Positions 1 through 64,000 of a DNA stretch of 64,000 nucleotides are shown here, piece by piece. The stretch is from Halanaerobium sp. MA284_MarDTE_T2 (GTDB lineage Bacteria; Bacillota; Halanaerobiia; Halanaerobiales; Halanaerobiaceae), in contig NZ_QPJE01000001.1 in assembly GCF_003337245.1 (NCBI RefSeq), positions 124,001 through 188,000 of the forward strand. The letters run 5' to 3'. The notes beneath the pieces were generated by a model that saw only the letters and a list, made by a program, of their open reading frames with translations, was not told where the DNA came from and did not search any database. Both the position numbers and the translations under genes were made by a program. The first letter of the stretch is position 1. Each line of letters starts with the position of its first letter.

Positions 1-1
1 C

Positions 2-1243
2 AGTGGTGGTGTCAAAATTAATAACTTCCTCCGCAAAGCAATTTATGCAATGCGTTTGAGAAATATGAAGCTAATTCTTTCGACTGATATTAATAATGAC
101 AGCCGTATTATGTACTACAGAAATATTAAAGAAAGAGTTCAGAAAGCTGCCCCATTTTTAAAATATGATAGTGACCCATATCTGGTCATAGATAAAGGGC
201 GTCTGTTCTGGATTTATGATGCCTATACAACAACTAATTCTTATCCTTATTCACAACCTTATAATAAGGGAGATAATTATATCAGAAATTCTGTTAAAGT
301 TGTTATAGATGCATATAATGGGGACATGGATTTTTATGTTATTGATGAAAAAGATCCGATAGCCAGGACTTATATGAAGATATTTGATGATCTTTTTACT
401 CCTGGAGAAGAAATGTCAGATTCATTAAGAAAACATCTTCGCTATCCCAAGGATCTTTTTAAAATACAAACAGAATTATATGGAACCTATCATATGAAGG
501 ATCCGGTTGTGTTTTATAATAAAGAGGATGTATGGAACATACCAAAGGAAACATATTCCAATACAGCAGTAAAAGTTGATCCATATTATATTATAAATAA
601 CCTGCCTGGAGAAGAAGATTCCGAATTTATATTAATGTCACCATTTACACCTGCCAATAAAAATAATATGGTGTCCTGGATGGCAGCTCGATCTGATGGT
701 GATAGATATGGGGATATTCTAGTATATAAATTTCCTAAAGATAATCTAATATATGGACCCACTCAGATAGAGTCCAGAATAGATCAGGAATCAGGAATTT
801 CACAGCTGCTTACTCTGTGGAGTCAAAGAGGGTCTCAGGTGATTAGAGGAAACCTTTTAGTTATTCCAATAGATCATAATATATTGTATGTAGAACCAAT
901 ATACCTGCAGGCTGAAACGAGCCGGCTGCCGGAGTTAAAGAGAATTGTAGCTGCATATAAAAATGATATTGTTATGCGGGAGTCTCTAGGAGCTGCATTT
1001 AGAGCTCTATTTGATGAAGATGAGCCAAAAATAGTTGGGCCAGGAGAAGAACCTGCAGCAGAAGATAAACTACAGGAAGATGAATCTGCTGTAATAAACA
1101 GTGTAGAATCACTTGCTGCTGAAGCAAACAGATTATTTAATGAGGCTCAAAATGCACTTAGAGAAGGAAATTTTTCCGAATATGGTAAACTGATAGATCA
1201 ATTAGGACAGATATTAAATCAATTGATTGAGACAGGAGAGTAA
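2..1243 (+). CDS. UPF0182 family membrane protein, C-terminal part (5' end outside window)
   Basis: The frame is open from base 2, so the start lies upstream of the window; about 413 codons are visible. The sequence matches the soluble C-terminal half of the UPF0182 family, which are large membrane proteins (usually about 900 residues) with several N-terminal membrane helices and unknown function. Family-like stretches include GGVKINNFLRKAIYAMRLRN at the left edge and a region around bases 640-760 (SPFTPANKNNMVSWMAARSD). The last 90 residues are Glu/Ala-rich and probably helical, as is usual for the family. No function can be assigned. yfmF follows after 9 bases and may be co-transcribed. Confidence 0.85.
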   Translation, partial: SGGVKINNFLRKAIYAMRLRNMKLILSTDINNDSRIMYYRNIKERVQKAAPFLKYDSDPYLVIDKGRLFWIYDAYTTTNSYPYSQPYNKGDNYIRNSVKVVIDAYNGDMDFYVIDEKDPIARTYMKIFDDLFTPGEEMSDSLRKHLRYPKDLFKIQTELYGTYHMKDPVVFYNKEDVWNIPKETYSNTAVKVDPYYIINNLPGEEDSEFILMSPFTPANKNNMVSWMAARSDGDRYGDILVYKFPKDNLIYGPTQIESRIDQESGISQLLTLWSQRGSQVIRGNLLVIPIDHNILYVEPIYLQAETSRLPELKRIVAAYKNDIVMRESLGAAFRALFDEDEPKIVGPGEEPAAEDKLQEDESAVINSVESLAAEANRLFNEAQNALREGNFSEYGKLIDQLGQILNQLIETGE

Positions 1244-1252
1244 TAATACATT

Positions 1253-2524
1253 ATGGATAATTTTAAATTCGAAAAAATAAAAAGCAAATACAGTATTCAC
1301 TATCTTGCAACTGATAAATTTAAAACTAATCTAATTCAAATATATTTTATGCTGCCTCTGACATCATGGTCAGAGGCAGCCATGAATGCATTAATACCGG
1401 CAGTATTAATAAGAGGCTCAAATAGATTTCCAGAAAGTCGAATAATAAAAACTGAGCTGAAAAAACTTTATGGAGCTGGTATTTCTTTTTCTGTATTAAA
1501 ACGGGGAGAAAATCAGCTGCTGAGATTTTCACTGGAATATGTTAATGAAAACTATCTGGATGAAAATATTAATTTAAGCCGAAAAAGTTTTGAGCTTTTG
1601 AGTGACTTGATTTTTAATCCTCTTCTTGAAGAAAAAAAATTTGTTGAAAAATATTACCTGCAGGAAAAGAAAAATCAAATAGAAAATATTAATAGTTTGA
1701 TCAATGATAAATACAATTATGCTGTAGAAAAATGTTTTCAAAACATGTGTAAAGATGAAAAATATGGAATATATAAGCTTGGAGATGTTAAATCTCTTAA
1801 AGAAAACAGCTGTGAAGAACTTTACAATCAATATAAAAAAATAAAAAGCAGTGCCAGAAGCAGTGTTTTTATGGTAGGAGACTTTAAAAAATCTTTTATT
1901 AGTAATGTTTTTGATGAAATAAAACTGCCTTCTACAGATGATATTATAGATAATTTTACTGATAAGACTGTACCGGAAAGAGAAGTACAGTATATTACTG
2001 AAGAAATGTCAGTAAATCAGGCTAAACTAACAGCCGGATTCAGAACCGGAATTACAAGGGATATGGAAGAATATTATGCTCTCTTAGTTGTCAACAGCCT
2101 GCTGGGAGGTTTTTCTCAGTCCAAATTGTTTCAGGAAGTAAGGGAAAAACGTTCTCTGGCATATTATATTAATTCCTTTATTGAATCAACCAAAGGTCTT
2201 ATGATGGTAAGCAGTGGAATAAACCCTGACAACTATGTGGAGGTCTTAAAATTAATTAAAGAACAGATTGCTGCAGTTGTAGCAGGTGATTTTACTGATA
2301 GAGAATTTCAATGGGCTAAAAAAAGTATTATTAATCGATTAAAACAGGATCTTGACAGCAGCAAATCATTAGCAGCACACTATTTGCTGAGTGTAATTAA
2401 TGATAAACCAGAATCAATAATATCTGAAATAAATAATATTAAAAAAGTTGGTAGAAATGATATAATGAGTACAGCAGAAAAAATTAAATTAGATACAGTA
2501 TATTTTTTAAGAAGTGAGGAATGA
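1253..2524 (+). CDS. yfmF: M16-family peptidase-like protein YfmF (no zinc motif)
   Basis: This 423-residue M16 (insulinase/pitrilysin) homologue lacks the inverted zinc motif HxxEH at the position where its partner has it, so it is presumably the non-catalytic half of a two-subunit peptidase. The C-terminal M16 domain is clear, with an R-E-K-R-S-L-A-Y-Y element around residues 296-305. It overlaps yfmH by four bases (ATGA), indicating translational coupling. In Bacillus the yfmF/yfmH pair has been linked to elongation factor P modification; whether that applies here is inference. An AGGAG sits 14 bases upstream of the ATG, which is rather far. Confidence 0.85.
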   Translation: MDNFKFEKIKSKYSIHYLATDKFKTNLIQIYFMLPLTSWSEAAMNALIPAVLIRGSNRFPESRIIKTELKKLYGAGISFSVLKRGENQLLRFSLEYVNENYLDENINLSRKSFELLSDLIFNPLLEEKKFVEKYYLQEKKNQIENINSLINDKYNYAVEKCFQNMCKDEKYGIYKLGDVKSLKENSCEELYNQYKKIKSSARSSVFMVGDFKKSFISNVFDEIKLPSTDDIIDNFTDKTVPEREVQYITEEMSVNQAKLTAGFRTGITRDMEEYYALLVVNSLLGGFSQSKLFQEVREKRSLAYYINSFIESTKGLMMVSSGINPDNYVEVLKLIKEQIAAVVAGDFTDREFQWAKKSIINRLKQDLDSSKSLAAHYLLSVINDKPESIISEINNIKKVGRNDIMSTAEKIKLDTVYFLRSEE

Positions 2525-3816
2525 TCAGTTTGGAAAAAGTATATGATAAAAAGATGAAAGAAATTTTAATAAAGGAAAAATTAGATAATGGACTTCATAT
2601 ATATATATTCAATAAAAAAGGATTTACAAAACAGTATGCAATGGTTTCAGTAGATTATGGTTCCAATGATATTGAATTTATAGATGTAGAAACAGGTGAA
2701 AAAGTTCGCACTCCGGAAGGGATTGCACATTTTTTGGAGCATCAACTTTTTGAAGATAAGGAAGCCAGCATTTTTGATAAATTTGCTGACTTAGGAGCTT
2801 CTGCCAATGCATATACCAGTTTTAACAGTACAAATTATCTTTTTTCCAGCACAGAGAACTTCAATAAAGCTTTAATCAATTTACTAAATTTTGTACAGAC
2901 ACCTTATTTTACAGATAAAAGTGTAAATAAAGAAAAAGGTATAATTATTCAGGAAATAAAGATGTATCAGGATGACCCCTACTGGCGTTCATTATTTAAT
3001 TTGCTTTCCGGACTTTACAGCACTCACCCGGTTAAAAATGATATTGCTGGAACTGTTGAAAGTGTCAGCAGTATATCTCCAGAAGATCTTTATTTATGTC
3101 ATAAGAACTTTTATCAGCCGGCAAATATGGATCTTATTTTAATTGGTGATCTTAATGAAGAAAAAATAATAAATCTTGTTAAAGAAAATCAACTGCAGAA
3201 ATCATTTTCAGATATTAAAACCCCAGTAAAAGTTATTCCAGAAGAAAGCAAAACTGTAAATAAAAAACATGTAGAAGAAGAAATGAATATTTCTCGTCCC
3301 CTTGTACAAATTGCTTTTAAAGACATAGAAACTCCTTCTACTCCAAAAGAAATTATTAAAAAAGAATATGCTGTTAATATACTGCTGGACATTTTATTTT
3401 CTCGAAGCAGTGTGAGATATAATAAATTTTATGAAAAAGGAATAATAGACAGCAGTTTTTCTAGTACATATATTCGCAAAGAAGATTATGGATATATACA
3501 CTTATATGGTGAGAGCAGAGAAACGGGCAGAATGATTTCAGCTATTCTTGAATCTTTAAAGGAGATAGAAAAGTCAGAAATACATGAAGGCTTTATGAGA
3601 ATAAAGAAAAAATATCTGGGAAATTATATAAAAATGTTTAATAATTTCAGCAGCCTTGCGGCGGAATTTATAAATTATAGAAGGCTTGGTATTGACATAT
3701 TCTCTCTTATGAAAATTATTGATGAAATAAAAATAGAAGAATTATATGGATATGCGGATATATTGTTTAACGAAGATCTTATGGTGGAATCAATTGTAAA
3801 AAATAAACAGGATTGA
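2521..3816 (+). CDS. yfmH: M16-family zinc peptidase YfmH
   Basis: This 431-residue M16 metallopeptidase carries the intact inverted zinc motif HFLEH near residue 80 and a downstream conserved Glu region (EKGIIIQEIKMYQDD). It is the catalytic partner expected for the zinc-motif-less YfmF immediately upstream. The ATG overlaps the yfmF stop codon, but the GAGG ribosome site lies only one base before it. A TTG at 2530, 10 bases from that site, is a reasonable alternative start. No signal peptide is visible, so the pair is probably cytoplasmic. The next gene begins 77 bases downstream. Confidence 0.87.
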   Translation: MISLEKVYDKKMKEILIKEKLDNGLHIYIFNKKGFTKQYAMVSVDYGSNDIEFIDVETGEKVRTPEGIAHFLEHQLFEDKEASIFDKFADLGASANAYTSFNSTNYLFSSTENFNKALINLLNFVQTPYFTDKSVNKEKGIIIQEIKMYQDDPYWRSLFNLLSGLYSTHPVKNDIAGTVESVSSISPEDLYLCHKNFYQPANMDLILIGDLNEEKIINLVKENQLQKSFSDIKTPVKVIPEESKTVNKKHVEEEMNISRPLVQIAFKDIETPSTPKEIIKKEYAVNILLDILFSRSSVRYNKFYEKGIIDSSFSSTYIRKEDYGYIHLYGESRETGRMISAILESLKEIEKSEIHEGFMRIKKKYLGNYIKMFNNFSSLAAEFINYRRLGIDIFSLMKIIDEIKIEELYGYADILFNEDLMVESIVKNKQD

Positions 3817-3893
3817 TCTTATGCACTTTAAATTTTATAATTTTATATTATGGCTATAAATAAAAGGCAGTTTAAATTAAGGGAAGTATTTTT

Positions 3894-4982
3894 ATGCTCA
3901 AAAAATCTAAAATTAAGGAACTTGCCAAAAAAGCAGGTTTTGATATATGCAGAATTACAGATAAAATTGAATTTGCTGTCGAAAAAAATATACTAAAGAA
4001 AAGGGAAAAACGTGGATATTGGCCTTCTCCTTTTTTTAATAAAGATATTAACAAAGTTTGTGATATTAAACAAATATTTTCCGATGCAGAAACTGCCGTT
4101 GTACTTGCAGTATCCTATCAGCAAAAAGCAGACAATAATCCCTATTTATCAAAATATATTGGGAAAAATGACTATCACATATATATTTACAATATGTTGG
4201 AAAATTTAATTAAAATGCTGCAGAAAGAAGCTGAAAAACCATTTAAATTTCAAAAATTTGTTGATACAGCTCCTTTTATGGAAAGAGCTCTTGCCAGAAA
4301 TGCAGGAGTCGGTTTTACCGGAAAAAATTCTTTTATCATTAATCCAGAATATGGTTCATTTATATTTTTGGCTGAAATAATGCTAAATTTAAAAATAGAA
4401 CCGGACAAAAAATTAAATATAGACTGTGGAAGCTGCAGAAAGTGTATAGACAGCTGTCCAGCAGAAGCTATAATAAAACCTTATCTGACTGATTTCAGTA
4501 GATGTATAAGCTATCTGACTCAAAAGAGAGGTATTTTAACTTTAAAAGAAAGAAAAATAATTGGCAAAAATATATGGGGATGTGATGTATGTCAGGAAGT
4601 ATGTCCTTATAATAAAAATGTTAAACATAGTAGACATCCAGAATTAAAACTGGATAAATTATTTGTTATTGAATATTTTATAAATATTGATAGGAAACAT
4701 CCTCCTTTAGAATTAAAGGAAATGGCTTTATCCTGGCGGGGTTTCCGTATTTTACAGCGTAATGCAATTATAGCCGCTGCTAATTCAAGAGCTGAAAAAT
4801 ATTTTACTATAATAAAAAATAAATTGGAAGACAGATCACCGATAATTAGATTTTATGCAGTCTGGGCACTAATGGAAATTAATGAAAGCAAGGCATATAA
4901 AATTTTAGAAGAACTTCTGTATATAGAAGACAGCAAAGTGGTAAAAGCCGAAATAAAACGGCTGTTAAATGATAATTATTAG
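3894..4982 (+). CDS. queG: Epoxyqueuosine reductase QueG
   Basis: QueG reduces epoxyqueuosine to queuosine in tRNA, the last step of the pathway, using cobalamin and two [4Fe-4S] clusters. The 362-residue protein shows both cluster motifs, CGSCRKCIDSC near residue 179 and CDVCQEVCPYN near residue 229. It also has the family N-terminal region with TAPFMERALARNAGVGFTGK and a C-terminal HEAT-like helical segment (residues about 285-360). A GGGAAG ribosome site precedes the ATG. No other queuosine genes are in this window. Confidence 0.93.
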   Translation: MLKKSKIKELAKKAGFDICRITDKIEFAVEKNILKKREKRGYWPSPFFNKDINKVCDIKQIFSDAETAVVLAVSYQQKADNNPYLSKYIGKNDYHIYIYNMLENLIKMLQKEAEKPFKFQKFVDTAPFMERALARNAGVGFTGKNSFIINPEYGSFIFLAEIMLNLKIEPDKKLNIDCGSCRKCIDSCPAEAIIKPYLTDFSRCISYLTQKRGILTLKERKIIGKNIWGCDVCQEVCPYNKNVKHSRHPELKLDKLFVIEYFINIDRKHPPLELKEMALSWRGFRILQRNAIIAAANSRAEKYFTIIKNKLEDRSPIIRFYAVWALMEINESKAYKILEELLYIEDSKVVKAEIKRLLNDNY

Positions 4983-5101
4983 ATTTTCAGCAGATCAAAC
5001 TTTAGACATTTTTAAAGGGAATTTGTTTATATTATATCTGCTTTAAAAATTGAGTAGTAATAAATTCAGCAGTATATGAAATACAGGGAGGAATATTTTT
5101 G

Positions 5102-6745
5102 ATGGAAATAAAAATGTGTGATGAAACTTTGGAGTTTTATTCACCGGTTACAGTAGAAAATATTATAGAAAATAGCTCAGTTAAAAAAAAGAAAAATGTT
5201 ATGGCGGCAGTTATAGCTAATCAGGTTTATGATTTAAATGAAATAATAACTGATGATACAGAGATAACTCCTATTTTTATAAATTCTGAGCTTGGAAATC
5301 GAATTTACAGGAGAAGTCTTTTTTTAGTTCTGGCAAAAGCAGTATATGAGCTGTTTCCAGAAGCTATTTTAAACATTGAAATTTCTCTGAGCAATGGTAT
5401 ATACTGTGAACTAAAAAAAGAAAAAAATATAAGCAAAAAAGATATATATGATATTAAAAGTAAGATGAAAGAAATTATTGAAGCAGATTTAAAAATTATT
5501 AAAAAAGAATTTTCTCAGGCAGAACTTTTGAAAATATATGAAAATCAGAACTGCGATTTTCGAAAAAAACTTATAAAAGAGAGAGATAAAGACCTGTATA
5601 AAGTTTATGAATTAGATGGATATTATGATTATTTTTATTATAATATGGTGCCTTCAACAGGATATTTAAATGAATTTGATCTGCACCTGCGTATACCTGG
5701 GTTTATCCTTTTATTTCCTAAATTTTTTGAAGAAAAGATTGTACCACCTTTTAAAGAACAGCCAAAACTGGCAAAAGTTTATTTGGAGTACGAGAAACTT
5801 GGAGAAATTTTAGATGTTAATAATGTTGTTGATTTAAATCAGGTTGTAGCAGATAAAGAATATGGTGAGCTAATAAGGATAGCAGAAGGACTGCATGAAA
5901 AGAATATAGCAAAAATTGCTGATCAGATTAAAGGGGGTATGCCGAGGAATAAAATTATTTTAATTGCAGGTCCTTCAGCTTCTGGAAAAACAACTTTTAC
6001 ACACAGACTTTCAACACAGCTTAGAATAAATGGATTAAGGCCTGTACAAATATCTGTTGATGATTATTTTGTCAATAGAGATGAAACTCCTCGTCATAAA
6101 GATGGAAGTTATAATTTTGAATCTATAAATGCTATTGATCTTGAATTATTTAATAATCATCTTCTACAGCTTATCCAAGGCAAAAAGATAGAACTTCCTG
6201 TGTTTAATTTTGAGAAAGGTATTAGAGAAAAAAGTGGGAAGTTTTTGTTTTTAAAAGAAGACCAGCCGATTTTAATAGAAGGGATACACGGTCTTAATGA
6301 CAGGATGACTGAAACTATTCCCCAGGATCTAAAATTTAAGATTTATGTAAGTGCTTTAACACAGATAAATATAGACTGTCATAATAGAATACCTACTACA
6401 GATACGCGTTTAATAAGAAGAATTGTCAGAGATAATCAGTACAGAGGCCAAACTGCTTCCGGCACTTTAGAATTATGGACATCTGTAAGAAAGGGTGAAG
6501 AAAAAAATATCTTTCCTTTTCAGGAAAATGCTGATGTAATGTTTAACTCTGCTTTAATATATGAGCTGTCAGTATTAAAAAATTATGTAGAGCCACTGCT
6601 GAAACAGATTGATAGAACAGATAAAAATTACTTTCAGGCACAGCGGCTCCTGAAAATATTGGGCAGTTTTAAAGCAATTCCGGATAATGAAATACCGCTG
6701 ACATCTATTTTAAGAGAATTTATTGGTGGCAGTGTGTTCAGATAA
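5102..6745 (+). CDS. Nucleoside kinase, uridine kinase-like with N-terminal TGS/ThrRS-like region
   Basis: The C-terminal half is a P-loop kinase of the uridine kinase/phosphoribulokinase type, with Walker A GPSASGKTTFTH and the following VDDYF segment. The N-terminal half resembles the TGS and second additional domains of threonyl-tRNA synthetase, the arrangement of the long (about 550 residue) bacterial nucleoside kinases. The exact substrate is unknown. The ribosome site AGGGAGG (5085-5091) serves either the ATG at 5102 or a TTG at 5099. The 3' end overlaps the convergent nucleotidase gene by 36 bases, so two nucleotide-metabolism genes share their termini. Confidence 0.85.
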   Translation: MEIKMCDETLEFYSPVTVENIIENSSVKKKKNVMAAVIANQVYDLNEIITDDTEITPIFINSELGNRIYRRSLFLVLAKAVYELFPEAILNIEISLSNGIYCELKKEKNISKKDIYDIKSKMKEIIEADLKIIKKEFSQAELLKIYENQNCDFRKKLIKERDKDLYKVYELDGYYDYFYYNMVPSTGYLNEFDLHLRIPGFILLFPKFFEEKIVPPFKEQPKLAKVYLEYEKLGEILDVNNVVDLNQVVADKEYGELIRIAEGLHEKNIAKIADQIKGGMPRNKIILIAGPSASGKTTFTHRLSTQLRINGLRPVQISVDDYFVNRDETPRHKDGSYNFESINAIDLELFNNHLLQLIQGKKIELPVFNFEKGIREKSGKFLFLKEDQPILIEGIHGLNDRMTETIPQDLKFKIYVSALTQINIDCHNRIPTTDTRLIRRIVRDNQYRGQTASGTLELWTSVRKGEEKNIFPFQENADVMFNSALIYELSVLKNYVEPLLKQIDRTDKNYFQAQRLLKILGSFKAIPDNEIPLTSILREFIGGSVFR

Positions 6746-7309
6746 AATTGTATACAGCTGCCTTTTTATATCCTGCCAGCTGTCAGCTCTGTATATGAGA
6801 TTATTTTTTTCAATATCTTTATTGTGATATTTGCTGACCAGAATAACAGGGATATTTTTTTTAGAAATTGCTAGAGCATTAAATTTATTATCTTCAATAA
6901 ATAGCTTTAATTTTAGTTTTTCAGCCAGAGGGGCTTTGTTGTCTTCATGGTAAAGTTTGTCATAGGGTATATCATATTTTTTAAGCCAATTTTTGGTTAA
7001 AGTATTGTATTTACTGTGTCTAGCAGTAATCAATATAAGTGTAAAATCTCTTTCTTTTAATTCTTCTAAAGTTTCTTTAGCACCTTCTGCTGGGGTTGCT
7101 TGTCTATAAATATTTTCCAGCTCTTTTTTTAAAAAAAGATTTAATTCTTCAGTATTTAAACCAAAAGCCTCAGCAAGATTATAAGTATTTTTGCGCAAGT
7201 TTATATTTCGACCAAAAAATTCAGTCATTTTCTGCTGCCAGATACTGTTGTTTTTCGGACCTTCTTCAGTCAGTACACCGTCTATATCTATACCAAGTTT
7301 ATTGTGCAT
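6710..7309 (-). CDS. HAD-superfamily 5'-nucleotidase (NT5C/YqfW-like)
   Basis: This 199-residue HAD hydrolase has the nucleophile motif GIDIDGVLTE at residues 6-15, a motif II-type LILITARHS near residue 92 and an acidic motif (LFIEDN) near residue 136. The size and the LITARHS segment suit the cytosolic 5'(3')-deoxyribonucleotidase-like group, which removes phosphate from nucleoside monophosphates; the specific substrate is inferred. A GGGAGG ribosome site lies 5-6 bases before the ATG. The coding region ends inside the 3' end of the convergent nucleoside kinase gene. Confidence 0.75.
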   Translation of the reverse strand: MHNKLGIDIDGVLTEEGPKNNSIWQQKMTEFFGRNINLRKNTYNLAEAFGLNTEELNLFLKKELENIYRQATPAEGAKETLEELKERDFTLILITARHSKYNTLTKNWLKKYDIPYDKLYHEDNKAPLAEKLKLKLFIEDNKFNALAISKKNIPVILVSKYHNKDIEKNNLIYRADSWQDIKRQLYTILSEHTATNKFS

Positions 7310-7410
7310 TTTTTACCTCCCGTGTGCTATTATCTACTTGCTTTTATTTTAGATAATATGTTATCATTTTTTTAACGATAAGTCCAACAATAAAAGGGGG
7401 AAACACATAA

Positions 7411-8046
7411 TTGGAGAAAAAAACAAAAGAAATTGTTAATCTTCTTTCACTAAATTATCCAAATCCAACTACAGCATTAAATTTTTCCACACCCTTTGAA
7501 CTTCTTATTGCTACTATATTGTCAGCTCAGACAACAGATGTTCAAGTAAATAAGGTTACAAAAGAACTTTTTAAAACTCACTCCCGACCAGAAGATTTTG
7601 CAGAAATGGACCCTAAAGAGCTGGAAGAGAAAATAAAGAGTATAGGATTGTTCCGAAATAAAGCGAAATTTATTGTCAAAACCAGTGAAATGATTTTAAA
7701 AAATTATGATGGAAAGGTACCAGAAGAAAGAAAAGAACTGGTAAAACTTTCCGGAGTCGGCAGAAAAACTGCCAATGTTGTGCTGGCCAATGCTTTTAAT
7801 AAACCTGCCTTTCCTGTGGATACACATGTTTTTAGAGTTTCAGCCAGGCTGGGACTTGCTGATGGGAAAAATGTGCAAAAAACTGAAGAAAAGCTGACTA
7901 AAAAAGTAGACAAAAAATACTGGATTGATCTCCACCACTGGCTTATTAATCATGGACGTGCTGTGTGTAAAGCTCAAAATCCAGACTGTGAAAACTGTTT
8001 TTTAAGTCATTTATGTAAATACTATAAAAATAAAAAAGGAGAATAA
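7411..8046 (+). CDS. nth: Endonuclease III (DNA glycosylase/AP lyase)
   Basis: Base-excision repair enzyme that removes oxidised pyrimidines and cuts the abasic site. The 211-residue protein has the helix-hairpin-helix LSGVGRKTANVVL with the catalytic Lys, followed by PVDTHVFRVSARLGL containing the catalytic Asp. It ends with the [4Fe-4S] loop C-X6-C-X2-C-X5-C (CKAQNPDCENCFLSHLC). The start is TTG, with AAAGGGGG about 10 bases upstream. It begins a tightly spaced + strand series with the PPC-domain, phoH and SpoIID genes. Confidence 0.95.
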   Translation: MEKKTKEIVNLLSLNYPNPTTALNFSTPFELLIATILSAQTTDVQVNKVTKELFKTHSRPEDFAEMDPKELEEKIKSIGLFRNKAKFIVKTSEMILKNYDGKVPEERKELVKLSGVGRKTANVVLANAFNKPAFPVDTHVFRVSARLGLADGKNVQKTEEKLTKKVDKKYWIDLHHWLINHGRAVCKAQNPDCENCFLSHLCKYYKNKKGE

Positions 8047-8048
8047 TT

Positions 8049-8465
8049 ATGAAACAATACAGTGTAAAAAAGGTTTTTTTAGGGAGACTTCAAAAAGGTG
8101 ATGATCTTCTCAAAGAAATAACTGCATTTGTTAAGGAAAAAAATATTGAAACAGGTTTTATTAATGTGATAGGAGCCGCCACTAAAGCCGTTTTTGGCTA
8201 TTATGATATGCAGAAAGAAGAATATGAGTTCATTACCAGAAAGGGAGAATTTGAGATACTTAATGTTAGTGGTAATGTGTCAATAAAAGATGGCGAACCA
8301 ATGGTACATGCTCATATTTTATTTGCTGATGATAAGGGAAACACTTTTGGAGGTCATCTTGCAGAAGGAACTAAAATTTTTGCCGCTGAATTATATATTC
8401 AGGAACTTGAGGGTGAAGCTCTTGTGAGAGAATTTGATAAGGAGACAGGACTTACGCTTTGGTAA
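8049..8465 (+). CDS. PPC/DUF296-domain protein
   Basis: This 138-residue protein consists of a single PPC domain (plants and prokaryotes conserved, formerly DUF296). Visible features are TGFINVIGAATKAVFGYYD in the first half and GEPMVHAHILFADDKG followed by GGHL, giving the histidine-rich segment seen in the family. In plants the domain occurs next to AT-hook DNA-binding motifs; stand-alone bacterial forms have no settled function. It begins 3 bases after nth and ends 24 bases before phoH, which argues for co-transcription but does not show a role in repair. Confidence 0.85.
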   Translation: MKQYSVKKVFLGRLQKGDDLLKEITAFVKEKNIETGFINVIGAATKAVFGYYDMQKEEYEFITRKGEFEILNVSGNVSIKDGEPMVHAHILFADDKGNTFGGHLAEGTKIFAAELYIQELEGEALVREFDKETGLTLW

Positions 8466-8489
8466 ATATGAATCAGAGAAGGGGATAAT

Positions 8490-9806
8490 ATGAAAAAAAT
8501 ATTTGTGTTAGATACAAATGTACTATTAAATAATCCGCGAGCATTATTTTCTTTTGAAGATAATGATATAATTATACCACTGGCTGTTGTGGAAGAAATA
8601 GATAATTTAAAAAGCAATAATTCAGTTCTCGGCTATAATGCCAGAGAAACTTCCCGACTGCTAGAAGAGATTAGAACAGAGGGAAGACTTGATAAAGGTG
8701 TTAAATTAAAAGAAGGTGGGATTTTACGTATAGTTATAAATGGAAAAGATCTGCGCATCCCTAAAGGGTTAAGTGCCAGCAAAATGGATAATAGAATTAT
8801 TTCCACAGCACTGCATATACAGGAAGATAATCCTGATCTGAAGGTGGTATTAATTTCAGATGATATAAACTTAAGATTAATTGCTGATGCGTTTGGTCTA
8901 AAAGCTGAAGAGCACAGCTCAACAAAGCTATCAGATGAACAAATTTATACTGGTTTTAAAGAAATTCAGGTTCTTTCTTCAGTAATTGATAAGTTTTATT
9001 CTGAAGAAGAAATTAGTCTGGAAGACTTAAATTTGGATGAAAAGCTGGATATGTTTCCAAATGAATTTCTACAGCTTACAGCTTCAGATCAGAACAAAAA
9101 AACTGCTCTGGCCTGTTATAATGGAACTAAATTAAAAAAGCTAAAATATAATAGAAGTACTCCTGCTAAAATTAGTCCCCGAAACAGAGAACAGCAGCTG
9201 GCTGTTGAGCTTTTGTTAAATGATGATATAAAACTGGTTACTTTATCAGGAAAAGCAGGAACAGGTAAAACTCTGCTTGCAGTTGCAGCTGGTTTAAGTA
9301 AGGTAGTTGATGAAAACAAATACAGCAAACTACTTGTGGCCCGGCCTATTATGCCCATGGGAAAAGATCTGGGATATCTTCCTGGAGAAAAAGAAGAAAA
9401 ACTTTCACCATGGATGCAGCCTATATTTGACAATTTAGATTTTATAGTTCACAGAAATAAAAGTGATAAATATATATATCAAAAGCTTTTAAACTCCGGT
9501 TTGATTCAGATAGAAGCTTTAACCTATATTCGAGGAAGATCTGTTCCTGATCAGTTTTTAATTGTTGATGAGGCACAAAATTTATCTCTACATGAGGTTA
9601 AGACAATAGTGACAAGAGCCGGAGTAAATACAAAAATAGTGTTTACTGGTGATCCATTTCAAATCGATAATCCATATTTGAATCTTCATAAAAATGGTTT
9701 AAATTATCTTGCACATAAATTTCATAAAGAAAAAATTGCCGGACATGTTATGTTAAAACAGGGTGAAAGATCTGAACTTGCCAGAATTGCCAGTGAATTG
9801 CTTTAA
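8490..9806 (+). CDS. PIN-PhoH family ATPase/ribonuclease (YlaK-like)
   Basis: Two domains are clear. Residues 1-130 form a PIN nuclease-like domain starting FVLDTNVLLNN with its conserved acidic residues. The C-terminal half is a PhoH ATPase with Walker A GKAGTGKTLLA and Walker B FLIVDEAQN. Proteins of this PhoH2 type are proposed RNA helicase-nucleases, and the Bacillus homologue is YlaK. The length of 438 residues is normal. It has a good ribosome site (gaaggggat) and is followed 15 bases later by the SpoIID gene. Confidence 0.9.
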   Translation: MKKIFVLDTNVLLNNPRALFSFEDNDIIIPLAVVEEIDNLKSNNSVLGYNARETSRLLEEIRTEGRLDKGVKLKEGGILRIVINGKDLRIPKGLSASKMDNRIISTALHIQEDNPDLKVVLISDDINLRLIADAFGLKAEEHSSTKLSDEQIYTGFKEIQVLSSVIDKFYSEEEISLEDLNLDEKLDMFPNEFLQLTASDQNKKTALACYNGTKLKKLKYNRSTPAKISPRNREQQLAVELLLNDDIKLVTLSGKAGTGKTLLAVAAGLSKVVDENKYSKLLVARPIMPMGKDLGYLPGEKEEKLSPWMQPIFDNLDFIVHRNKSDKYIYQKLLNSGLIQIEALTYIRGRSVPDQFLIVDEAQNLSLHEVKTIVTRAGVNTKIVFTGDPFQIDNPYLNLHKNGLNYLAHKFHKEKIAGHVMLKQGERSELARIASELL

Positions 9807-9821
9807 TGTGGGAGAAAGGTT

Positions 9822-11924
9822 ATGAATAAAATATTTGGAGTGATTATTATATCGGCACTGCTTTTTGGTTTGTTTTTCGTACTGGGAGATTTTTGTGTTT
9901 ATAATTATCCGGGTACAGATTTGGATGCTGGTATTATAATTGCAAATGACAATTTATCTAAAATTGCTCTTTCCAGTGCAAAAAGAAAATTTTATAATGG
10001 CGAATACTCTGCAGCTGAAGATATATATATAGATCTTATTACTAAAAAACCATATGAAGTAAAATATCGCAGAGATTTATCTGCTGTTTATGCAGATTTA
10101 GGTGAGGTAAAAAAAGAAAATATGTCTCTTCTAAAAACTGCAATTTTGAGTGGAGAAAGCCGTGATTTTCTTGATTTAGCAGTAAATTATTATCAGATAG
10201 GAAAACTTGATACAGCCATTTTTCTGCTTGAAAACAAGGTGGCCGATAAAAAACTAGGCTTAGAAGAATTTTTGTTTAAAAAATATTTTCTGCTGACTGC
10301 TTTAAATATAGAAAAAGAAAATATAGATAAAGCCGAAAATTATCTTATTAAAGCCGAAGAATATTCATTCAGTGACAGCAGAGTTTTTATCCTTAAATCT
10401 GCTTTAGATGAACTAAAAAATAATTATTATGCTGCTTATCAAAATTTGTATCAAGCATATGAAAATGATAAAAGCAAAACATTTCTCTTTAAAGATATGG
10501 CATTATTATTGGAAAAAGCTGATGAAGAAATTAAAGCTTATAATCATTGGCAGAAAGCCTTTGCTTATGGTTGGTTTAAGGGGCTGGCCCTGGAAAAAAT
10601 AAATTATTATAAGGATAAATATCCTTCTTTAAGAATAGAAAGGGAAAAAGAAACACCAGAAAAAATAAATCCCTTCAACTTAAAGGCAGATTGGACTGAA
10701 CTCAGTAAAATTTCTTTTGAAGAAAAATCAAAAAAAATAAAAGTAGGTCTGCAGGAAAATAATAAAAATTTAGTTTTTCAATCTAAATCTGATTTTAAAA
10801 TAATAAAAAACAGTACAGTCCTTTTTAATGGAGAAAAAATGGAAAACTATATATTAAATATTGACACAGGAAATCTTTATATAGAGTATAAAACTGGAAG
10901 GACAAAACTAGGTGAGGTAGAAGGTAATTACGAAATTTCAAATGAAGAATATTCTTCTTTTTATATATTTAACTTAAATTATGGAGAGGGATATTTCTGG
11001 CAGGGAAGAGAAAGTCGTCAGTATAGAGGTGATCTCCTTATAAAAGGAGATGGTTCTCAATTTACTATCATAAACAATATAGATTTAACATCATATTTAA
11101 TATCTGTAGTACCTTCTGAAATTTATGCTTCCTGGCCTGATGAGGCCTTGAAAGCACAGGCAATTGCAGCCAGAAGCTATACTCTTTCTAATTTAGGAAG
11201 ACATAAGGATGATGGTTATGATTTGTGTTCAACAGTTCACTGCGCGACATATAATGGTGTAAAAAGCGAACACCCCAATACAACAGAGGCTGTACTATTT
11301 ACACAAGGGGAAACTGCTTATTATAAAGATAATATAATAGAAGCTGTTTTCAGCAGCAATAGCGGTGGTTTTACGGAGAGAAGTGATGAAATCTGGCAGA
11401 GTGATTTACCTTATCTTAGAGGGGCAAATCAGATGATAGATGAAAGTTACAGTTTTCCTCTTTCTCCATACGAGTTGAAGAAGTGGATAGTTACTGAGCC
11501 TGAATCATATTCTAAAAAATACGGCGGCAATAGATACAGATGGCAGCTGAATATTAGTAAAGAGGTACTTGAATACAGTAGTAAATTACAAAATATTAAT
11601 AAAATATCTATAACAGACAGAGCTTCTGGTGGAACTGTTACTAAATTGAAGATAATTGGAGATTCTGAAGAGAAAATATATTCAGGTTATCAGATAAGAA
11701 GAGTATTTGCTGGTATTAGAAACAGCAGGATTATTTTGGAGCCCATATACTCCAATTCGGGAGAATTTTTAAGTGTTAATATATATGGAGCTGGATGGGG
11801 ACATAATTTAGGCTTTGACCAGTCTGCAGCAGCTGGTATGGCAGCAGAGGGATGGAGTTATCGGGAAATAATAAATCACTTTTATCCAGAAACTGAAATA
11901 AGAAAATTTTCGAAAAGTGATTAA
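9822..11924 (+). CDS. SpoIID/LytB-domain protein with N-terminal TPR region
   Basis: This 700-residue exported protein starts with a hydrophobic segment (residues 4-22, signal anchor), followed by TPR-like repeats over about residues 45-260. The SpoIID domain occupies about residues 390-690. Family landmarks include VVPSEIYASWPDEALKAQAI with the catalytic Glu and DLCSTVHCATYNG with the paired Cys/His positions. SpoIID enzymes are lytic transglycosylases that cut glycan strands lacking peptide side chains. The TPR fusion is larger than classical SpoIID (about 340 residues), so a vegetative or envelope role is possible. An FMN riboswitch begins shortly after the stop. Confidence 0.85.
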   Translation: MNKIFGVIIISALLFGLFFVLGDFCVYNYPGTDLDAGIIIANDNLSKIALSSAKRKFYNGEYSAAEDIYIDLITKKPYEVKYRRDLSAVYADLGEVKKENMSLLKTAILSGESRDFLDLAVNYYQIGKLDTAIFLLENKVADKKLGLEEFLFKKYFLLTALNIEKENIDKAENYLIKAEEYSFSDSRVFILKSALDELKNNYYAAYQNLYQAYENDKSKTFLFKDMALLLEKADEEIKAYNHWQKAFAYGWFKGLALEKINYYKDKYPSLRIEREKETPEKINPFNLKADWTELSKISFEEKSKKIKVGLQENNKNLVFQSKSDFKIIKNSTVLFNGEKMENYILNIDTGNLYIEYKTGRTKLGEVEGNYEISNEEYSSFYIFNLNYGEGYFWQGRESRQYRGDLLIKGDGSQFTIINNIDLTSYLISVVPSEIYASWPDEALKAQAIAARSYTLSNLGRHKDDGYDLCSTVHCATYNGVKSEHPNTTEAVLFTQGETAYYKDNIIEAVFSSNSGGFTERSDEIWQSDLPYLRGANQMIDESYSFPLSPYELKKWIVTEPESYSKKYGGNRYRWQLNISKEVLEYSSKLQNINKISITDRASGGTVTKLKIIGDSEEKIYSGYQIRRVFAGIRNSRIILEPIYSNSGEFLSVNIYGAGWGHNLGFDQSAAAGMAAEGWSYREIINHFYPETEIRKFSKSD

Positions 11925-11980
11925 ATGAAAACACTTGAAATTTATTTTAAGATAATGTATAATTATTTAAAAGAAAATAA

Positions 11981-12097
11981 TATCTTCAGGGTTTGGTGAG
12001 GTGAAAACCAATTCCAGACCGGTGGTGATAGTCCACGAGCATATGCTGAACTGGTGAAATTCCAGTACCGACGGTAAAGTCCGGATGAGAGAAGATA
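11981..12097 (+). ncRNA. FMN riboswitch (RFN element)
   Basis: The element contains hallmark RFN segments: GACCGGTGGTGATAGTCCACGA-like core (read here as accggtggtgatagtcc), ctggtgaaattccag, and accgacggtaaagtccggat. The basal helix is TATCTTC at 11981-11987 paired with GAAGATA at 12091-12097. An intrinsic terminator follows at 12112, and the ribU start lies 80 bases beyond the aptamer. Binding of FMN should favour termination and shut off riboflavin uptake. Confidence 0.97.
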
Positions 12098-12111
12098 ATT
12101 TAAAAAAATTT

Positions 12112-12141
12112 CCCTGGAGTTAAACCAGGGATTATTTTTTT
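12112..12141 (+). terminator. Riboswitch expression-platform terminator
   Basis: CCCTGG (12112-12117) pairs with CCAGGG (12125-12130), followed by a run of T residues. Its place between aptamer and ribU fits transcriptional attenuation. Confidence 0.88.
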
Positions 12142-12177
12142 CCCGGAAGATAAAAATAATAAAAAGGAGTATTAAAC

Positions 12178-12729
12178 ATGGCTACAAAAAAAATAACAAA
12201 TATCGCTGTATTATCAGCATTTTCATTAGTGATGATGCTGACAGTAAGGTTTCCACTTTTTCTGCCATTTCTTATTTATGAACCAGGTGATATTCCAATA
12301 TTGATTATTGCTTTTTTATATGGTCCACTACATGCACTTGGAGCAACTTTCTTGCTTTCAGTTTTAATGGCTGTATTTACAGGTCTGGGAGGTCCATTTG
12401 GAGCATTTATGCATTTCCTAGCTACAGGTGTTTTTGTGGGTGTAGCTGGCTATATATACCATATTAATCACACCAAAAAAGGTGCTGTTATTGGACTTAT
12501 TATGGGCTCTATAAGTATGACTGCTGTTATGGCAGGAGCTAATATATTATTAAATCCTATTTTTTATGGTATTCCCAGAGAACAGGTAATAAATATGATG
12601 CTGCCTGGAATTCTTCCTTTTAATTTAACAAAAGCTTTTCTTAATTCAGGTATAACTATCTTTGTCTATAAGAGGCTGGCAAATTTTTTAAGAGAAAAAG
12701 GCCTAATTTCAGCGGCGGAAAGCAATTAA
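12178..12729 (+). CDS. ribU: Riboflavin ECF transporter substrate-binding subunit RibU
   Basis: This 183-residue integral membrane protein has about six hydrophobic segments and begins with the S-component style N-terminus MATKKITNIAVLSAFS. The family segment FLIYEPGDIPILIIAFLYGP is present. RibU binds riboflavin outside the membrane and works with a shared EcfA/A'/T energising module, which is not in this window. Control by the FMN riboswitch immediately upstream supports the assignment strongly. The ribosome site is AAAGGAG, 8 bases before the ATG. Confidence 0.95.
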   Translation: MATKKITNIAVLSAFSLVMMLTVRFPLFLPFLIYEPGDIPILIIAFLYGPLHALGATFLLSVLMAVFTGLGGPFGAFMHFLATGVFVGVAGYIYHINHTKKGAVIGLIMGSISMTAVMAGANILLNPIFYGIPREQVINMMLPGILPFNLTKAFLNSGITIFVYKRLANFLREKGLISAAESN

Positions 12730-12758
12730 TATCTTTTACAAATTCATATTTTAGGTGT

Positions 12759-12787
12759 TTGACAATAAACCTTTCCTGAGATAAAAT
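12759..12787 (+). promoter_or_regulatory. Sigma-A-type promoter for the MBL-fold gene
   Basis: TTGACA at 12759-12764, a 17-base spacer, then TAAAAT at 12782-12787. This is close to consensus and lies 23 bases before the TTG start of the metallo-beta-lactamase-fold gene. Confidence 0.75.
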
Positions 12788-12809
12788 TCTATTGAAGGGA
12801 GAGGTTCAT

Positions 12810-13568
12810 TTGCGTATTTCATTTTTAGGTACAGGTACTTCACATGGAGTACCTGTTATTGGATGCAGCTGTAAGGTATGTAAATCAAAAAATCCCAAAA
12901 ACAAAAGAAATAGAACATCAATTCATATAAAAACTAAAAATACTAATCTGCTGATTGATACACCACCGGAAATGCGGTTGGAGTTAATAATGAACAATAT
13001 TCAGCATGTAGATGCAGTACTGATTACACATGCACATGCAGATCATATTATGGGGTTTGATGATATAAGAGCTTTAAACTGGCAGTTAGGCCATGAAATG
13101 CCGGTTTATTCTGATAAAAAAACATTAGAAAGTTTGAAAAGAATTTTTCCATATATATTTTCTAAAGAAAATCATGGTGGTGGAATACCACAGGTAGAAT
13201 TAATTGAGATAAAAAAAGAGTTAAAAATTTATGGAGAAAATATTATTCCGCTTCCTATTTATCACGGTAAAAATTTGATTTTAGGTTACAGAATTAAGAA
13301 ATTTGCATATATTACTGACTGCAGTAGCATTCCTGATCAGACAAAAAAACTGTTGACTGGAGTAGATTATATAGCAGTTGACTCACTGCGGTATTAAAAA
13401 CATCCCACTCATTTTTCAGTTGATGAAGCCGTTGATTTAATAAATGAGCTAAATATAAAAAAAGGATATTTAACTCATATTTCTCATCAGTTAGATCATG
13501 AAAAATTAAATGATTATCTACCTGATTATATAGAACCAGCTTATGATGGAATGGTTATAGAAGTTTAG
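12810..13568 (+). pseudogene. MBL-fold metallohydrolase (PhnP-like), interrupted by an in-frame TAA
   Basis: The frame encodes a metallo-beta-lactamase-fold hydrolase: FLGTGTSHGVPVIGC at the start, the zinc motif THAHADH near residue 73 and a later ITDCSSIP. A TAA at 13395-13397 stops it within the conserved DSLRY-x-KHPTHFS segment. Beyond it the same frame continues without a break, through KHPTHFSVDEAVDLINEL and SHQLDHEKL, to a TAG at 13566-13568. The product without the stop would be about 252 residues, normal for the family. AAA or GAA to TAA is a single substitution. The start is TTG with AAGGGAGAGG 5 bases upstream; the longer frame from 12792 is less likely. It could be a real pseudogene, a readthrough case or a sequence error. 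Confidence 0.85.
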
Positions 13569-13581
13569 GAATATAAATAGT

Positions 13582-13623
13582 TCCCCTAAAATTAGCTTTA
13601 ATGCTGCCAGAGGGGGGATTTTT
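13582..13623 (+). terminator. Probable intrinsic terminator
   Basis: TCCCCT (13582-13587) can pair with AGGGGGGA (13611-13618), followed by TTTTTAT. It sits after the full-length MBL frame and before trmL, which suggests that transcription of the interrupted gene still ends at its original 3' end. Confidence 0.6.
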
Positions 13624-13685
13624 ATCATTAACAAAATTTTTAAATTTTAAAATTTAGCTTATAATATTAAGAGAGGTTGATAATA

Positions 13686-14171
13686 GTGAATGTTGTATTA
13701 GTAGAGCCTGAGATACCACAAAATACTGGAAATATTGCCCGCACATGTGCTGTGACCGGTGCATCTCTGCATTTGATTCGTCCGCTTGGATTTTCAACTT
13801 CTGATAAATATTTAAAAAGAGCTGGATTGGATTACTGGGATAAGCTGGATATAACATATTATGATAATCTGGATGATTTTTTTGAAAAAAATCAGGGAGG
13901 CCGTTTTTTCTTTGTTACGACGAAAGCTCCAAAATCATATCATGAGTTTAAATATAAAAAAGATGATTTTTTTCTTTTTGGTAAAGAAACTGCCGGTCTT
14001 GATAACAAACTTCTTAAAAACAACTTAAATAAATGTATTAGAATACCGATGAAGCAGAATCTGCGGTCATTAAATTTGGCTAATTCAGTATCTATAATTA
14101 TATATGAGGCTTTAAGACAGAATAATTTTTCTGGATTAGAAAAAAGTGGTCTTTTAAAAAAGGAATTTTAA
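13686..14171 (+). CDS. trmL: tRNA (cytidine(34)-2'-O)-methyltransferase TrmL
   Basis: A SPOUT-class methyltransferase that 2'-O-methylates the wobble base of certain leucine tRNAs. The 161-residue protein opens with VVLVEPEIPQNTGNIARTC, diagnostic of the TrmL/SpoU-like group. It contains FGKETAGL and, near the C terminus, CIRIPMKQNLRSLNLANS, the knot-forming SAM-binding region. The start chosen is GTG at 13686, nine bases after GAGAGG; a TTG at 13677 would begin only one base after that site. A TATAAT at 13660 may be its -10 element. Confidence 0.93.
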   Translation: MNVVLVEPEIPQNTGNIARTCAVTGASLHLIRPLGFSTSDKYLKRAGLDYWDKLDITYYDNLDDFFEKNQGGRFFFVTTKAPKSYHEFKYKKDDFFLFGKETAGLDNKLLKNNLNKCIRIPMKQNLRSLNLANSVSIIIYEALRQNNFSGLEKSGLLKKEF

Positions 14172-14245
14172 AATATATATTGAATTATATTAAATAGTGT
14201 AGAATAAATAGAATAAAATATGATAGTTGTGAAAGGAGGGAAGAG

Positions 14246-15651
14246 ATGGCGAAAAAAAATTTAATAGTGCTTTTCTAATTTTGTTAATATTTTTATTTGT
14301 TTTTTCTGTTTCAGTATCTGCCTTTAAAGTAGATATCAGAAGTAGAGGTAAAGATGTAAAAGAAGTTCAAAGGATGCTGCAGCAGATGGATTATGATGTA
14401 AGTCCTGATGGTATATTTGGTCAAAGAACCAAAGAAATTGTTGAGGAATTTCAGCAAAAAGAAGGTTTGAAAGTTGATGGTGTTGTTGGGAATAAAACAT
14501 ATCAGCTTTTAAAAGCTAGAACTCAAAGCGAAATTTATACTGTTAAAAAAGGGGATACCCTATCTGATATTGCAGATAAGTTTAATATTACTATTTCTGA
14601 ACTTAAAAGAATAAATGGCTTAAATTCCAATATAATTAAAATAGGACAGGAACTGAACATAAAAAATAATTATATAACGGATAATAAATCAGAAAATAAA
14701 AATGATGAAGAAAATAATATTCTTATTGTTCATGAAGTAAAATCTGGTGATACACTTTCAGAAATAGCACATAGATATAACACTTCTATAAAGGCACTTC
14801 GTGAAAAAAACAATTTAAATGGTGATTTTTTAAGCATTGGCAAAAAAATTATTATTAGGAACAGTAAGATTGATGCTGATGCCAGCAGTGAAGATCAATC
14901 CTCAGAAGATAGTATTCTTTATGAAGTTAGAAAAGGTGATACACTATCTGAAATAGCTGATAGATTTAATATTACTGTTTCTGAACTTAAAAGAGAAAAT
15001 AGTATTAAATCTAATTTTATAAAAGTTGGACAAAAACTTTTGATTAATAATAATGGAATTGGAAGTTCAAAACTAGAAGTAAATAATATTGAAAGCATTG
15101 TACATAAGGTAAAAAAAGGAGAAGCTCTTACCATAATTGCGAAAAAGTATGGAACTGATGTAGATACAATTAAACAGGCTAATAATCTGCATGGAGATAA
15201 AATTTATGCTGGACAGGAATTGGTTATTAGAAATTTCACTTCATCTGGACCAATACAGTTAAAAAAAGGAGTTTTTATATGGCCTGTAATGGGCAGGATT
15301 TCTTCTAATTTTGGCTGGAGAAACCACCCTGTTAAAAGAAGTCGAGAATTTCATAATGGGCTTGATATTGCTGTACCGAATGGAACTGCTGTTAAAGCGG
15401 CTGCTTCTGGAACAGTTACGCAAAGCAGCTGGATGACTGGATTTGGCAGAACTATAATTATTGATCATGGCAATAACGTAGAAACTCTGTATGCTCATAA
15501 TTCCAGACTGCTTGTATCTGTTGGTACAGAAGTTAAAGCAGGACAAAAAATAGCACTGGCTGGAAGCAGCGGATTAAGTACAGGATCTCATCTTCATTTT
15601 GGAGTTTTATTAAATGGGAAACCTATTAACCCTGTTAATTATCTTCCTTAA
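14246..15651 (+). CDS. LysM/M23 peptidoglycan endopeptidase with a frameshifted start
   Basis: Domains in order: a PG_binding_1 domain (near DVKEVQRMLQQMDYDVSPDG), four LysM repeats each near a Y/H-x-V-K-x-G-D/E-T/A-L core, then an M23 (LytM) peptidase with GWRNHPV, FHNGLDIA and GSHLHFG, the zinc-binding histidine and aspartate elements. It is probably an exported cell-wall hydrolase. The only start with a good ribosome site (AAAGGAGGG) is the ATG at 14246, but this frame reaches TAA after ten codons. The signal peptide (KKFNSAFLILLIFLF...) is in the next frame and has no start until a TTG at 14281. One extra A in the A8 tract at 14252-14259 would join them. Frame open in this sequence: 14281-15651. 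Confidence 0.85.
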
Positions 15652-15784
15652 ATTTGAAAAAATTTTCTTTAGAAAAAATCTTTCGAACTTTTTATTACAG
15701 TAAGTTAAATTTTGTTGATATCGTAAATTATGGATCTATAAATTATATCCACAATAAACCATTTAGTATAATTACCTCGATATT

Positions 15785-15816
15785 AAAAAAGCAGATAAAA
15801 TTTATCTGCTTTTTTA
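15785..15816 (+). terminator. Intrinsic terminator before the tRNA cluster
   Basis: GCAGATAAA (15791-15799) pairs with TTTATCTGC (15801-15809), flanked by A and T runs, so it may act in both directions. It ends transcription 135 bases after the LysM/M23 gene. Confidence 0.8.
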
Positions 15817-15827
15817 TAATTTTACTA

Positions 15828-15856
15828 TTGACAAGTAAAATAAATAGTGTTATTAT
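15828..15856 (+). promoter_or_regulatory. Promoter of the tRNA-Lys/fMet/Phe cluster
   Basis: TTGACA at 15828-15833, a 17-base spacer and TATTAT at 15851-15856. The tRNA-Lys begins 21 bases downstream. Confidence 0.85.
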
Positions 15857-15877
15857 ATATAACGTCGCAAGATAAAA

Positions 15878-15953
15878 GGGCCATTAGCTCAGTCGGTAGA
15901 GCACCTGACTTTTAATCAGGGCGTCGGAGGTTCGATTCCTCCATGGCTCACCA
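15878..15953 (+). tRNA. tRNA-Lys (TTT)
   Basis: Cloverleaf of 76 bases including encoded CCA. The acceptor stem is GGGCCAT with ATGGCTC (one G-U pair), the anticodon loop CTTTTAA gives anticodon TTT, and the T loop is TTCGATT. Confidence 0.97.
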
Positions 15954-15959
15954 CATTGC

Positions 15960-16036
15960 CGCGGGGTAGAGCAGTCTGGTAGCTCGTCAGGCTCATAACC
16001 TGGAGGTCGTCGGTTCGAATCCGGCCCCCGCAACCA
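15960..16036 (+). tRNA. Initiator tRNA-fMet (CAT) with an A29-U41 pair
   Basis: Cloverleaf of 77 bases including encoded CCA, with anticodon loop CTCATAA. The unpaired C1 opposite A72 and the A11-U24 pair identify it as the initiator. The anticodon stem is TCAGG with CCTGG, so the usual three G-C pairs are reduced to two, with A29-U41 in place of G29-C41. It follows tRNA-Lys by six bases and is presumably part of the same transcript. Confidence 0.96.
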
Positions 16037-16074
16037 TTTTTATTTTTTTGATTTAAATTAATTAGGGTCCATTA

Positions 16075-16105
16075 ATTAGTGTCCTATAAGGCACTAATAT
16101 TTTTA
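16075..16105 (+). terminator. Hairpin between tRNA-fMet and tRNA-Phe
   Basis: ATTAGTG (16075-16081) pairs with CACTAAT (16092-16098), followed by ATATTTTTAT. The shape resembles a weak intrinsic terminator or a processing signal inside the tRNA cluster. An imperfect copy of its left arm (TTAATTAGGGTCC) precedes it. Confidence 0.5.
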
Positions 16106-16106
16106 T

Positions 16107-16182
16107 GGTGAGATAGCTCAGTCGGTAGAGCAGTGGATTGAAAATCCACGTGTCGACAGTTCGATTCTGTCTCTCACCACCA
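16107..16182 (+). tRNA. tRNA-Phe (GAA)
   Basis: Cloverleaf of 76 bases including encoded CCA. The acceptor stem GGTGAGA pairs with TCTCACC, the anticodon loop is TTGAAAA and the T loop is TTCGATT. Confidence 0.97.
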
Positions 16183-16198
16183 TTTTATGAATTATGAA

Positions 16199-16226
16199 AG
16201 GACAGGTTTTTGCCTGCCTTTTTTTT
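16199..16226 (+). terminator. Terminator after the tRNA cluster
   Basis: GGACAGG and CCTGCC form a short stem with one bulged A, followed by eight T residues. It lies between tRNA-Phe and the convergent recombinase gene. Confidence 0.75.
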
Positions 16227-16258
16227 GATTATATTTTTTATAAGTTATTTTTTTAAAA

Positions 16259-17197
16259 TTATAGATCCGGCATTTCATCAATGGCGCTTTTCTTTTCTTC
16301 ATTATCTACATGTGTATAAATCTGTGTGGTTGAAATGTTTGAGTGGCCCAGAAGATCCTGAAGCACCTTAATATCTTTAGTCTGACGATATAGTGTAGAA
16401 GCAAAGGTATGGCGAAGTTTGTGTGGAGTTATTTTTTCCGCTCTGCTTAATCCTGCTTTTTTTGCATATTTTTTTACAAAAAGCTGAATAGTTCTTGGAT
16501 TAATTCGTCTGCCATGCCGTGATATAAAGACTGCCTGTCTGGCATCACTTTCCGTAATTTTAATTGAATTTCTTTCCCTCATATAGCGTCTGATAGCTAA
16601 AATTACATCATTATGCAGTGGTACATAACGTTCTTTTTTGCCTTTTCCATAAAATTTTATTGAACCGTCATCAAAATCAATGTTATCGAAATCTAAATTT
16701 ACAAGTTCCGAAATTCTGAGACCTGCATATAGAAATAATTTTACTATTGCAAGATCTCGTAGGCGGTTGATACCCCCATATTCATCGATAGCTTTTATAA
16801 ACTGCTGTGCTTCTTTTAGTTTTAAATAAATTGGTTCAAGACGAGTATCAGTTTTACTGCTTTCTATTGCTTCTGCAGGATTTTTATTTACTATACCATA
16901 ATGTAAGAGGTATTTATAAAAAGAGCGAATAGCAAATAATTTTCTGTTTCTGGTTACTGCTTTATTATCATTTACTATTACAGCATCTGCCAAAAATTCT
17001 GATATATCCAGCCTATCAACTTCACCTGCACTAAAATTTTCTTTAAAGTCTAATTCTTCTCGCAAATAATCATATAATTGATGCAGATCACTGTCATATT
17101 CCTTAATTGTAAGTCTGGAATAACCTTTCTCTATCTCAAGATATTTTTTAAATTTATTTACTGCCTGTAAAAAATTGAGCTGAGAAATATTAATCAC
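16259..17197 (-). CDS. Xer-type tyrosine recombinase
   Basis: This 312-residue tyrosine recombinase has an N-terminal SAM-like core-binding domain (residues 6-100) and a C-terminal catalytic domain. Catalytic residues are visible: Arg in AGLRISEL, HKLRHTFAS (HxxR), LLGHSNISTTQIYTHV with the second His and the Tyr nucleophile. Size and C-terminus suit the XerC/XerD/XerA group that resolves chromosome dimers at dif. No dif site was recognised here. The GTG start directly abuts AAGGAA; an ATT codon nine bases further in has better spacing (see findings). Adjacent tRNAs could also suggest an integrase, but no element boundaries are visible. Confidence 0.88.
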   Translation of the reverse strand: MINISQLNFLQAVNKFKKYLEIEKGYSRLTIKEYDSDLHQLYDYLREELDFKENFSAGEVDRLDISEFLADAVIVNDNKAVTRNRKLFAIRSFYKYLLHYGIVNKNPAEAIESSKTDTRLEPIYLKLKEAQQFIKAIDEYGGINRLRDLAIVKLFLYAGLRISELVNLDFDNIDFDDGSIKFYGKGKKERYVPLHNDVILAIRRYMRERNSIKITESDARQAVFISRHGRRINPRTIQLFVKKYAKKAGLSRAEKITPHKLRHTFASTLYRQTKDIKVLQDLLGHSNISTTQIYTHVDNEEKKSAIDEMPDL

Positions 17198-17280
17198 TTC
17201 CTTTGTTTAAGTTTATATTTGTTTATTTAGTAATTTAATTTTATGCTTGCCAAAAAGCACATAAAATTATACATTTTATT

Positions 17281-17352
17281 TTTATTATATCTTATTATAT
17301 CTTATTATATCTTATTATATCTTATTATAAATTATAATTATAATTATAATTT
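17281..17352. repeat. AT-rich tandem repeats upstream of clpB
   Basis: A 10-base unit (CTTATTATAT) is repeated about 4.8 times at 17281-17328, followed by a 6-base unit (ATAATT) repeated three to four times up to about 17352. The array lies in the roughly 310-base gap between the recombinase and clpB, just upstream of the clpB promoter. Confidence 0.9.
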
Positions 17353-17430
17353 TATATTGATTGGGATAATATATTTAACCTATATATCAATTATTCAATT
17401 AAAGATCCGTAAATCCTTTTTATATTAACT

Positions 17431-17460
17431 CTTGACCTTCTCTGACCTTTATATTATAAT
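17431..17460 (+). promoter_or_regulatory. clpB promoter overlapped by a CtsR-type operator
   Basis: The promoter has TTGACC at 17432-17437, a 17-base spacer and TATAAT at 17455-17460. On the opposite strand, 17447-17431 reads GGTCAGAGAAGGTCAAG, a direct repeat of GGTCA at 10-base period. It matches the CtsR consensus RGTCAAANANRGTCAAA except at two positions. This predicts heat-shock control of clpB by a CtsR-like repressor; the ctsR gene itself is not in the window. Confidence 0.75.
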
Positions 17461-17509
17461 ATTTATAGAAATTAAAAAATTGTATATAAATTATTAAGGG
17501 GGAATAAAA

Positions 17510-20110
17510 ATGGATATGGAAAACTTTACTCGAAAAGCACAGCAGAGTTTGGTTGAGGCACAAAATATTGCCAAAGACTATCAGCATCAGGAGATATTCC
17601 CTGCCCATTTATTTCAGGCATTATTAAATCAGGATGATGGTATTGTTATTCCACTTCTACAGAAGTCGGAAGCTAACCTGACGAAACTTAAAGCAGAAAA
17701 TGAAAAGCTGTTAAAAAGATTACCTCAGGTCTATTCTGAACAGGGTGGGCAGGTATATATGTCATCACAGTTAAATGATATTATGCGTGAGGCAAAAAAA
17801 GAGGCAGAAGGTATTGGAGACCAATATATATCTACTGAACACTTTTTGCTGGCAATGTTAAAGGATAGAAAAACTAATTTAGGTAAATTACTTTATGAGC
17901 AAAATATATATTACAATGAAATGAAGCAGATCATTAAAGAATTCCGTGGAGGAGATAAAATAGATTCACAGCAGGGCGAAGATAATTTCAATGTTTTAGA
18001 AAAATATACAATTGATATTACTGACCAGGCTAGAGAAGGTAATTTAGATCCAGTTATTGGACGAGATAATCTAATTAGAAGAGTAATGCAGGTTCTCTCA
18101 AGAAGGCGCAAAAATAATCCTGTTTTAATAGGGGAACCGGGTGTTGGTAAGACTGCAATTGTAGAAGGGCTGGCACAGAGAATAGTAAACGGTGATGTCC
18201 CAGAAAACTTAAAAAACAAAAAAGTGATTTCTCTTGACATGGGGTCATTAGTTGCTGGAACAAAGTTTAGAGGGGAATTTGAAGAGAGGTTAAAATCAGT
18301 TTTAAAAGAGATTAAAAAAGCTGAAGGACAAATAATTCTTTTTATTGATGAAATGCATACACTGGTTGGGGCAGGTGCTACAGAAGGATCAATGGATGCT
18401 GCCAATCTTTTAAAGCCTGCTTTAGCACGTGGAGAACTGCACTGTGTTGGAGCAACTACTTTAGCAGAATATAAAAAACACATCGAAAAAGATGCAGCAT
18501 TAGAAAGAAGATTTCAGCCGGTACAGGTTTCTGAACCTAATATTGAAGATACTATTTCAATTTTAAGAGGATTAAAAGAAAAATATGAAATTCACCATGG
18601 AATTAAAATAACAGATAATGCAATTGTTGCAGCTGCTAAGCTTTCTGATAGATATTTAACCGAAAGGTTTCTGCCTGATAAGGCTATTGATTTAATTGAT
18701 GAAGCTGCCTCTAAAATTAGAATTGAAATTGATTCTATGCCAATGGAAATAGATGAACTGGACCGCAAAGTACGCAGGCTGGAAACAGAAAAAGAAGCTC
18801 TTAAAAATGAAAATACAGATGAAGCTCAGGAAAGACTAACTGAAATTGAAGAAAAACTCCAGGAATTAAAAGATCAGCGTGACCCACTTCGTTTAAAATG
18901 GAAAAACGAAAAAGATCAACTGGCAAAAATACAGGAACTTAAAGAAAAAATTGATCAGGTTGAATATCAGGCTGAAGCTGCAGAAAGAGATGCTAATTAT
19001 GAAGAAGCAGCACGCCTGCGCTATGGTGAGCTTAATGAGCTTCGCAAAAAATTAACAGAGGTCAGCCAGAAAGTAGAAGAATCGCAAAATGAAGCCGGCC
19101 ATTTGGTTAAGGAAGAAGTAACAGAAGAAGATATTGCAGAAATCGTTTCACTCTGGACTGATATTCCTTTGCAGAAACTGATGGAAGAAGAAAAAGAAAA
19201 GTTGATTCATTTAGAAGATCATTTGGAAAAACGTGTTGTCGGGCAGCATGATGCTGTTAAAGCAGTCAGCAATGCAATTCGCCGTTCACGCACAGGTCTT
19301 CAGGATTCAAATCGACCACTTGCTTCCTTTATGTTTATGGGACCAACCGGAGTTGGTAAAACTGAACTTGCCAAAACACTGGCTGAATATCTTTTTGATG
19401 ATGAACGGGCTCTGATTAGAATTGATATGTCTGAGTATATGGAAAGACATGCAGTTTCTAAGCTAATTGGTTCACCTCCAGGCTATGTTGGTTTTGAAGA
19501 GGGTGGACAGCTGACAGAAAAAGTAAGACGCAACCCTTATTCTGTAATTTTATTTGATGAAATAGAAAAAGCTCATCCGGATGTTTTTAATATTCTGCTG
19601 CAGATACTTGATGATGGTGTTTTAACTGACAGTCAGGGTAAGGAAGTTGATTTTAGAAACACAGTAATTATAATGACTTCTAATGTTGGTTCACAGTATA
19701 TTCAGGATTTAGATGATGAAGCTAAAATTAAAGAAAAAATTGATGAAGCACTTAAAGTTCAGTTTAGGCCCGAATTTTTAAATAGAATTGATGAAAAGAT
19801 AATTTTCCATTCTTTGAGCAGAGAGGATATATTTAATATTATTGATATTCAAATATCTTATCTGCAGGAAAATTTATCTGAACAGAATATAGAAATTGAA
19901 CTAACAAGAACAGCAAAAGAAGAACTTTTAGAACTTGGTTTTGACCCTGCTTATGGTGCTCGTCCTTTAAGGAGAGTTATTCAAAATCAGATTAAAGATG
20001 AATTGGCTATGCTCTTATTGGAAGAAAAAATTAAAGAAGGAGATATGGTAGAAGTAGATTTTGAAAATGGTAAATTTAAGTTCAATTTAATACAAGAAAA
20101 AGTTATTTAA
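17510..20110 (+). CDS. clpB: Chaperone ClpB (disaggregase)
   Basis: A Hsp100 AAA+ disaggregase that threads aggregated proteins through its hexamer together with DnaK. The 866-residue protein has an N domain (about 1-145), AAA1 with Walker A GEPGVGKT, a long coiled-coil M domain (about 400-525, rich in Glu/Lys/Leu) that distinguishes ClpB from ClpC, and AAA2 with GPTGVGKT and the C-terminal sensor region [18 protein letters not shown] lies before the ATG. It is monocistronic, with its own promoter and operator, and is followed by a strong palindrome. Confidence 0.97.
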
Positions 20111-20153
20111 ACAATAAAATTATCTACAGTTAATAAATTTGGCAGATCAAAAG

Positions 20154-20179
20154 AAGAGCAGGTCTTAAGACCTGCTCTT
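20154..20179. terminator. Perfect palindrome after clpB
   Basis: A 26-base perfect palindrome with arms AAGAGCAGGTCTT and AAGACCTGCTCTT, 44 bases past the clpB stop. There is no long T run, so it is a probable but not classical terminator, or a 3'-stabilising stem. Confidence 0.6.
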
Positions 20180-20341
20180 AAGTAATTTATAATAGAAATT
20201 ACCAGTATTCCTGCTCATATATATTTTCACTTAGATTTAATTTTATCAAATTGCTATTAAAAATATACGTACTATTTGCTGTTTAGAAAAAGATGTGTAA
20301 AAAAATTACAAAAAAATGGGAATAATCTTTGATAAGATAAG

Positions 20342-20370
20342 TTGACACCTGACAATATATCTGCTAAACT
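20342..20370 (+). promoter_or_regulatory. Promoter of trpB
   Basis: TTGACA at 20342-20347, a 17-base spacer and TAAACT at 20365-20370. A 37-base inverted repeat begins at the last base of the -10 element. The rest of the roughly 300-base gap after clpB holds only the clpB palindrome; no T-box or leader peptide was recognised. Confidence 0.75.
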
Positions 20371-20406
20371 TTTATTAAATTCAATAAAATATTGAATTTA
20401 ATAAAA
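20370..20406. repeat. Long inverted repeat at the start of the trpB transcript
   Basis: Arms TTTTATTAAATTCAATA (20370-20386) and TATTGAATTTAATAAAA (20390-20406) are perfect 17-base complements with a three-base loop. The element spans the expected transcription start and ends just before the GGAGG ribosome site (20413-20417). It could be a repressor operator or an RNA stem near the 5' end of the transcript. Confidence 0.9.
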
Positions 20407-20425
20407 TGAGATGGAGGATGAGAGA

Positions 20426-21631
20426 ATGAATAAGAAGAGTGGAGAAGAGAACAGGGAAGGATTTTTTGGTGATTTTGGAGGTAGTTTTGTACCTTCAGAA
20501 TTAGCAGTTGTTTTAAAGGACTTAAAAGATGCATTTTATGAAATTAAGAATAAAAAGGATTTTCAGGATGAACTTGCCAATTTATTTAAAGATTATGTCG
20601 GTAGACCAAGTCCTTTATATTTTGCCAAAAATTTAACTGAAGAAATTGGTGGAGCAAAAATTTATCTAAAAAGAGAAGATTTAAATCATACAGGTGCCCA
20701 TAAAATTAATAACTGTATTGGTCAAGCATTACTTGCTCGGGAAATGGGTAAAAAAAGAATTATTGCAGAAACCGGTGCCGGTCAGCATGGAGTAGCAGCT
20801 GCAACTGTATGTGCTTTATTTGGTATGGATTGCATTATCTACATGGGTGAAATTGATATTAAACGACAGCAGTTAAATGTTTTTAGAATGGAGCTTTTGG
20901 GAGCAGAAGTAAAGGCTGTCAGTGCTGGAGATGGAACTTTAAAAGAAGCTGTAGATGAAGCTTTAAAAGATTTTGTAAAAAATGCTGATAATACTTTTTA
21001 TATGCTAGGATCTGCAGTTGGTCCGGATCCATATCCAACTATGGTAAAAGAATTCCAGTCAATTATTGGAAAAGAAGCTAGAAAACAAATTCAAGAAAAA
21101 GAAAATAAATTGCCAGATTATATAGTTGCCTGTGTGGGTGGTGGCAGTAATGCTATAGGTCTGTTTGCACCTTTTGTAGATGATAAAACAGTAAATATTT
21201 TGGGTATTGAACCAGGTGGTAAAGGTGTTAAAGCCGGTGAAAATGCTGCACCATTAAGCTATGGTAAACCTGGTGAACTGCATGGTTTTAAAAGTTATGT
21301 TTTATATGATGATGATATTGTTTCACATACGCATTCAATAGCAGCAGGTCTGGATTATCCTGGAGTGGGTCCGGAGCACAGCTATCTTAAAGAATCAGGT
21401 AGAGCTAAATATACTACAGCAAATGATCAGGAAGCAATAAATGCATTTCATTTATTATCAGAAAAAGAGGGTATTATACCTGCTTTAGAGAGTGCTCATG
21501 CTGTGGCTGGAGGTCTTAAAGTAGCTGCTGAATTAACAAAGGATCAAATTGTTATAATTAATCTTTCTGGACGGGGAGACAAAGATGTAGTCCAAATTAA
21601 AGAATTACATGAAAAAGGAAAAATAAATTGA
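20426..21631 (+). CDS. trpB: Tryptophan synthase beta subunit, stand-alone
   Basis: TrpB is the PLP enzyme that joins indole and serine to make tryptophan. The 401-residue protein has the PLP-lysine segment [33 protein letters not shown] and the phosphate loop [12 protein letters not shown], all typical of the TrpB1 type that normally pairs with TrpA. No trpA or other trp gene is near; a flavin reductase-like gene follows. It could therefore salvage indole, or trpA may lie elsewhere. The start is ATG at 20426, eight bases after GGAGG; the ATG at 20411 overlaps that site. Confidence 0.94.
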
Positions 21632-21653
21632 TTAAGTTTAAGAGGTGATATTA

Positions 21654-22154
21654 GTGGAAAAAGCAGAATTTAATCAGATTTTAAATGATTATAATATTGT
21701 TTTACCTGGAGGAGTATTTTTAACAACTAAATATAATGGTGAAGTAAATACAATGACTATGGGATGGGGAACGGCAGGATTTGTTTGGAATCAAAATATT
21801 ATAATGGCGCCTGTCAGAAAGTCACGCCATACACATCAGCTTATAGAAAATAGTGATTATTTTACAATTAGTGTACCATTGAATGGCCAGTTTAAAAAGG
21901 AACTGCAGTTTTGTGGAACTAGATCCGGTAGAGATCATGATAAAATTAAAGAATTGGGTCTAACACTGATGGAAGTTGAAGAAACTAAAGTTCCAATTAT
22001 AAACGGAAATGATCTGCATTTTATATGTAAAATTAAATATCATCAGGATATGATCAAAGAAAATCTAGATGAAGATATTTTAGAAAAGAAATATCCAGAT
22101 GAAGTTATGCATACATTTTATTATGGAGAAGTTGTGGCAGTATATAAAGAGTAA
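21654..22154 (+). CDS. Flavin reductase-like domain protein
   Basis: This 166-residue protein has the fold signature of the flavin reductase-like/FMN-binding split-barrel family: LPGGVFLTTKYNGEVNTMTMGWG, where TMTMGW is the usual N-terminal core, then VRKSRHTHQLIENSDYFTIS. Such proteins bind FMN and serve as flavin reductases or small flavoproteins; the donor and partner are unknown. The start is GTG at 21654 with AGAGGTG six bases upstream. It lies 22 bases after trpB and is probably co-transcribed with it. Confidence 0.82.
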   Translation: MEKAEFNQILNDYNIVLPGGVFLTTKYNGEVNTMTMGWGTAGFVWNQNIIMAPVRKSRHTHQLIENSDYFTISVPLNGQFKKELQFCGTRSGRDHDKIKELGLTLMEVEETKVPIINGNDLHFICKIKYHQDMIKENLDEDILEKKYPDEVMHTFYYGEVVAVYKE

Positions 22155-22200
22155 TAATAATTGAATTAGATGTAAAAATGTAATCTATAAATTATTTTAA

Positions 22201-22240
22201 ATAATAACTTCGTAAAATTATTATTTTACGAAGTTATTAT
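22201..22240. repeat. Perfect 18-bp hairpin containing a loxP-like 34-bp site
   Basis: Arms at 22201-22218 and 22223-22240 are perfect complements around a four-base loop. Inside, 22204-22237 has the loxP architecture: ATAACTTCGTAAA, an eight-base spacer ATTATTAT, then TTTACGAAGTTAT. Each arm matches the P1 loxP arm at 12 of 13 positions. The simplest reading is a bidirectional terminator between convergent genes, since both neighbours end towards it, although a clean T run is missing. Confidence 0.9.
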
Positions 22241-22289
22241 AAATTTGGGAAGTATTATGCTAGAAATTATATATGTTATTAAAATTAGA

Positions 22290-22331
22290 AATATCCCATA
22301 ATCTTAAGTAAACTTAAGATTATGGGATATT
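22290..22331. repeat. Second long perfect hairpin in the same gap
   Basis: Perfect 20-base arms (22290-22309 and 22312-22331) around a two-base loop; the core is CCCATAATCTTAAG with its complement. Together with the hairpin 50 bases upstream it occupies the roughly 310-base gap between the convergent flavin reductase-like and yneB genes. No further gene was seen there. Confidence 0.9.
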
Positions 22332-22464
22332 AAAAATAAAAATCAAAAGTTTGTACAGTCAAATTTTTGGTAGGCCGTTTTTACTATTTTAGTTTTTACT
22401 ATAATATATAAATATTTTTATATAAATATTTATATAATTTTCATTTTTCAACTTTATTTTAGCT

Positions 22465-23139
<675 letters not shown>

Positions 23140-23156
23140 CTAATTAAAGATGTTTT

Positions 23157-23486
23157 CTAATTTATAGGGAGAATTATCTGTTCCCCGGGTGATATTATAG
23201 AATTATCTAAATTATTCACTTTTTTAATTGTATAGATTTTTTTTCTCAAATCAACTTTATTACCATAATGATTATCTGCAATTGACCATAATGAATCTCC
23301 TTTTTTGACAATGTATTGATTATATTCAATTTCATTATTCCCGGAAGAAATTAGAGTAAAGATCACTGTTATTAATACTAACAGGATAAATATTGTTACT
23401 AGTATAAAAGTCAGTTTTAATAAAACATTTTTACCTCTGTCTGTATTATACTGTTTCTTTTTTCTAATAGAATTAGCTGTATACAT
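23157..23486 (-). CDS. yneA: YneA-like SOS cell-division inhibitor (membrane anchor plus LysM)
   Basis: This 109-residue protein has a basic N-terminus, one membrane segment (LLKLTFILVTIFILLVLITV, about residues 25-46) and a C-terminal LysM domain starting YIVKKGDSLWSIADNHYG. Size, topology and its place divergent from lexA match YneA, which delays septation during the SOS response. The start chosen is ATG at 23486, with AAAGGGGGAG upstream; a longer open frame to 23555 would run through the promoter. A consensus promoter and two LexA boxes lie just upstream. Confidence 0.85.
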   Translation of the reverse strand: MYTANSIRKKKQYNTDRGKNVLLKLTFILVTIFILLVLITVIFTLISSGNNEIEYNQYIVKKGDSLWSIADNHYGNKVDLRKKIYTIKKVNNLDNSIISPGEQIILPIN

Positions 23487-23519
23487 AATCAACTCCCCCT
23501 TTATACATACAAATGTACT

Positions 23520-23531
23520 AAACACATGTTC
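23520..23531 (-). promoter_or_regulatory. LexA box 1 (yneA side)
   Basis: On the minus strand it reads GAACATGTGTTT, matching the Gram-positive LexA consensus GAACRNRYGTTY at every position. It lies just downstream of the yneA -10 element. Confidence 0.75.
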
Positions 23532-23540
23532 TTTAATGTA

Positions 23541-23569
23541 ATTATAACAATACATATGTTCATTGTCAA
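23541..23569 (-). promoter_or_regulatory. yneA-yneB promoter with LexA box 2 in its spacer
   Basis: On the minus strand TTGACA (23569-23564), a 17-base spacer and TATAAT (23546-23541) form a perfect consensus promoter. The spacer contains GAACATATGTAT (23561-23550), a LexA-type box with one deviation from consensus. Strong repression in the absence of DNA damage is expected. Confidence 0.85.
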
Positions 23570-23578
23570 GAAAAAGAT

Positions 23579-23617
23579 GAACGATTGTTTGTTATATTTA
23601 ATATCATATGGTATAAT
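23579..23617 (+). promoter_or_regulatory. lexA promoter with LexA box 3
   Basis: GAACGATTGTTT (23579-23590) is a LexA-type box with one mismatch. It overlaps the -35 element TTGTTA (23589-23594), which is 17 bases from TATAAT (23612-23617). This fits lexA autorepression. Confidence 0.8.
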
Positions 23618-23643
23618 ATATTATAGTCAGGAGGGATTTATTA

Positions 23644-24270
23644 ATGAATGAATTATCCGACCGTCAAAAGAGTATATTAAAGTTTATTATGAGAGAAATA
23701 GATGAAAAAGGTTATCCTCCATCTGTGAGAGAAATTGGAAGTGCAGTTGGGTTAAAATCTCCTGCATCTGTTCACAGCCACCTAAAAACATTAGAAAAAT
23801 TAAAATATCTGCGCAGAGATCCTTCTAAACCCCGTGCTATTGAAGTGATTTATGAGAATGATAATATAGAAAAGGATAAAAAAGAAATGCTAAAAATTCC
23901 AGTTGTAGGTAAGGTAACAGCAGGTGAACCTATCCTGGCTGAAGAAAATATAGAAGATTATTTCCCTTTTCCGGTTGATTATCTAAAAGTTAGAAATAAA
24001 GAAATTTTTATGCTTCAAGTTAGTGGAGATAGTATGCACGATGCAGGTATTTATGATCATGACTATGTAATTGCACAAAAACAGAATCATGCAGAAAATA
24101 GAGATATTGTAATAGCTTTGCTTGATGATGAAGCAACTGTAAAAAGATTTTTTAAAGAAGACGATTATATACGGCTGCAGCCAGAAAATGTTGCATATGA
24201 GCCCATTATTTCTAAAAATGTAGTTGTTTTAGGAAAAGTTATTGGCCTTTATAGAAATCTCAGTTTTTAA
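23644..24270 (+). CDS. lexA: SOS repressor LexA
   Basis: This 208-residue protein has the N-terminal winged helix (SVREIGSAVGLKSPASVHSH) and the C-terminal S24 self-cleavage domain. Landmarks are the cleavage site Ala-Gly in KVTAGEP, the catalytic Ser in VSGDSM and the catalytic Lys in DDEATVKRFF. RecA filaments on single-stranded DNA trigger cleavage. It is divergent from yneA-yneB, with three boxes between them, and a fourth box lies upstream of recA. The ribosome site is AGGAGGG. Confidence 0.97.
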   Translation: MNELSDRQKSILKFIMREIDEKGYPPSVREIGSAVGLKSPASVHSHLKTLEKLKYLRRDPSKPRAIEVIYENDNIEKDKKEMLKIPVVGKVTAGEPILAEENIEDYFPFPVDYLKVRNKEIFMLQVSGDSMHDAGIYDHDYVIAQKQNHAENRDIVIALLDDEATVKRFFKEDDYIRLQPENVAYEPIISKNVVVLGKVIGLYRNLSF

Positions 24271-24295
24271 TTTTAATTTTGTAATTTAAATAAAA

Positions 24296-24323
24296 AATTC
24301 TCCATCTATATAGATGGAGAATT
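24296..24323. terminator. Bidirectional terminator between lexA and udg
   Basis: A 28-base perfect palindrome with arms AATTCTCCATCTAT and ATAGATGGAGAATT, between the convergent lexA and uracil-DNA glycosylase genes, preceded by an A run. Confidence 0.75.
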
Positions 24324-24329
24324 AATAAT

Positions 24330-24962
24330 TTACAAACTTCCGCTGCTTTTTAATTCTTTTATTCTATCAGCGGATTTTTTTATTATTTTAAAATCATGCC
24401 AGCTGTATTTTTTCATTTTTTTGTTGCGCAAAAGATAGGCTGGATGAAAAGTAGGGAGAATAAAATACTCTCCTCGCTGGATCCACTTCCCCCTCAATTT
24501 CGTTATAGAGGCATCTGGGTCAATTAAAAATTTCAAAGCTGTTGATCCCAAAGGAACTATAACTTTTGGTTCTATAAGATTAATTTCAGCCATTAAAATT
24601 GAAACACAGGATTCGAACTCCTCTTTTGTTGGGACTCTATTCCCTGGAGGCCTGCATTTAACAATATTGGTTATGTAAATATCTTCTCTTTTTAAATTAA
24701 CCGCTTCTAGTATTTCATTCATCAGTTTGCCGGCTCGTCCTACAAAAGGTCTCCCCAACCTGTCTTCATTTGCACCAGGTCCTTCTCCAATAAGCATTAT
24801 CTTGCCGGTTAAACTGCCCTCTCCCATAACCACACCATTACATTTTTTTCGCAAGAGGCATCTACTGCATTTTAGTGCTTCATTTTTTAATTTATTATAA
24901 TCATTATCTGGATAGGAAAAGAGCTGTACAATATTAAAATTTCCTTCCTTGTCAAAAAGCAT
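24330..24962 (-). CDS. Uracil-DNA glycosylase, family 4 (Fe-S type)
   Basis: The enzyme removes uracil from DNA to start base-excision repair. The 210-residue protein shows family-4 motifs: GEGPGANEDRLGRPF for motif 1, NIVKCRPPGNRVP, and HPAYLLR for the catalytic His loop. Paired cysteines (CSRCLLRKKC, then VKC and ESC) supply the [4Fe-4S] cluster. It has an AGGAGG ribosome site before the ATG. It is the last gene of a - strand group that begins with hfq and a TPR protein. Confidence 0.93.
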   Translation of the reverse strand: MLFDKEGNFNIVQLFSYPDNDYNKLKNEALKCSRCLLRKKCNGVVMGEGSLTGKIMLIGEGPGANEDRLGRPFVGRAGKLMNEILEAVNLKREDIYITNIVKCRPPGNRVPTKEEFESCVSILMAEINLIEPKVIVPLGSTALKFLIDPDASITKLRGKWIQRGEYFILPTFHPAYLLRNKKMKKYSWHDFKIIKKSADRIKELKSSGSL

Positions 24963-24980
24963 TCAAAAGCCTCCTAAATA

Positions 24981-25604
24981 TTAATTCCTTTCAAGTAGTG
25001 AATTTACAAGTGAACCTGCCTGAGAAGCTTCAAAAAAAGCTTTAATTAAATTATCTTTTTCATAATATATAACTGCTTTTAGTAAATGTGAATAATTATT
25101 GTCTTTAATTTTTAAAGCAGAATTGATATATTTAAAAGCATTATCATAATCTTCAAGTTCTAAATATGCTGCAGCTATATGATTTCTTGTCCACTGATTT
25201 TTGGGATCATTTCTAATAACAAATTTAAAAATATTTATTGCTTCATTATAATTTTCATTAATTACTTCTTTAAAAGCAGCATAATTTAATAATAAAATAT
25301 TTTGAGTATCAGAAAATTGGTCAAGTGGTTTAAGATAGTTCTGAACGGCAGCATTGAATTCTTCTCTATTAATACTACCGTCAAAACTATTTATAATATC
25401 ATATGCTTTATCAATTTGCCCTGTATTTGCATAAGAAAGAGCAAGATTATAATTTGCAATAATATTATTAGGAGCGGTTTGTAAAATGTATTTGCTGTTG
25501 GATTTTAATAACTTCCAATTAAAATTGGAATAAGCACAGGCATTTAAGGAAAATATAGATAAAAATATTGTAAAAATAATTATTATTAATATTTTTTTTT
25601 TCAA
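24981..25604 (-). CDS. Exported TPR-repeat protein
   Basis: A signal peptide (MKKKILIIIIFTIFLSIFSL) is followed by NACAYS, which could be a lipobox-like LNAC or a signal peptidase I site. The mature part (about 180 residues) has TPR-like helices, for example NIIANYNLALSYANTGQIDK and TRNHIAAAYLELEDYDNAFK. The function is unknown. The TTG at 25604, about nine bases from AAGGAAG, is preferred; the open frame extends to 25625 through a tandem 12-base duplication that contains the ribosome site. It lies between hfq and udg. Confidence 0.75.
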   Translation of the reverse strand: MKKKILIIIIFTIFLSIFSLNACAYSNFNWKLLKSNSKYILQTAPNNIIANYNLALSYANTGQIDKAYDIINSFDGSINREEFNAAVQNYLKPLDQFSDTQNILLLNYAAFKEVINENYNEAINIFKFVIRNDPKNQWTRNHIAAAYLELEDYDNAFKYINSALKIKDNNYSHLLKAVIYYEKDNLIKAFFEASQAGSLVNSLLERN

Positions 25605-25651
25605 AATTATCAACTTCCTTATCAACTTCCTATTTAAAGTAGAATATTTAT

Positions 25652-25894
25652 TTAATCATCTTCTTTAACAATTTCGAGAAGTCCACTTATCTTTTCAACA
25701 GGTGCAATAGTAGAAATAGCATGTTTATAAATCATCTGATCTCTTTGATCACTTTTTAATATGATTGTGAAATTATCATAACCTATAATTTCGCCTTTTA
25801 ATTGATAGCCATTAACAAAATAAACAACTACTTCAATATTATTTTCGCGCACATGATTAAGAATTTCATCCTGATAATTCTTCTTATTATTCAT
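25652..25894 (-). CDS. hfq: RNA chaperone Hfq
   Basis: An 80-residue Sm-like protein that forms a hexameric ring and pairs small RNAs with mRNAs. The Sm1 region (VVVYFVNGYQLKGEIIGYDN) and Sm2 motif (YKHAISTIAP, the YKHA signature) are present. AGGAGG lies 10 bases before the ATG. A TTGACC at 25954-25949 and TATAAG at 25929-25924 on the minus strand may form its promoter. It lies downstream of miaA, as in many bacteria, but a strong terminator separates the two. Confidence 0.96.
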   Translation of the reverse strand: MNNKKNYQDEILNHVRENNIEVVVYFVNGYQLKGEIIGYDNFTIILKSDQRDQMIYKHAISTIAPVEKISGLLEIVKEDD

Positions 25895-26010
25895 AATTAT
25901 GCAGCCTCCTATTATTATATATTCTTATACTTAAAAATTCAATATATAGGTCAAAAATCCTGCAAAGTTATAAAATTATAAAAATATTTAAGCCGATAAT
26001 AAAGATCATT

Positions 26011-26046
26011 GGACATTCTTACCTCAAAGGACATTCTTACCTCAAA
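26011..26046. repeat. Tandem 18-bp duplication upstream of hfq
   Basis: GGACATTCTTACCTCAAA occurs twice without a gap (26011-26028 and 26029-26046), directly next to the miaA/hfq terminator hairpin. Confidence 0.95.
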
Positions 26047-26066
26047 AAACCAGTTTAAACTGGTTT
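26047..26066. terminator. Terminator between miaA and hfq
   Basis: AAACCAGTTT and AAACTGGTTT form a 20-base perfect palindrome with A and T runs on both sides. On the minus strand it ends the ktrA-miaB-mutS-mutL-miaA series. Confidence 0.8.
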
Positions 26067-26104
26067 GGGATTTTTTTTATTGATAGTTATGTCTTTCATC
26101 TTAT

Positions 26105-27028
26105 TTACTGCTCCTTTATTATATCTAAAATATTATTTTTCATTTCTTCTGGAGAATTTTTATCTGCATTTAATTCTATCAAATTATTTTCTTTTCTCAG
26201 CCATGTCAACTGGCGTTTGGCAAAATGTCTTGTCCTTTTCTTTATATTATTTATGGCTTCTTTTAACGAAATTTTTTTGTTAAAATATTCTATAACTTCT
26301 TTGTAACCCAGTGCCTGTTTTGCAGTTTTACTTAAATCATAATTGTCCAGCAGGTATTTTACTTCATCTATTAAGCCAGATTCTATCATAAAATCTACTC
26401 TTTGATTAATTCTATTGTATAGATTTTTTCTCTTCCGCTTTACAACAAATTTTACTGAATGATAGCGAGGAGGTTTTTTTTTCTGCATTTTTTTATAGTA
26501 AGTTTTTGTTCTGCCTGTCTGCTCAAAAATTTCTATTCCTCTGATAACCCTTCTTAAATCATTGGGATGGAGTTTTTCTGCAAGTTTGGGATCCCTTTTT
26601 TTTAAAATACTGTGAACATGTTCTGTTCCTTTTGATTTTGCCAGATAATTTAATTTTTTTCTTAATTTATAGTCAGGCTCTATATCAGGCAGCATAAAAC
26701 CTTCCAGAACAGCTTTAATATAAAGAACTGTTCCACCAACAATGATAGGAATTTTATTTCTTGCCCTAATATCCTCTATTATTCTATCAGCATCTTTCTG
26801 AAACAAACTGACAGAATACTCTTTATCTGGTGTAATAATATCTATTAAGTGGTGTGGAATTGTACTGCGTATTTTTTTATCTGCTTTAGCGGTTCCGATA
26901 TTCATATCTTTATAAATCTGCATGGAATCAGCAGATATTATTTCACCATTAAGCACTTCAGCTAGTTTTATAGAAAGATCTGTTTTTCCTACAGCTGTTG
27001 GACCTGTTATTACTAATAATTTATCCAT
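26105..27028 (-). CDS. miaA: tRNA dimethylallyltransferase MiaA
   Basis: MiaA adds the dimethylallyl group to A37 of tRNAs reading UNN codons, the step before MiaB. The 307-residue protein has the P-loop ITGPTAVGKTDLS, the SADSMQIYKDMNIGTAK segment and the IPHHLID motif. It overlaps the mutL stop by one base, so it is translationally coupled to the mismatch-repair genes, and MiaB is encoded in the same series. Confidence 0.96.
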   Translation of the reverse strand: MDKLLVITGPTAVGKTDLSIKLAEVLNGEIISADSMQIYKDMNIGTAKADKKIRSTIPHHLIDIITPDKEYSVSLFQKDADRIIEDIRARNKIPIIVGGTVLYIKAVLEGFMLPDIEPDYKLRKKLNYLAKSKGTEHVHSILKKRDPKLAEKLHPNDLRRVIRGIEIFEQTGRTKTYYKKMQKKKPPRYHSVKFVVKRKRKNLYNRINQRVDFMIESGLIDEVKYLLDNYDLSKTAKQALGYKEVIEYFNKKISLKEAINNIKKRTRHFAKRQLTWLRKENNLIELNADKNSPEEMKNNILDIIKEQ

Positions 27029-28887
27029 TATCTCCCAAGACCTCTTTCTATTTCTTTTTTGCTAATTTCTATCATTATTGGACGACTATGAGGACATCTA
27101 TACGGATTTTCTGTGGTTAAAAGATCTTTAATTAATTTGATACTTTCATTTTTATTGAGCGGCCTCCCTGCTTTAATTGCACTTCTACAGGCTAGATACT
27201 TAATCATTACCTCTTTTTGTTCAGCTATATTAAGAGTTTTTCCTTCTTTAAGTAAATTACCTATAAGATTTTCGATTATATTTCTTGTTGATTTATCTTT
27301 TAATAATGATGGAACTTCCTCAATAAGTATTGTATTACCACCAAAATCAGAAAATACTATACCAAGCTTGTTAAGAGATTCTTTATATTTATTTACTATT
27401 TCTTTTTCTTCTGGTGATAGATCTATTTTTACCGGCAGCAGCAGAGCCTGATTTGTGTTATTTTTACTATTATATTCTGCAAAAAGATTTTCAAAAAGGA
27501 TTCTCTCATGGGCATTGTGCTGATCAATTATTTTTATTCCTGTTTCAGTTTCTATAGTTAGATAGCTGTTAAAAATTTGACCAAGATATTTAAATTTTAT
27601 ATTTTCCTCACTTACATAGTGTTCTTTTGAATATTCATAATTATCTTCATAATTCACTTGTTTTTTATAAGGTGGATTATTTTTAATATTTTTTTTCGAA
27701 ATATAATTTGTATATTGCTTATTTTGATAGCTGCTGTACCTGTCATGAATAGAATTTTTATTATTTAATTGTTTATTATTAACTGTGCTTAAAAAAGTAT
27801 TTTGATCAAAAGATTGCTGAATTTTTTCAGGGCTGATTTTAGGCTGACTATTATTTTTATTAGTATTGTTTTTGTTAACATTAACAATTGGAGTTGGATT
27901 TTCATTTTTTAATATTTTTCTTAAACCTTTACTTATAACATCAAAAATAATTTGATTACGGCTGAATTTAACTTCTTTTTTTGCCGGGTGAACATTAACA
28001 TCAACTAGAATAGGATTTACATCAATAAATAAAAATACAACTGGATATCTACCTGGATCGAGCAGTCTTTTATAAGCTTTTTCCACTGCACTGGTTGCAG
28101 TTCTGTTCAATATTGGACGTTTATTTACAAAAAAAAGCTCATGGCTTCTGCTGGCGCGGGATATATTAGTATTACCTATATATCCATTTAATTTTATATA
28201 GCGGTCTTCTATATTCACTTCAATTAAGTTATTTGCAATTTCTTCACCATAAATAGCAAAAATAGTATCTTCTAATTTACCATTACCCGGTGTTGTAAGT
28301 ACATTGTTTTTATTGTGATTAAGTTTAAACTGGATTTCTGGATATGCAGCAGCTTCAGCGCTTACAATTTTGCTTATATGTCCAAATTCTGTAGATGTAG
28401 TTTTTAAATATTTATATCTTGCCGGTGTATTATAAAATATATCACGTACTGTAATTTCAGTTCCTATCTGACAGCCTACTGGTTTTTTAGATTCTATTTT
28501 GCCGCCGATTATTTTTATTTCCATACCGGATTCTTTACTTTTATGTCGGCTTATCATCTTTATTTTTGCAACAGAAGATATACTGGAAAGCGCTTCTCCT
28601 CTAAAACCGAGAGTAAAAAGTGAGTAAATATCATCTATATTTTTAATTTTGCTTGTTGCATATCTGCAAAAAGCCATTTCCATATCTTCAGGAAGAATAC
28701 CGGTACCATTATCTTTAACATGTATTTTTTCTCTTCCTCCTTCAGAAATGTTGACCTCTATTTTATTTGCTTCTGCATCAATAGAGTTTTCTATTAATTC
28801 TTTAACAATTGAAGCAGGTCGTTCAACTACTTCTCCGGCAGATATTTGATTGGCAACATTTTGTGGGAGTTGTTTAATTATACCCAT
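27028..28887 (-). CDS. mutL: DNA mismatch repair protein MutL
   Basis: MutL couples MutS recognition to strand incision. The 619-residue protein has a GHKL ATPase N-terminus (QISAGEVVERP, ENSIDAEA, DNGTGI, GFRGEALSSI), a linker rich in Asn/Lys/Gln (about 340-430), and a C-terminal domain with IDQHNAHERILFE. That is a slightly altered form of the DQHAxxE endonuclease motif, and it implies a nicking MutL as expected in an organism without MutH. The start is ATG at 28887, after AAGGAGA; it lies one base past the mutS stop. Confidence 0.96.
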   Translation of the reverse strand: MGIIKQLPQNVANQISAGEVVERPASIVKELIENSIDAEANKIEVNISEGGREKIHVKDNGTGILPEDMEMAFCRYATSKIKNIDDIYSLFTLGFRGEALSSISSVAKIKMISRHKSKESGMEIKIIGGKIESKKPVGCQIGTEITVRDIFYNTPARYKYLKTTSTEFGHISKIVSAEAAAYPEIQFKLNHNKNNVLTTPGNGKLEDTIFAIYGEEIANNLIEVNIEDRYIKLNGYIGNTNISRASRSHELFFVNKRPILNRTATSAVEKAYKRLLDPGRYPVVFLFIDVNPILVDVNVHPAKKEVKFSRNQIIFDVISKGLRKILKNENPTPIVNVNKNNTNKNNSQPKISPEKIQQSFDQNTFLSTVNNKQLNNKNSIHDRYSSYQNKQYTNYISKKNIKNNPPYKKQVNYEDNYEYSKEHYVSEENIKFKYLGQIFNSYLTIETETGIKIIDQHNAHERILFENLFAEYNSKNNTNQALLLPVKIDLSPEEKEIVNKYKESLNKLGIVFSDFGGNTILIEEVPSLLKDKSTRNIIENLIGNLLKEGKTLNIAEQKEVMIKYLACRSAIKAGRPLNKNESIKLIKDLLTTENPYRCPHSRPIMIEISKKEIERGLGR

Positions 28888-28888
28888 T

Positions 28889-31492
28889 TTAATTCTCCTT
28901 ATCATTTAATTCCTGTTTTAAATTATACAAAAAGTTAATAGCTTCCATTGGAGTCATATTAATAATATCTTTTTTCTGCAGCTTTTTTATTACAGGATTA
29001 TCTTCAGAAAAAAGCTGCAGCTGTTTAACATTCTTATTTTTAGCTTGTTTTTCCAGCTTTCTTATTGGAGTCTGGTTATTTTTTTCTAGACGTTCAAGAA
29101 TTTTTTGAGCATTTATAATTATCTCATTGGGAAGTCCAGCAAGACGGGCTACTTCTATTCCATAACTATCACTAGATCTACCTTCAACAATACGATGTAA
29201 AAAGTGTACCCCATCACTATCTTCTTCTACCAGTACATTATAGTTTTTTACACCTTCACACTCATCTTCAAGACGTGTTAGTTCGTGATAGTGTGTTGCA
29301 AAAAGAGTTCGTGCACCAATACGTTCCGGATTGTTAATATATTCGCTGACAGCCCAGGCTATACTGACACCGTCATAAGTACTTGTACCTCTTCCTACTT
29401 CATCAAGGATAATTAGACTTTTTTTTGTACTGTTATTGACGATATTAGCTACTTCATTCATCTCTACCATAAATGTACTCTGACCGGTTGTTAAATCATC
29501 ACTTGCCCCTACTCTGGTAAAAATTCTGTCGCTGAGACCTATAACTGCTTTTTCCGCAGGAACAAAACTTCCAATTTGGGACAGCAGCACTATTAGTGCA
29601 ACTTGGCGCATATAAGTTGATTTTCCAGACATATTTGGACCAGTAATGATAATAAATCTATTATTTTTATGATCCAGTATAGTATCATTAGGAACAAATT
29701 GTTCTTTAAACATTTTTTCAACAACCGGATGTCTGCCATTTTTTATATTTATATGACAATCGTCATTTATTACAGGCCTAGTATAATTATTTTCTATTGC
29801 AGCCACAGCAAATGATAATAGAACATCAATTTTTGCAATTATATCTGCAGTTAACTTTATTCTGGCAAATTCTTCTGCTATTTTTTCTCTAACTTGAATA
29901 AAAAGATTATATTCAAGTTCATTCATTTTTTCTTCTGCACCTAATACTTGAGATTCTTTTTCCTTTAGCTCTGGAATAATATATCTTTCACTGTTGCTTA
30001 GGGTTTGTTTTCTTGTATAATGTTCAGGTACACTGTCTAAGTTTGAGTTTGTAACCTCGATATAATAACCAAAAACTTTATTAAAACCAACTTTTAATGA
30101 CGAAATACCTGTCTTTTCTCTTTCTATTTTTTGCAGAGATGTTATCCATTCTTTACCTTCACTTACCTGTTTTTTTAATTTATCCAGTTCTTTATTAAAT
30201 CCTTTTTTTATTATTCCTCCTTCGGTAACAGTTGTAGGAGGTTCATCTACAATAGAATTATCAATTAGCTCATATATATCAGTAAGAGAATCAAAATTAT
30301 CAGTCATTGATTTTATTAATTCAGCATTAAAATTTTTGAGCTTCTGCTTTATTTCAGGAAGATTAAAAAGAGAATTTTTTAGTGCTGCCAGATCTCTTCC
30401 GTTTGCTGATTGGTATGTTATTTTACTCATGATTCTTTCCAAATCATAGATATCCTCAAGTTTTTTTCTTAACTTTTGTAATTCAATAAAATTATCTTTT
30501 AATTCTTCAACTGCATCCAGTCGTTCAATAATTTTTTTCTTTTTTATTAGAGGCTGATTTATCCATTTTTTAATTTTACGCCCCCCCATAGATGTAACTG
30601 TTTTATCAATAACAGATATCAGTGATCCTGATCTTTTATTATCTCTAATTGTAGAAGTTAACTCAAGATTTTTGCGGGTTGCTGCATCAAGTACCATATA
30701 ATCTTCCAAATGGTATGACTGAAGTTTATTTAAGTGTTTTATATTTCTTTTTTGAGTTTCTTTTAAATAAATAAGTATTTGTCCAGCTGCATATACAGCT
30801 GCTTTCATATCAGCACAACCAAATCCTTCCAAAGATTGAACATTAAAGTGTTCAGTTAATTCTGTTTTAAGATACTTATAATCTTTATTTTTGCATTCAT
30901 TACAGGAAAATTTATATATATTTTGCAGCTGATCTAGATTAATGTTATTTTTTGTTTTTATATCTATTAATATTTCCTGTGGTATTATACGGTGAATTTC
31001 ATCTATTAGTTTTTCTTTTTCTTTTAACGGGAATTCAGTAATCAAAAATTCACCTGTAGATATATCTGTATATGCAAACCCTATTTTTCCCTGATAGCTA
31101 ACTGCAGCAGAAAGATAATTATTTTCATTTTCTTTTAAGATTTCATTTTCTATAACAGTACCAGGTGTAATTACCCGAATTACATCTCTTTTAACTATTC
31201 CACTGGTTTCAGAAGGGTCTTCAAGCTGTTCACATATTGCAACTTTAAATCCTTTTTTAATTAATTTTGAAATATATGAAGCAGAAGAATGTGCCGGTAC
31301 ACCTGCCATAGGAATTTTTTCTCCTCCTCCTTTATTGCGTGAAGTGAGGGCAATATCCAAATTTTTAGCTGCAGTTTCTGCATCTTTTCCAAACATTTCG
31401 TAAAAATCACCCAGGCGGAAAAATAATACTGCATCCTGATATTTGCTTTTTATATTTTTATACTGCTCCATCATAGGTGTTAAATCTGACAA
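28889..31492 (-). CDS. mutS: DNA mismatch repair protein MutS
   Basis: MutS recognises mismatches and passes the signal to MutL. The 867-residue protein starts with LTPMMEQYKNIKSKY and has the mismatch-binding FRLGDFYEMF segment. Its ATPase domain carries Walker A GPNMSGKSTYMRQ, then DEVGRGTSTYDG and TLFATHYHELT. The start chosen is TTG at 31492, eight bases after GGAG; the GTG at 31501 overlaps that site. Tight linkage to mutL and miaB suggests one transcript. Confidence 0.97.
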   Translation of the reverse strand: MSDLTPMMEQYKNIKSKYQDAVLFFRLGDFYEMFGKDAETAAKNLDIALTSRNKGGGEKIPMAGVPAHSSASYISKLIKKGFKVAICEQLEDPSETSGIVKRDVIRVITPGTVIENEILKENENNYLSAAVSYQGKIGFAYTDISTGEFLITEFPLKEKEKLIDEIHRIIPQEILIDIKTKNNINLDQLQNIYKFSCNECKNKDYKYLKTELTEHFNVQSLEGFGCADMKAAVYAAGQILIYLKETQKRNIKHLNKLQSYHLEDYMVLDAATRKNLELTSTIRDNKRSGSLISVIDKTVTSMGGRKIKKWINQPLIKKKKIIERLDAVEELKDNFIELQKLRKKLEDIYDLERIMSKITYQSANGRDLAALKNSLFNLPEIKQKLKNFNAELIKSMTDNFDSLTDIYELIDNSIVDEPPTTVTEGGIIKKGFNKELDKLKKQVSEGKEWITSLQKIEREKTGISSLKVGFNKVFGYYIEVTNSNLDSVPEHYTRKQTLSNSERYIIPELKEKESQVLGAEEKMNELEYNLFIQVREKIAEEFARIKLTADIIAKIDVLLSFAVAAIENNYTRPVINDDCHINIKNGRHPVVEKMFKEQFVPNDTILDHKNNRFIIITGPNMSGKSTYMRQVALIVLLSQIGSFVPAEKAVIGLSDRIFTRVGASDDLTTGQSTFMVEMNEVANIVNNSTKKSLIILDEVGRGTSTYDGVSIAWAVSEYINNPERIGARTLFATHYHELTRLEDECEGVKNYNVLVEEDSDGVHFLHRIVEGRSSDSYGIEVARLAGLPNEIIINAQKILERLEKNNQTPIRKLEKQAKNKNVKQLQLFSEDNPVIKKLQKKDIINMTPMEAINFLYNLKQELNDKEN

Positions 31493-31521
31493 AGTAATCA
31501 CTCCATCTTCTAAAAGAATAG

Positions 31522-31550
31522 AAACCTGAAAGTATAATTCCCTCAGGTTT
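31522..31550. terminator. Weak hairpin between miaB and mutS
   Basis: AAACCTGA (31522-31529) pairs with TCAGGTTT (31543-31550) across a 13-base loop. It has only a short T-rich tail, so partial termination or an mRNA processing stem is as likely as full termination. Confidence 0.4.
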
Positions 31551-31560
31551 TGACAATTTC

Positions 31561-32895
31561 TTATATATTAAGGACTTCACCTTCCAGTGTCCAGCTTTTT
31601 GCTTTTTTTATTTCTACTTCAGCAATGTTTCCAATTAGATTTTTATTTTTATCCACAAAACATATTTTGTTAGTTCTACTCCGACCTTCTAACTTTTCCG
31701 GATTATTATTACTTTCTCCTGTGATTAAAATCCTTAGTTTTTTTCCGATAAGTTTTTGGTTTTTCTGATAACTAATTTGGTTCTGAAGATCCATTAACTT
31801 ATTGAGTCTCTCTTTTTTTATTTTCTCTGGAATTTGATTATTTTTTTCTGCTGCAGGTGTTCCTTTTCTGGGTGAATAAATAAAGGTATATGCCATATCA
31901 AACTGGACTTTTTTCACCAGATTAAGAGTGTCTTCAAAATCATCTTTACTTTCTCCAGGAAAACCTACAATAAAATCAGTTGAGATAGATGCATCTGGAA
32001 GTTTGTTTTTAATTTCTTCTATACGAGAAAGATAATATTCTCTGGTATAACCTCTATTCATCTGTTTTAGAATTTTATTACTACCTGACTGTACAGGTAA
32101 ATGTATATGTTCACATACTTTATCCAGGATATTGATTTTATCAATCAGTTTGTTGGATAAATCTCTTGGATGTGAAGTCATAAATCTTATCCTCTTGAGC
32201 TCTTTAATTTGATTTAATTCTGTCAGCAAATCTGGAAAATCTATATTATTATCCAGATCATTTCCGTAAGAATTCACATTTTGTCCTAAAAGAGTAATTT
32301 CCATCACACCATCATCAACCAGTTTTTCTGCTTCAGATATTATAGAATTTAGAGGTCTACTCCTTTCTCTACCGCGAACATATGGAACTATACAGTAACT
32401 GCAGAAATTATCACAGCCCTGTATAATTGATATCCAGGCTGAATAGTCAGAATCCCTTCTTGAAGGAAGATCAGGCATTAAACCTTCTGCTTCATCCCAG
32501 ACTTCAACAACTCTATTTTTATTTTTTTCTATTTGTCTTATTAATTCAGGAATATGGTGAATATTATGGGTTCCAAAAATTAAATCAACATGCTTATATT
32601 TTTTGTATATTTCTTCTACCGGATCATTCTGCTGCATCATACATCCGCCAATACCAATAATAAGATCGGGATTTTTGCGTTTATACTGTTTTAGTTCACC
32701 CAGTTTTCCATAAACTTTCAGTTCTGCATTTTCTCGAATAATACATGTATTTAAGAGTATTATATCTGCATCTTTCAATTCTGAAGTATATCTGTAATTC
32801 AAATTTTCTAACATACCTGCCAGCAGTTCAGAATCATGTTCATTCATCTGACAGCCATATGTTATAATATGATATTTTTTAATTTTTTGAGACAT
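31561..32895 (-). CDS. miaB: tRNA-2-methylthio-N6-dimethylallyladenosine synthase MiaB
   Basis: This radical SAM methylthiotransferase acts on i6A37 made by MiaA. The 444-residue protein has the N-terminal UPF0004 cysteines (GCQMNEHDSE, NTCIIRENAE, GGCMMQQ), the radical SAM motif CDNFCSYCIVP and a C-terminal TRAM domain (ITGESNNNPEKLEGRSRTNK onward). A GQNVNSYG segment separates it from RimO, which is also in this window at 57433. It lies 18 bases after ktrA. Confidence 0.97.
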   Translation of the reverse strand: MSQKIKKYHIITYGCQMNEHDSELLAGMLENLNYRYTSELKDADIILLNTCIIRENAELKVYGKLGELKQYKRKNPDLIIGIGGCMMQQNDPVEEIYKKYKHVDLIFGTHNIHHIPELIRQIEKNKNRVVEVWDEAEGLMPDLPSRRDSDYSAWISIIQGCDNFCSYCIVPYVRGRERSRPLNSIISEAEKLVDDGVMEITLLGQNVNSYGNDLDNNIDFPDLLTELNQIKELKRIRFMTSHPRDLSNKLIDKINILDKVCEHIHLPVQSGSNKILKQMNRGYTREYYLSRIEEIKNKLPDASISTDFIVGFPGESKDDFEDTLNLVKKVQFDMAYTFIYSPRKGTPAAEKNNQIPEKIKKERLNKLMDLQNQISYQKNQKLIGKKLRILITGESNNNPEKLEGRSRTNKICFVDKNKNLIGNIAEVEIKKAKSWTLEGEVLNI

Positions 32896-32913
32896 TAAAT
32901 CACTCCTGCTTAT

Positions 32914-33561
32914 CTAAAAACTTTTCAGCTGTTCTAGATTTTCGTTTTTCCCTATTACAACCAATCTATCTTCTTCTAATATTTTATCATCCGCTCCTGG
33001 TGAGATAAATAGTTCCTGACCTCTCTTAATCGCCATTACATTAACATTAAATTTACTCCGCAGAGCAAGTTCTCCCAGAGTTTTTCCTATCATTTTTTCT
33101 GATACAAGTATTTCAATAACACCATATTCAGGAGCAAATTCTATGTAATCCAAAACATTAGAAGAAATTAAATTGTTTGCTATTCTGGCTCCCATATCCC
33201 TCTCTGGATAGACAACCCTATCTGCCCCAACCTTTGTTAAAACTTTTCCATGCAGTGAATCGGGAGCTTTAACAACCACATAGGGAACATTAAGTTCTTT
33301 TAAAATCAAAGTACAGAGTATATTAGCAGATACATTATCACCAATACTAACCACTGCTACATCAAAATTTCTGACTCCCAGTGTTTTTAATGCTTCTTCA
33401 TCTGTAGCATCTGCTTCTACAGCATGTGTGACTATATCAGCAATTGACTGTACTCTTTCTGGATTCTTATCTATGGCCAGTACATCAAATCCATTTTCAG
33501 CAAGGGTTTCTGCAACACTAGCACCAAATCTTCCCAGACCTATTACGACAAACTGCTTCAT
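32914..33561 (-). CDS. KtrA/TrkA-type potassium uptake regulatory subunit
   Basis: This 215-residue cytosolic gating protein has an N-terminal RCK/TrkA-N Rossmann domain (VVIGLGRFGASVAETL, DKNPERV) and a C-terminal TrkA-C domain (about 135-215). It gates a KtrB/TrkH-like channel through nucleotide and ligand binding. The membrane partner is not encoded nearby. The start chosen is ATG at 33561, with AGGAGGT upstream. It probably heads the miaB-mutS-mutL-miaA transcript. In a halophile potassium uptake would matter for osmotic balance, but that is inference. Confidence 0.9.
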   Translation of the reverse strand: MKQFVVIGLGRFGASVAETLAENGFDVLAIDKNPERVQSIADIVTHAVEADATDEEALKTLGVRNFDVAVVSIGDNVSANILCTLILKELNVPYVVVKAPDSLHGKVLTKVGADRVVYPERDMGARIANNLISSNVLDYIEFAPEYGVIEILVSEKMIGKTLGELALRSKFNVNVMAIKRGQELFISPGADDKILEEDRLVVIGKNENLEQLKSF

Positions 33562-33688
33562 ATATATAATACCTCCTATAAACAAAAACGGCCGATTATT
33601 TATAAACTTTTGTGCTAATTATACTATATGAGTATTTAAAAGTAAAGAATTACTAAATCTCTAGAATCATATATTTAATAATGGAAAA

Positions 33689-33707
33689 CTGGGGTTAAAA
33701 ACCCCAG
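33689..33707 (-). terminator. Terminator of the rubredoxin gene
   Basis: CTGGGGTT pairs with AACCCCAG around a three-base loop; on the minus strand it is followed by TTTTCC. Confidence 0.75.
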
Positions 33708-33731
33708 CTGTTAAAAATTATTTTTCTAAAA

Positions 33732-33893
33732 TTAGTCAAGAGGCTCAAACATATCTTTACCTACACCACATTCAGGGCAGGTCCAGTCTTCTGGGAGATC
33801 TTCAAAAGCTGTACCAGGTTCGATATCGCTTGTAGGATCACCTTCTTCAGGATCATAAATATACATACAAACAGTACACTGATATTTTGTCAT
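33732..33893 (-). CDS. Rubredoxin
   Basis: This small iron protein (53 residues) carries electrons in anaerobes, often for oxygen or peroxide detoxification. Both C-X2-C loops that bind the single iron are visible: [16 protein letters not shown] at the start and [15 protein letters not shown] at the end. Acidic residues dominate. The start is ATG at 33893 with AAGGAGCG upstream; the open frame extends further upstream without support. It stands alone, followed by its own terminator. It supports an anaerobic lifestyle. Confidence 0.95.
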
Positions 33894-34039
33894 TAAGAAA
33901 ATCGCTCCTTCCCAATTATATTTTATTGCCTTAATTATAACATAAAAGCTTAAAAAGTCAAGCAAATAAAAGTGTTGTGCATTACCAATTTAATACAGAA
34001 AAAAATTGAAACAATAAATTCCCTATGATGCCTATCAAA

Positions 34040-35302
34040 TCAATAAAAACGCTTAAAATATTCTGGAGAATAAGCTGACTTAAGACCACTTAAATTGGCA
34101 GATCGTTCAGCTGTAAGTGCAGCGATCAGTAAAGGAAGTATAAGTGCATAATTATGGGTAAATTCTGCAATAATAAAAGCTGAAGTAAGAGGAGCCCTTA
34201 TTACTGCACTCAAGACCGCAGCCATACCAACAAGAGCATACAGCTGTATTGATATGCATAAGAATGGAAAAATAATGTTTATAATTTTCTCTATCAACAG
34301 TCCATATGTTAAACCGATCAGCAGTGATGGGGAAAAAATCCCTCCTGATCCACCTGAGCCTAGTGTTAAGGCAGTTGCAATTATTTTAAAAACCATTACT
34401 AATATAAGGCCTCTCATTAAATAGTTAGGGTGTTTGTAAAGTTGAACAATAATCTGACTTCCAGAACCAAGTATATCCGGAATAAAAAATGCTGTTATAC
34501 CAACTGCTAAACCACCTGCAGCAGGTTTCAAAATATCTTTAAACTTTAATTTTGAAAAAAGCTCTTCACTTAATTTTAGAGAACATATAAACAAAACACC
34601 AGGTATAGCTGCAAACAAACCTATAAATATAGATATAAAACCAAAACGTATGTCAGGGATATTGAAATTTAATTTTGGTAAAAACAAGCTATCTGAGTTT
34701 AAGATTATGATCATATCTGCTGAAACAGCACTTATTGTAAGCATTATTAGACGATTTTTTTCTATTTTGTTGAAAAGTATTTCAGTTGCAAACATAATTC
34801 CACCTAATGGAGCATGGAATAAACCGGCAACTCCAGCTGCTGCACCACACCCAAGCAGTGTCTGGTAATCATACAGAGTGTAGTTTAATTTAAAACCTAT
34901 TAAATCACCGATTCCGGCACCAATTTCTACAATTGGTCCTATCCGTCCTGCTGAACCACCAGAAGAAATAGTAACAGCAGAGGCAAAACCTTCTGTTAAA
35001 AGATCTTTATATGTCAGATGCCTTTCCCGGCTTTTAATTGAAGCCAGTATAGCAGGTATACCATGTCCTTTTGCTGTAATACTGCCATATTTAATCATAT
35101 ACCCGACTATAAGGCCACCCAGAGCAGGAAAAAATATAGATATTATACGAAATGTAAGTGACTGAAGATTATTCAAATATAAAATTTTTATTATTATATA
35201 ATCAAGGAATTTATTGTATATTAAAGCAATACATCCTACTATAAAGCCTAGAATTACTGCTATTAATATTTTTTTATATTGATTTTCATATCCATTCTGC
35301 AA
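34040..35302 (-). CDS. CLC-family chloride channel/transporter lacking the gating glutamate
   Basis: This 420-residue membrane protein has about ten hydrophobic helices and CLC selectivity-filter segments: KGHGIPAIL, GSAGRIGPIVEIG and GSGGSGGIFSPSLLIG. In CLC exchangers the second is usually GREGP, whose Glu is the external gate and proton acceptor. Here the residue is Ile, which suggests uncoupled chloride conduction. There are no CBS domains. The start is TTG at 35302 with GGTGGTGA upstream. It lies 17 bases after the topoisomerase B-subunit gene, so it may share its transcript. Confidence 0.87.
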   Translation of the reverse strand: MQNGYENQYKKILIAVILGFIVGCIALIYNKFLDYIIIKILYLNNLQSLTFRIISIFFPALGGLIVGYMIKYGSITAKGHGIPAILASIKSRERHLTYKDLLTEGFASAVTISSGGSAGRIGPIVEIGAGIGDLIGFKLNYTLYDYQTLLGCGAAAGVAGLFHAPLGGIMFATEILFNKIEKNRLIMLTISAVSADMIIILNSDSLFLPKLNFNIPDIRFGFISIFIGLFAAIPGVLFICSLKLSEELFSKLKFKDILKPAAGGLAVGITAFFIPDILGSGSQIIVQLYKHPNYLMRGLILVMVFKIIATALTLGSGGSGGIFSPSLLIGLTYGLLIEKIINIIFPFLCISIQLYALVGMAAVLSAVIRAPLTSAFIIAEFTHNYALILPLLIAALTAERSANLSGLKSAYSPEYFKRFY

Positions 35303-35319
35303 AAAATCACCACCAAAAT

Positions 35320-37245
<1,926 letters not shown>

Positions 37246-37385
37246 TCATGTTTATTATTATAACAGAGAGGAGTTTTAAATTCCAGCTAAACCTTGCAAA
37301 TAAATGTTTGCATATGATACTATCAAAATGATATTATATACTAGCAATTATAAACATGCAAATATTTGTTGAGAGGAGAAATAAT

Positions 37386-39770
37386 ATGTCAGAAAAAATA
37401 TATCCAATCGCAATTGAAGATAAAATGAAGAATGCTTATTTAAACTATTCTTTAAGTGTTATTATAGGTAGAGCTCTGCCTGATGTCAGAGATGGTTTAA
37501 AACCGGTACACAGGAGGATACTTTTTGCAGCAAAAGAGCTTGGCTTACTGCACAACAGACCACATAAAAAATCTGCCCGGCTGGTTGGAGAGGTTTTAGG
37601 TAAATTCCATCCTCATGGTGATTCAGCAGTTTACGATGCTTTGGTAAGAATGGCCCAGGATTTTAATCAGCGTTACCCGCTTATAGATGGACATGGAAAT
37701 TTTGGTTCTATTGATGGTGATAGTGCTGCTGCCATGAGATACACAGAAACAAAGCTGACTAATTTTGCTGAGTCTCTGCTGGAAAATATTGATGAAAATA
37801 CAGTAGATTTTACTGATAACTTTGATGGAAGCCTTAAAGAACCTGTTGTGCTTCCCTCAAAAATACCGAACCTTTTGGTAAATGGATCCAGCGGTATTGC
37901 TGTTGGTATGAGTACATCTATACCTCCTCATAATTTAGCTGAAGTAATAGATGCTGTGCTGCATATAATTGATTATCCAAATGCCAGACTGGATACAATT
38001 ATAAGTAATTATATGCCTGGTCCTGATTTTCCTACTGGAGGAAAAATAATTGGTGATGATGGAATAAAAGAGGCATATCAAAGTGGAAAAGGGAAAATTA
38101 TACTCAGAGGGAAAACTGAGATTGAAAAAAAAGGGAGACATAAGCAGATTATTATTACAGAAATACCCTATCAGCTTAATAAAACAAAGTTAATAGAAGA
38201 AATTGCTGAACTTGTTAATAAAGATAAGCTGTCTACAGTTTCTGATCTTCGGGACGAATCTGATAAAAATGGAATAAGAATAGTGATTGAACTGAAATCT
38301 GGTGCAGATACAGACCTAATATTGAATAGGCTCTATAAATATACATCACTGCAGGGAAGTTTCAGAATTAATCTACTGGCCCTGCTTGACAACAAACCAG
38401 TAGTAATGAGTCTCTTGGAAATGATATCTCATTTTATAGACTTCAGAAAAGAAGTAATCCGCAATTACACAAAATACAATTTAGATAAAGCTGAAGATAG
38501 ATTTCATATTTTAGAAGGTTTAGAAAAAGCCGTTGATAATCTTGATCTGGTAATTCATATAATTAGAAACTCTGATTCAAAAAAGGAAGCAAAGAAAAAA
38601 CTAATTGAAGGTCTGCGTATTAGCGCCAGACAGGCCCAGTCAATTTTAGAAATGCAGCTGCAGAGACTGGTTGGAATCGAGATAAATAAGATTGAATCTG
38701 AAAGAAACGAACTGGCAAAAAAAATATCCTATTATAAAAAAGTTCTTTCTAGTGAATCAGAATTAAAAAAAGTTATGAAAAAAGAATTAAAAGAAATTAA
38801 AAATAAATTTGCTGACAGAAGAAGAACAGAAATTATTGCGGATGATAGAAAGGCTGTAATTAATAAGCAGGATTTAATTAAAGAAAAATCTGCTGTTATT
38901 TCTCTATCATATAGAGGTATTATAAAAAGAAATGACGAAATCTCTAATTTGCGTCAGAGCAAAAATGATTTTATTAATTATATTGTTAGTGGTTCTTCTT
39001 TAGATCAGTTGATGTTTTTTACTGATTCTGGAGAGGTTTATAATCTTTCTATTCATCAGATTGAAGAACACCACGGACTATCTACCGGAGAGAGTTTAAC
39101 TAACTACATCCAGATACCTATACAGGAAAAGATTGTTTCTCTCAATATACTACCCAAAGATGTTAATCAGCGAGAATTCCTTACTTTTGCAACAAGCAGT
39201 GGTGTTGTGAAGAGAACTGAAGCTGATGAATATGATACCAACTACACACATATTAGGGCCATAAAAATAAATGATGACAGATTGATCAATGTTCATCAAA
39301 CTTCTGTAGAAAATGATTTAATATTTATTAGTAAAAATGGATATTTAATAAGATTTAACGGGAAAAGTTTTTCCACTACTGGCAGAAATACAATTGGGAG
39401 TAAAGCAATTAAATTAAATTCTGATGATGAAGTTATAAATTTTGAAATATATGATAAGGATAAATTTATTGTATCAATAACAGAATGTGGAAGAGCAAAT
39501 AAAATTAGAATGAAGGCTTTTAGGTTACAGAACAGAAACGGCAGAGGTCAGAGGATTTATTCAAACAGCAGTTATAAATTAGCAGGTGCAGTTAAAGCAG
39601 AAAATAATGATCAGATAGTTATTGTAGATAAAAATAGCAAGCTTTATACTGTCAATGTTTCTGATATACCCGAAACTGCTCCAGGTGGTAATATGTATAG
39701 TACTGTGAAAGATGATGAATTTGAAAAAGCTGTTTTCATCAGCAAAAATTTAATAAAAACAGATAATTAA
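37386..39770 (+). CDS. Type IIA topoisomerase A subunit (ParC/GyrA)
   Basis: This DNA-cleaving subunit of 794 residues has the [20 protein letters not shown] region, the quinolone-resistance segment [15 protein letters not shown] and the catalytic Tyr in AMRYTET. The C-terminal beta-pinwheel is present (about 500-794). At blade 1, where GyrA has the QRRGGRG box, this protein reads [20 protein letters not shown] weak RNGRGQR occurs near the C-terminus. Topoisomerase IV is thus more likely than gyrase. The start is ATG at 37386 after GAGAGGAG. The 155-base divergent gap contains TGCAAA-N6-TTTGCA (37295-37312). Confidence 0.92.
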
Positions 39771-39775
39771 TACTT

Positions 39776-39816
39776 AAATTAAGAAAAGCGGCCTATCTGG
39801 CCGCTTTTCTTAATTT
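39776..39816. terminator. Strong bidirectional terminator
   Basis: An 18-base perfect stem (arms AAATTAAGAAAAGCGGCC and its complement) with a five-base loop. The GC-rich core plus flanking A and T runs terminate both the topoisomerase A gene (+) and the exbB-to-sleB gene string (-). Confidence 0.93.
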
Positions 39817-39871
39817 AATCTTACTGTAAATAAAAAAGTTCGAAGGATATTTTGTTCATGAGCTTTTTTAA

Positions 39872-40456
39872 TTATTTTAGAAAAACATGATTACCTATTT
39901 TAACAACCTTTTTTCTTTTAGCAAAAAACTCTGGATTTTTTGATTTATCAGGATTATAAAAATAAAGGCTTCCTCTGCTCGGATCATTTCCTTCAGCAGC
40001 TTCATAAGCAGCTTTATATGAATCACTGCTGGGAGACAAATTAATTTGTCCATTTTCTACTGAAGTAAACTGACCACTCTGATAGACAACTTCTTTTATA
40101 GTGTTCGGGAAGGATGGATGATAAACTCTGTTAATTATAACAGCAGCTACTGCAACTTTACCCATATAAATTTCTCCTCGTGCTTCCGCATGAACTGCTT
40201 TTGCCAGAATATTAATATCTTCAGTAGAAAATCTGTCAACTGATATGTTGTTTAAATTTTCTGCACTGCTTTTGTCATTATCAGCAAAAATTAACAGAAG
40301 AAGCATTAATCCAATACCTGTAACAACATCCTCGTTTTCAATTGAAGCAGCAGCAGCTCTACTGCTGCCTACCCCAGAAAAGAAAAACATAAATGTATTT
40401 GTTAGAAGAAATATTATTAATAAAAGTGAAACTCCTCTCCACCTTAAATGCTGCAT
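39872..40456 (-). CDS. SleB/CwlJ-type cell-wall hydrolase (Hydrolase_2)
   Basis: This 194-residue exported protein has a membrane segment at residues about 10-30 and a C-terminal Hydrolase_2 domain: LAKAVHAEARGEIYMGKVAV with the catalytic Glu, then AAVIINRVYHPSFPNTIKEV and GSLYFYNPDKS. The family contains spore-cortex lytic enzymes SleB and CwlJ and vegetative wall amidases/transglycosylases. It is the last gene of the exbB-exbD-tonB string, 20 bases after the SLH tether gene, so a vegetative envelope role is plausible. AAAGGAG precedes the ATG. Confidence 0.87.
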   Translation of the reverse strand: MQHLRWRGVSLLLIIFLLTNTFMFFFSGVGSSRAAAASIENEDVVTGIGLMLLLLIFADNDKSSAENLNNISVDRFSTEDINILAKAVHAEARGEIYMGKVAVAAVIINRVYHPSFPNTIKEVVYQSGQFTSVENGQINLSPSSDSYKAAYEAAEGNDPSRGSLYFYNPDKSKNPEFFAKRKKVVKIGNHVFLK

Positions 40457-40476
40457 AAGCTAAAATCTCCTTTAAA

Positions 40477-41238
40477 TTATAGTAATAGGGCCAGCAAAGC
40501 CAGTCCTCCTAAAATATACGCAGTATTTCCTGATCCTTTCTTTTCTGCCAGCTTTTGATTTTTTACTTCAAGTTGTTCTTCCAGGTCGGAAATTCTATTT
40601 TCCAGCTGATTAATTTTTGTCATAGCAACACTCTGACTATCCTGAAGATTTTGTATGGTGGAGCTTGATGCCAGTTCACCATCAACTCCAATATTTCTTT
40701 TAGTTAAAGCAAGTTCCTGTTCTAAATCAGATATTCTGCTCGAAAGAGAAGTAACTTCTTCCTGTAGATTTTTAATTTCTACAACTTGATCAATAATATC
40801 TGATACTTCACCTTCCAGTGAAGAAACCCTGTCGTTTACATTACCAATATCTTCATCCTGAATCATATTCTTCTGTTCAACCTTTTTAATTCTGTCCTCA
40901 AAAACTTTCTGATTTTGGGCTACTGCAACCAATTCATCTCTAAACTCAAGCGATAATTTTCTAATTACGTCTACATCTTCTTCAGATAATTCCTGAGTAC
41001 CAGCCTCCATATTGTTTAACATTCTGGCAATAATTTCGGCCAGTTCATATCTGGAAACTTTTTCATTACCCTTAAAAGTACCATCGGAATAAAGTGAAAG
41101 ATATCCTCTATCTATCAGCTGCTGAACACTGTCATATGCCCAGTGGTCTCTTGGTACATCCTTAATTTCTGCTGCCTGCCCAATGACACTAAATGTGAGC
41201 AGTAAAATCATTATTAATACTGTAACTTTAATTTTCAT
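40477..41238 (-). CDS. SLH-domain, coiled-coil, C-terminally anchored envelope tether (Omp-alpha-like)
   Basis: This 253-residue protein has a signal peptide (residues 1-22) and one SLH domain (about 23-75, IKDVPRDHWAYDSVQQLIDR ... VSRYELAEIIARML). A long coiled coil spans about 85-235, and a short hydrophobic C-terminus (TAYILGGLALLALLL) ends the chain. This is the layout of Thermotoga Omp-alpha, in which SLH binds the wall, the coil spans the periplasm and the C-terminus sits in the outer membrane. It overlaps the upstream gene by one base (TAATG). Confidence 0.82.
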   Translation of the reverse strand: MKIKVTVLIMILLLTFSVIGQAAEIKDVPRDHWAYDSVQQLIDRGYLSLYSDGTFKGNEKVSRYELAEIIARMLNNMEAGTQELSEEDVDVIRKLSLEFRDELVAVAQNQKVFEDRIKKVEQKNMIQDEDIGNVNDRVSSLEGEVSDIIDQVVEIKNLQEEVTSLSSRISDLEQELALTKRNIGVDGELASSSTIQNLQDSQSVAMTKINQLENRISDLEEQLEVKNQKLAEKKGSGNTAYILGGLALLALLL

Positions 41239-43220
41239 TATTTAGCCTCCTGTTTAATATTCTTAATATCAAGCTGTATTTCATTACCCAAACCATCAAA
41301 TGCTTTTAGATTATTGACAATAATATTACCAATATTCTCTTCTTTTTTTCTGAAGTGAAGTGTTGCCAGAACTCCTGTAGCTCTGCTAAATGGAAGCTCT
41401 TGATTAAATTCAATTAAACCATCCTTTATTTTTTTAGGTTTGTTCCATGGAAGCAGATTTCCTTCGGTCACAAATAAATTGCCTCGAGAAATATAACTTA
41501 ATCTCAATTTATCAGTGTTATAATTAAAGTTAAAACTTAAATTTTCTGCCTCTGCAATATTGGCTGCTCTAAGTTCAATAGAAATAAAGTTGCTGTCATC
41601 TTCTTCTACCACATTCAGATATATAATAGGTTTTAATTCCGGCAGACTAATTTTTTCGACAATTGTTTTTTCATACCCATTAATACCGCTAACCTTAACT
41701 GCAAAAGGAAGTTCTCCATCAATTCTTAAAGCCTCTATTAACCAGTTTACTTTTAAATTTTCCTGAGATTGAAGGTAGCCTAGGTGCTTTTTGAGTTTTT
41801 CACTGGGACCTGGGACAAGACCAGGTGGTAATATTAGTTCAGCTTCGACCCCATATAGAGATGATTCTCCACTATTACTTAATTTTGCCTGCAGCTTAAA
41901 AGGATTGGGCTTCAGCTGACCATTAATTATGCCTACATCTTCCAGTAGTGTAATTTTTGCATTTAATACTGGAGGACCAACAAATTTAACATTTCTTTCT
42001 ACCTGGTTTGAATCAGTATTATCTGCCTCCACCAGTACTCTGTAAGTTATTTCTTTTGGAATTTCTGAACCGGCTGGTTTAACATCCCATTTAAGCTGAG
42101 CAGACTCACCAGCTTTCATATTTCCAAGTTCTCTTGTTATTTTACCAGCTTCAAATGTATCAGGAAGTTCCAGTTTTACTGAAACATTTCTGGCATTTAT
42201 TTCTGAAGTGTTTTCCAAATAGGCAATAATAGGAAAACTTTCGTTGTCTTTATCCAGTGTTACTTCTGCCGGTGAAGTTACTCCCAGAGAAATAAGTCCA
42301 GGGACAATGGTAATTCCACCAAGACCATATTTAGTTATATAAGTTTTACTTTCACCTGCTGGAATTTTTTCCGGCACCCAGAACATAGCAATTGCACTGT
42401 CTATTTCATATTCACCTTTGCGAATAAATTCCTGGCCGGGATTAAAGTCAAAATCCCATATACCATCAGCCAGACTTCCCCAGTCAGCAAAATAAACTTT
42501 ATCAGGTGGGGTAACATCTGGTCCTAAAAAAGTACCTTGTGAGGTAACTTGAGGGGCAGCCAAACTGTCGAAAGCCTGCCAGAAATTATTAAGCTCTTTT
42601 TTGTAGTACAATTTATCTGTAGTCACAGCATCAGTACCTAATCTAAAAGGAGCTCCATCATTTTCTCCCAGCATAGTATCCAGCATTATCCTTAGACCAA
42701 TTTTTTGCTCTTCTTTACTGTTATTAATGATCCTATATTTTATCTGCCCTGTATCCGGAAGTCCGGTGGTAGAACTTTTTACAATACTTAATATCTGTTC
42801 AACTATAATATCTCCAAACTTTGAGCGGGTGATAATACTGTCCCCCTCAACTGTAGGAGGAGTTATAATTTCACCATAATTACCATTATTCCCAGCTCTG
42901 CGTTCAGTTTTACCGCCAAAAATATATTTTTTGTTATTTATCCAGAGTGTTGTATAGGATGTCCAGGGACTGGGTCTTCCATAAATCAGTGGTTTATTAT
43001 TATCATTATTTCTCAAAGGTGCTCCACCGGTTGTTTCAATTGCAAATCTGCCCTGGCTGTTTTCCTGCTGGTTAACAACAAGTACAATATAATCATTACC
43101 CAGTCTGAGGTTATTATTTTGATCTATATGTTTAAAAAATTTATCCTGGGCCATTACACAGCCTGAAGCTGAACTTAATGCAAGAAATAAAAGTAAAGCT
43201 AAGGAAATAGTTTTTCTCAT
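41238..43220 (-). CDS. Large secreted protein with cohesin-like C-terminal domain
   Basis: This 660-residue exported protein has a signal peptide (about 1-24; SASGC may be a lipobox variant). An N-terminal beta-rich region of unknown family follows (about 30-300). Two repeat domains resembling CARDB/DUF11-type Ig-like folds come next (about 310-420 and 430-525). The C-terminus is a cohesin-like domain (about 530-655; ISIELRAANIAEAENLSFNF, GVLATLHFRK). Cohesin folds mediate protein docking on surfaces. It starts three bases after tonB and overlaps the tether gene. The exact function is unknown. Confidence 0.75.
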   Translation of the reverse strand: MRKTISLALLLFLALSSASGCVMAQDKFFKHIDQNNNLRLGNDYIVLVVNQQENSQGRFAIETTGGAPLRNNDNNKPLIYGRPSPWTSYTTLWINNKKYIFGGKTERRAGNNGNYGEIITPPTVEGDSIITRSKFGDIIVEQILSIVKSSTTGLPDTGQIKYRIINNSKEEQKIGLRIMLDTMLGENDGAPFRLGTDAVTTDKLYYKKELNNFWQAFDSLAAPQVTSQGTFLGPDVTPPDKVYFADWGSLADGIWDFDFNPGQEFIRKGEYEIDSAIAMFWVPEKIPAGESKTYITKYGLGGITIVPGLISLGVTSPAEVTLDKDNESFPIIAYLENTSEINARNVSVKLELPDTFEAGKITRELGNMKAGESAQLKWDVKPAGSEIPKEITYRVLVEADNTDSNQVERNVKFVGPPVLNAKITLLEDVGIINGQLKPNPFKLQAKLSNSGESSLYGVEAELILPPGLVPGPSEKLKKHLGYLQSQENLKVNWLIEALRIDGELPFAVKVSGINGYEKTIVEKISLPELKPIIYLNVVEEDDSNFISIELRAANIAEAENLSFNFNYNTDKLRLSYISRGNLFVTEGNLLPWNKPKKIKDGLIEFNQELPFSRATGVLATLHFRKKEENIGNIIVNNLKAFDGLGNEIQLDIKNIKQEAK

Positions 43221-43223
43221 AAA

Positions 43224-44165
43224 TTATTCACCTCCTGTTAAAAATTCAACATTTCCAAGATTAACATCTACCTGTGAATTATCAAATTCATCAATATAGT
43301 ATTTTACTTCTATTGGTATTACATATGCTTTATTATATGATTTAAAACTCCAGCCTCTTTTTATTGTTAAAACTGCAACCCTGTCCATTGTATCATAACC
43401 TGAAGTTTCATTAATTGTGACATTTTTAACAGTTCCTTCAGGGGTAATTTCAACAGTTAATTTAACAGTACCTTCAGCCCTGCTGCCAACTAGATCTTTT
43501 GGAAAAGCAGGTCTAACTACTATACTGATTAACTCACCAGATGTAGGTGGTGGAGGTGGGGGTGGAGTCTGTTCAACTTCTTCTTCACCAGGCTTAATAT
43601 TTTCTGCACTTTGAGCACTATCTTCTGCAGTATTTTGTTCTTCTTCTATTTCTACTTCCACATCACTTTTTTCACTGCTTAAAACTTTAGTTTCTGTATT
43701 TTCACTATCATTAGTTTCTGTATCCGTAATTTCTTCCTTTATATCTTCAGTTTCCTTTTTCACTTCTTCAGCTGACGTGTTTTCCTGTGATAATTCTTCT
43801 TCTGTAATATCAGATTCCACTTCTATATTTTCTTCAATTTCAGGTTCGTGCTCCGGTTCTGGTTTTTTAATTTCTTCAGGTTCTTCTACTTCTTTAGCTT
43901 CTGTATCTTCTTTTTCTTCAGTAATTTTTTCCTGTTCTGCAGTGATTTCCTCTATTTCTTCCTGGGGAACAGGTTCTTCGGTCTGCAGTGGAGCAGGTTG
44001 ATATTCAACCAATTGAATATAGCCATAATCATTTAAATCAGTGTTTTCACCCCTAACATTCCCCTGCATAAATCCAAAAGGAATAAAATAAAGAAGTAGG
44101 AGATGAAGAATTATAGAAAAAACAACATATGCTGCTAATTTATTTTGATTATCATTTCCAGACAT
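43224..44165 (-). CDS. tonB: TonB-family energy transducer
   Basis: This 313-residue protein has an N-terminal membrane anchor with the conserved His (AAYVVFSIILHLLLLYFIPFG). A long Glu-rich, Pro-containing spacer (about 55-210, including a run of seven prolines) follows, then a C-terminal TonB domain (about 215-300; GTVKLTVEITPEGTVKNVTI, GYDTMDRVAVLTIKRGW). TonB transmits proton-motive force from ExbB/ExbD to the outer membrane. The acidic spacer is unusual, since typical ones are Pro/Lys-rich. It is the third gene after exbB and exbD. Confidence 0.93.
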   Translation of the reverse strand: MSGNDNQNKLAAYVVFSIILHLLLLYFIPFGFMQGNVRGENTDLNDYGYIQLVEYQPAPLQTEEPVPQEEIEEITAEQEKITEEKEDTEAKEVEEPEEIKKPEPEHEPEIEENIEVESDITEEELSQENTSAEEVKKETEDIKEEITDTETNDSENTETKVLSSEKSDVEVEIEEEQNTAEDSAQSAENIKPGEEEVEQTPPPPPPPTSGELISIVVRPAFPKDLVGSRAEGTVKLTVEITPEGTVKNVTINETSGYDTMDRVAVLTIKRGWSFKSYNKAYVIPIEVKYYIDEFDNSQVDVNLGNVEFLTGGE

Positions 44166-44180
44166 AACTTCACCATCCTA

Positions 44181-44585
44181 TTAATTACCTTCTTTTTCTG
44201 CCGCAAGGGCCAGCTTATATATTCCTACCTGACGCATTCCATCCATGACTGAAACGACATTTTCATATTTTGTATTTTTATCAGCACTTATGATAACAAC
44301 TAAAGAATCAGTTTCAGAGTTCCTGTTTTCAGCCTGAGCAACAATTTCAGACAGTGGTAGGTTGTTTCCATCATAAAAATAATTACCATTTTCGTCTATT
44401 TCGACTAAAAAGTTTTTGTTTGTTTGTTCGGTAGCAGTGACAGCACGCGGCAGCTGCATATCTATTCCATATGGATTTGATCTAAAAGTGGTAAATAGCA
44501 TAAAGAAAACCAATAAAAAAAATATTACATCAATCATAGGGATAATATTGATAGAACTTTTCTTTTTAAGAGTAGTTCTGAACAT
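44181..44585 (-). CDS. exbD: Biopolymer transport protein ExbD/TolR
   Basis: This 134-residue motor component has a single N-terminal membrane helix, with the conserved membrane aspartate in INIIPMIDVIFFLLVFFML, and a periplasmic ExbD/TolR domain (DENGNYFYDGNNLPLSEI, VVIISADKNTKYENVVSVMD). It uses proton flow with ExbB to drive TonB. The start is ATG at 44585 with GAGGTGAGG upstream. It overlaps the 3' end of exbB by 20 bases and lies 15 bases before tonB. Confidence 0.93.
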   Translation of the reverse strand: MFRTTLKKKSSINIIPMIDVIFFLLVFFMLFTTFRSNPYGIDMQLPRAVTATEQTNKNFLVEIDENGNYFYDGNNLPLSEIVAQAENRNSETDSLVVIISADKNTKYENVVSVMDGMRQVGIYKLALAAEKEGN

Positions 44586-45216
44586 TATCCTCACCTCTGT
44601 TACTGCCAACGACATCTATTATTTCAACCATGTTTAAATTCATTTCATGTGCTTTTTTCTCAACTTTTTGGGAAAAATATGAATAAAATACTGCTGTAGG
44701 GATAGCTATAATTAATCCCATAGCTGTACTGATAAGAGCAGCAGCAATCCCGGAACTGATCTGAGCCGGATTAGCAGCTCCTGCAGCTGTACCGAGTATA
44801 TTGAAGCTGCTGATGATACCTATAACTGTACCCAGCAGTCCCAGCAGTGGTGATATCATAGCTATTACATCAAGAATTGGAAGATGCTTTTCCATTTTTT
44901 TAATCTCATTTTCACCTACTGCCTGAAGAACTTCCCTTAGTCTGGCCGGGTTTTCACTATTATGAGCTAATGCCGTTGATAGAAGTTTGGCATTTGGTCC
45001 TTTTTTTCCTTTCAATTCGTTTAATGCACTTAAAATATCTCCCTCTTCAACCAATATTTCTATTCTTTTTATAAGTCTAAAATTATTATCTTTATGTTGG
45101 GCAAAAAATATCGCTTTTTCTATAATAACTGCAAGACTAAAAACTGATGCAAGCAGAAGTGGGATAGACATTGGACCCCCAAGTGAGAAAAAATTCCATA
45201 TACGACTCAAATTCAA
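44566..45216 (-). CDS. exbB: Biopolymer transport protein ExbB/TolQ/MotA family
   Basis: The 216-residue stator protein has three membrane helices. The last two fall in the MotA/TolQ/ExbB proton-channel segment ISPLLGLLGTVIGIISSFNI and ISSGIAAALISTAMGLIIAI. A large cytoplasmic loop separates helices 1 and 2. The start chosen is TTG at 45216, eight bases after GAGGAG; the GTG at 45225 overlaps that site. It is the first gene of the exbB-exbD-tonB string, and 90 bases separate it from the histidine kinase gene upstream on the same strand. Confidence 0.93.
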   Translation of the reverse strand: MNLSRIWNFFSLGGPMSIPLLLASVFSLAVIIEKAIFFAQHKDNNFRLIKRIEILVEEGDILSALNELKGKKGPNAKLLSTALAHNSENPARLREVLQAVGENEIKKMEKHLPILDVIAMISPLLGLLGTVIGIISSFNILGTAAGAANPAQISSGIAAALISTAMGLIIAIPTAVFYSYFSQKVEKKAHEMNLNMVEIIDVVGSNRGEDNVQNYS

Positions 45217-45306
45217 ATTGATCACTCCTCTTTATTAATAATATTATAAGTTTGCTAATACATAAGTTCTACATAAACGATTATAATCCTTTCTTTAAAT
45301 TGAGGA

Positions 45307-46716
45307 TTATAAGGGTAGAATAATAGTAAAAATAGTCTCTTCTTTCTTGCTTTTTACTGATATTGTTCCACCATGTGCTTCCACCAGCTCTTTTGTAACA
45401 GCAAGTCCTATACCTGTACCCCCCGTATCTTTAGATCTGGATTGGTCTGCACGATAAAACCTTTCAAAAATAAATGGCAGATCTTTTTGATCTATTTCTG
45501 GGCCAGTATTAATTATTTTTACAGCAATATGGTCGTTTAGATTTTTGCTTTCTACATTTATTTTTCCTCCTACTCTATTATATTTAACAGCATTTTCTAT
45601 TAAATTACTTAAAATCTGTATCATGCTGTCTCTATCTGCAGTTATTGATGTATTTTGTGCAAGGTCTAAATTTACAGAAATGTCTTTGTCTTTTATATTA
45701 AATTGATATTTGTTCAATATTTCGCTTAAAATGGAGCTTAAGTCAAGTCTTTCTTTATTTAAATTGATAATTTTATTCTGTGCTTCACTGTATTCCTGAA
45801 GCTGATTAATAAGTCTAATTAGGCGTTCAGACTCTTCCTGCAGCTCTTTAATGGTTTGATTATCCATTTCCATTAAACCATCCTCAACAGCTTCTAAATA
45901 GCCTTTAATAGTAGTCACCGGTGTGCGCAGCTCATGAGCCAGATCGGATGTAGAGTCTTTTCTTATTTTTTCCAGTTTTTCAAGCTTATCAGTCATTATA
46001 TTAAATGATTCTCCAAGCTGAGCAAGTTCATCATTACCTTTTATATTAACTTTCTGTTTATAGTTTCCATCAGCAACATTTAAAGCAGAACGATTTAGCT
46101 TCAGCAGGGGTCTGGTAATATATTTGGAAAGAAAAAATGCCATTAAACCGGCTGCGGTAGCTACAAATATTCCACTGATAAAAATAGCATTAAAAACACT
46201 CTTTTTAAAATACTGATAAATACCTGCCTCTGATTCTGCATTGACAGCAATTTCTTTCCAGTAAATATATGCTTTAGTAGAGTCATTAATTTTGATTTCG
46301 TTTATTCTTGTTTTACCAGGAAAATCATCAGGAGAAATTTGACTGTGAATTGGCATATGGGAAGCTCCCATCATCGGCCCCATTCTCCGCATCATATTAT
46401 TCATATGACCTTCTGTACCTGGTCTGTAAATATATTCTCCATTTTTCTGTTTTGCCAATCTAAGCCAAATTGGAATTCTATTAGCTCTAGTAAAATTATT
46501 AATAATTTTATTTAATTCAGAAGTATTAATATTATCTCTGGACAGATAATCTTTTAATATTTCCGCCAGTTCAATTATACTGTCTTCTCTCTGCATGTTC
46601 ACAAAATCATTGAAGTGTTCTCCGACGGAAAAATTAATAAAAAATCCAGCTACAGAAAGGCTCAGCACAATTAATATAATAAATATAAAAAATAATTTAA
46701 AACTGAGTTTGCTCAT
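45307..46716 (-). CDS. Sensor histidine kinase with Met/His-rich sensor loop
   Basis: This 469-residue kinase has membrane helix 1 (about 8-30), an extracytoplasmic sensor (about 31-172), helix 2 (about 175-196), HAMP (about 197-250) and a HisKA domain with DLAHELRTP (phospho-His at 261). An HATPase domain with N, G1 and G2 boxes (NLIENAVKYN, TGGTGIGLAV) ends the chain. Sensor residues 104-124 contain six or more methionines and three histidines, reminiscent of copper/silver-binding loops. It overlaps the response regulator gene by one base. Confidence 0.93.
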   Translation of the reverse strand: MSKLSFKLFFIFIILIVLSLSVAGFFINFSVGEHFNDFVNMQREDSIIELAEILKDYLSRDNINTSELNKIINNFTRANRIPIWLRLAKQKNGEYIYRPGTEGHMNNMMRRMGPMMGASHMPIHSQISPDDFPGKTRINEIKINDSTKAYIYWKEIAVNAESEAGIYQYFKKSVFNAIFISGIFVATAAGLMAFFLSKYITRPLLKLNRSALNVADGNYKQKVNIKGNDELAQLGESFNIMTDKLEKLEKIRKDSTSDLAHELRTPVTTIKGYLEAVEDGLMEMDNQTIKELQEESERLIRLINQLQEYSEAQNKIINLNKERLDLSSILSEILNKYQFNIKDKDISVNLDLAQNTSITADRDSMIQILSNLIENAVKYNRVGGKINVESKNLNDHIAVKIINTGPEIDQKDLPFIFERFYRADQSRSKDTGGTGIGLAVTKELVEAHGGTISVKSKKEETIFTIILPL

Positions 46717-47405
46717 TAGTTATCACCAACAAATTTATAACCTGCTCCATAAACTGTTATTATATATTCATCTTTGTTTAGTTCCATTTTCTTTCTTATA
46801 TTTTTAATATGAGCATCAATGGTTCTATCAAAACCGTTAAATTCGAGCCCCATAACTTTGTCAGCTAACTGTTCACGGGAAAGAACCTGTCCTGCATTAT
46901 TAACAAGTTCAAGTAAAATTTTAAATTCTGTATTTGTTAAATCTACATCTGAATCATTTAATAATACCCTCATTTCTTCAGGAAATATTTTAATTTTACC
47001 ATCTGCAAATGAAAGTATATTTGCTTTTATTTTATTCATATCTGTTCTTCTTAAAATAGCTTTTATTCTTGCGGTAAGCTCTCTTGGACTAAAAGGTTTG
47101 GTAAGATAATCATCTGCCCCATAATCAAATCCTTCAATTTTATTTTCTTCACTACTTTTGGCAGTGAGCATCAGAATTGGAATATCAGAAACCTGCCTTA
47201 TTTTTTGACAGACTTCCTCCCCACTAATTTTTGGCAGCATAAGATCCAGTACAATAAAGTCAATATTATTATCTGAATGAAAAATATCAAGAGCTTTTCT
47301 ACCATCTTCAGCTTCAACAGTGGTAAAACCACTGTCTTCTAAATATGTTTTTATCAGTTTTCTGATTTTTGCTTCATCTTCAACAATTAAAATTTTATTT
47401 TGCAT
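46716..47405 (-). CDS. OmpR/PhoB-family response regulator
   Basis: This 229-residue regulator has a receiver domain with the acidic pocket near ED (10-11), phospho-acceptor Asp at 54 (VLDLMLP) and Lys in YLTKPFSPREL. A C-terminal winged-helix DNA-binding domain follows (about 130-225; RTIDAHIKNIRKKMELN). It is the partner of the kinase encoded directly downstream. The target genes are unknown; the exbB-tonB string beginning after the kinase is an obvious candidate. AAGGTG precedes the ATG by five bases. Confidence 0.95.
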   Translation of the reverse strand: MQNKILIVEDEAKIRKLIKTYLEDSGFTTVEAEDGRKALDIFHSDNNIDFIVLDLMLPKISGEEVCQKIRQVSDIPILMLTAKSSEENKIEGFDYGADDYLTKPFSPRELTARIKAILRRTDMNKIKANILSFADGKIKIFPEEMRVLLNDSDVDLTNTEFKILLELVNNAGQVLSREQLADKVMGLEFNGFDRTIDAHIKNIRKKMELNKDEYIITVYGAGYKFVGDN

Positions 47406-47418
47406 ATGAACACCTTTT

Positions 47419-48363
47419 TTAGAGATTTTCCAAAAAAACTCTTCTCCAGTTTAAGTATAATATTTTTTCTATTTCTCTGCTTTTATATCCATTTTTATTT
47501 AATTTTTCTGCAAGCAGCTGCAGTTTACCGATATTTTCGAAACCAACGGGTGTGTTAGTAATACCATCATAATCAGAGCCAAGTGCTACAGACTCAATAC
47601 CGGCTAATTTAACTATATAATCAATGTGTTTTATTATATCACTGCCGTCGACATCAGCAGCAGAAGTATTTAAAAATTGAGGGCAGAAATTAATTCCTAT
47701 CAAACCACCATTTTTAGCAACTGCTCTGATTTGACTGTCATCTAAATTTCTTTCTATACTTCTAATTTTTTTTACATTGGAATGTGAAGCTACAACTGGT
47801 TTAGAGCTTAAATCAATAATATCCCAAAAGCCCTCCTGACTTATATGAGAAAGGTCTATAGTAATTTTAAGCTGATTCATAAGTTCTACTGCTTTTTTGC
47901 CAAGATCTGTTAAACCTCCACCACTATTAACTGTAAGTCCATCTGCAAGCATATTGCGCCTGTTCCAGGTCAGTGTAATTAATCTAACTCCAAGATTATA
48001 AAAGCTATTTATTTGGCTCAATTCCGTTACTGCATCAGCACCTTCAAGACTTAACACAGCAGATATTTTATTTTCCGCTTCTGCTCTTATAATATCTGTG
48101 CTATCTTTAATATGAACAATATCTTTTTTAGAAGCTATTGTTTCTCGAAAAATATTAATATAATGCAGAGTTCTTTTTAATGCATTTTCTGGAAAATATC
48201 CATCTTCTATAAAAACTGCAAAAACTTCTAAAGCGATATTAGCTTCTTTGAGTTTAGGGAGATCAACATGAAAGTTTTTATTATTTTTATTAAAACAAAA
48301 ATCTTTGTCTCTATTAAAATTTAAAAGCATATCTGTGTGTCCATCAGCAATTTTATAATCCAA
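47419..48363 (-). CDS. Membrane dipeptidase (peptidase M19)
   Basis: This zinc dipeptidase of the renal dipeptidase family has 314 residues. Metal-binding and catalytic elements are visible: DGHTDM near the start, the bridging Glu in VLSLEGADAV, DLSHIS and ASHSNV with the two histidines, and LGSDYDG near the C-terminus. It probably cleaves dipeptides, perhaps including peptidoglycan-derived D-amino-acid ones. No signal peptide is seen. The start is TTG at 48363, about nine bases after AGGAGATG. It lies immediately upstream of the two-component system on the same strand. Confidence 0.92.
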   Translation of the reverse strand: MDYKIADGHTDMLLNFNRDKDFCFNKNNKNFHVDLPKLKEANIALEVFAVFIEDGYFPENALKRTLHYINIFRETIASKKDIVHIKDSTDIIRAEAENKISAVLSLEGADAVTELSQINSFYNLGVRLITLTWNRRNMLADGLTVNSGGGLTDLGKKAVELMNQLKITIDLSHISQEGFWDIIDLSSKPVVASHSNVKKIRSIERNLDDSQIRAVAKNGGLIGINFCPQFLNTSAADVDGSDIIKHIDYIVKLAGIESVALGSDYDGITNTPVGFENIGKLQLLAEKLNKNGYKSREIEKILYLNWRRVFLENL

Positions 48364-48432
48364 TTTAATTCATCTCCTAAAAAGTTCTCTTTAATTTATA
48401 TTATATAGCTTTTTACTGTAATAAAACAAGCC

Positions 48433-48473
48433 ATAATAAAAAAATCTGTCTGCCTTTTACAGCAAACAGATTT
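48433..48473 (-). terminator. Terminator of spoVS
   Basis: AAATCTGT (48442-48449) pairs with ACAGATTT (48466-48473); on the minus strand the stem is followed by a run of Ts. Confidence 0.75.
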
Positions 48474-48483
48474 ATAGTAATTA

Positions 48484-48744
48484 TTAACGTGGTTCAACAA
48501 TTAATTTTATTGCAGTTCTTTCCTCCCCATCAATTTCGATATCTGTAAAAGCAGGGATACAAATAAGGTCAATTCCACTGGGTGCCACAAATCCTCTTGC
48601 AATAGCTACTGCTTTTACACCTTGGTTTAGGGCCCCGGCGCCGATAGCTTGTAGTTCGGCATTTCCCCTTTCACGCAAAACACCGGCTAATGCCCCTGCA
48701 ACTTTGTTTGGACTTGAATTTGATGATACTTTTAATACTTCCAT
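48484..48744 (-). CDS. spoVS: Stage V sporulation protein S (SpoVS, Alba-like fold)
   Basis: This 86-residue protein is near-identical in pattern to SpoVS: MEVLKVSSNSSPNKVAGALA, then GAGALNQGVKAVAIARG. SpoVS binds nucleic acid with an Alba-like fold and affects spore coat assembly and septation in Bacillus; it also occurs in non-sporulating bacteria. Here it follows ymdB and rny on the same strand, the arrangement rny-ymdB-spoVS known from Firmicutes. Its own terminator follows. Confidence 0.97.
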   Translation of the reverse strand: MEVLKVSSNSSPNKVAGALAGVLRERGNAELQAIGAGALNQGVKAVAIARGFVAPSGIDLICIPAFTDIEIDGEERTAIKLIVEPR

Positions 48745-48844
48745 GTTCGTAAATTACCTCCCTCTATAAATTAATTCCCTCTATATAATATATTAGTCAC
48801 AGATGAAATGAATTCCTGCCTTATTTTAAAAATAAATATAATTT

Positions 48845-49621
48845 TTAATTATTTTTCTTGATTTCCATGATTTGTTTACCTAAAGCTTTGTTTTTATCTA
48901 CTTTTATTAAAACTCCTTCTAATTTAACTGAACCTGTTGCCACTTCATAATTGACTGGTAATTGGGTTATATATTTTTCAACCATTTTTTCTACTTTCAT
49001 ACCAAGTATGGAATTAACAGCGCCTGTTAAACCTGCATCTGTAATATAAGCTGTTCCACCAGGTAGTATCTGTGCATCTGATGTCTGAACATGTGTATGG
49101 GTACCAACAACAGCTGCAACCTTTCCATCAACTGAATGAGCAAAGGTCAATTTTTCTCCAGTAGCTTCAGCATGAAAATCAACAATAATAATATCTGAAT
49201 TATTTTTAATATCGCTAATTTTTTTCTTAAAAATATGATAGGGAGAATTGTAATTATTCATATATACCTGACCGATTAAATTTACAACGGCAATTTTTAA
49301 ACTGTTTTTTTCTATAACAGTCCAGCCGTAACCGGGATTGTCAGGAAAATAATTAAGCGGTCTTATAATGCGTCTTTCTTTATCAATAAAATTGAAAACA
49401 TCTTTGTTATCCCAGGTGTGGTTGCCCATAGTTAAACAGTCTATACCATATCCAAACAGCTCATCGGCAACTTTTTTTGTTATTCCAAATCCACCAGCCG
49501 AATTTTCTCCATTGGCAATGACAAGAGATATATCATATTCTTCAATAATTTTATTCAAAAATAGTCTGACTGCTCTTCTACCGGATCTTCCTACAATATC
49601 GCCTATAAATAATATGTTCAT
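48845..49621 (-). CDS. ymdB: YmdB metallophosphoesterase
   Basis: This 258-residue calcineurin-like phosphoesterase of the YmdB family hydrolyses 2',3'-cyclic nucleotides; in Bacillus it affects biofilm and cell-differentiation decisions. Dimetal ligands are visible in ILFIGDIVGRSGRR, VIANGENSAGG, TMGNHTWDN, DFHAEATGEK and GTHTHVQTSD. It lies downstream of rny, but a terminator at 49671-49692 lies between them. Confidence 0.95.
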   Translation of the reverse strand: MNILFIGDIVGRSGRRAVRLFLNKIIEEYDISLVIANGENSAGGFGITKKVADELFGYGIDCLTMGNHTWDNKDVFNFIDKERRIIRPLNYFPDNPGYGWTVIEKNSLKIAVVNLIGQVYMNNYNSPYHIFKKKISDIKNNSDIIIVDFHAEATGEKLTFAHSVDGKVAAVVGTHTHVQTSDAQILPGGTAYITDAGLTGAVNSILGMKVEKMVEKYITQLPVNYEVATGSVKLEGVLIKVDKNKALGKQIMEIKKNN

Positions 49622-49670
49622 TTTATCATTCCTCTGTTTAATTTATATATTTTTAATAATATGAATAAAA

Positions 49671-49692
49671 GGCCCCTCAAATGAGGAGCCCT
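49671..49692 (-). terminator. Terminator of rny
   Basis: On the minus strand GGCTCCTC and GAGGGGCC form a stem around ATTT, followed by TTTTATT. Confidence 0.85.
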
Positions 49693-49709
49693 GTTGTTTT
49701 CAGATCTAA

Positions 49710-51254
49710 TTATTTAGCATAATCAACTACCCTGGTTTCTCGAATTATTACCACCTTGATTTGTCCAGGATAATCAAGGCTATTTTCAATTTTCTTTGTA
49801 ATATCTCTAACCAGTTTACTGGTTTCAATATCATTTATTTTATCCGGTTCAACAATTACTCTGATCTCTCTACCTGCTTGAATTGCGTAAGCTTTTTCTA
49901 CACCAGAAAAAGATTCACCAATTTTTTCAAGTTCTTCAAGTCTCTTAATATAAGACTCTAAGGTTTCTTTTCTTGCACCTGGTCTAGCTGCGGAAATTGC
50001 ATCTGCTGAAGCTACCAGAACTGCTTCAATTGAATGGAATTCTACATCACCGTGATGTGCTTCAATAGTATGGAGAACTTTTTCGCTCTCACCATATTTT
50101 CTAGCAGTATCAACACCGATTTTGACATGTGGTCCTTCTACTTCGTGATCTATAGATTTTCCAATATCATGTAAAAGTCCACCTCTTTTGGCAAGATTTA
50201 CATCTGCGCCTAGTTCTGCTGCCATAATTCCTGCTAAATATGAAACTTCAAGTGAATGTTGAAGAACATTCTGGCCATAGCTTGTTCTAAACTTCAAACG
50301 GCCAAGTAGTTTAACAAGTTCAGGATTTAAACCATGAACTCCAGTATCAAATGTTGCCTGTTCTCCAATTTCTTTTACATGTTGGTCCAGTTCTTCGCGG
50401 GCCTTTTCAACCATTTCTTCTATTCTAGCAGGATGAATCCTTCCATCAATAATTAATTTTTCTAAAGCTATGCGGGCTATCTCACGTCTTATTGGATCAA
50501 AACCAGAAATAACAACAGCTTCAGGAGTATCATCGATGATAAGATCAATACCTGTTAGGCTTTCTAATGCTCTGATGTTTCTGCCTTCTCTACCAATTAT
50601 TCTTCCCTTCATATCATCATTGGGTAAGGATACAACAGAAACAGTAGATTCTGTGACATGGTCTGCAGCACATCTCTGAATAGCAAGAGAAATAATTTCT
50701 CTTGCCTTTTTTTCTGCTTCTTCTTTGGCCTGTGCTTCTTTTTCCTTAATCATTTTTGCAAATTCATGATCAAGTTCAGACTCAACTTTGTTAAGAAGAT
50801 AATCTTTAGCTTCATCCTGTGATAAATCAGAAATTTGTTCCAGTCTTTTTATCTGTTCTTCTTGTAATTTTTTAATTTCCTGTTCATCACGGCTGATATT
50901 TTTTTCTCTATCTTTAATACTCTGCTCTTTTCGATCCAGATTTTCAGCTTTTCTATCAAGGTTTTCTTCTTTATGCATCAAGCGATTTTCGAGTTTTTGC
51001 AATTCGTCACGTCTTTTTTGGCTTTCGCGATTAGCTTCTTCTCTGATATTATGAGCTTCCTCTTTTGCTTCAAGAGTAATCTCTTTTTTCTTGGCTTTTG
51101 CCTCTCTTTCAGCAGTTTCAAGAATTTTTTTGGCTTCTTCTTCTGCTGATTGAATACGAGCCTCAGCAATATATTTTCTAATAAAATATCCTATTAGTAA
51201 TCCAAGAGGTAGGGCTATTATTAAATACAAAACACCTCCGTTAATATTATTCAC
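49710..51254 (-). CDS. rny: Ribonuclease Y
   Basis: RNase Y is a membrane-bound endoribonuclease that starts mRNA decay in Firmicutes. The 514-residue protein has an N-terminal membrane helix (about 8-25), a long charged coiled coil (about 30-195), a KH domain ([20 protein letters not shown]) and an HD domain with [12 protein letters not shown]. The GTG start at 51254 lies inside the AGGGGGTG site. A TTG at 51230, close behind GGAGG, would also suit the family's usual short N-terminus. Confidence 0.96.
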
Positions 51255-51305
51255 CCCCTATTCTATATTCAATTTTTAGTTTTTTTATTTTCATTTACTA
51301 ATAAT

Positions 51306-51334
51306 ATTTTAACTTTTTTATATGTTTCTGTCAA
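51306..51334 (-). promoter_or_regulatory. Promoter of rny
   Basis: On the minus strand TTGACA (51334-51329), a 17-base spacer and TAAAAT (51311-51306). Confidence 0.8.
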
Positions 51335-51432
51335 GAAAGTAGAATAAAAGGCGTTTCCTTTAAATTATTTTTTGTAGCATAATTTAAAAAATGAGGAAAC
51401 TCCTTAGTAAAATAAAGAGCATTATTTAAAAT

Positions 51433-51460
51433 AAAAAAGGACTGTATTTTAAATACAGAC
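51433..51460 (-). terminator. Terminator of recA-recX
   Basis: CTGTATTT and AAATACAG form a near-perfect hairpin; on the minus strand it is followed by CCTTTTTTATT. It lies just past the recX stop. Confidence 0.8.
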
Positions 51461-51473
51461 CCTGTTATTTACA

Positions 51474-51923
51474 TTAATCTGTTGTTTTATTGATTATATC
51501 ATATGAAAAACCTTTATTAGAAAGGTAATTTTTAAGTTTTAGGCTGCCTTTATCTTCCTCTTTATGTTTTCTAAGCCATTTTTTAATAAGTGTTTTGGCC
51601 ATTTCAATTTCCTGTTCTGGGCTTAAATATTTATTTAATGCTTTATCGATTAAACTTCTATTTAACCCTTTTTTTAGCAGTTCTCTATAAATTAATTTTT
51701 TCCCCCGCGGATGGTTATTTATTCTGGATCTAATCCACTGTTCTGCAAATCTATCTTCATTGATTAAATCATTTTCGAGCAGATAATTGATTGTCTGTTC
51801 AATAACGTCATTATTAAATCCTTTTTTAAATAATCTATCCTGCATTTCCTTTACAGTTCTTTCTCTATATGTGAGAAGATGAAAAGCTTTGTTTTTAGCT
51901 TTCTGAATTTCATTTAAATCCAT
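51474..51923 (-). CDS. recX: RecA regulator RecX
   Basis: This 149-residue, highly basic, helical protein of the RecX family binds RecA filaments and limits their extension. Characteristic segments are KAFHLLTYRERTVKEMQDRL (family start LLxxRxxSxxEL), a second repeat ENDLINEDRFAEQWIRSR and a third after about residue 105. It begins five bases after the recA stop and so is co-expressed with it under LexA control. Confidence 0.93.
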   Translation of the reverse strand: MDLNEIQKAKNKAFHLLTYRERTVKEMQDRLFKKGFNNDVIEQTINYLLENDLINEDRFAEQWIRSRINNHPRGKKLIYRELLKKGLNRSLIDKALNKYLSPEQEIEMAKTLIKKWLRKHKEEDKGSLKLKNYLSNKGFSYDIINKTTD

Positions 51924-51928
51924 ATAAT

Positions 51929-52969
51929 TTAATCCTCTTTTTCTTCTGATTCATCTTCGTTTTCTTTCTCATCACTTTCAGCAAGACCGACTTTTACACG
52001 TATTTTATGATCTATTTCTTCTTTGATTTCGGGATTATCATTCAGAAAATCTTTAGAGTTTTCCCGACCCTGACCAAGCCTGACATCACCATAAGAATAC
52101 CAGGATCCAGCTCTATCAATAACTCCAATTTCTTCTCCCAGATCTATCAAAGATCCGGCTTGAGAAATACCAGTTCCATACATGATATCGAATTCTGCTT
52201 TTCTAAAAGGTGGGGCAACCTTGTTTTTAACTACCTTAACTCTGGCTGTACTTCCGATTATTTTGTCTCCATCTTTTATAGTTTGAGAGCGGCGGATTTC
52301 GATTCTAACTGAAGAGTAAAATTTAAGTGCACGTCCACCTGGAGTTACTTCTGGATTTCCAAACATAACTCCAACTTTCTCTCTAATTTGATTAATAAAT
52401 ATACAAGCAGTTTTAGATTTACTTATTGCACCAGACAGTTTTCTCATAGCCTGTGACATTAGTCTTGCCTGCAGACCGACATGTGTGTCTCCCATATCAC
52501 CTTCAAGTTCCGCTTTTGGAACAAGAGCAGCTACGGAGTCGACTATTATCAGATCAACAGCATTACTTCTAACCAGTGCTTCAGTTATTTCAAGAGCTTC
52601 TTCTCCATTATTGGGCTGAGATATCAAAAGATTATCTATATCCACCCCTAAATTTTCTGCATAACGCGGGTCAAGTGCATGTTCAGCATCAATAAATGCT
52701 GCTATACCATCTAATTTTTGTGCCTCTGCTATAATGTGAAGTCCTAGAGTAGTTTTACCAGAAGACTCGTTACCATAGATTTCAATTATTCTACCTCTTG
52801 GAATACCCCCCACTCCTAATGCCAGGTCAAGTGGTAGGGATCCTGTAGGAATTGATTCAACATTTAGTGATGTAGTATCACCCAGCTTCATTATTGAACC
52901 TTTACCAAACTGTTTTTCAATCTTTTTTAAAGCCATGTCCAGAGCTTTTTCTTTGTCTTTATTTACCAA
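51929..52969 (-). CDS. recA: Recombinase RecA
   Basis: RecA performs strand exchange and triggers LexA self-cleavage. The 346-residue protein has the Walker A motif [10 protein letters not shown], Walker B-type [19 protein letters not shown] and the loop-2 region [17 protein letters not shown]. The C-terminus is acidic (Glu/Asp-rich). The start chosen is TTG at 52969 ([14 protein letters not shown]), after GAGGAGGAAG; the longer frame to 52987 runs over this site. A LexA box and promoter lie upstream. Confidence 0.98.
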
Positions 52970-53030
52970 TATAATCTTCCTCCTCAATTGCTGTTAATCG
53001 TTTATCTGTATATTTTATATTTCTAATTCT

Positions 53031-53059
53031 ATTATAGAACAGATGTTTAGTTTTTGCAA
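53031..53059 (-). promoter_or_regulatory. recA promoter with LexA box
   Basis: On the minus strand TTGCAA (53059-53054), a 17-base spacer and TATAAT (53036-53031). The box GAACAGATGTTT, read on the plus strand at 53037-53048, fits GAACRNRYGTTY exactly and fills the spacer next to the -10 element. Confidence 0.85.
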
Positions 53060-53063
53060 GTAA

Positions 53064-53630
53064 TTATTGTAATTTTTTGGAAAATATTTTTTTGTATTCT
53101 GGACCTGATGGTTTTAATATGCTTTCATAAAGTGTTACTGTATTTAATTTACTAAAAACATTTATATAATTTTCATCCAGAAATTTTGAATTTTTGTCAG
53201 TTAGTTTTTTAATTTGTCTGTTATTTTTTTTGCGGGCTAAAGTTAAATGGGGAATAAATTTTCTCTTTTCTTTTTTAAATCCAATTTTCTGCATAGAATT
53301 TTCAATACTATTATTTAATCTGATAAGAGAATTTTTGCCCTGGAAAACACTGACAAAAAGAACTTTAAATGTGCCTAGTTCAGGAAAAGCTCCCAGTTTT
53401 TTAAACTGAATATAATTGTGCTGGCAGCTAAAGTCTAATTTCTGCAGCTGTTTTATAACTGCATCAGTTTTATTTTTATCATTTTCCCCTAGAAATTTAA
53501 CAGTTAGGTGAAAATTTTCTTTTTCCACCCATTTTATATTCTCATTAATTTCTTTTTTTAGCTTTGTTACTTTTTTAAAAATAAGTTCTCGTGCACGTTC
53601 AGTTAAATCAACTGCGATAAACAGACGCAT
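53064..53630 (-). CDS. thpR: RNA 2',3'-cyclic phosphodiesterase ThpR (2'-5' RNA ligase family)
   Basis: This 188-residue 2H phosphoesterase has both catalytic HxT motifs: NFHLTVKFLGE and FIPHLTLAR. It opens MRLFIAVDL, the usual start of the family. It hydrolyses 2',3'-cyclic RNA ends; the cellular role is unclear. The start is ATG at 53630, eight bases after GGAGGT; the open frame extends 15 codons further. It lies 25 bases downstream of the TPR gene, in the cinA-TPR-thpR-recA order, though recA has its own promoter. Confidence 0.93.
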   Translation of the reverse strand: MRLFIAVDLTERARELIFKKVTKLKKEINENIKWVEKENFHLTVKFLGENDKNKTDAVIKQLQKLDFSCQHNYIQFKKLGAFPELGTFKVLFVSVFQGKNSLIRLNNSIENSMQKIGFKKEKRKFIPHLTLARKKNNRQIKKLTDKNSKFLDENYINVFSKLNTVTLYESILKPSGPEYKKIFSKKLQ

Positions 53631-53655
53631 AAACCAGTACCTCCAGTGAAAATTA

Positions 53656-54819
53656 TTATTGTTTTTCAATTTCATTCAGCAGTTTTCTTGCGTTTGGATA
53701 TTTATTGTTTAAATGTAAAGTTCTTTTTAATTCTGCTACAGCAGCTTCTTTCATATCAGCACCATAATAGGCTAAGGCAAGATAATAATGGCTTTCGGCA
53801 TGTTTGGTGTTTTTCCCAACAGCAATGGAAAATTTAGAAATTGCTTTATAATATTCTTCCCTATTCAAATAAATTTTTCCCTGTTCAAGATAGGCATTTA
53901 CATAATCTTCATTATATTTAATTGCCTGATCATAATAGTCTAGGGCTGTATCATAATCTTCTAATTTTCTATTTATCATTCCCAGCAGAAAATAGGAGTA
54001 ATAGGAATGACGATTTATTTCTATTACCTGTTTAAGTACATTTTCTGCTTCATTGTACTTTTCTAAAGCTATATAACTTTCTCCCAGACCTACATAAAAT
54101 GGTGTAAAATTTTTCTGCAGTTTTATTCCCTGTTTGTAGATCGAAACAGCAGCATTATAATTATCTAATTCCTGATAAAGGTTTCCCAGGTTAAGATAAA
54201 TAGTCTGTCTGGTCGAATCAATATCAAGAGCAGACTCATAATATTTTACTGCTGTTTCTAAATTACCTAGCTCTTTGTTTAATAAAGCGAGATTTAAATA
54301 ATCATCAACTGTAGGATTAATTGAAATTATTTCTCCATAAAGTTTTTTAGCTTTTTCTTTTTCATTTAATCCAGTATATGCTGCTGCAAGATCTCGTTTA
54401 AATGGGATAGAATTCACTCCAAGTTTTGAAGCTTTTTGTAAATTTTCCAGTGCACTGTCAAAAGAAGCACTGTCAAACTGATGATCTTTGTTCAAAAATA
54501 AAGCGCCCAGTTTCCAGTAGAGCCTACCGTTTTCATATCCAAGCTCTTTTAATGTATTAATCTGCTCTATTGCAAGCTGTGTATGGTTATTATCTAAAGC
54601 AGTTAATGTATAATAATAAAGAGTATCATGTTTAAGTTCATGATTAATGGAGGGATCATTTAGTATTTCAGAAAAAATTGCTTCTGCTTCTGAATATCTT
54701 CCCTGATAATATAAATTGACTCCTCCAGAAAAGTTGTTATAGTTTACATTTTGAGCTTCAGCACTAAAACTGAATACAAAAAATAAAATAATTAAATAAA
54801 TGCAAAGTTTTTTGTTCAT
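53656..54819 (-). CDS. Exported TPR-repeat protein
   Basis: This 387-residue protein has a signal peptide (about 1-22, ending FSAEAQ) and tandem TPR motifs over almost all the rest (about nine), for example DYLNLALLNKELGNLETAVK and YSYFLLGMINRKLEDYDTAL. TPR arrays are protein-binding scaffolds, so an envelope assembly role is possible but nothing specific can be said. It lies 38 bases after cinA and upstream of thpR. It is the third exported or membrane-anchored TPR protein in this window. Confidence 0.85.
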   Translation of the reverse strand: MNKKLCIYLIILFFVFSFSAEAQNVNYNNFSGGVNLYYQGRYSEAEAIFSEILNDPSINHELKHDTLYYYTLTALDNNHTQLAIEQINTLKELGYENGRLYWKLGALFLNKDHQFDSASFDSALENLQKASKLGVNSIPFKRDLAAAYTGLNEKEKAKKLYGEIISINPTVDDYLNLALLNKELGNLETAVKYYESALDIDSTRQTIYLNLGNLYQELDNYNAAVSIYKQGIKLQKNFTPFYVGLGESYIALEKYNEAENVLKQVIEINRHSYYSYFLLGMINRKLEDYDTALDYYDQAIKYNEDYVNAYLEQGKIYLNREEYYKAISKFSIAVGKNTKHAESHYYLALAYYGADMKEAAVAELKRTLHLNNKYPNARKLLNEIEKQ

Positions 54820-54857
54820 TATTTATACCTCCCTGAATAATATGCGTTACGTCAAAT

Positions 54858-56078
54858 CTAATAGTTTTCCAGCAGTTTCATAATTTTAAACAAAATAATC
54901 TGTGTTGCATACCATCTATTCAGTTTTCGATTATAATTTTTGTTCAATTTAAAGGAAAATAATCGCGAAAAATATTTAATTCCAACAAACATTGTTCCTG
55001 CTTTTTTTCCTTCCATACTGTCCGGGCCAGCAACACCGGTGGTGGAAACACCTATATCTGCAGCAAAAATATCAGCAATATTACCTGCCATTGCCAGAGC
55101 AGTTTCATGGCTTACAGCACCATATTTTTCAAGAATATTAGGATTAATTTTTAAAATATTTTTCTTTGCTTTACTGCTGTATGCAATAATTCCACCTTTA
55201 AAATAAGCTGAACTTCCTTCCAGTTCTGTTAGTCTCTTGCCGAGAAGACCACCAGTAAATGATTCAGCAGTAGCGATAGTTAAACCACTTTTTTTGAGTC
55301 TGTCACAAAAAATTTCCAGCAAAGACATGTCTCCAGTACCATAAAAGTAATCAGTAAATTTAGTGGAGATGAGATTATCAAAAAATTCAATTGTACTTTC
55401 AGCATCATCATTTTCCACCTTCAACCTCAGTTTAACCTCTCCCCGGCCTGCCTGGTAGCTTAAGACAGCATTTTCTGGAATGGTTAATTTTTCAATTTTG
55501 TCTGCCAGGGTAGATTCACCAATCCCAATAAAATTATATTCTTTAAAAAAAATGCTGTTATTATTTATCTTTTTTAAGTCTGGATAGATTTGTTCTAAAA
55601 ACATAGACCGCATTTCGGACGGAACACCAGGCATTAAATAAAAAGTTTTATTATTATGATTTAATTTTATTCCCGGTGCAGTTCCATTATCATTAAGTAC
55701 TGCTTCTGCATTTTCCGGCAAATAGGCCTGTTTTAAATTATTTTTAGTCATTTTAGAGCTGCTGTTTTCAAAAAAAGAATGAAGGCGCTCGGCCAGCCTA
55801 TCAGAAAATTTGAGTTTAAGATCAGCAGCTTCTGCAAGTGCATCTCTAGTAAGATCATCTTTAGTTGGGCCAAGACCACCTGTTATAAAAATTAAATCAG
55901 TATTTTTAGCAGCAAAATTCAGTTTTTCTTTGATATCAGACTTTTCATCACTGCAGACAATTATATTTTTAATATTCAATCCTATATCAGTTAATTTCTG
56001 AGCTAAAAACTTAGAGTTAGTATCCTGTACTTTTCCATATAAAATTTCAGAACCTGTCACAATAATTGAAACATCCAT
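54858..56078 (-). CDS. cinA: CinA family protein (MoCF-like plus NMN deamidase-like domains)
   Basis: This 406-residue protein has an N-terminal MoCF/COG1058 domain (IVTGSEILYGKVQDTNSKFL, FITGGLGPTKDDLTRDALAE). Its C-terminal CinA/PncC domain contains ATAESFTGGLLGKRLTE and TTGVAGPDSMEGKKAGTMFVG. CinA is linked to NAD recycling (NMN deamidation and ADP-ribose pyrophosphatase activity) and in some Firmicutes to competence through RecA. Its position a few genes upstream of recA is typical for Firmicutes. The final 20 residues look family-atypical. Confidence 0.95.
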   Translation of the reverse strand: MDVSIIVTGSEILYGKVQDTNSKFLAQKLTDIGLNIKNIIVCSDEKSDIKEKLNFAAKNTDLIFITGGLGPTKDDLTRDALAEAADLKLKFSDRLAERLHSFFENSSSKMTKNNLKQAYLPENAEAVLNDNGTAPGIKLNHNNKTFYLMPGVPSEMRSMFLEQIYPDLKKINNNSIFFKEYNFIGIGESTLADKIEKLTIPENAVLSYQAGRGEVKLRLKVENDDAESTIEFFDNLISTKFTDYFYGTGDMSLLEIFCDRLKKSGLTIATAESFTGGLLGKRLTELEGSSAYFKGGIIAYSSKAKKNILKINPNILEKYGAVSHETALAMAGNIADIFAADIGVSTTGVAGPDSMEGKKAGTMFVGIKYFSRLFSFKLNKNYNRKLNRWYATQIILFKIMKLLENY

Positions 56079-56121
56079 AAACTCACCTCTAAATTATTAT
56101 ATCACAGAGTTGAACAAAAGA

Positions 56122-56145
56122 AAATCGGCCTTTAGGGGCCGATTT
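56122..56145 (-). terminator. Terminator of the rimO-pgsA-pgpA-DUF2905 series
   Basis: AAATCGGCC pairs with GGCCGATTT; on the minus strand it is followed by TCTTTTGTTC. It separates this group from cinA. Confidence 0.75.
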
Positions 56146-56156
56146 GGTTAAAAATA

Positions 56157-56379
56157 TTATTTAAAAAATTTAAATATCCAGTAAACAATATTTAATATAA
56201 TACTTATAATAAGCATTGATGTTATAGGAAAGTACAGTTTATAATTTTCTTTTTCTATCTTTATATCCCCTGGAAGACTGCCAAACCAGGAAAAAAATGG
56301 TTTGAAAAATAGAGATACAGCTCCAGCTGTGATTAATATCAATCCAATTATTATTAGTATTTTGGAAAATGAATTCATT
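56157..56379 (-). CDS. DUF2905 small membrane protein
   Basis: This 73-residue protein has two membrane helices (residues about 6-24 and 50-70) joined by FFSWFGSLPGDIKIEKENYK, where LPGDI is typical of DUF2905. No function is known. The start is ATG at 56379, with GGTGAT upstream; the open frame runs seven codons further to 56402. It follows pgpA by about 70 bases and is likely the last gene of that group. Confidence 0.83.
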
Positions 56380-56450
56380 ATCAAAATCACCACTGTATTC
56401 AACTTCAGTATTTTAAATTTTTTCTAAAAAATATTACAAAAGGCCAGTTA

Positions 56451-56897
56451 TTATAAGATTCCAAAGTATACTGCTGTTTTCAATATAATTAGAGAAAAAA
56501 TGCCGGCTGCAATATCATCAGCTATAACTCCCCAGCCAGAGGGAAGTTTTTCTAACTTTTTAATAATTAGAGGTTTTGTAATATCAAATATTCTAAATAA
56601 AATAAAACCACTAATCAGTAAAGGTATACCTGTATTTAATGTCATAAAGGTTATCAGCTGGCCGGCAGCTTCATCAATAACTATTTTGCCGCTGTCTTTG
56701 ACTCCAGTCATTTTTTCTTCATAACTGCAGATGAAAACACCAGAAATTGTTAAAAAACTTAAAAAATAAACATTATTAATGACAGGAAAAACCATTATAA
56801 GGACTATCATTAATAAAGAACCCCATGTTCCAGGAGCAAAAGGCAGATATCCTGAAAAAAAACCTGTTGCAAAAAAATGATTTATTTTCTGAAGCAT
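56451..56897 (-). CDS. pgpA: Phosphatidylglycerophosphatase A
   Basis: PgpA removes phosphate from phosphatidylglycerophosphate to make phosphatidylglycerol. The 148-residue membrane protein shows family elements GYLPFAPGTWGS, VIDEAAGQLI and LPSGWGVIADDIAAG. It lies 12 bases after pgsA, which makes its substrate, so two consecutive steps are encoded together. Confidence 0.93.
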   Translation of the reverse strand: MLQKINHFFATGFFSGYLPFAPGTWGSLLMIVLIMVFPVINNVYFLSFLTISGVFICSYEEKMTGVKDSGKIVIDEAAGQLITFMTLNTGIPLLISGFILFRIFDITKPLIIKKLEKLPSGWGVIADDIAAGIFSLIILKTAVYFGIL

Positions 56898-56909
56898 AAT
56901 TTTACCACC

Positions 56910-57449
56910 TTAACTGTAATCTACATCAGCTGATGCAAAATAAACATATCCAGAGTAAATAGTGATTAAAACTGCTGCCCAGACAAGAGATGTTATCAAA
57001 ACAGACGGCAGATTAAACAATATAGGATCAATGATTAGTGCTATTATTGTAATAATTTGAATAGTAGTTTTCCATTTACCCCACATATTGGCTGGAATGA
57101 TAATTCCCTGTCCTGCAGCAACAACTCTTAAACCTGTAACTGCTAGTTCGCGCCCTATAATAACCAGGGCAACCCAGGCAGATATTTTCCCCAGATCTAC
57201 AAAAGCTACTAAAGCTCCTGAAATTAAAAGCTTATCTGCAAGTGGATCTAAAATTTTTCCCAGCTGTGTAATCATGTTATATTTTCTTGCATAATAGCCG
57301 TCATACTTATCAGTAAGTGCAGCAGCTGAAAATATAATTAAAGCTGTCAGATCACCATAAAACGGGAAATTTGCACTGTAAAGTAATAAAGCAACTATTA
57401 TTGGAACTAAAAAAATCCTCAACATTGATAATTTATTCGGTAGATTCAT
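56910..57449 (-). CDS. pgsA: CDP-diacylglycerol-glycerol-3-phosphate 3-phosphatidyltransferase
   Basis: PgsA makes phosphatidylglycerophosphate from CDP-diacylglycerol. The 179-residue membrane enzyme has the CDP-alcohol phosphotransferase motif DG-x2-AR-x8-G-x3-D-x3-D (DGYYARKYNMITQLG then KILDPLADK). The N-terminus MNLPNKLSMLRI is also typical. It overlaps the 3' end of rimO by 17 bases and is followed by pgpA, the next step of the pathway. Confidence 0.96.
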   Translation of the reverse strand: MNLPNKLSMLRIFLVPIIVALLLYSANFPFYGDLTALIIFSAAALTDKYDGYYARKYNMITQLGKILDPLADKLLISGALVAFVDLGKISAWVALVIIGRELAVTGLRVVAAGQGIIIPANMWGKWKTTIQIITIIALIIDPILFNLPSVLITSLVWAAVLITIYSGYVYFASADVDYS

Positions 57450-58779
57450 TTGAAATCTCTCCTATCAAATCATATTCATAAGCTTCTTTTATTTTACAAA
57501 TAACAAAATCACCAATTTTTAACCTGCTGTGCTGGTTTGAATTTTTTTTAATATAAATTTGATTATCTATTTCTGGAGCATCATACTTAGAACGGGCAAG
57601 ATAGTATTCATCTTCGATATCTTCAATAATCACCTCCAGAGATTCACCGATTAGTTTGCGATTTTTTTTTAGAGCAATCTGCTGCTGTAATTCCATTATT
57701 TCTTCATAACGTTTTTCTTTAACCTCTTCTGATACTTGATCTGAAAAATTATAGGCAGCTGTATCTTCTTCTCGAGAAAATTTAAATACTCCCAATCGAT
57801 CAAATTCGTGTTTTTTGATAAAATTTTTTAGCTCCAAAAAATCTTCTTCTGTTTCACCTGGAAATCCAACGATTAAAGAAGTTCTAATAACAATATCTGA
57901 AATATTATTCCTCAGTTTATTTATTAAATTAGAGATATCTTCACTTTTTCCTCTGCGGTTCATTAATTTTCTTATTTTATTTACAGAATGCTGGATGGGG
58001 AGGTCTAAATAGCTGCATAGTTTATCTTCTCTGGAAATAAGATTTATAAGATCATCTTTAATGAATTCAGGGTAGCTGTAGAGTATTCTAATCCAATGGA
58101 TTCCTTTTACTTTGATAAGTTTTTTTAGAAGAGGAGTTAGTGCAGAATCTCCATAAATATCAACTCCATACTGTGTTGTGTCCTGAGCTATTATAATTAA
58201 TTCCTTTATACCTTTTTTGGCAAGTTTTTCTGCTTCCGTTACTATATCTTCTATTTTTCTACTTTTAACTGGCCCTCTTATTTTAGGTATACTGCAGTAA
58301 GTACAGTTATTATTACATCCTTCTGCAATTTTTAAATATGCAAAATAATCGTTATTAAGCTTCCGCGGCAGTTCAGAATAATATTCAAATCCCGGTTCTG
58401 ATACACCTTTATTTTTCTTTCCGGAAAGACTGTTTTTAATTACTTCTACAATTCTGTCAAAATTTCCCGTTCCCAAAACTGCATCTATTTCTGGAATTTC
58501 TTTTATAAGATCACTGCTGTATCTTTGAGTAAGGCAGCCTGTAACTATTAAAGATCTGCAGGAATGGTTATCTTTGTATGATGCTGCATTTAAAATAGTT
58601 TCAATTGATTCTTCTTTTGCATCTTGTATAAATCCACAGGTATTTATAATAATTACTTTAGCTTCCTTAAAGTCATCAGTTTCTATAAATTCACTGTAAT
58701 CAGATAAAAATCCTTTCATATGTTGGCTGTCAACTTCGTTTTTAGGACAGCCAAGAGTTATTAAACTGTATTTTATCAT
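57433..58779 (-). CDS. rimO: Ribosomal protein S12 methylthiotransferase RimO
   Basis: This radical SAM methylthiotransferase modifies Asp-89 of ribosomal protein S12. The 448-residue protein begins YSLITLGCPKNEVDSQ, has INTCGFIQDAKEES, the radical SAM cluster motif CNNNCTYCSIP and a C-terminal TRAM domain. The GCPKNxVDS motif separates it from MiaB, which is encoded at 31561. It is the first gene of the rimO-pgsA-pgpA-DUF2905 group. Confidence 0.97.
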   Translation of the reverse strand: MIKYSLITLGCPKNEVDSQHMKGFLSDYSEFIETDDFKEAKVIIINTCGFIQDAKEESIETILNAASYKDNHSCRSLIVTGCLTQRYSSDLIKEIPEIDAVLGTGNFDRIVEVIKNSLSGKKNKGVSEPGFEYYSELPRKLNNDYFAYLKIAEGCNNNCTYCSIPKIRGPVKSRKIEDIVTEAEKLAKKGIKELIIIAQDTTQYGVDIYGDSALTPLLKKLIKVKGIHWIRILYSYPEFIKDDLINLISREDKLCSYLDLPIQHSVNKIRKLMNRRGKSEDISNLINKLRNNISDIVIRTSLIVGFPGETEEDFLELKNFIKKHEFDRLGVFKFSREEDTAAYNFSDQVSEEVKEKRYEEIMELQQQIALKKNRKLIGESLEVIIEDIEDEYYLARSKYDAPEIDNQIYIKKNSNQHSRLKIGDFVICKIKEAYEYDLIGEISNESTE

Positions 58780-58811
58780 TAATTTCTATGCTCCTTTGTT
58801 TCTATAAATAG

Positions 58812-58832
58812 AAAAAAGCCCTGGTGGGCTTT
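58812..58832 (-). terminator. Terminator of tRNA-Pro
   Basis: AAAGCCC and GGGCTTT form a stem around a four-base loop, followed on the minus strand by TTTTCTATTT. Confidence 0.85.
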
Positions 58833-58846
58833 ACAAATTCTTTAAA

Positions 58847-58923
58847 TGGTCGGGTTGCCGGGATTTGAACCCGGGACCTCACGCCCCCCAGACGTGCGCG
58901 CTACCTAGCTGCGCTACAACCCG
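58847..58923 (-). tRNA. tRNA-Pro (GGG)
   Basis: Cloverleaf of 77 bases including encoded CCA on the minus strand. The acceptor stem CGGGTTG pairs with CAACCCG, the anticodon loop is CTGGGGG and the T loop is TTCAAAT. Confidence 0.95.
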
Positions 58924-58938
58924 CTGTCAGTAGACAAT

Positions 58939-58967
58939 ATTATATAAGAAAAATAACTTAATGTCAA
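58939..58967 (-). promoter_or_regulatory. Promoter of tRNA-Pro
   Basis: On the minus strand TTGACA (58967-58962), a 17-base spacer and TATAAT (58944-58939), a perfect consensus promoter. It lies 15 bases before the tRNA. Confidence 0.88.
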
Positions 58968-59048
58968 TGTCAAAATTTAGCAGCTAAGAGTTTTTTATAT
59001 AATTTCTTTCAGATTAAAAAATATTAAATAAAAAATGATATAAGATTT

Positions 59049-59342
59049 TCAGTCAACAAAGTCTAATTTTTTGAGATAATCCATAGTTTTATCCGGGTAA
59101 TCTGTTACAATAAATACTTCCTGCAGAGAAGAACTGTTTTTTGCAATTATTTTTATACCACTTGTAGTATTGTATTTTAGCTGCAGGTAAGCTGGAACAC
59201 CACTTCCCTTTCTTCTACTAATCCTACCTGGAATTATACTTTTAATTAATTTAGAACGAGAAATTTCCAGTAAAAAAGGAAAAATATCTTCAATTATTGT
59301 ATGTTCCTGTTTTATTTTATTATCTCTGTATTTATTACTCAT
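59049..59342 (-). CDS. DUF2103-like hypothetical protein
   Basis: This 97-residue basic protein starts MSNKYRDNKIKQEHTIIEDI and has KSIIPGRISRRKGSGVP followed by LQLKYNTTSGIKIIAKNSSS. The pattern resembles DUF2103 proteins, which have been annotated as possible metal-binding proteins; no clear metal ligands are visible here. The function is unknown. It stands alone between tRNA-Pro and a long intergenic stretch. Confidence 0.65.
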   Translation of the reverse strand: MSNKYRDNKIKQEHTIIEDIFPFLLEISRSKLIKSIIPGRISRRKGSGVPAYLQLKYNTTSGIKIIAKNSSSLQEVFIVTDYPDKTMDYLKKLDFVD

Positions 59343-59687
59343 AACATCACATCCTTATTACATTATAACACTGACAAAATTTTAAGGCAAATAATAACAA
59401 TATGGTTTCCTCAAATTCATTTTAAATATGTAAAAAAATTTTTATCAGCACCTAAATCTTTAGATTCATTTAAAGATCAATCCCTTTTTTTATCTTTTTC
59501 TTTTTTATAATATAAAATATTATAAAACTTTTAAAGAAATAAAGTATTCTGCTGTAATTATTTAAATATATTAATTATTTTAGTAATAATTGATGACAGA
59601 AAACAGTTTAAATTAAAGATATTATAAGAAAAATAAAGAATAAAATGTTTAATTTAATTTCAGCACTAATATAAACAAAAAAAATAC
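59343..59687. other. AT-rich intergenic stretch without a recognised gene
   Basis: No supported coding frame, tRNA or structured RNA is seen in these roughly 345 bases. There are several A/T runs and no long inverted repeat. A promoter for the following tRNAs begins at 59688. Confidence 0.6.
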
Positions 59688-59716
59688 TTGACCTATCGAT
59701 AGTACTTGGTTATAAT
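59688..59716 (+). promoter_or_regulatory. Promoter of tRNA-Trp/tRNA-Thr
   Basis: TTGACC at 59688-59693, a 17-base spacer and TATAAT at 59711-59716. The first tRNA begins 34 bases downstream. Confidence 0.85.
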
Positions 59717-59750
59717 AAGTAGTGCTTGAGCAAAAAGCTCAATAATATTT

Positions 59751-59826
59751 AGGGGAGTAGCTCAACTGGCAGAGTAGCGGACTCCAAATCCGTTGGTTGC
59801 GGGTTCAATTCCTGCCTCCCCTGCCA
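59751..59826 (+). tRNA. tRNA-Trp (CCA)
   Basis: Cloverleaf of 76 bases including encoded CCA. The acceptor stem AGGGGAG pairs with CTCCCCT, the discriminator is G, and the anticodon loop is CTCCAAA. Confidence 0.96.
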
Positions 59827-59834
59827 AAATATAG

Positions 59835-59910
59835 GCTGATGTAGCTCAATTGGTAGAGCAGCTCACTTGTAATGAGCAGGTTACCAGTTCAAGTCTGGTC
59901 ATCAGCTCCA
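59835..59910 (+). tRNA. tRNA-Thr (TGT)
   Basis: Cloverleaf of 76 bases including encoded CCA. The acceptor stem GCTGATG pairs with CATCAGC, and the anticodon loop is CTTGTAA. It is eight bases after tRNA-Trp, on the same transcript. Confidence 0.96.
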
Positions 59911-59923
59911 TTGAATTTTACAG

Positions 59924-59949
59924 GAGTCGATTTTTTCGGCTCTTTTTTT
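59924..59949 (+). terminator. Terminator after tRNA-Thr
   Basis: GAGTCG (59924-59929) pairs with CGGCTC (59937-59942), one pair being G-U, followed by seven Ts. Confidence 0.85.
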
Positions 59950-60054
59950 AATTTATCAGCATTTATTTATCAATCGATTATTTAAAAAATTAAAAGAAAA
60001 TTTTTCTTATTACTTTATTGTGATTTTAAAGAGAGAAGTTTAAAATATATTTTG

Positions 60055-60109
60055 TATAATATTAAGTTTTCTCACATTTTTTTATTTAAAATGAGAAAAC
60101 TATTTTTTT
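60055..60109 (+). terminator. -10-like element followed by an orphan hairpin
   Basis: A TATAAT (60055-60060) is followed four bases later by AGTTTTCTCA (60065-60074), which pairs with TGAGAAAACT (60092-60101) and runs into a T tract. It looks like an intrinsic terminator but no gene precedes it. It may end readthrough from the tRNAs or form a very short RNA. No convincing -35 is seen. Confidence 0.5.
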
Positions 60110-60198
60110 GCAGTATAACTTGAAATAAATTAGATTATGTATTATTATTATAATATCGTAATATCCAAATATAATGATATAAATAAGGTGGTTATAAT

Positions 60199-61602
60199 AT
60201 GAAAAAGTATGATCTTATTGTTATTGGTATGGGTCCTGCTGGAATGGCAGTAACTGCTATGGCTTCAAATATGGATTTAAATGTTTTAGCCATAGAAAAG
60301 CATAAGGTTGGTGGAGAATGTTTAAATTACGGCTGTGTGCCGAGCAAAGCACTTCTTAAAGCCGGAGAAGTAAATGAAATTACCGAAAACTTGCGTCAGT
60401 TCGGTATTCAATTTAATGGTGATACTGAAATTGAAAATCCCCTTGAAATTGTTAGAGAAAAAGTGGGAGAAATAAGTGGAAATAAAACAATGAAAGCCTT
60501 TGAAAGAGCTGATTTGATAATAGATAAAGGGGAAGCAAAATTTGTTGATAAAAAAATTGTAGAAGTTGATGGAGAAAGATATACTGCAGATAAGATTTTT
60601 ATTGCAACAGGAACTGAACCACTTGTACCTCCTATTCCAGGTCTTAAAGATGTATCTCTATTAACAAATTTAAATATATTTGCACAGGAGGATATTCCGA
60701 AGAAATTAACCATTATTGGTGGTGGGGCAATTGGTTCAGAAATGGCTCAGGCTTTTTCCAGACTTGGTTCTGAGGTAAATATGTTTCAGATTGATGATCA
60801 TCTTGTTCCTATTGGTGATGAAGAAGCCGGACGGGTGCTGGAAGAAAAGTTTAAAAAAGAAGGTATTGGTGTATATAATAGTACAGGTATCAATAAAGTG
60901 GAAGAAAAAGATAGGAAAATAATTATACATACTGAGGCTGGAGTTTTTGAATCTAATGAAATTCTTGTTGCTACAGGTAGAAAAATAGTACTGGATTCTT
61001 TAAATCTCGAAAATGCCGGAATCGAATACGGTAAAGGTGGAATAAAAGTTAACCGAAGATTGGAAACAAATGTTAAGGGAATATATGCAGTTGGAGATTG
61101 TAATGGAAAAGCTCTCCTCTCACATGCAGCAATGCATCAGGGGATGATTGCTTTAATGAATGCCATTAATCCTACTCCAATAAAACAGTTTAATTATGAT
61201 GACTTTTTAGTACCCTGGTCTGTTTTTACAAAACCCGAAATAGCTCAGGTTGGAGTTACAGAAAAAGAAGCTGAAGAAAAAGGTCTGGATTATCAGATAG
61301 TAAAAGAAAATTATTCTGATTATGGTAGAACGATTGCAGATGGGAAACCTGAAGGTTTTGTCAAAGTTATTACAAATTCAAAAGGAAAAGTCTTTGGAGC
61401 TACCATTGTTGGGGAAGCTGCAAGTGAATTGATACATGAATGGATTCTGGCCATACAGCATGATATTGGACTATTTGATATTATGATGACACAGCATTCA
61501 TTCCCAACTATTTCTTTAATGAATAAGCGAGTTGCAGAAAAATGGATGATGGGTAAAACTAATTCTGGTTTTATTTCTAAACTTGCTAAAAAATTTATAT
61601 AA
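60199..61602 (+). CDS. FAD-dependent pyridine nucleotide-disulfide oxidoreductase
   Basis: This 467-residue flavoprotein of the dihydrolipoamide dehydrogenase/mercuric reductase group has an FAD-binding GMGPAG and the redox disulfide in GGECLNYGCVPSKALL. An NAD(P)H-binding GGGAIGSEMAQAF and IYAVGDCNGKALLSHAA follow. The C-terminal dimerisation domain reads HSFPTISLM where lipoamide dehydrogenases have HPTLSE, so the catalytic His-Glu pair is missing. No 2-oxoacid dehydrogenase genes are near. The natural acceptor is unknown; classical lipoamide dehydrogenase is unlikely. Confidence 0.87.
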   Translation: MKKYDLIVIGMGPAGMAVTAMASNMDLNVLAIEKHKVGGECLNYGCVPSKALLKAGEVNEITENLRQFGIQFNGDTEIENPLEIVREKVGEISGNKTMKAFERADLIIDKGEAKFVDKKIVEVDGERYTADKIFIATGTEPLVPPIPGLKDVSLLTNLNIFAQEDIPKKLTIIGGGAIGSEMAQAFSRLGSEVNMFQIDDHLVPIGDEEAGRVLEEKFKKEGIGVYNSTGINKVEEKDRKIIIHTEAGVFESNEILVATGRKIVLDSLNLENAGIEYGKGGIKVNRRLETNVKGIYAVGDCNGKALLSHAAMHQGMIALMNAINPTPIKQFNYDDFLVPWSVFTKPEIAQVGVTEKEAEEKGLDYQIVKENYSDYGRTIADGKPEGFVKVITNSKGKVFGATIVGEAASELIHEWILAIQHDIGLFDIMMTQHSFPTISLMNKRVAEKWMMGKTNSGFISKLAKKFI

Positions 61603-61637
61603 AATAAAGTTCAAATAATTTATAATTGGAATTATTA

Positions 61638-61668
61638 AAAAAAGAGGGGTAAGCTACCCCTCTTTTTT
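61638..61668. terminator. Bidirectional terminator
   Basis: AAAAAAGAGGGGTA pairs perfectly with TACCCCTCTTTTTT around AGC. It lies between the convergent oxidoreductase and DUF362 genes. Confidence 0.93.
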
Positions 61669-61678
61669 ATGTTCAATA

Positions 61679-62962
61679 TTACAGTGCCTGCAGATCAGTA
61701 TTAAGCTGAGCAAAAACATATATTGGTGCACAGCCAGGATATTCTGTCACAGTTTTTGCAGCTTTCATTGCTTTTTCAACTTCTTCTCTGGACTCAAACT
61801 TTTTCCAGCAGTCTCCTACCACAAAAAGATGTTTTCCTTCTGCATCAGTATAATCTAATGATGGAACCCCTCCAGCAATTATTAGTGTCTCTCCTTTTTC
61901 TTCCACAAATTTTTTAGTATCAATATCCAGCTTAAAGCTGTCTAAAGCACCGCGGATATATTTATAACAGCCAGGACATGTCTGCTGAATTAAAACATTT
62001 ATTCCAGGGATAAGGCCAACAGGATTGTTGGCTGGTCTTTTAAAGAATGTTCTTACACTTTCAGCAGATACTCCCTTAACTTTAATTTTATCAAGACACA
62101 TTTCTCCTAAACCCTCTGAAAAAGCAATCTGAGTGGAAGGAACTTCATGTGGTTCATATCCCATTATATAAGAAGTTAAAGCATCAACTGCTACAGTATC
62201 CTGTCCGGCTATAAGTAAATTCATTTCTTTTGGAGTGCCGGCATGGGGACCCTGCCCTTCCATAGCAATAATACCGTCTATTAAAGTTAGGTCAGCTTTT
62301 CTTATTCTTAAAAGATCCGAAATCTTCTGGTCTAGATCAATTCTATGGGTATCCTGCTGTTGACCTGATGGATGAACATTGGGAATAATGCCCTGCCAGT
62401 TTTTAAGTCCTAAAGTAACCGTTCCACCCAAATGAGTTTTCATTTTGGGAAGATTTATTAGTACATCAGCATCCAGAATAGGTCTAAACACAGAAGCTTT
62501 TTTAAATACTTTAGCCATTGGAATATCAACTTCTATTGAAGATTCTTCATCAAAATATAGGACTTTGTCAGCACCACCTCTATAAGCAGCCTGTTCCATT
62601 TCTGCTGCTTTAAATGCAGGTCTTGCTCTTCCGACATGTTTACCTAGTGATGGATTGTCTCCAACCCAGACTTCACCTGCTTTAGATTCCTCTTTTAGAA
62701 AAGAAACCAGTGCTTCTATTACTCGTGGATCAACTACAGAAAAACTTTCTGGTGGAGCTAAAAAAGCAAGATTAGGCTTAATTAAAACTCTATCACCCTT
62801 TTTAATAAGATTATCAATATCTCCAACAGCAAGGCTAATAACTTCTCGCAAAGAATCTTTAATCTCTTTAATATCCTGCTCATGTCTTTCAAAATGGCCG
62901 TCTATAAATTCTTTATTACCTTTTAAATTATCAACTTTTACAATAGATACATCTGTACTCAT
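61679..62962 (-). CDS. DUF362 domain-containing protein
   Basis: This 427-residue protein matches DUF362: DRVLIKPNLAFLAPPES, DADVLINLPKMKTHLGGTVTLG, LTLIDGIIAMEGQGPHAGTP and VAVDALTSYIMGYEP. Some DUF362 proteins carry ferredoxin-like clusters; here only a single CPGCYKY pair is visible, so a cluster domain is not evident. The biochemical function is unknown. The start is ATG at 62962, with AAGGGGAT upstream; the open frame extends to 63004. Confidence 0.88.
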   Translation of the reverse strand: MSTDVSIVKVDNLKGNKEFIDGHFERHEQDIKEIKDSLREVISLAVGDIDNLIKKGDRVLIKPNLAFLAPPESFSVVDPRVIEALVSFLKEESKAGEVWVGDNPSLGKHVGRARPAFKAAEMEQAAYRGGADKVLYFDEESSIEVDIPMAKVFKKASVFRPILDADVLINLPKMKTHLGGTVTLGLKNWQGIIPNVHPSGQQQDTHRIDLDQKISDLLRIRKADLTLIDGIIAMEGQGPHAGTPKEMNLLIAGQDTVAVDALTSYIMGYEPHEVPSTQIAFSEGLGEMCLDKIKVKGVSAESVRTFFKRPANNPVGLIPGINVLIQQTCPGCYKYIRGALDSFKLDIDTKKFVEEKGETLIIAGGVPSLDYTDAEGKHLFVVGDCWKKFESREEVEKAMKAAKTVTEYPGCAPIYVFAQLNTDLQAL

Positions 62963-63056
62963 TTTAATCCCCTTTCTAGTTATGTTATTAGAATTTTTCG
63001 ACAACTAAATATAAAGCAGTATTTATTCCTATTTTCACCTCCCTCTTTAAGTGAAA

Positions 63057-63094
63057 GAATAAAAAGACATACAACCACACTCATCTTTGTATGT
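63057..63094 (-). terminator. Terminator downstream of mnmM
   Basis: ACATACAA and TTGTATGT form a stem with a 12-base loop; on the minus strand it is followed by CTTTTTATTC. Confidence 0.7.
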
Positions 63095-63131
63095 GAAAAA
63101 CATCAGCAAAAAAGTTTATTCAGTAAAAATT

Positions 63132-63701
63132 TTACCTTTTTATTAAAGCAAGTAATTCCGGTGAAAAATCAGGTTGATTAAGATAAGAATACTTAATAAC
63201 ATTATATCTTTTGTAATTAAGATCTTTAAGAAAGTTTAAGACAGCTTCTTTTTCTTCTACTCCTCCTCTATGTCCACTGTAGACTACTAAAACTATTATA
63301 CCACCTTTTTTTAAAAAATTCATACTTTTCTTTACTGCAGTAACTGTAGAAGAAGCTTTAGTTTTAATAGTTTTATCTCCGCCCGGAAGGTATCCAAGAT
63401 TAAATATAACAGCCGATACATTGGTCTCTTCAAGATAATTATCTATATTTTCATGACTGTCATTAAATATCCTAACTCGATCTAAAAAAGAATAATCATT
63501 AAGTAGTTTAATAGTGTTTGCAACAGCTTCATCCTGAATATCAAAAGAGTAAACTGTACCTTTTTCTTTAACTAATTCTGCCAGAAATAGAGTATCATAA
63601 CCATTTCCAGCAGTTGCATCTACAGCAGTGTCTCCCGGCTGAACATGTTTATTTAAAAGAAAATGAGAAAATTCTACCGGTGTCAAAAAATCATTATTCA
63701 T
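63132..63701 (-). CDS. mnmM: tRNA methyltransferase of the MnmM/YtqB family
   Basis: This 189-residue class I SAM methyltransferase has motif I AVDATAGNGYDTLFLAELV, then SFDIQDEAV and FNLGYLPGGDKTIKT. The last is diagnostic of the YtqB/MnmM family that completes mnm5s2U at the tRNA wobble position in bacteria with a split pathway. The start is ATG at 63701, about eight bases after AAGGGAAG; a GTG at 63710 overlaps it. It overlaps the surE stop by eight bases. Confidence 0.9.
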   Translation of the reverse strand: MNNDFLTPVEFSHFLLNKHVQPGDTAVDATAGNGYDTLFLAELVKEKGTVYSFDIQDEAVANTIKLLNDYSFLDRVRIFNDSHENIDNYLEETNVSAVIFNLGYLPGGDKTIKTKASSTVTAVKKSMNFLKKGGIIVLVVYSGHRGGVEEKEAVLNFLKDLNYKRYNVIKYSYLNQPDFSPELLALIKR

Positions 63702-64000
63702 GATTTTCACTTCCCTTTCTGTAGTTTTTCAGAAAGTTTTCTTGAAGGTAAATCAACTGCTTGCTGTCAGTTAAATCAATTTTCAGTGGGGTAATAGATA
63801 TATTTCCGGATAAATAGGCTGCAATATCAGTTCCATCATCTTTTATATCCTTATTACTTCCTGACAGCCAGTAATAAGTATTGCCCATTGGGTCAGTACG
63901 TTCATCGAATGTATCACTGTAAAGGGTTTTACCCAATTTTGTAATGCAAATTTTACTGTTATCATCAAGCTTTTCTGGGAAATTTATATTCATCAAAAAA
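63694..64000 (-). CDS. surE: 5'/3'-nucleotidase SurE, C-terminal part (5' end outside window)
   Basis: The last 102 codons of a SurE-type nucleotidase, continuing past the right edge of the window. The family segments FLMNINFPEK, ITKLGKTLYSDTFDERTDP, GNTYYWLSGS and DGTDIAAYLSGNISITPLKI are present; the catalytic DDG region lies outside. SurE dephosphorylates nucleoside monophosphates during stress or stationary phase. It is translationally overlapped with mnmM. Confidence 0.92.
   Translation of the reverse strand, partial: FLMNINFPEKLDDNSKICITKLGKTLYSDTFDERTDPMGNTYYWLSGSNKDIKDDGTDIAAYLSGNISITPLKIDLTDSKQLIYLQENFLKNYRKGSENHE

Follow-up and report, generated by a model that had tools for sequence, protein, structure and literature searches.

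A conserved five-gene Ton/Tol-type unit as a candidate receptor-independent system acting on the outer membrane-wall connection of diderm Firmicutes

Introduction

In E. coli, the Tol-Pal system holds the outer membrane to the cell wall. Tol-Pal has been reported only in Gracilicutes and in no Terrabacteria, Ton systems have been detected among Firmicutes only in Negativicutes, and further systems that stabilise the outer membrane are said to remain undiscovered (PMC12204202). A 2009 paper on Halothermothrix noted ExbB, ExbD and TonB together without a receptor and suggested that they serve a different function (PMC2626281). In the open-licence literature we found no description of the gene set treated here beyond that remark, and TonB and ExbB go unmentioned in PMC5007114. 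Among described wall tethers, Omp-alpha combines an SLH domain, a long coil and a C-terminal hydrophobic helix and is regarded as a spacer that anchors the outer sheath (PMC3387000, PMC9388160). For the route by which energy reaches the connection between outer membrane and wall in diderm Terrabacteria, the gene unit described below is a concrete candidate.

Results

The window, by which we mean the whole 64,000-nucleotide stretch of Halanaerobium DNA analysed, carries six minus-strand open reading frames whose order, as proposed in a first-pass annotation, holds to the base: exbB, exbD, tonB, a gene for a 660-residue exported protein (working name X660), a gene for an SLH/coiled-coil protein (working name SLHcc) and a gene for a SleB-type hydrolase (Table 1). 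The spacings given there hold as well, with exbB and exbD overlapping by 20 bases (44566-44585), gaps of 15 bases between exbD and tonB and 3 between tonB and X660, a 1-base overlap of X660 and SLHcc, and 20 bases between SLHcc and the hydrolase gene. As the start of exbB, TTG 45216 is preferable to the mechanical GTG 45225 because GAGGAG stands 8 bases ahead of it. The terminator that had been placed after the string is present as a stem of 20 pairs, and since the hydrolase gene and gyrA converge on it from either side, it may act for both. A promoter scan returned 49 matches against 40.4 expected, which is near chance, and we claim no promoter. The histidine kinase and response regulator pair lies 81-90 bases from exbB in the same direction and was found in no locus outside the window's own family; its products are possible regulators, with envelope-stress control a possible role.

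Table 1. Coordinates and assignments of the features in and around the gene string
Feature	Position	Strand	Description
exbB	44566..45216	-	MotA/TolQ/ExbB-family proton-channel protein; Pfam MotA_ExbB 2e-33
exbD	44181..44585	-	ExbD/TolR-family; Pfam ExbD 1e-30
tonB	43224..44165	-	N-terminal membrane helix with TonB-type His, acidic/proline-rich linker, C-terminal domain; Pfam TonB_C 1.7e-12
X660	41238..43220	-	Exported, periplasmic; mutarotase-like sandwich, two Ig-like domains and cohesin fold (AlphaFold2)
SLHcc	40477..41238	-	Signal peptide, one SLH domain, coiled coil, C-terminal hydrophobic helix; wall tether; Pfam SLH 7e-9
SleB-type cell-wall hydrolase	39872..40456	-	Pfam Hydrolase_2 6e-34; accessory
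Intrinsic terminator-like stem-loop	39774..39818	-	20-pair stem, 5-base loop
Histidine kinase and response regulator	45307..47405	-	Open reading frames directly upstream of exbB

Counting the window's own genome, 58 of 61 contained a relative of X660, and the DNA read around these matches keeps the exbB-exbD-tonB-X660-SLHcc-hydrolase order through the class Halanaerobiia; in each of the four loci that lack one of the first five genes, the contig stops close to the cluster. When 84,980 species genomes were scanned, 223 relatives emerged, and the best 80 of these 223, which were fetched, come from Halanaerobiia, from metagenome-assembled genomes (MAGs) labelled Limnochordia, from Hydrogenispora and from many genomes labelled only Bacillota. 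In these 80 loci, whichever of the five genes are present stand in order; all five occur in 70, and each of the ten incomplete loci ends near the cluster. Where the contig allows, the five-gene unit is fixed in 57 loci on the Halanaerobiia side and in about 60 others (Limnochordia, Hydrogenispora and unnamed Bacillota MAGs), with internal gaps that rarely exceed 60 bases. The surroundings change, with gyrA, spoIIA together with chemotaxis (che) genes, or fatty-acid genes as neighbours, and the five genes are therefore kept as a unit rather than through general conservation of gene order. The order exbB-exbD-tonB-X660-SLHcc is conserved beyond chance both in the class and outside it, and this shared synteny points to a common process while leaving its nature unspecified.

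The check put forward in the first-pass annotation, conservation of the string in relatives, was passed strongly by these five genes and failed by the sixth. The hydrolase retains E91 and E95 in 56 of 56 homologues. Its gene is absent from every locus outside Halanaerobiia among the best 80 of 223 relatives, and within the class it often lies farther off, with ndk intervening in the two examples read. We accordingly rejected it as a core member: the hydrolase is a lineage-specific accessory and the conserved unit consists of five genes. A nucleoside diphosphate kinase-like gene stands between SLHcc and the hydrolase gene in loci from other families of the class (L032 and L041).

The suggested link between the gene set and an outer membrane could be put in numbers. 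Across 259 Bacillota genomes, full-length X660, defined by long matches to most of its profile, was detected in 56 (two of them split over contigs) and Omp85/BamA in 64. X660 occurred in 56 of the 64 Omp85-positive genomes versus none of the 195 Omp85-negative ones (Fisher p 1e-48, a value that ignores shared descent among the genomes), and Omp85 was found in all 26 carriers outside Halanaerobiia that were tested separately. The eight Omp85-positive genomes without X660 fall in two families, and in the loci read from them TamB and BamA lie close to OmpH, joined in one locus by LpxC and FabZ. Such an arrangement resembles the one reported for the outer-membrane cluster of Negativicutes (PMC5007114), from which we infer that the eight are Negativicutes. 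A genome of the window's phylum from another class (G060) contained no Omp85, no X660 and no Plug domain. The system is kept only where an outer membrane exists.

The first three proteins carry the MotA_ExbB, ExbD and TonB_C domains together with the characteristic motor residues, which do not vary among the aligned homologues that cover each site: in ExbB the channel threonines T133 and T167 (numbered from GTG 45225; about 105 homologues), in ExbD the membrane aspartate D19 (107 of 107) and in TonB H21 (107 of 107). The TonB family profile has its best PDB matches in TonB C-terminal domains (3.9e-11), and the domain resembles TonB rather than TolA structures. TolQ and TolR models outscore those for ExbB and ExbD on the window's motor, yet far below cut-off. 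In the window's genome the receptor-linked ExbB and ExbD likewise reach their highest scores against TolQ and TolR, and we rejected these scores as evidence that the motor is closer to Tol than to Ton.

That receptor-linked pair belongs to the single TonB-dependent receptor of the genome, a canonical one followed by tonB, exbB and exbD (L091:9385-13444, contig C39) and separate from the window's cluster; its ExbB is 29% identical to that of the window. The first-pass annotation was right that no receptor accompanies the string, and that the motor does not need one is supported by the wider sample: of 67 carriers tested (one genome entering the count twice), 40 gave no Plug domain, and these include closed genomes, G017 for example. 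Plug proteins were found in 27 of 68 genomes tested, and these, together with the TonB-type C-terminal domain, speak for an ordinary receptor-serving Ton system with incidental neighbours. This explanation is largely refuted, and we consider it highly improbable, given that most carriers have no Plug protein, that the window's genome supplies its receptor with a Ton set of its own, and that X660 and SLHcc remain attached in all neighbourhoods. The five-gene unit is as a rule independent of a receptor, and in carriers that have one this motor may use it.

X660 gave only sub-threshold matches to Pfam and NCBIfam models (NPCBM_assoc, CARDB and cohesin, the last with E 0.058 for the single sequence). 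We relied on its AlphaFold2 model (mean pLDDT 87) and on domain-level structural alignment, setting aside a whole-model Foldseek search that returned mostly long multi-Ig proteins at TM 0.1-0.25. About residues 27-304 align to galactose mutarotases (GalM, Z 15.7 over 211 residues, 2.8 A), two Ig-like domains are modelled at about residues 310-525, and about residues 529-657 align to cohesins (Z 14.7 over 121 residues, 2.6 A). The family profile also matches PDB cohesins at 1.5e-10, so that the cohesin-like domain recognised earlier is confirmed by profile and structure alike. Across 38 sequences the first domain has no His or Glu that is strictly kept, although E270 is near-invariant, and on this ground we would ascribe to it binding rather than mutarotase activity. 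Two other assignments were rejected: X660 is not taken as a lipoprotein, the Cys of the window's signal peptide not being conserved, and its cohesin lies outside any cellulosome, since no dockerin occurs in the window's genome or in 45 of the 47 genomes examined for them.

Two observations on related sequences may be recorded here. One genome of the same order (G022) contains thirty-two dockerin domains, which suggests a cellulosome in a diderm Halanaerobiales genome. An Omp85-negative genome (L183:10089-14981) has the N-terminal part of X660 fused to an RHS protein of 19 repeats, the two halves being separated by a single in-frame TAG, suggesting a reusable surface or glycan module.

The sugar-handling fold of the main domain of X660, with its many invariant residues, bears on a second explanation, in which the motor would power transport over the periplasm or outer membrane by way of a partner whose gene lies elsewhere (OmpM, a divergent receptor or a glycan/LPS export route), X660 would serve as a cargo or glycan adaptor, and SLHcc would hold the complex at the wall. 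Energising transport is the usual role of Ton systems, and some receptors may have diverged too far for the Plug model to recognise them. Against this, no outer-membrane barrel is encoded within the unit at any locus, the recognisable receptor in the case examined has a separate Ton set beside it, and a wall tether would be an unusual fixed partner for a transporter; we regard this explanation as unlikely.

The plan of SLHcc, from signal peptide through a single SLH domain and coiled coil to the C-terminal hydrophobic helix, is found in essentially all complete homologues, whose lengths range from about 211 to 1447 residues. In the longest (L161:9966-14309), which far exceeds the window's protein in size, most residues fall in the stretch that separates the SLH domain from the C-terminal helix. 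The best PDB relatives of the SLHcc profile are Deinococcus SlpA (2e-23) and Veillonella OmpM (1.3e-20), and the similarity takes in the SLH domain together with a portion of the stalk. In the OmpM of Veillonella, a diderm Firmicute, the tyrosines of the HWAY and RYE motifs have been tied to wall binding (PMC10628300), and the residues of both motifs are retained in SLHcc. The protein ends about 20 residues past its coil with the hydrophobic helix and has no C-terminal beta-barrel. Apart from SLHcc, a single SLH protein was found in the window's genome, an OmpM-like protein of 684 residues (L179:7541-9595, contig C4), whose SLH-stalk part is homologous to SLHcc (27% identity) and whose long C-terminal region is probably a barrel. 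Lengths of SLHcc and TonB showed no overall covariation (rho 0.05, n=113) and correlations of opposite sign in two subsets, and we rejected the idea that the two are matched in length.

Which membrane the helix enters separates the remaining readings. By our estimate the coil of SLHcc spans about 155 residues versus about 100 in the genome's own OmpM, and because of this greater length the helix could possibly be an inner-membrane anchor, the form that such anchors usually take. SLHcc would then tie the inner membrane to the wall, X660 would sit on a wall polymer, the motor would sense or adjust wall synthesis or hydrolysis, and the hydrolase that adjoins the unit in Halanaerobiia would be its effector there. 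The strict co-occurrence with Omp85 indicates instead a system that matters only when an outer membrane is present; moreover, the hydrolase is absent elsewhere, and in Thermotoga the same architecture is reported as an outer-sheath spacer (PMC3387000, PMC9388160). An inner membrane-wall link thus seems to us less probable still than transport.

Discussion

We propose that exbB, exbD, tonB, X660 and SLHcc encode a receptor-independent system of Ton/Tol type that acts on the connection between outer membrane and wall in diderm Firmicutes other than Negativicutes, a reading of sequence and gene order to which we assign a probability of roughly 0.6. These bacteria would probably use it to hold or pull the outer membrane to the wall. 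ExbB and ExbD, judging from their invariant residues, would form a proton-driven inner-membrane motor that works TonB, and TonB would extend into the periplasm to engage X660, SLHcc or both in place of a receptor. SLHcc would grip the wall by its SLH domain, and its C-terminal helix would sit in a membrane, which, by comparison with Omp-alpha of Thermotoga, is probably the outer one, and X660, with its predicted sugar-binding-type domain and cohesin fold, may connect TonB, the tether and envelope glycan. So arranged, the motor could pull, load or relocate the link between outer membrane and wall, for example in growth or constriction, and in Halanaerobiia a wall hydrolase has been added beside the system.

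By analogy, ExbBD would correspond to TolQR, TonB to TolA, X660 to TolB and SLHcc to Pal, the periplasmic parts being unrelated. We advance more tentatively, at somewhat below even odds, the stronger idea that the unit is the functional counterpart of Tol-Pal in Terrabacteria, assembled independently, and that it anchors and constricts the outer membrane through a sugar-binding/cohesin adaptor and an SLH tether. The presence of the five-gene unit follows BamA across the Bacillota sample, and if it is a true counterpart, the disappearance of the unit and that of the outer membrane could be connected events in monoderm Firmicutes. Since none of the Omp85-negative genomes sampled carries the unit, it offers a molecular handle on the diderm-to-monoderm transition.

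Several described systems resemble the unit in part. PorE of Bacteroidetes, itself a proposed tether (PMC12204202), likewise belongs to a proposed non-classical outer membrane-wall system with a Ton/Tol-type transducer, but is a single fusion of TolB-, CpoB- and Pal-like domains, none of which was found in the unit. Cellulosomal scaffoldins share the cohesin fold of the C-terminal domain of X660, which, unlike them, is periplasmic, has a single cohesin and occurs in genomes nearly always devoid of dockerins. The stalked porins OmpM and SlpA, which tether the outer membrane, share with SLHcc a homologous SLH domain and the beginning of the stalk, whereas SLHcc carries a terminal helix in place of their barrel. 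Thermotoga Omp-alpha (OmpA1), as described, matches SLHcc in its SLH domain, long coiled coil, C-terminal hydrophobic helix and lack of a barrel; SLHcc is co-encoded with a motor operon, and the likeness is to the published plan of Omp-alpha. With ExbB-ExbD-TonB the unit has in common the families of motor and transducer and their catalytic residues, and it differs in that most carriers have no receptor and in adding two conserved exported partners.

As to Tol-Pal, a TolB_N domain, recovered from the E. coli control, was missing from 48 of 49 genomes, and G081 gave one weak match; no Pal/OmpA domain occurs in the unit, and the only OmpA-domain protein of the window's genome is MotB beside MotA and FliM. 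Because TolB and Pal are absent, the unit itself is not Tol-Pal; it occurs in Terrabacteria and has instead a TonB-type C-terminal domain, with X660 and a tether of SLH type. Their periplasmic parts differ while the plan is shared: each joins a proton-channel pair and a periplasmic force transducer, in one operon, to a soluble periplasmic protein and a wall-binding tether, does not exist for receptors, and is tied to having an outer membrane.
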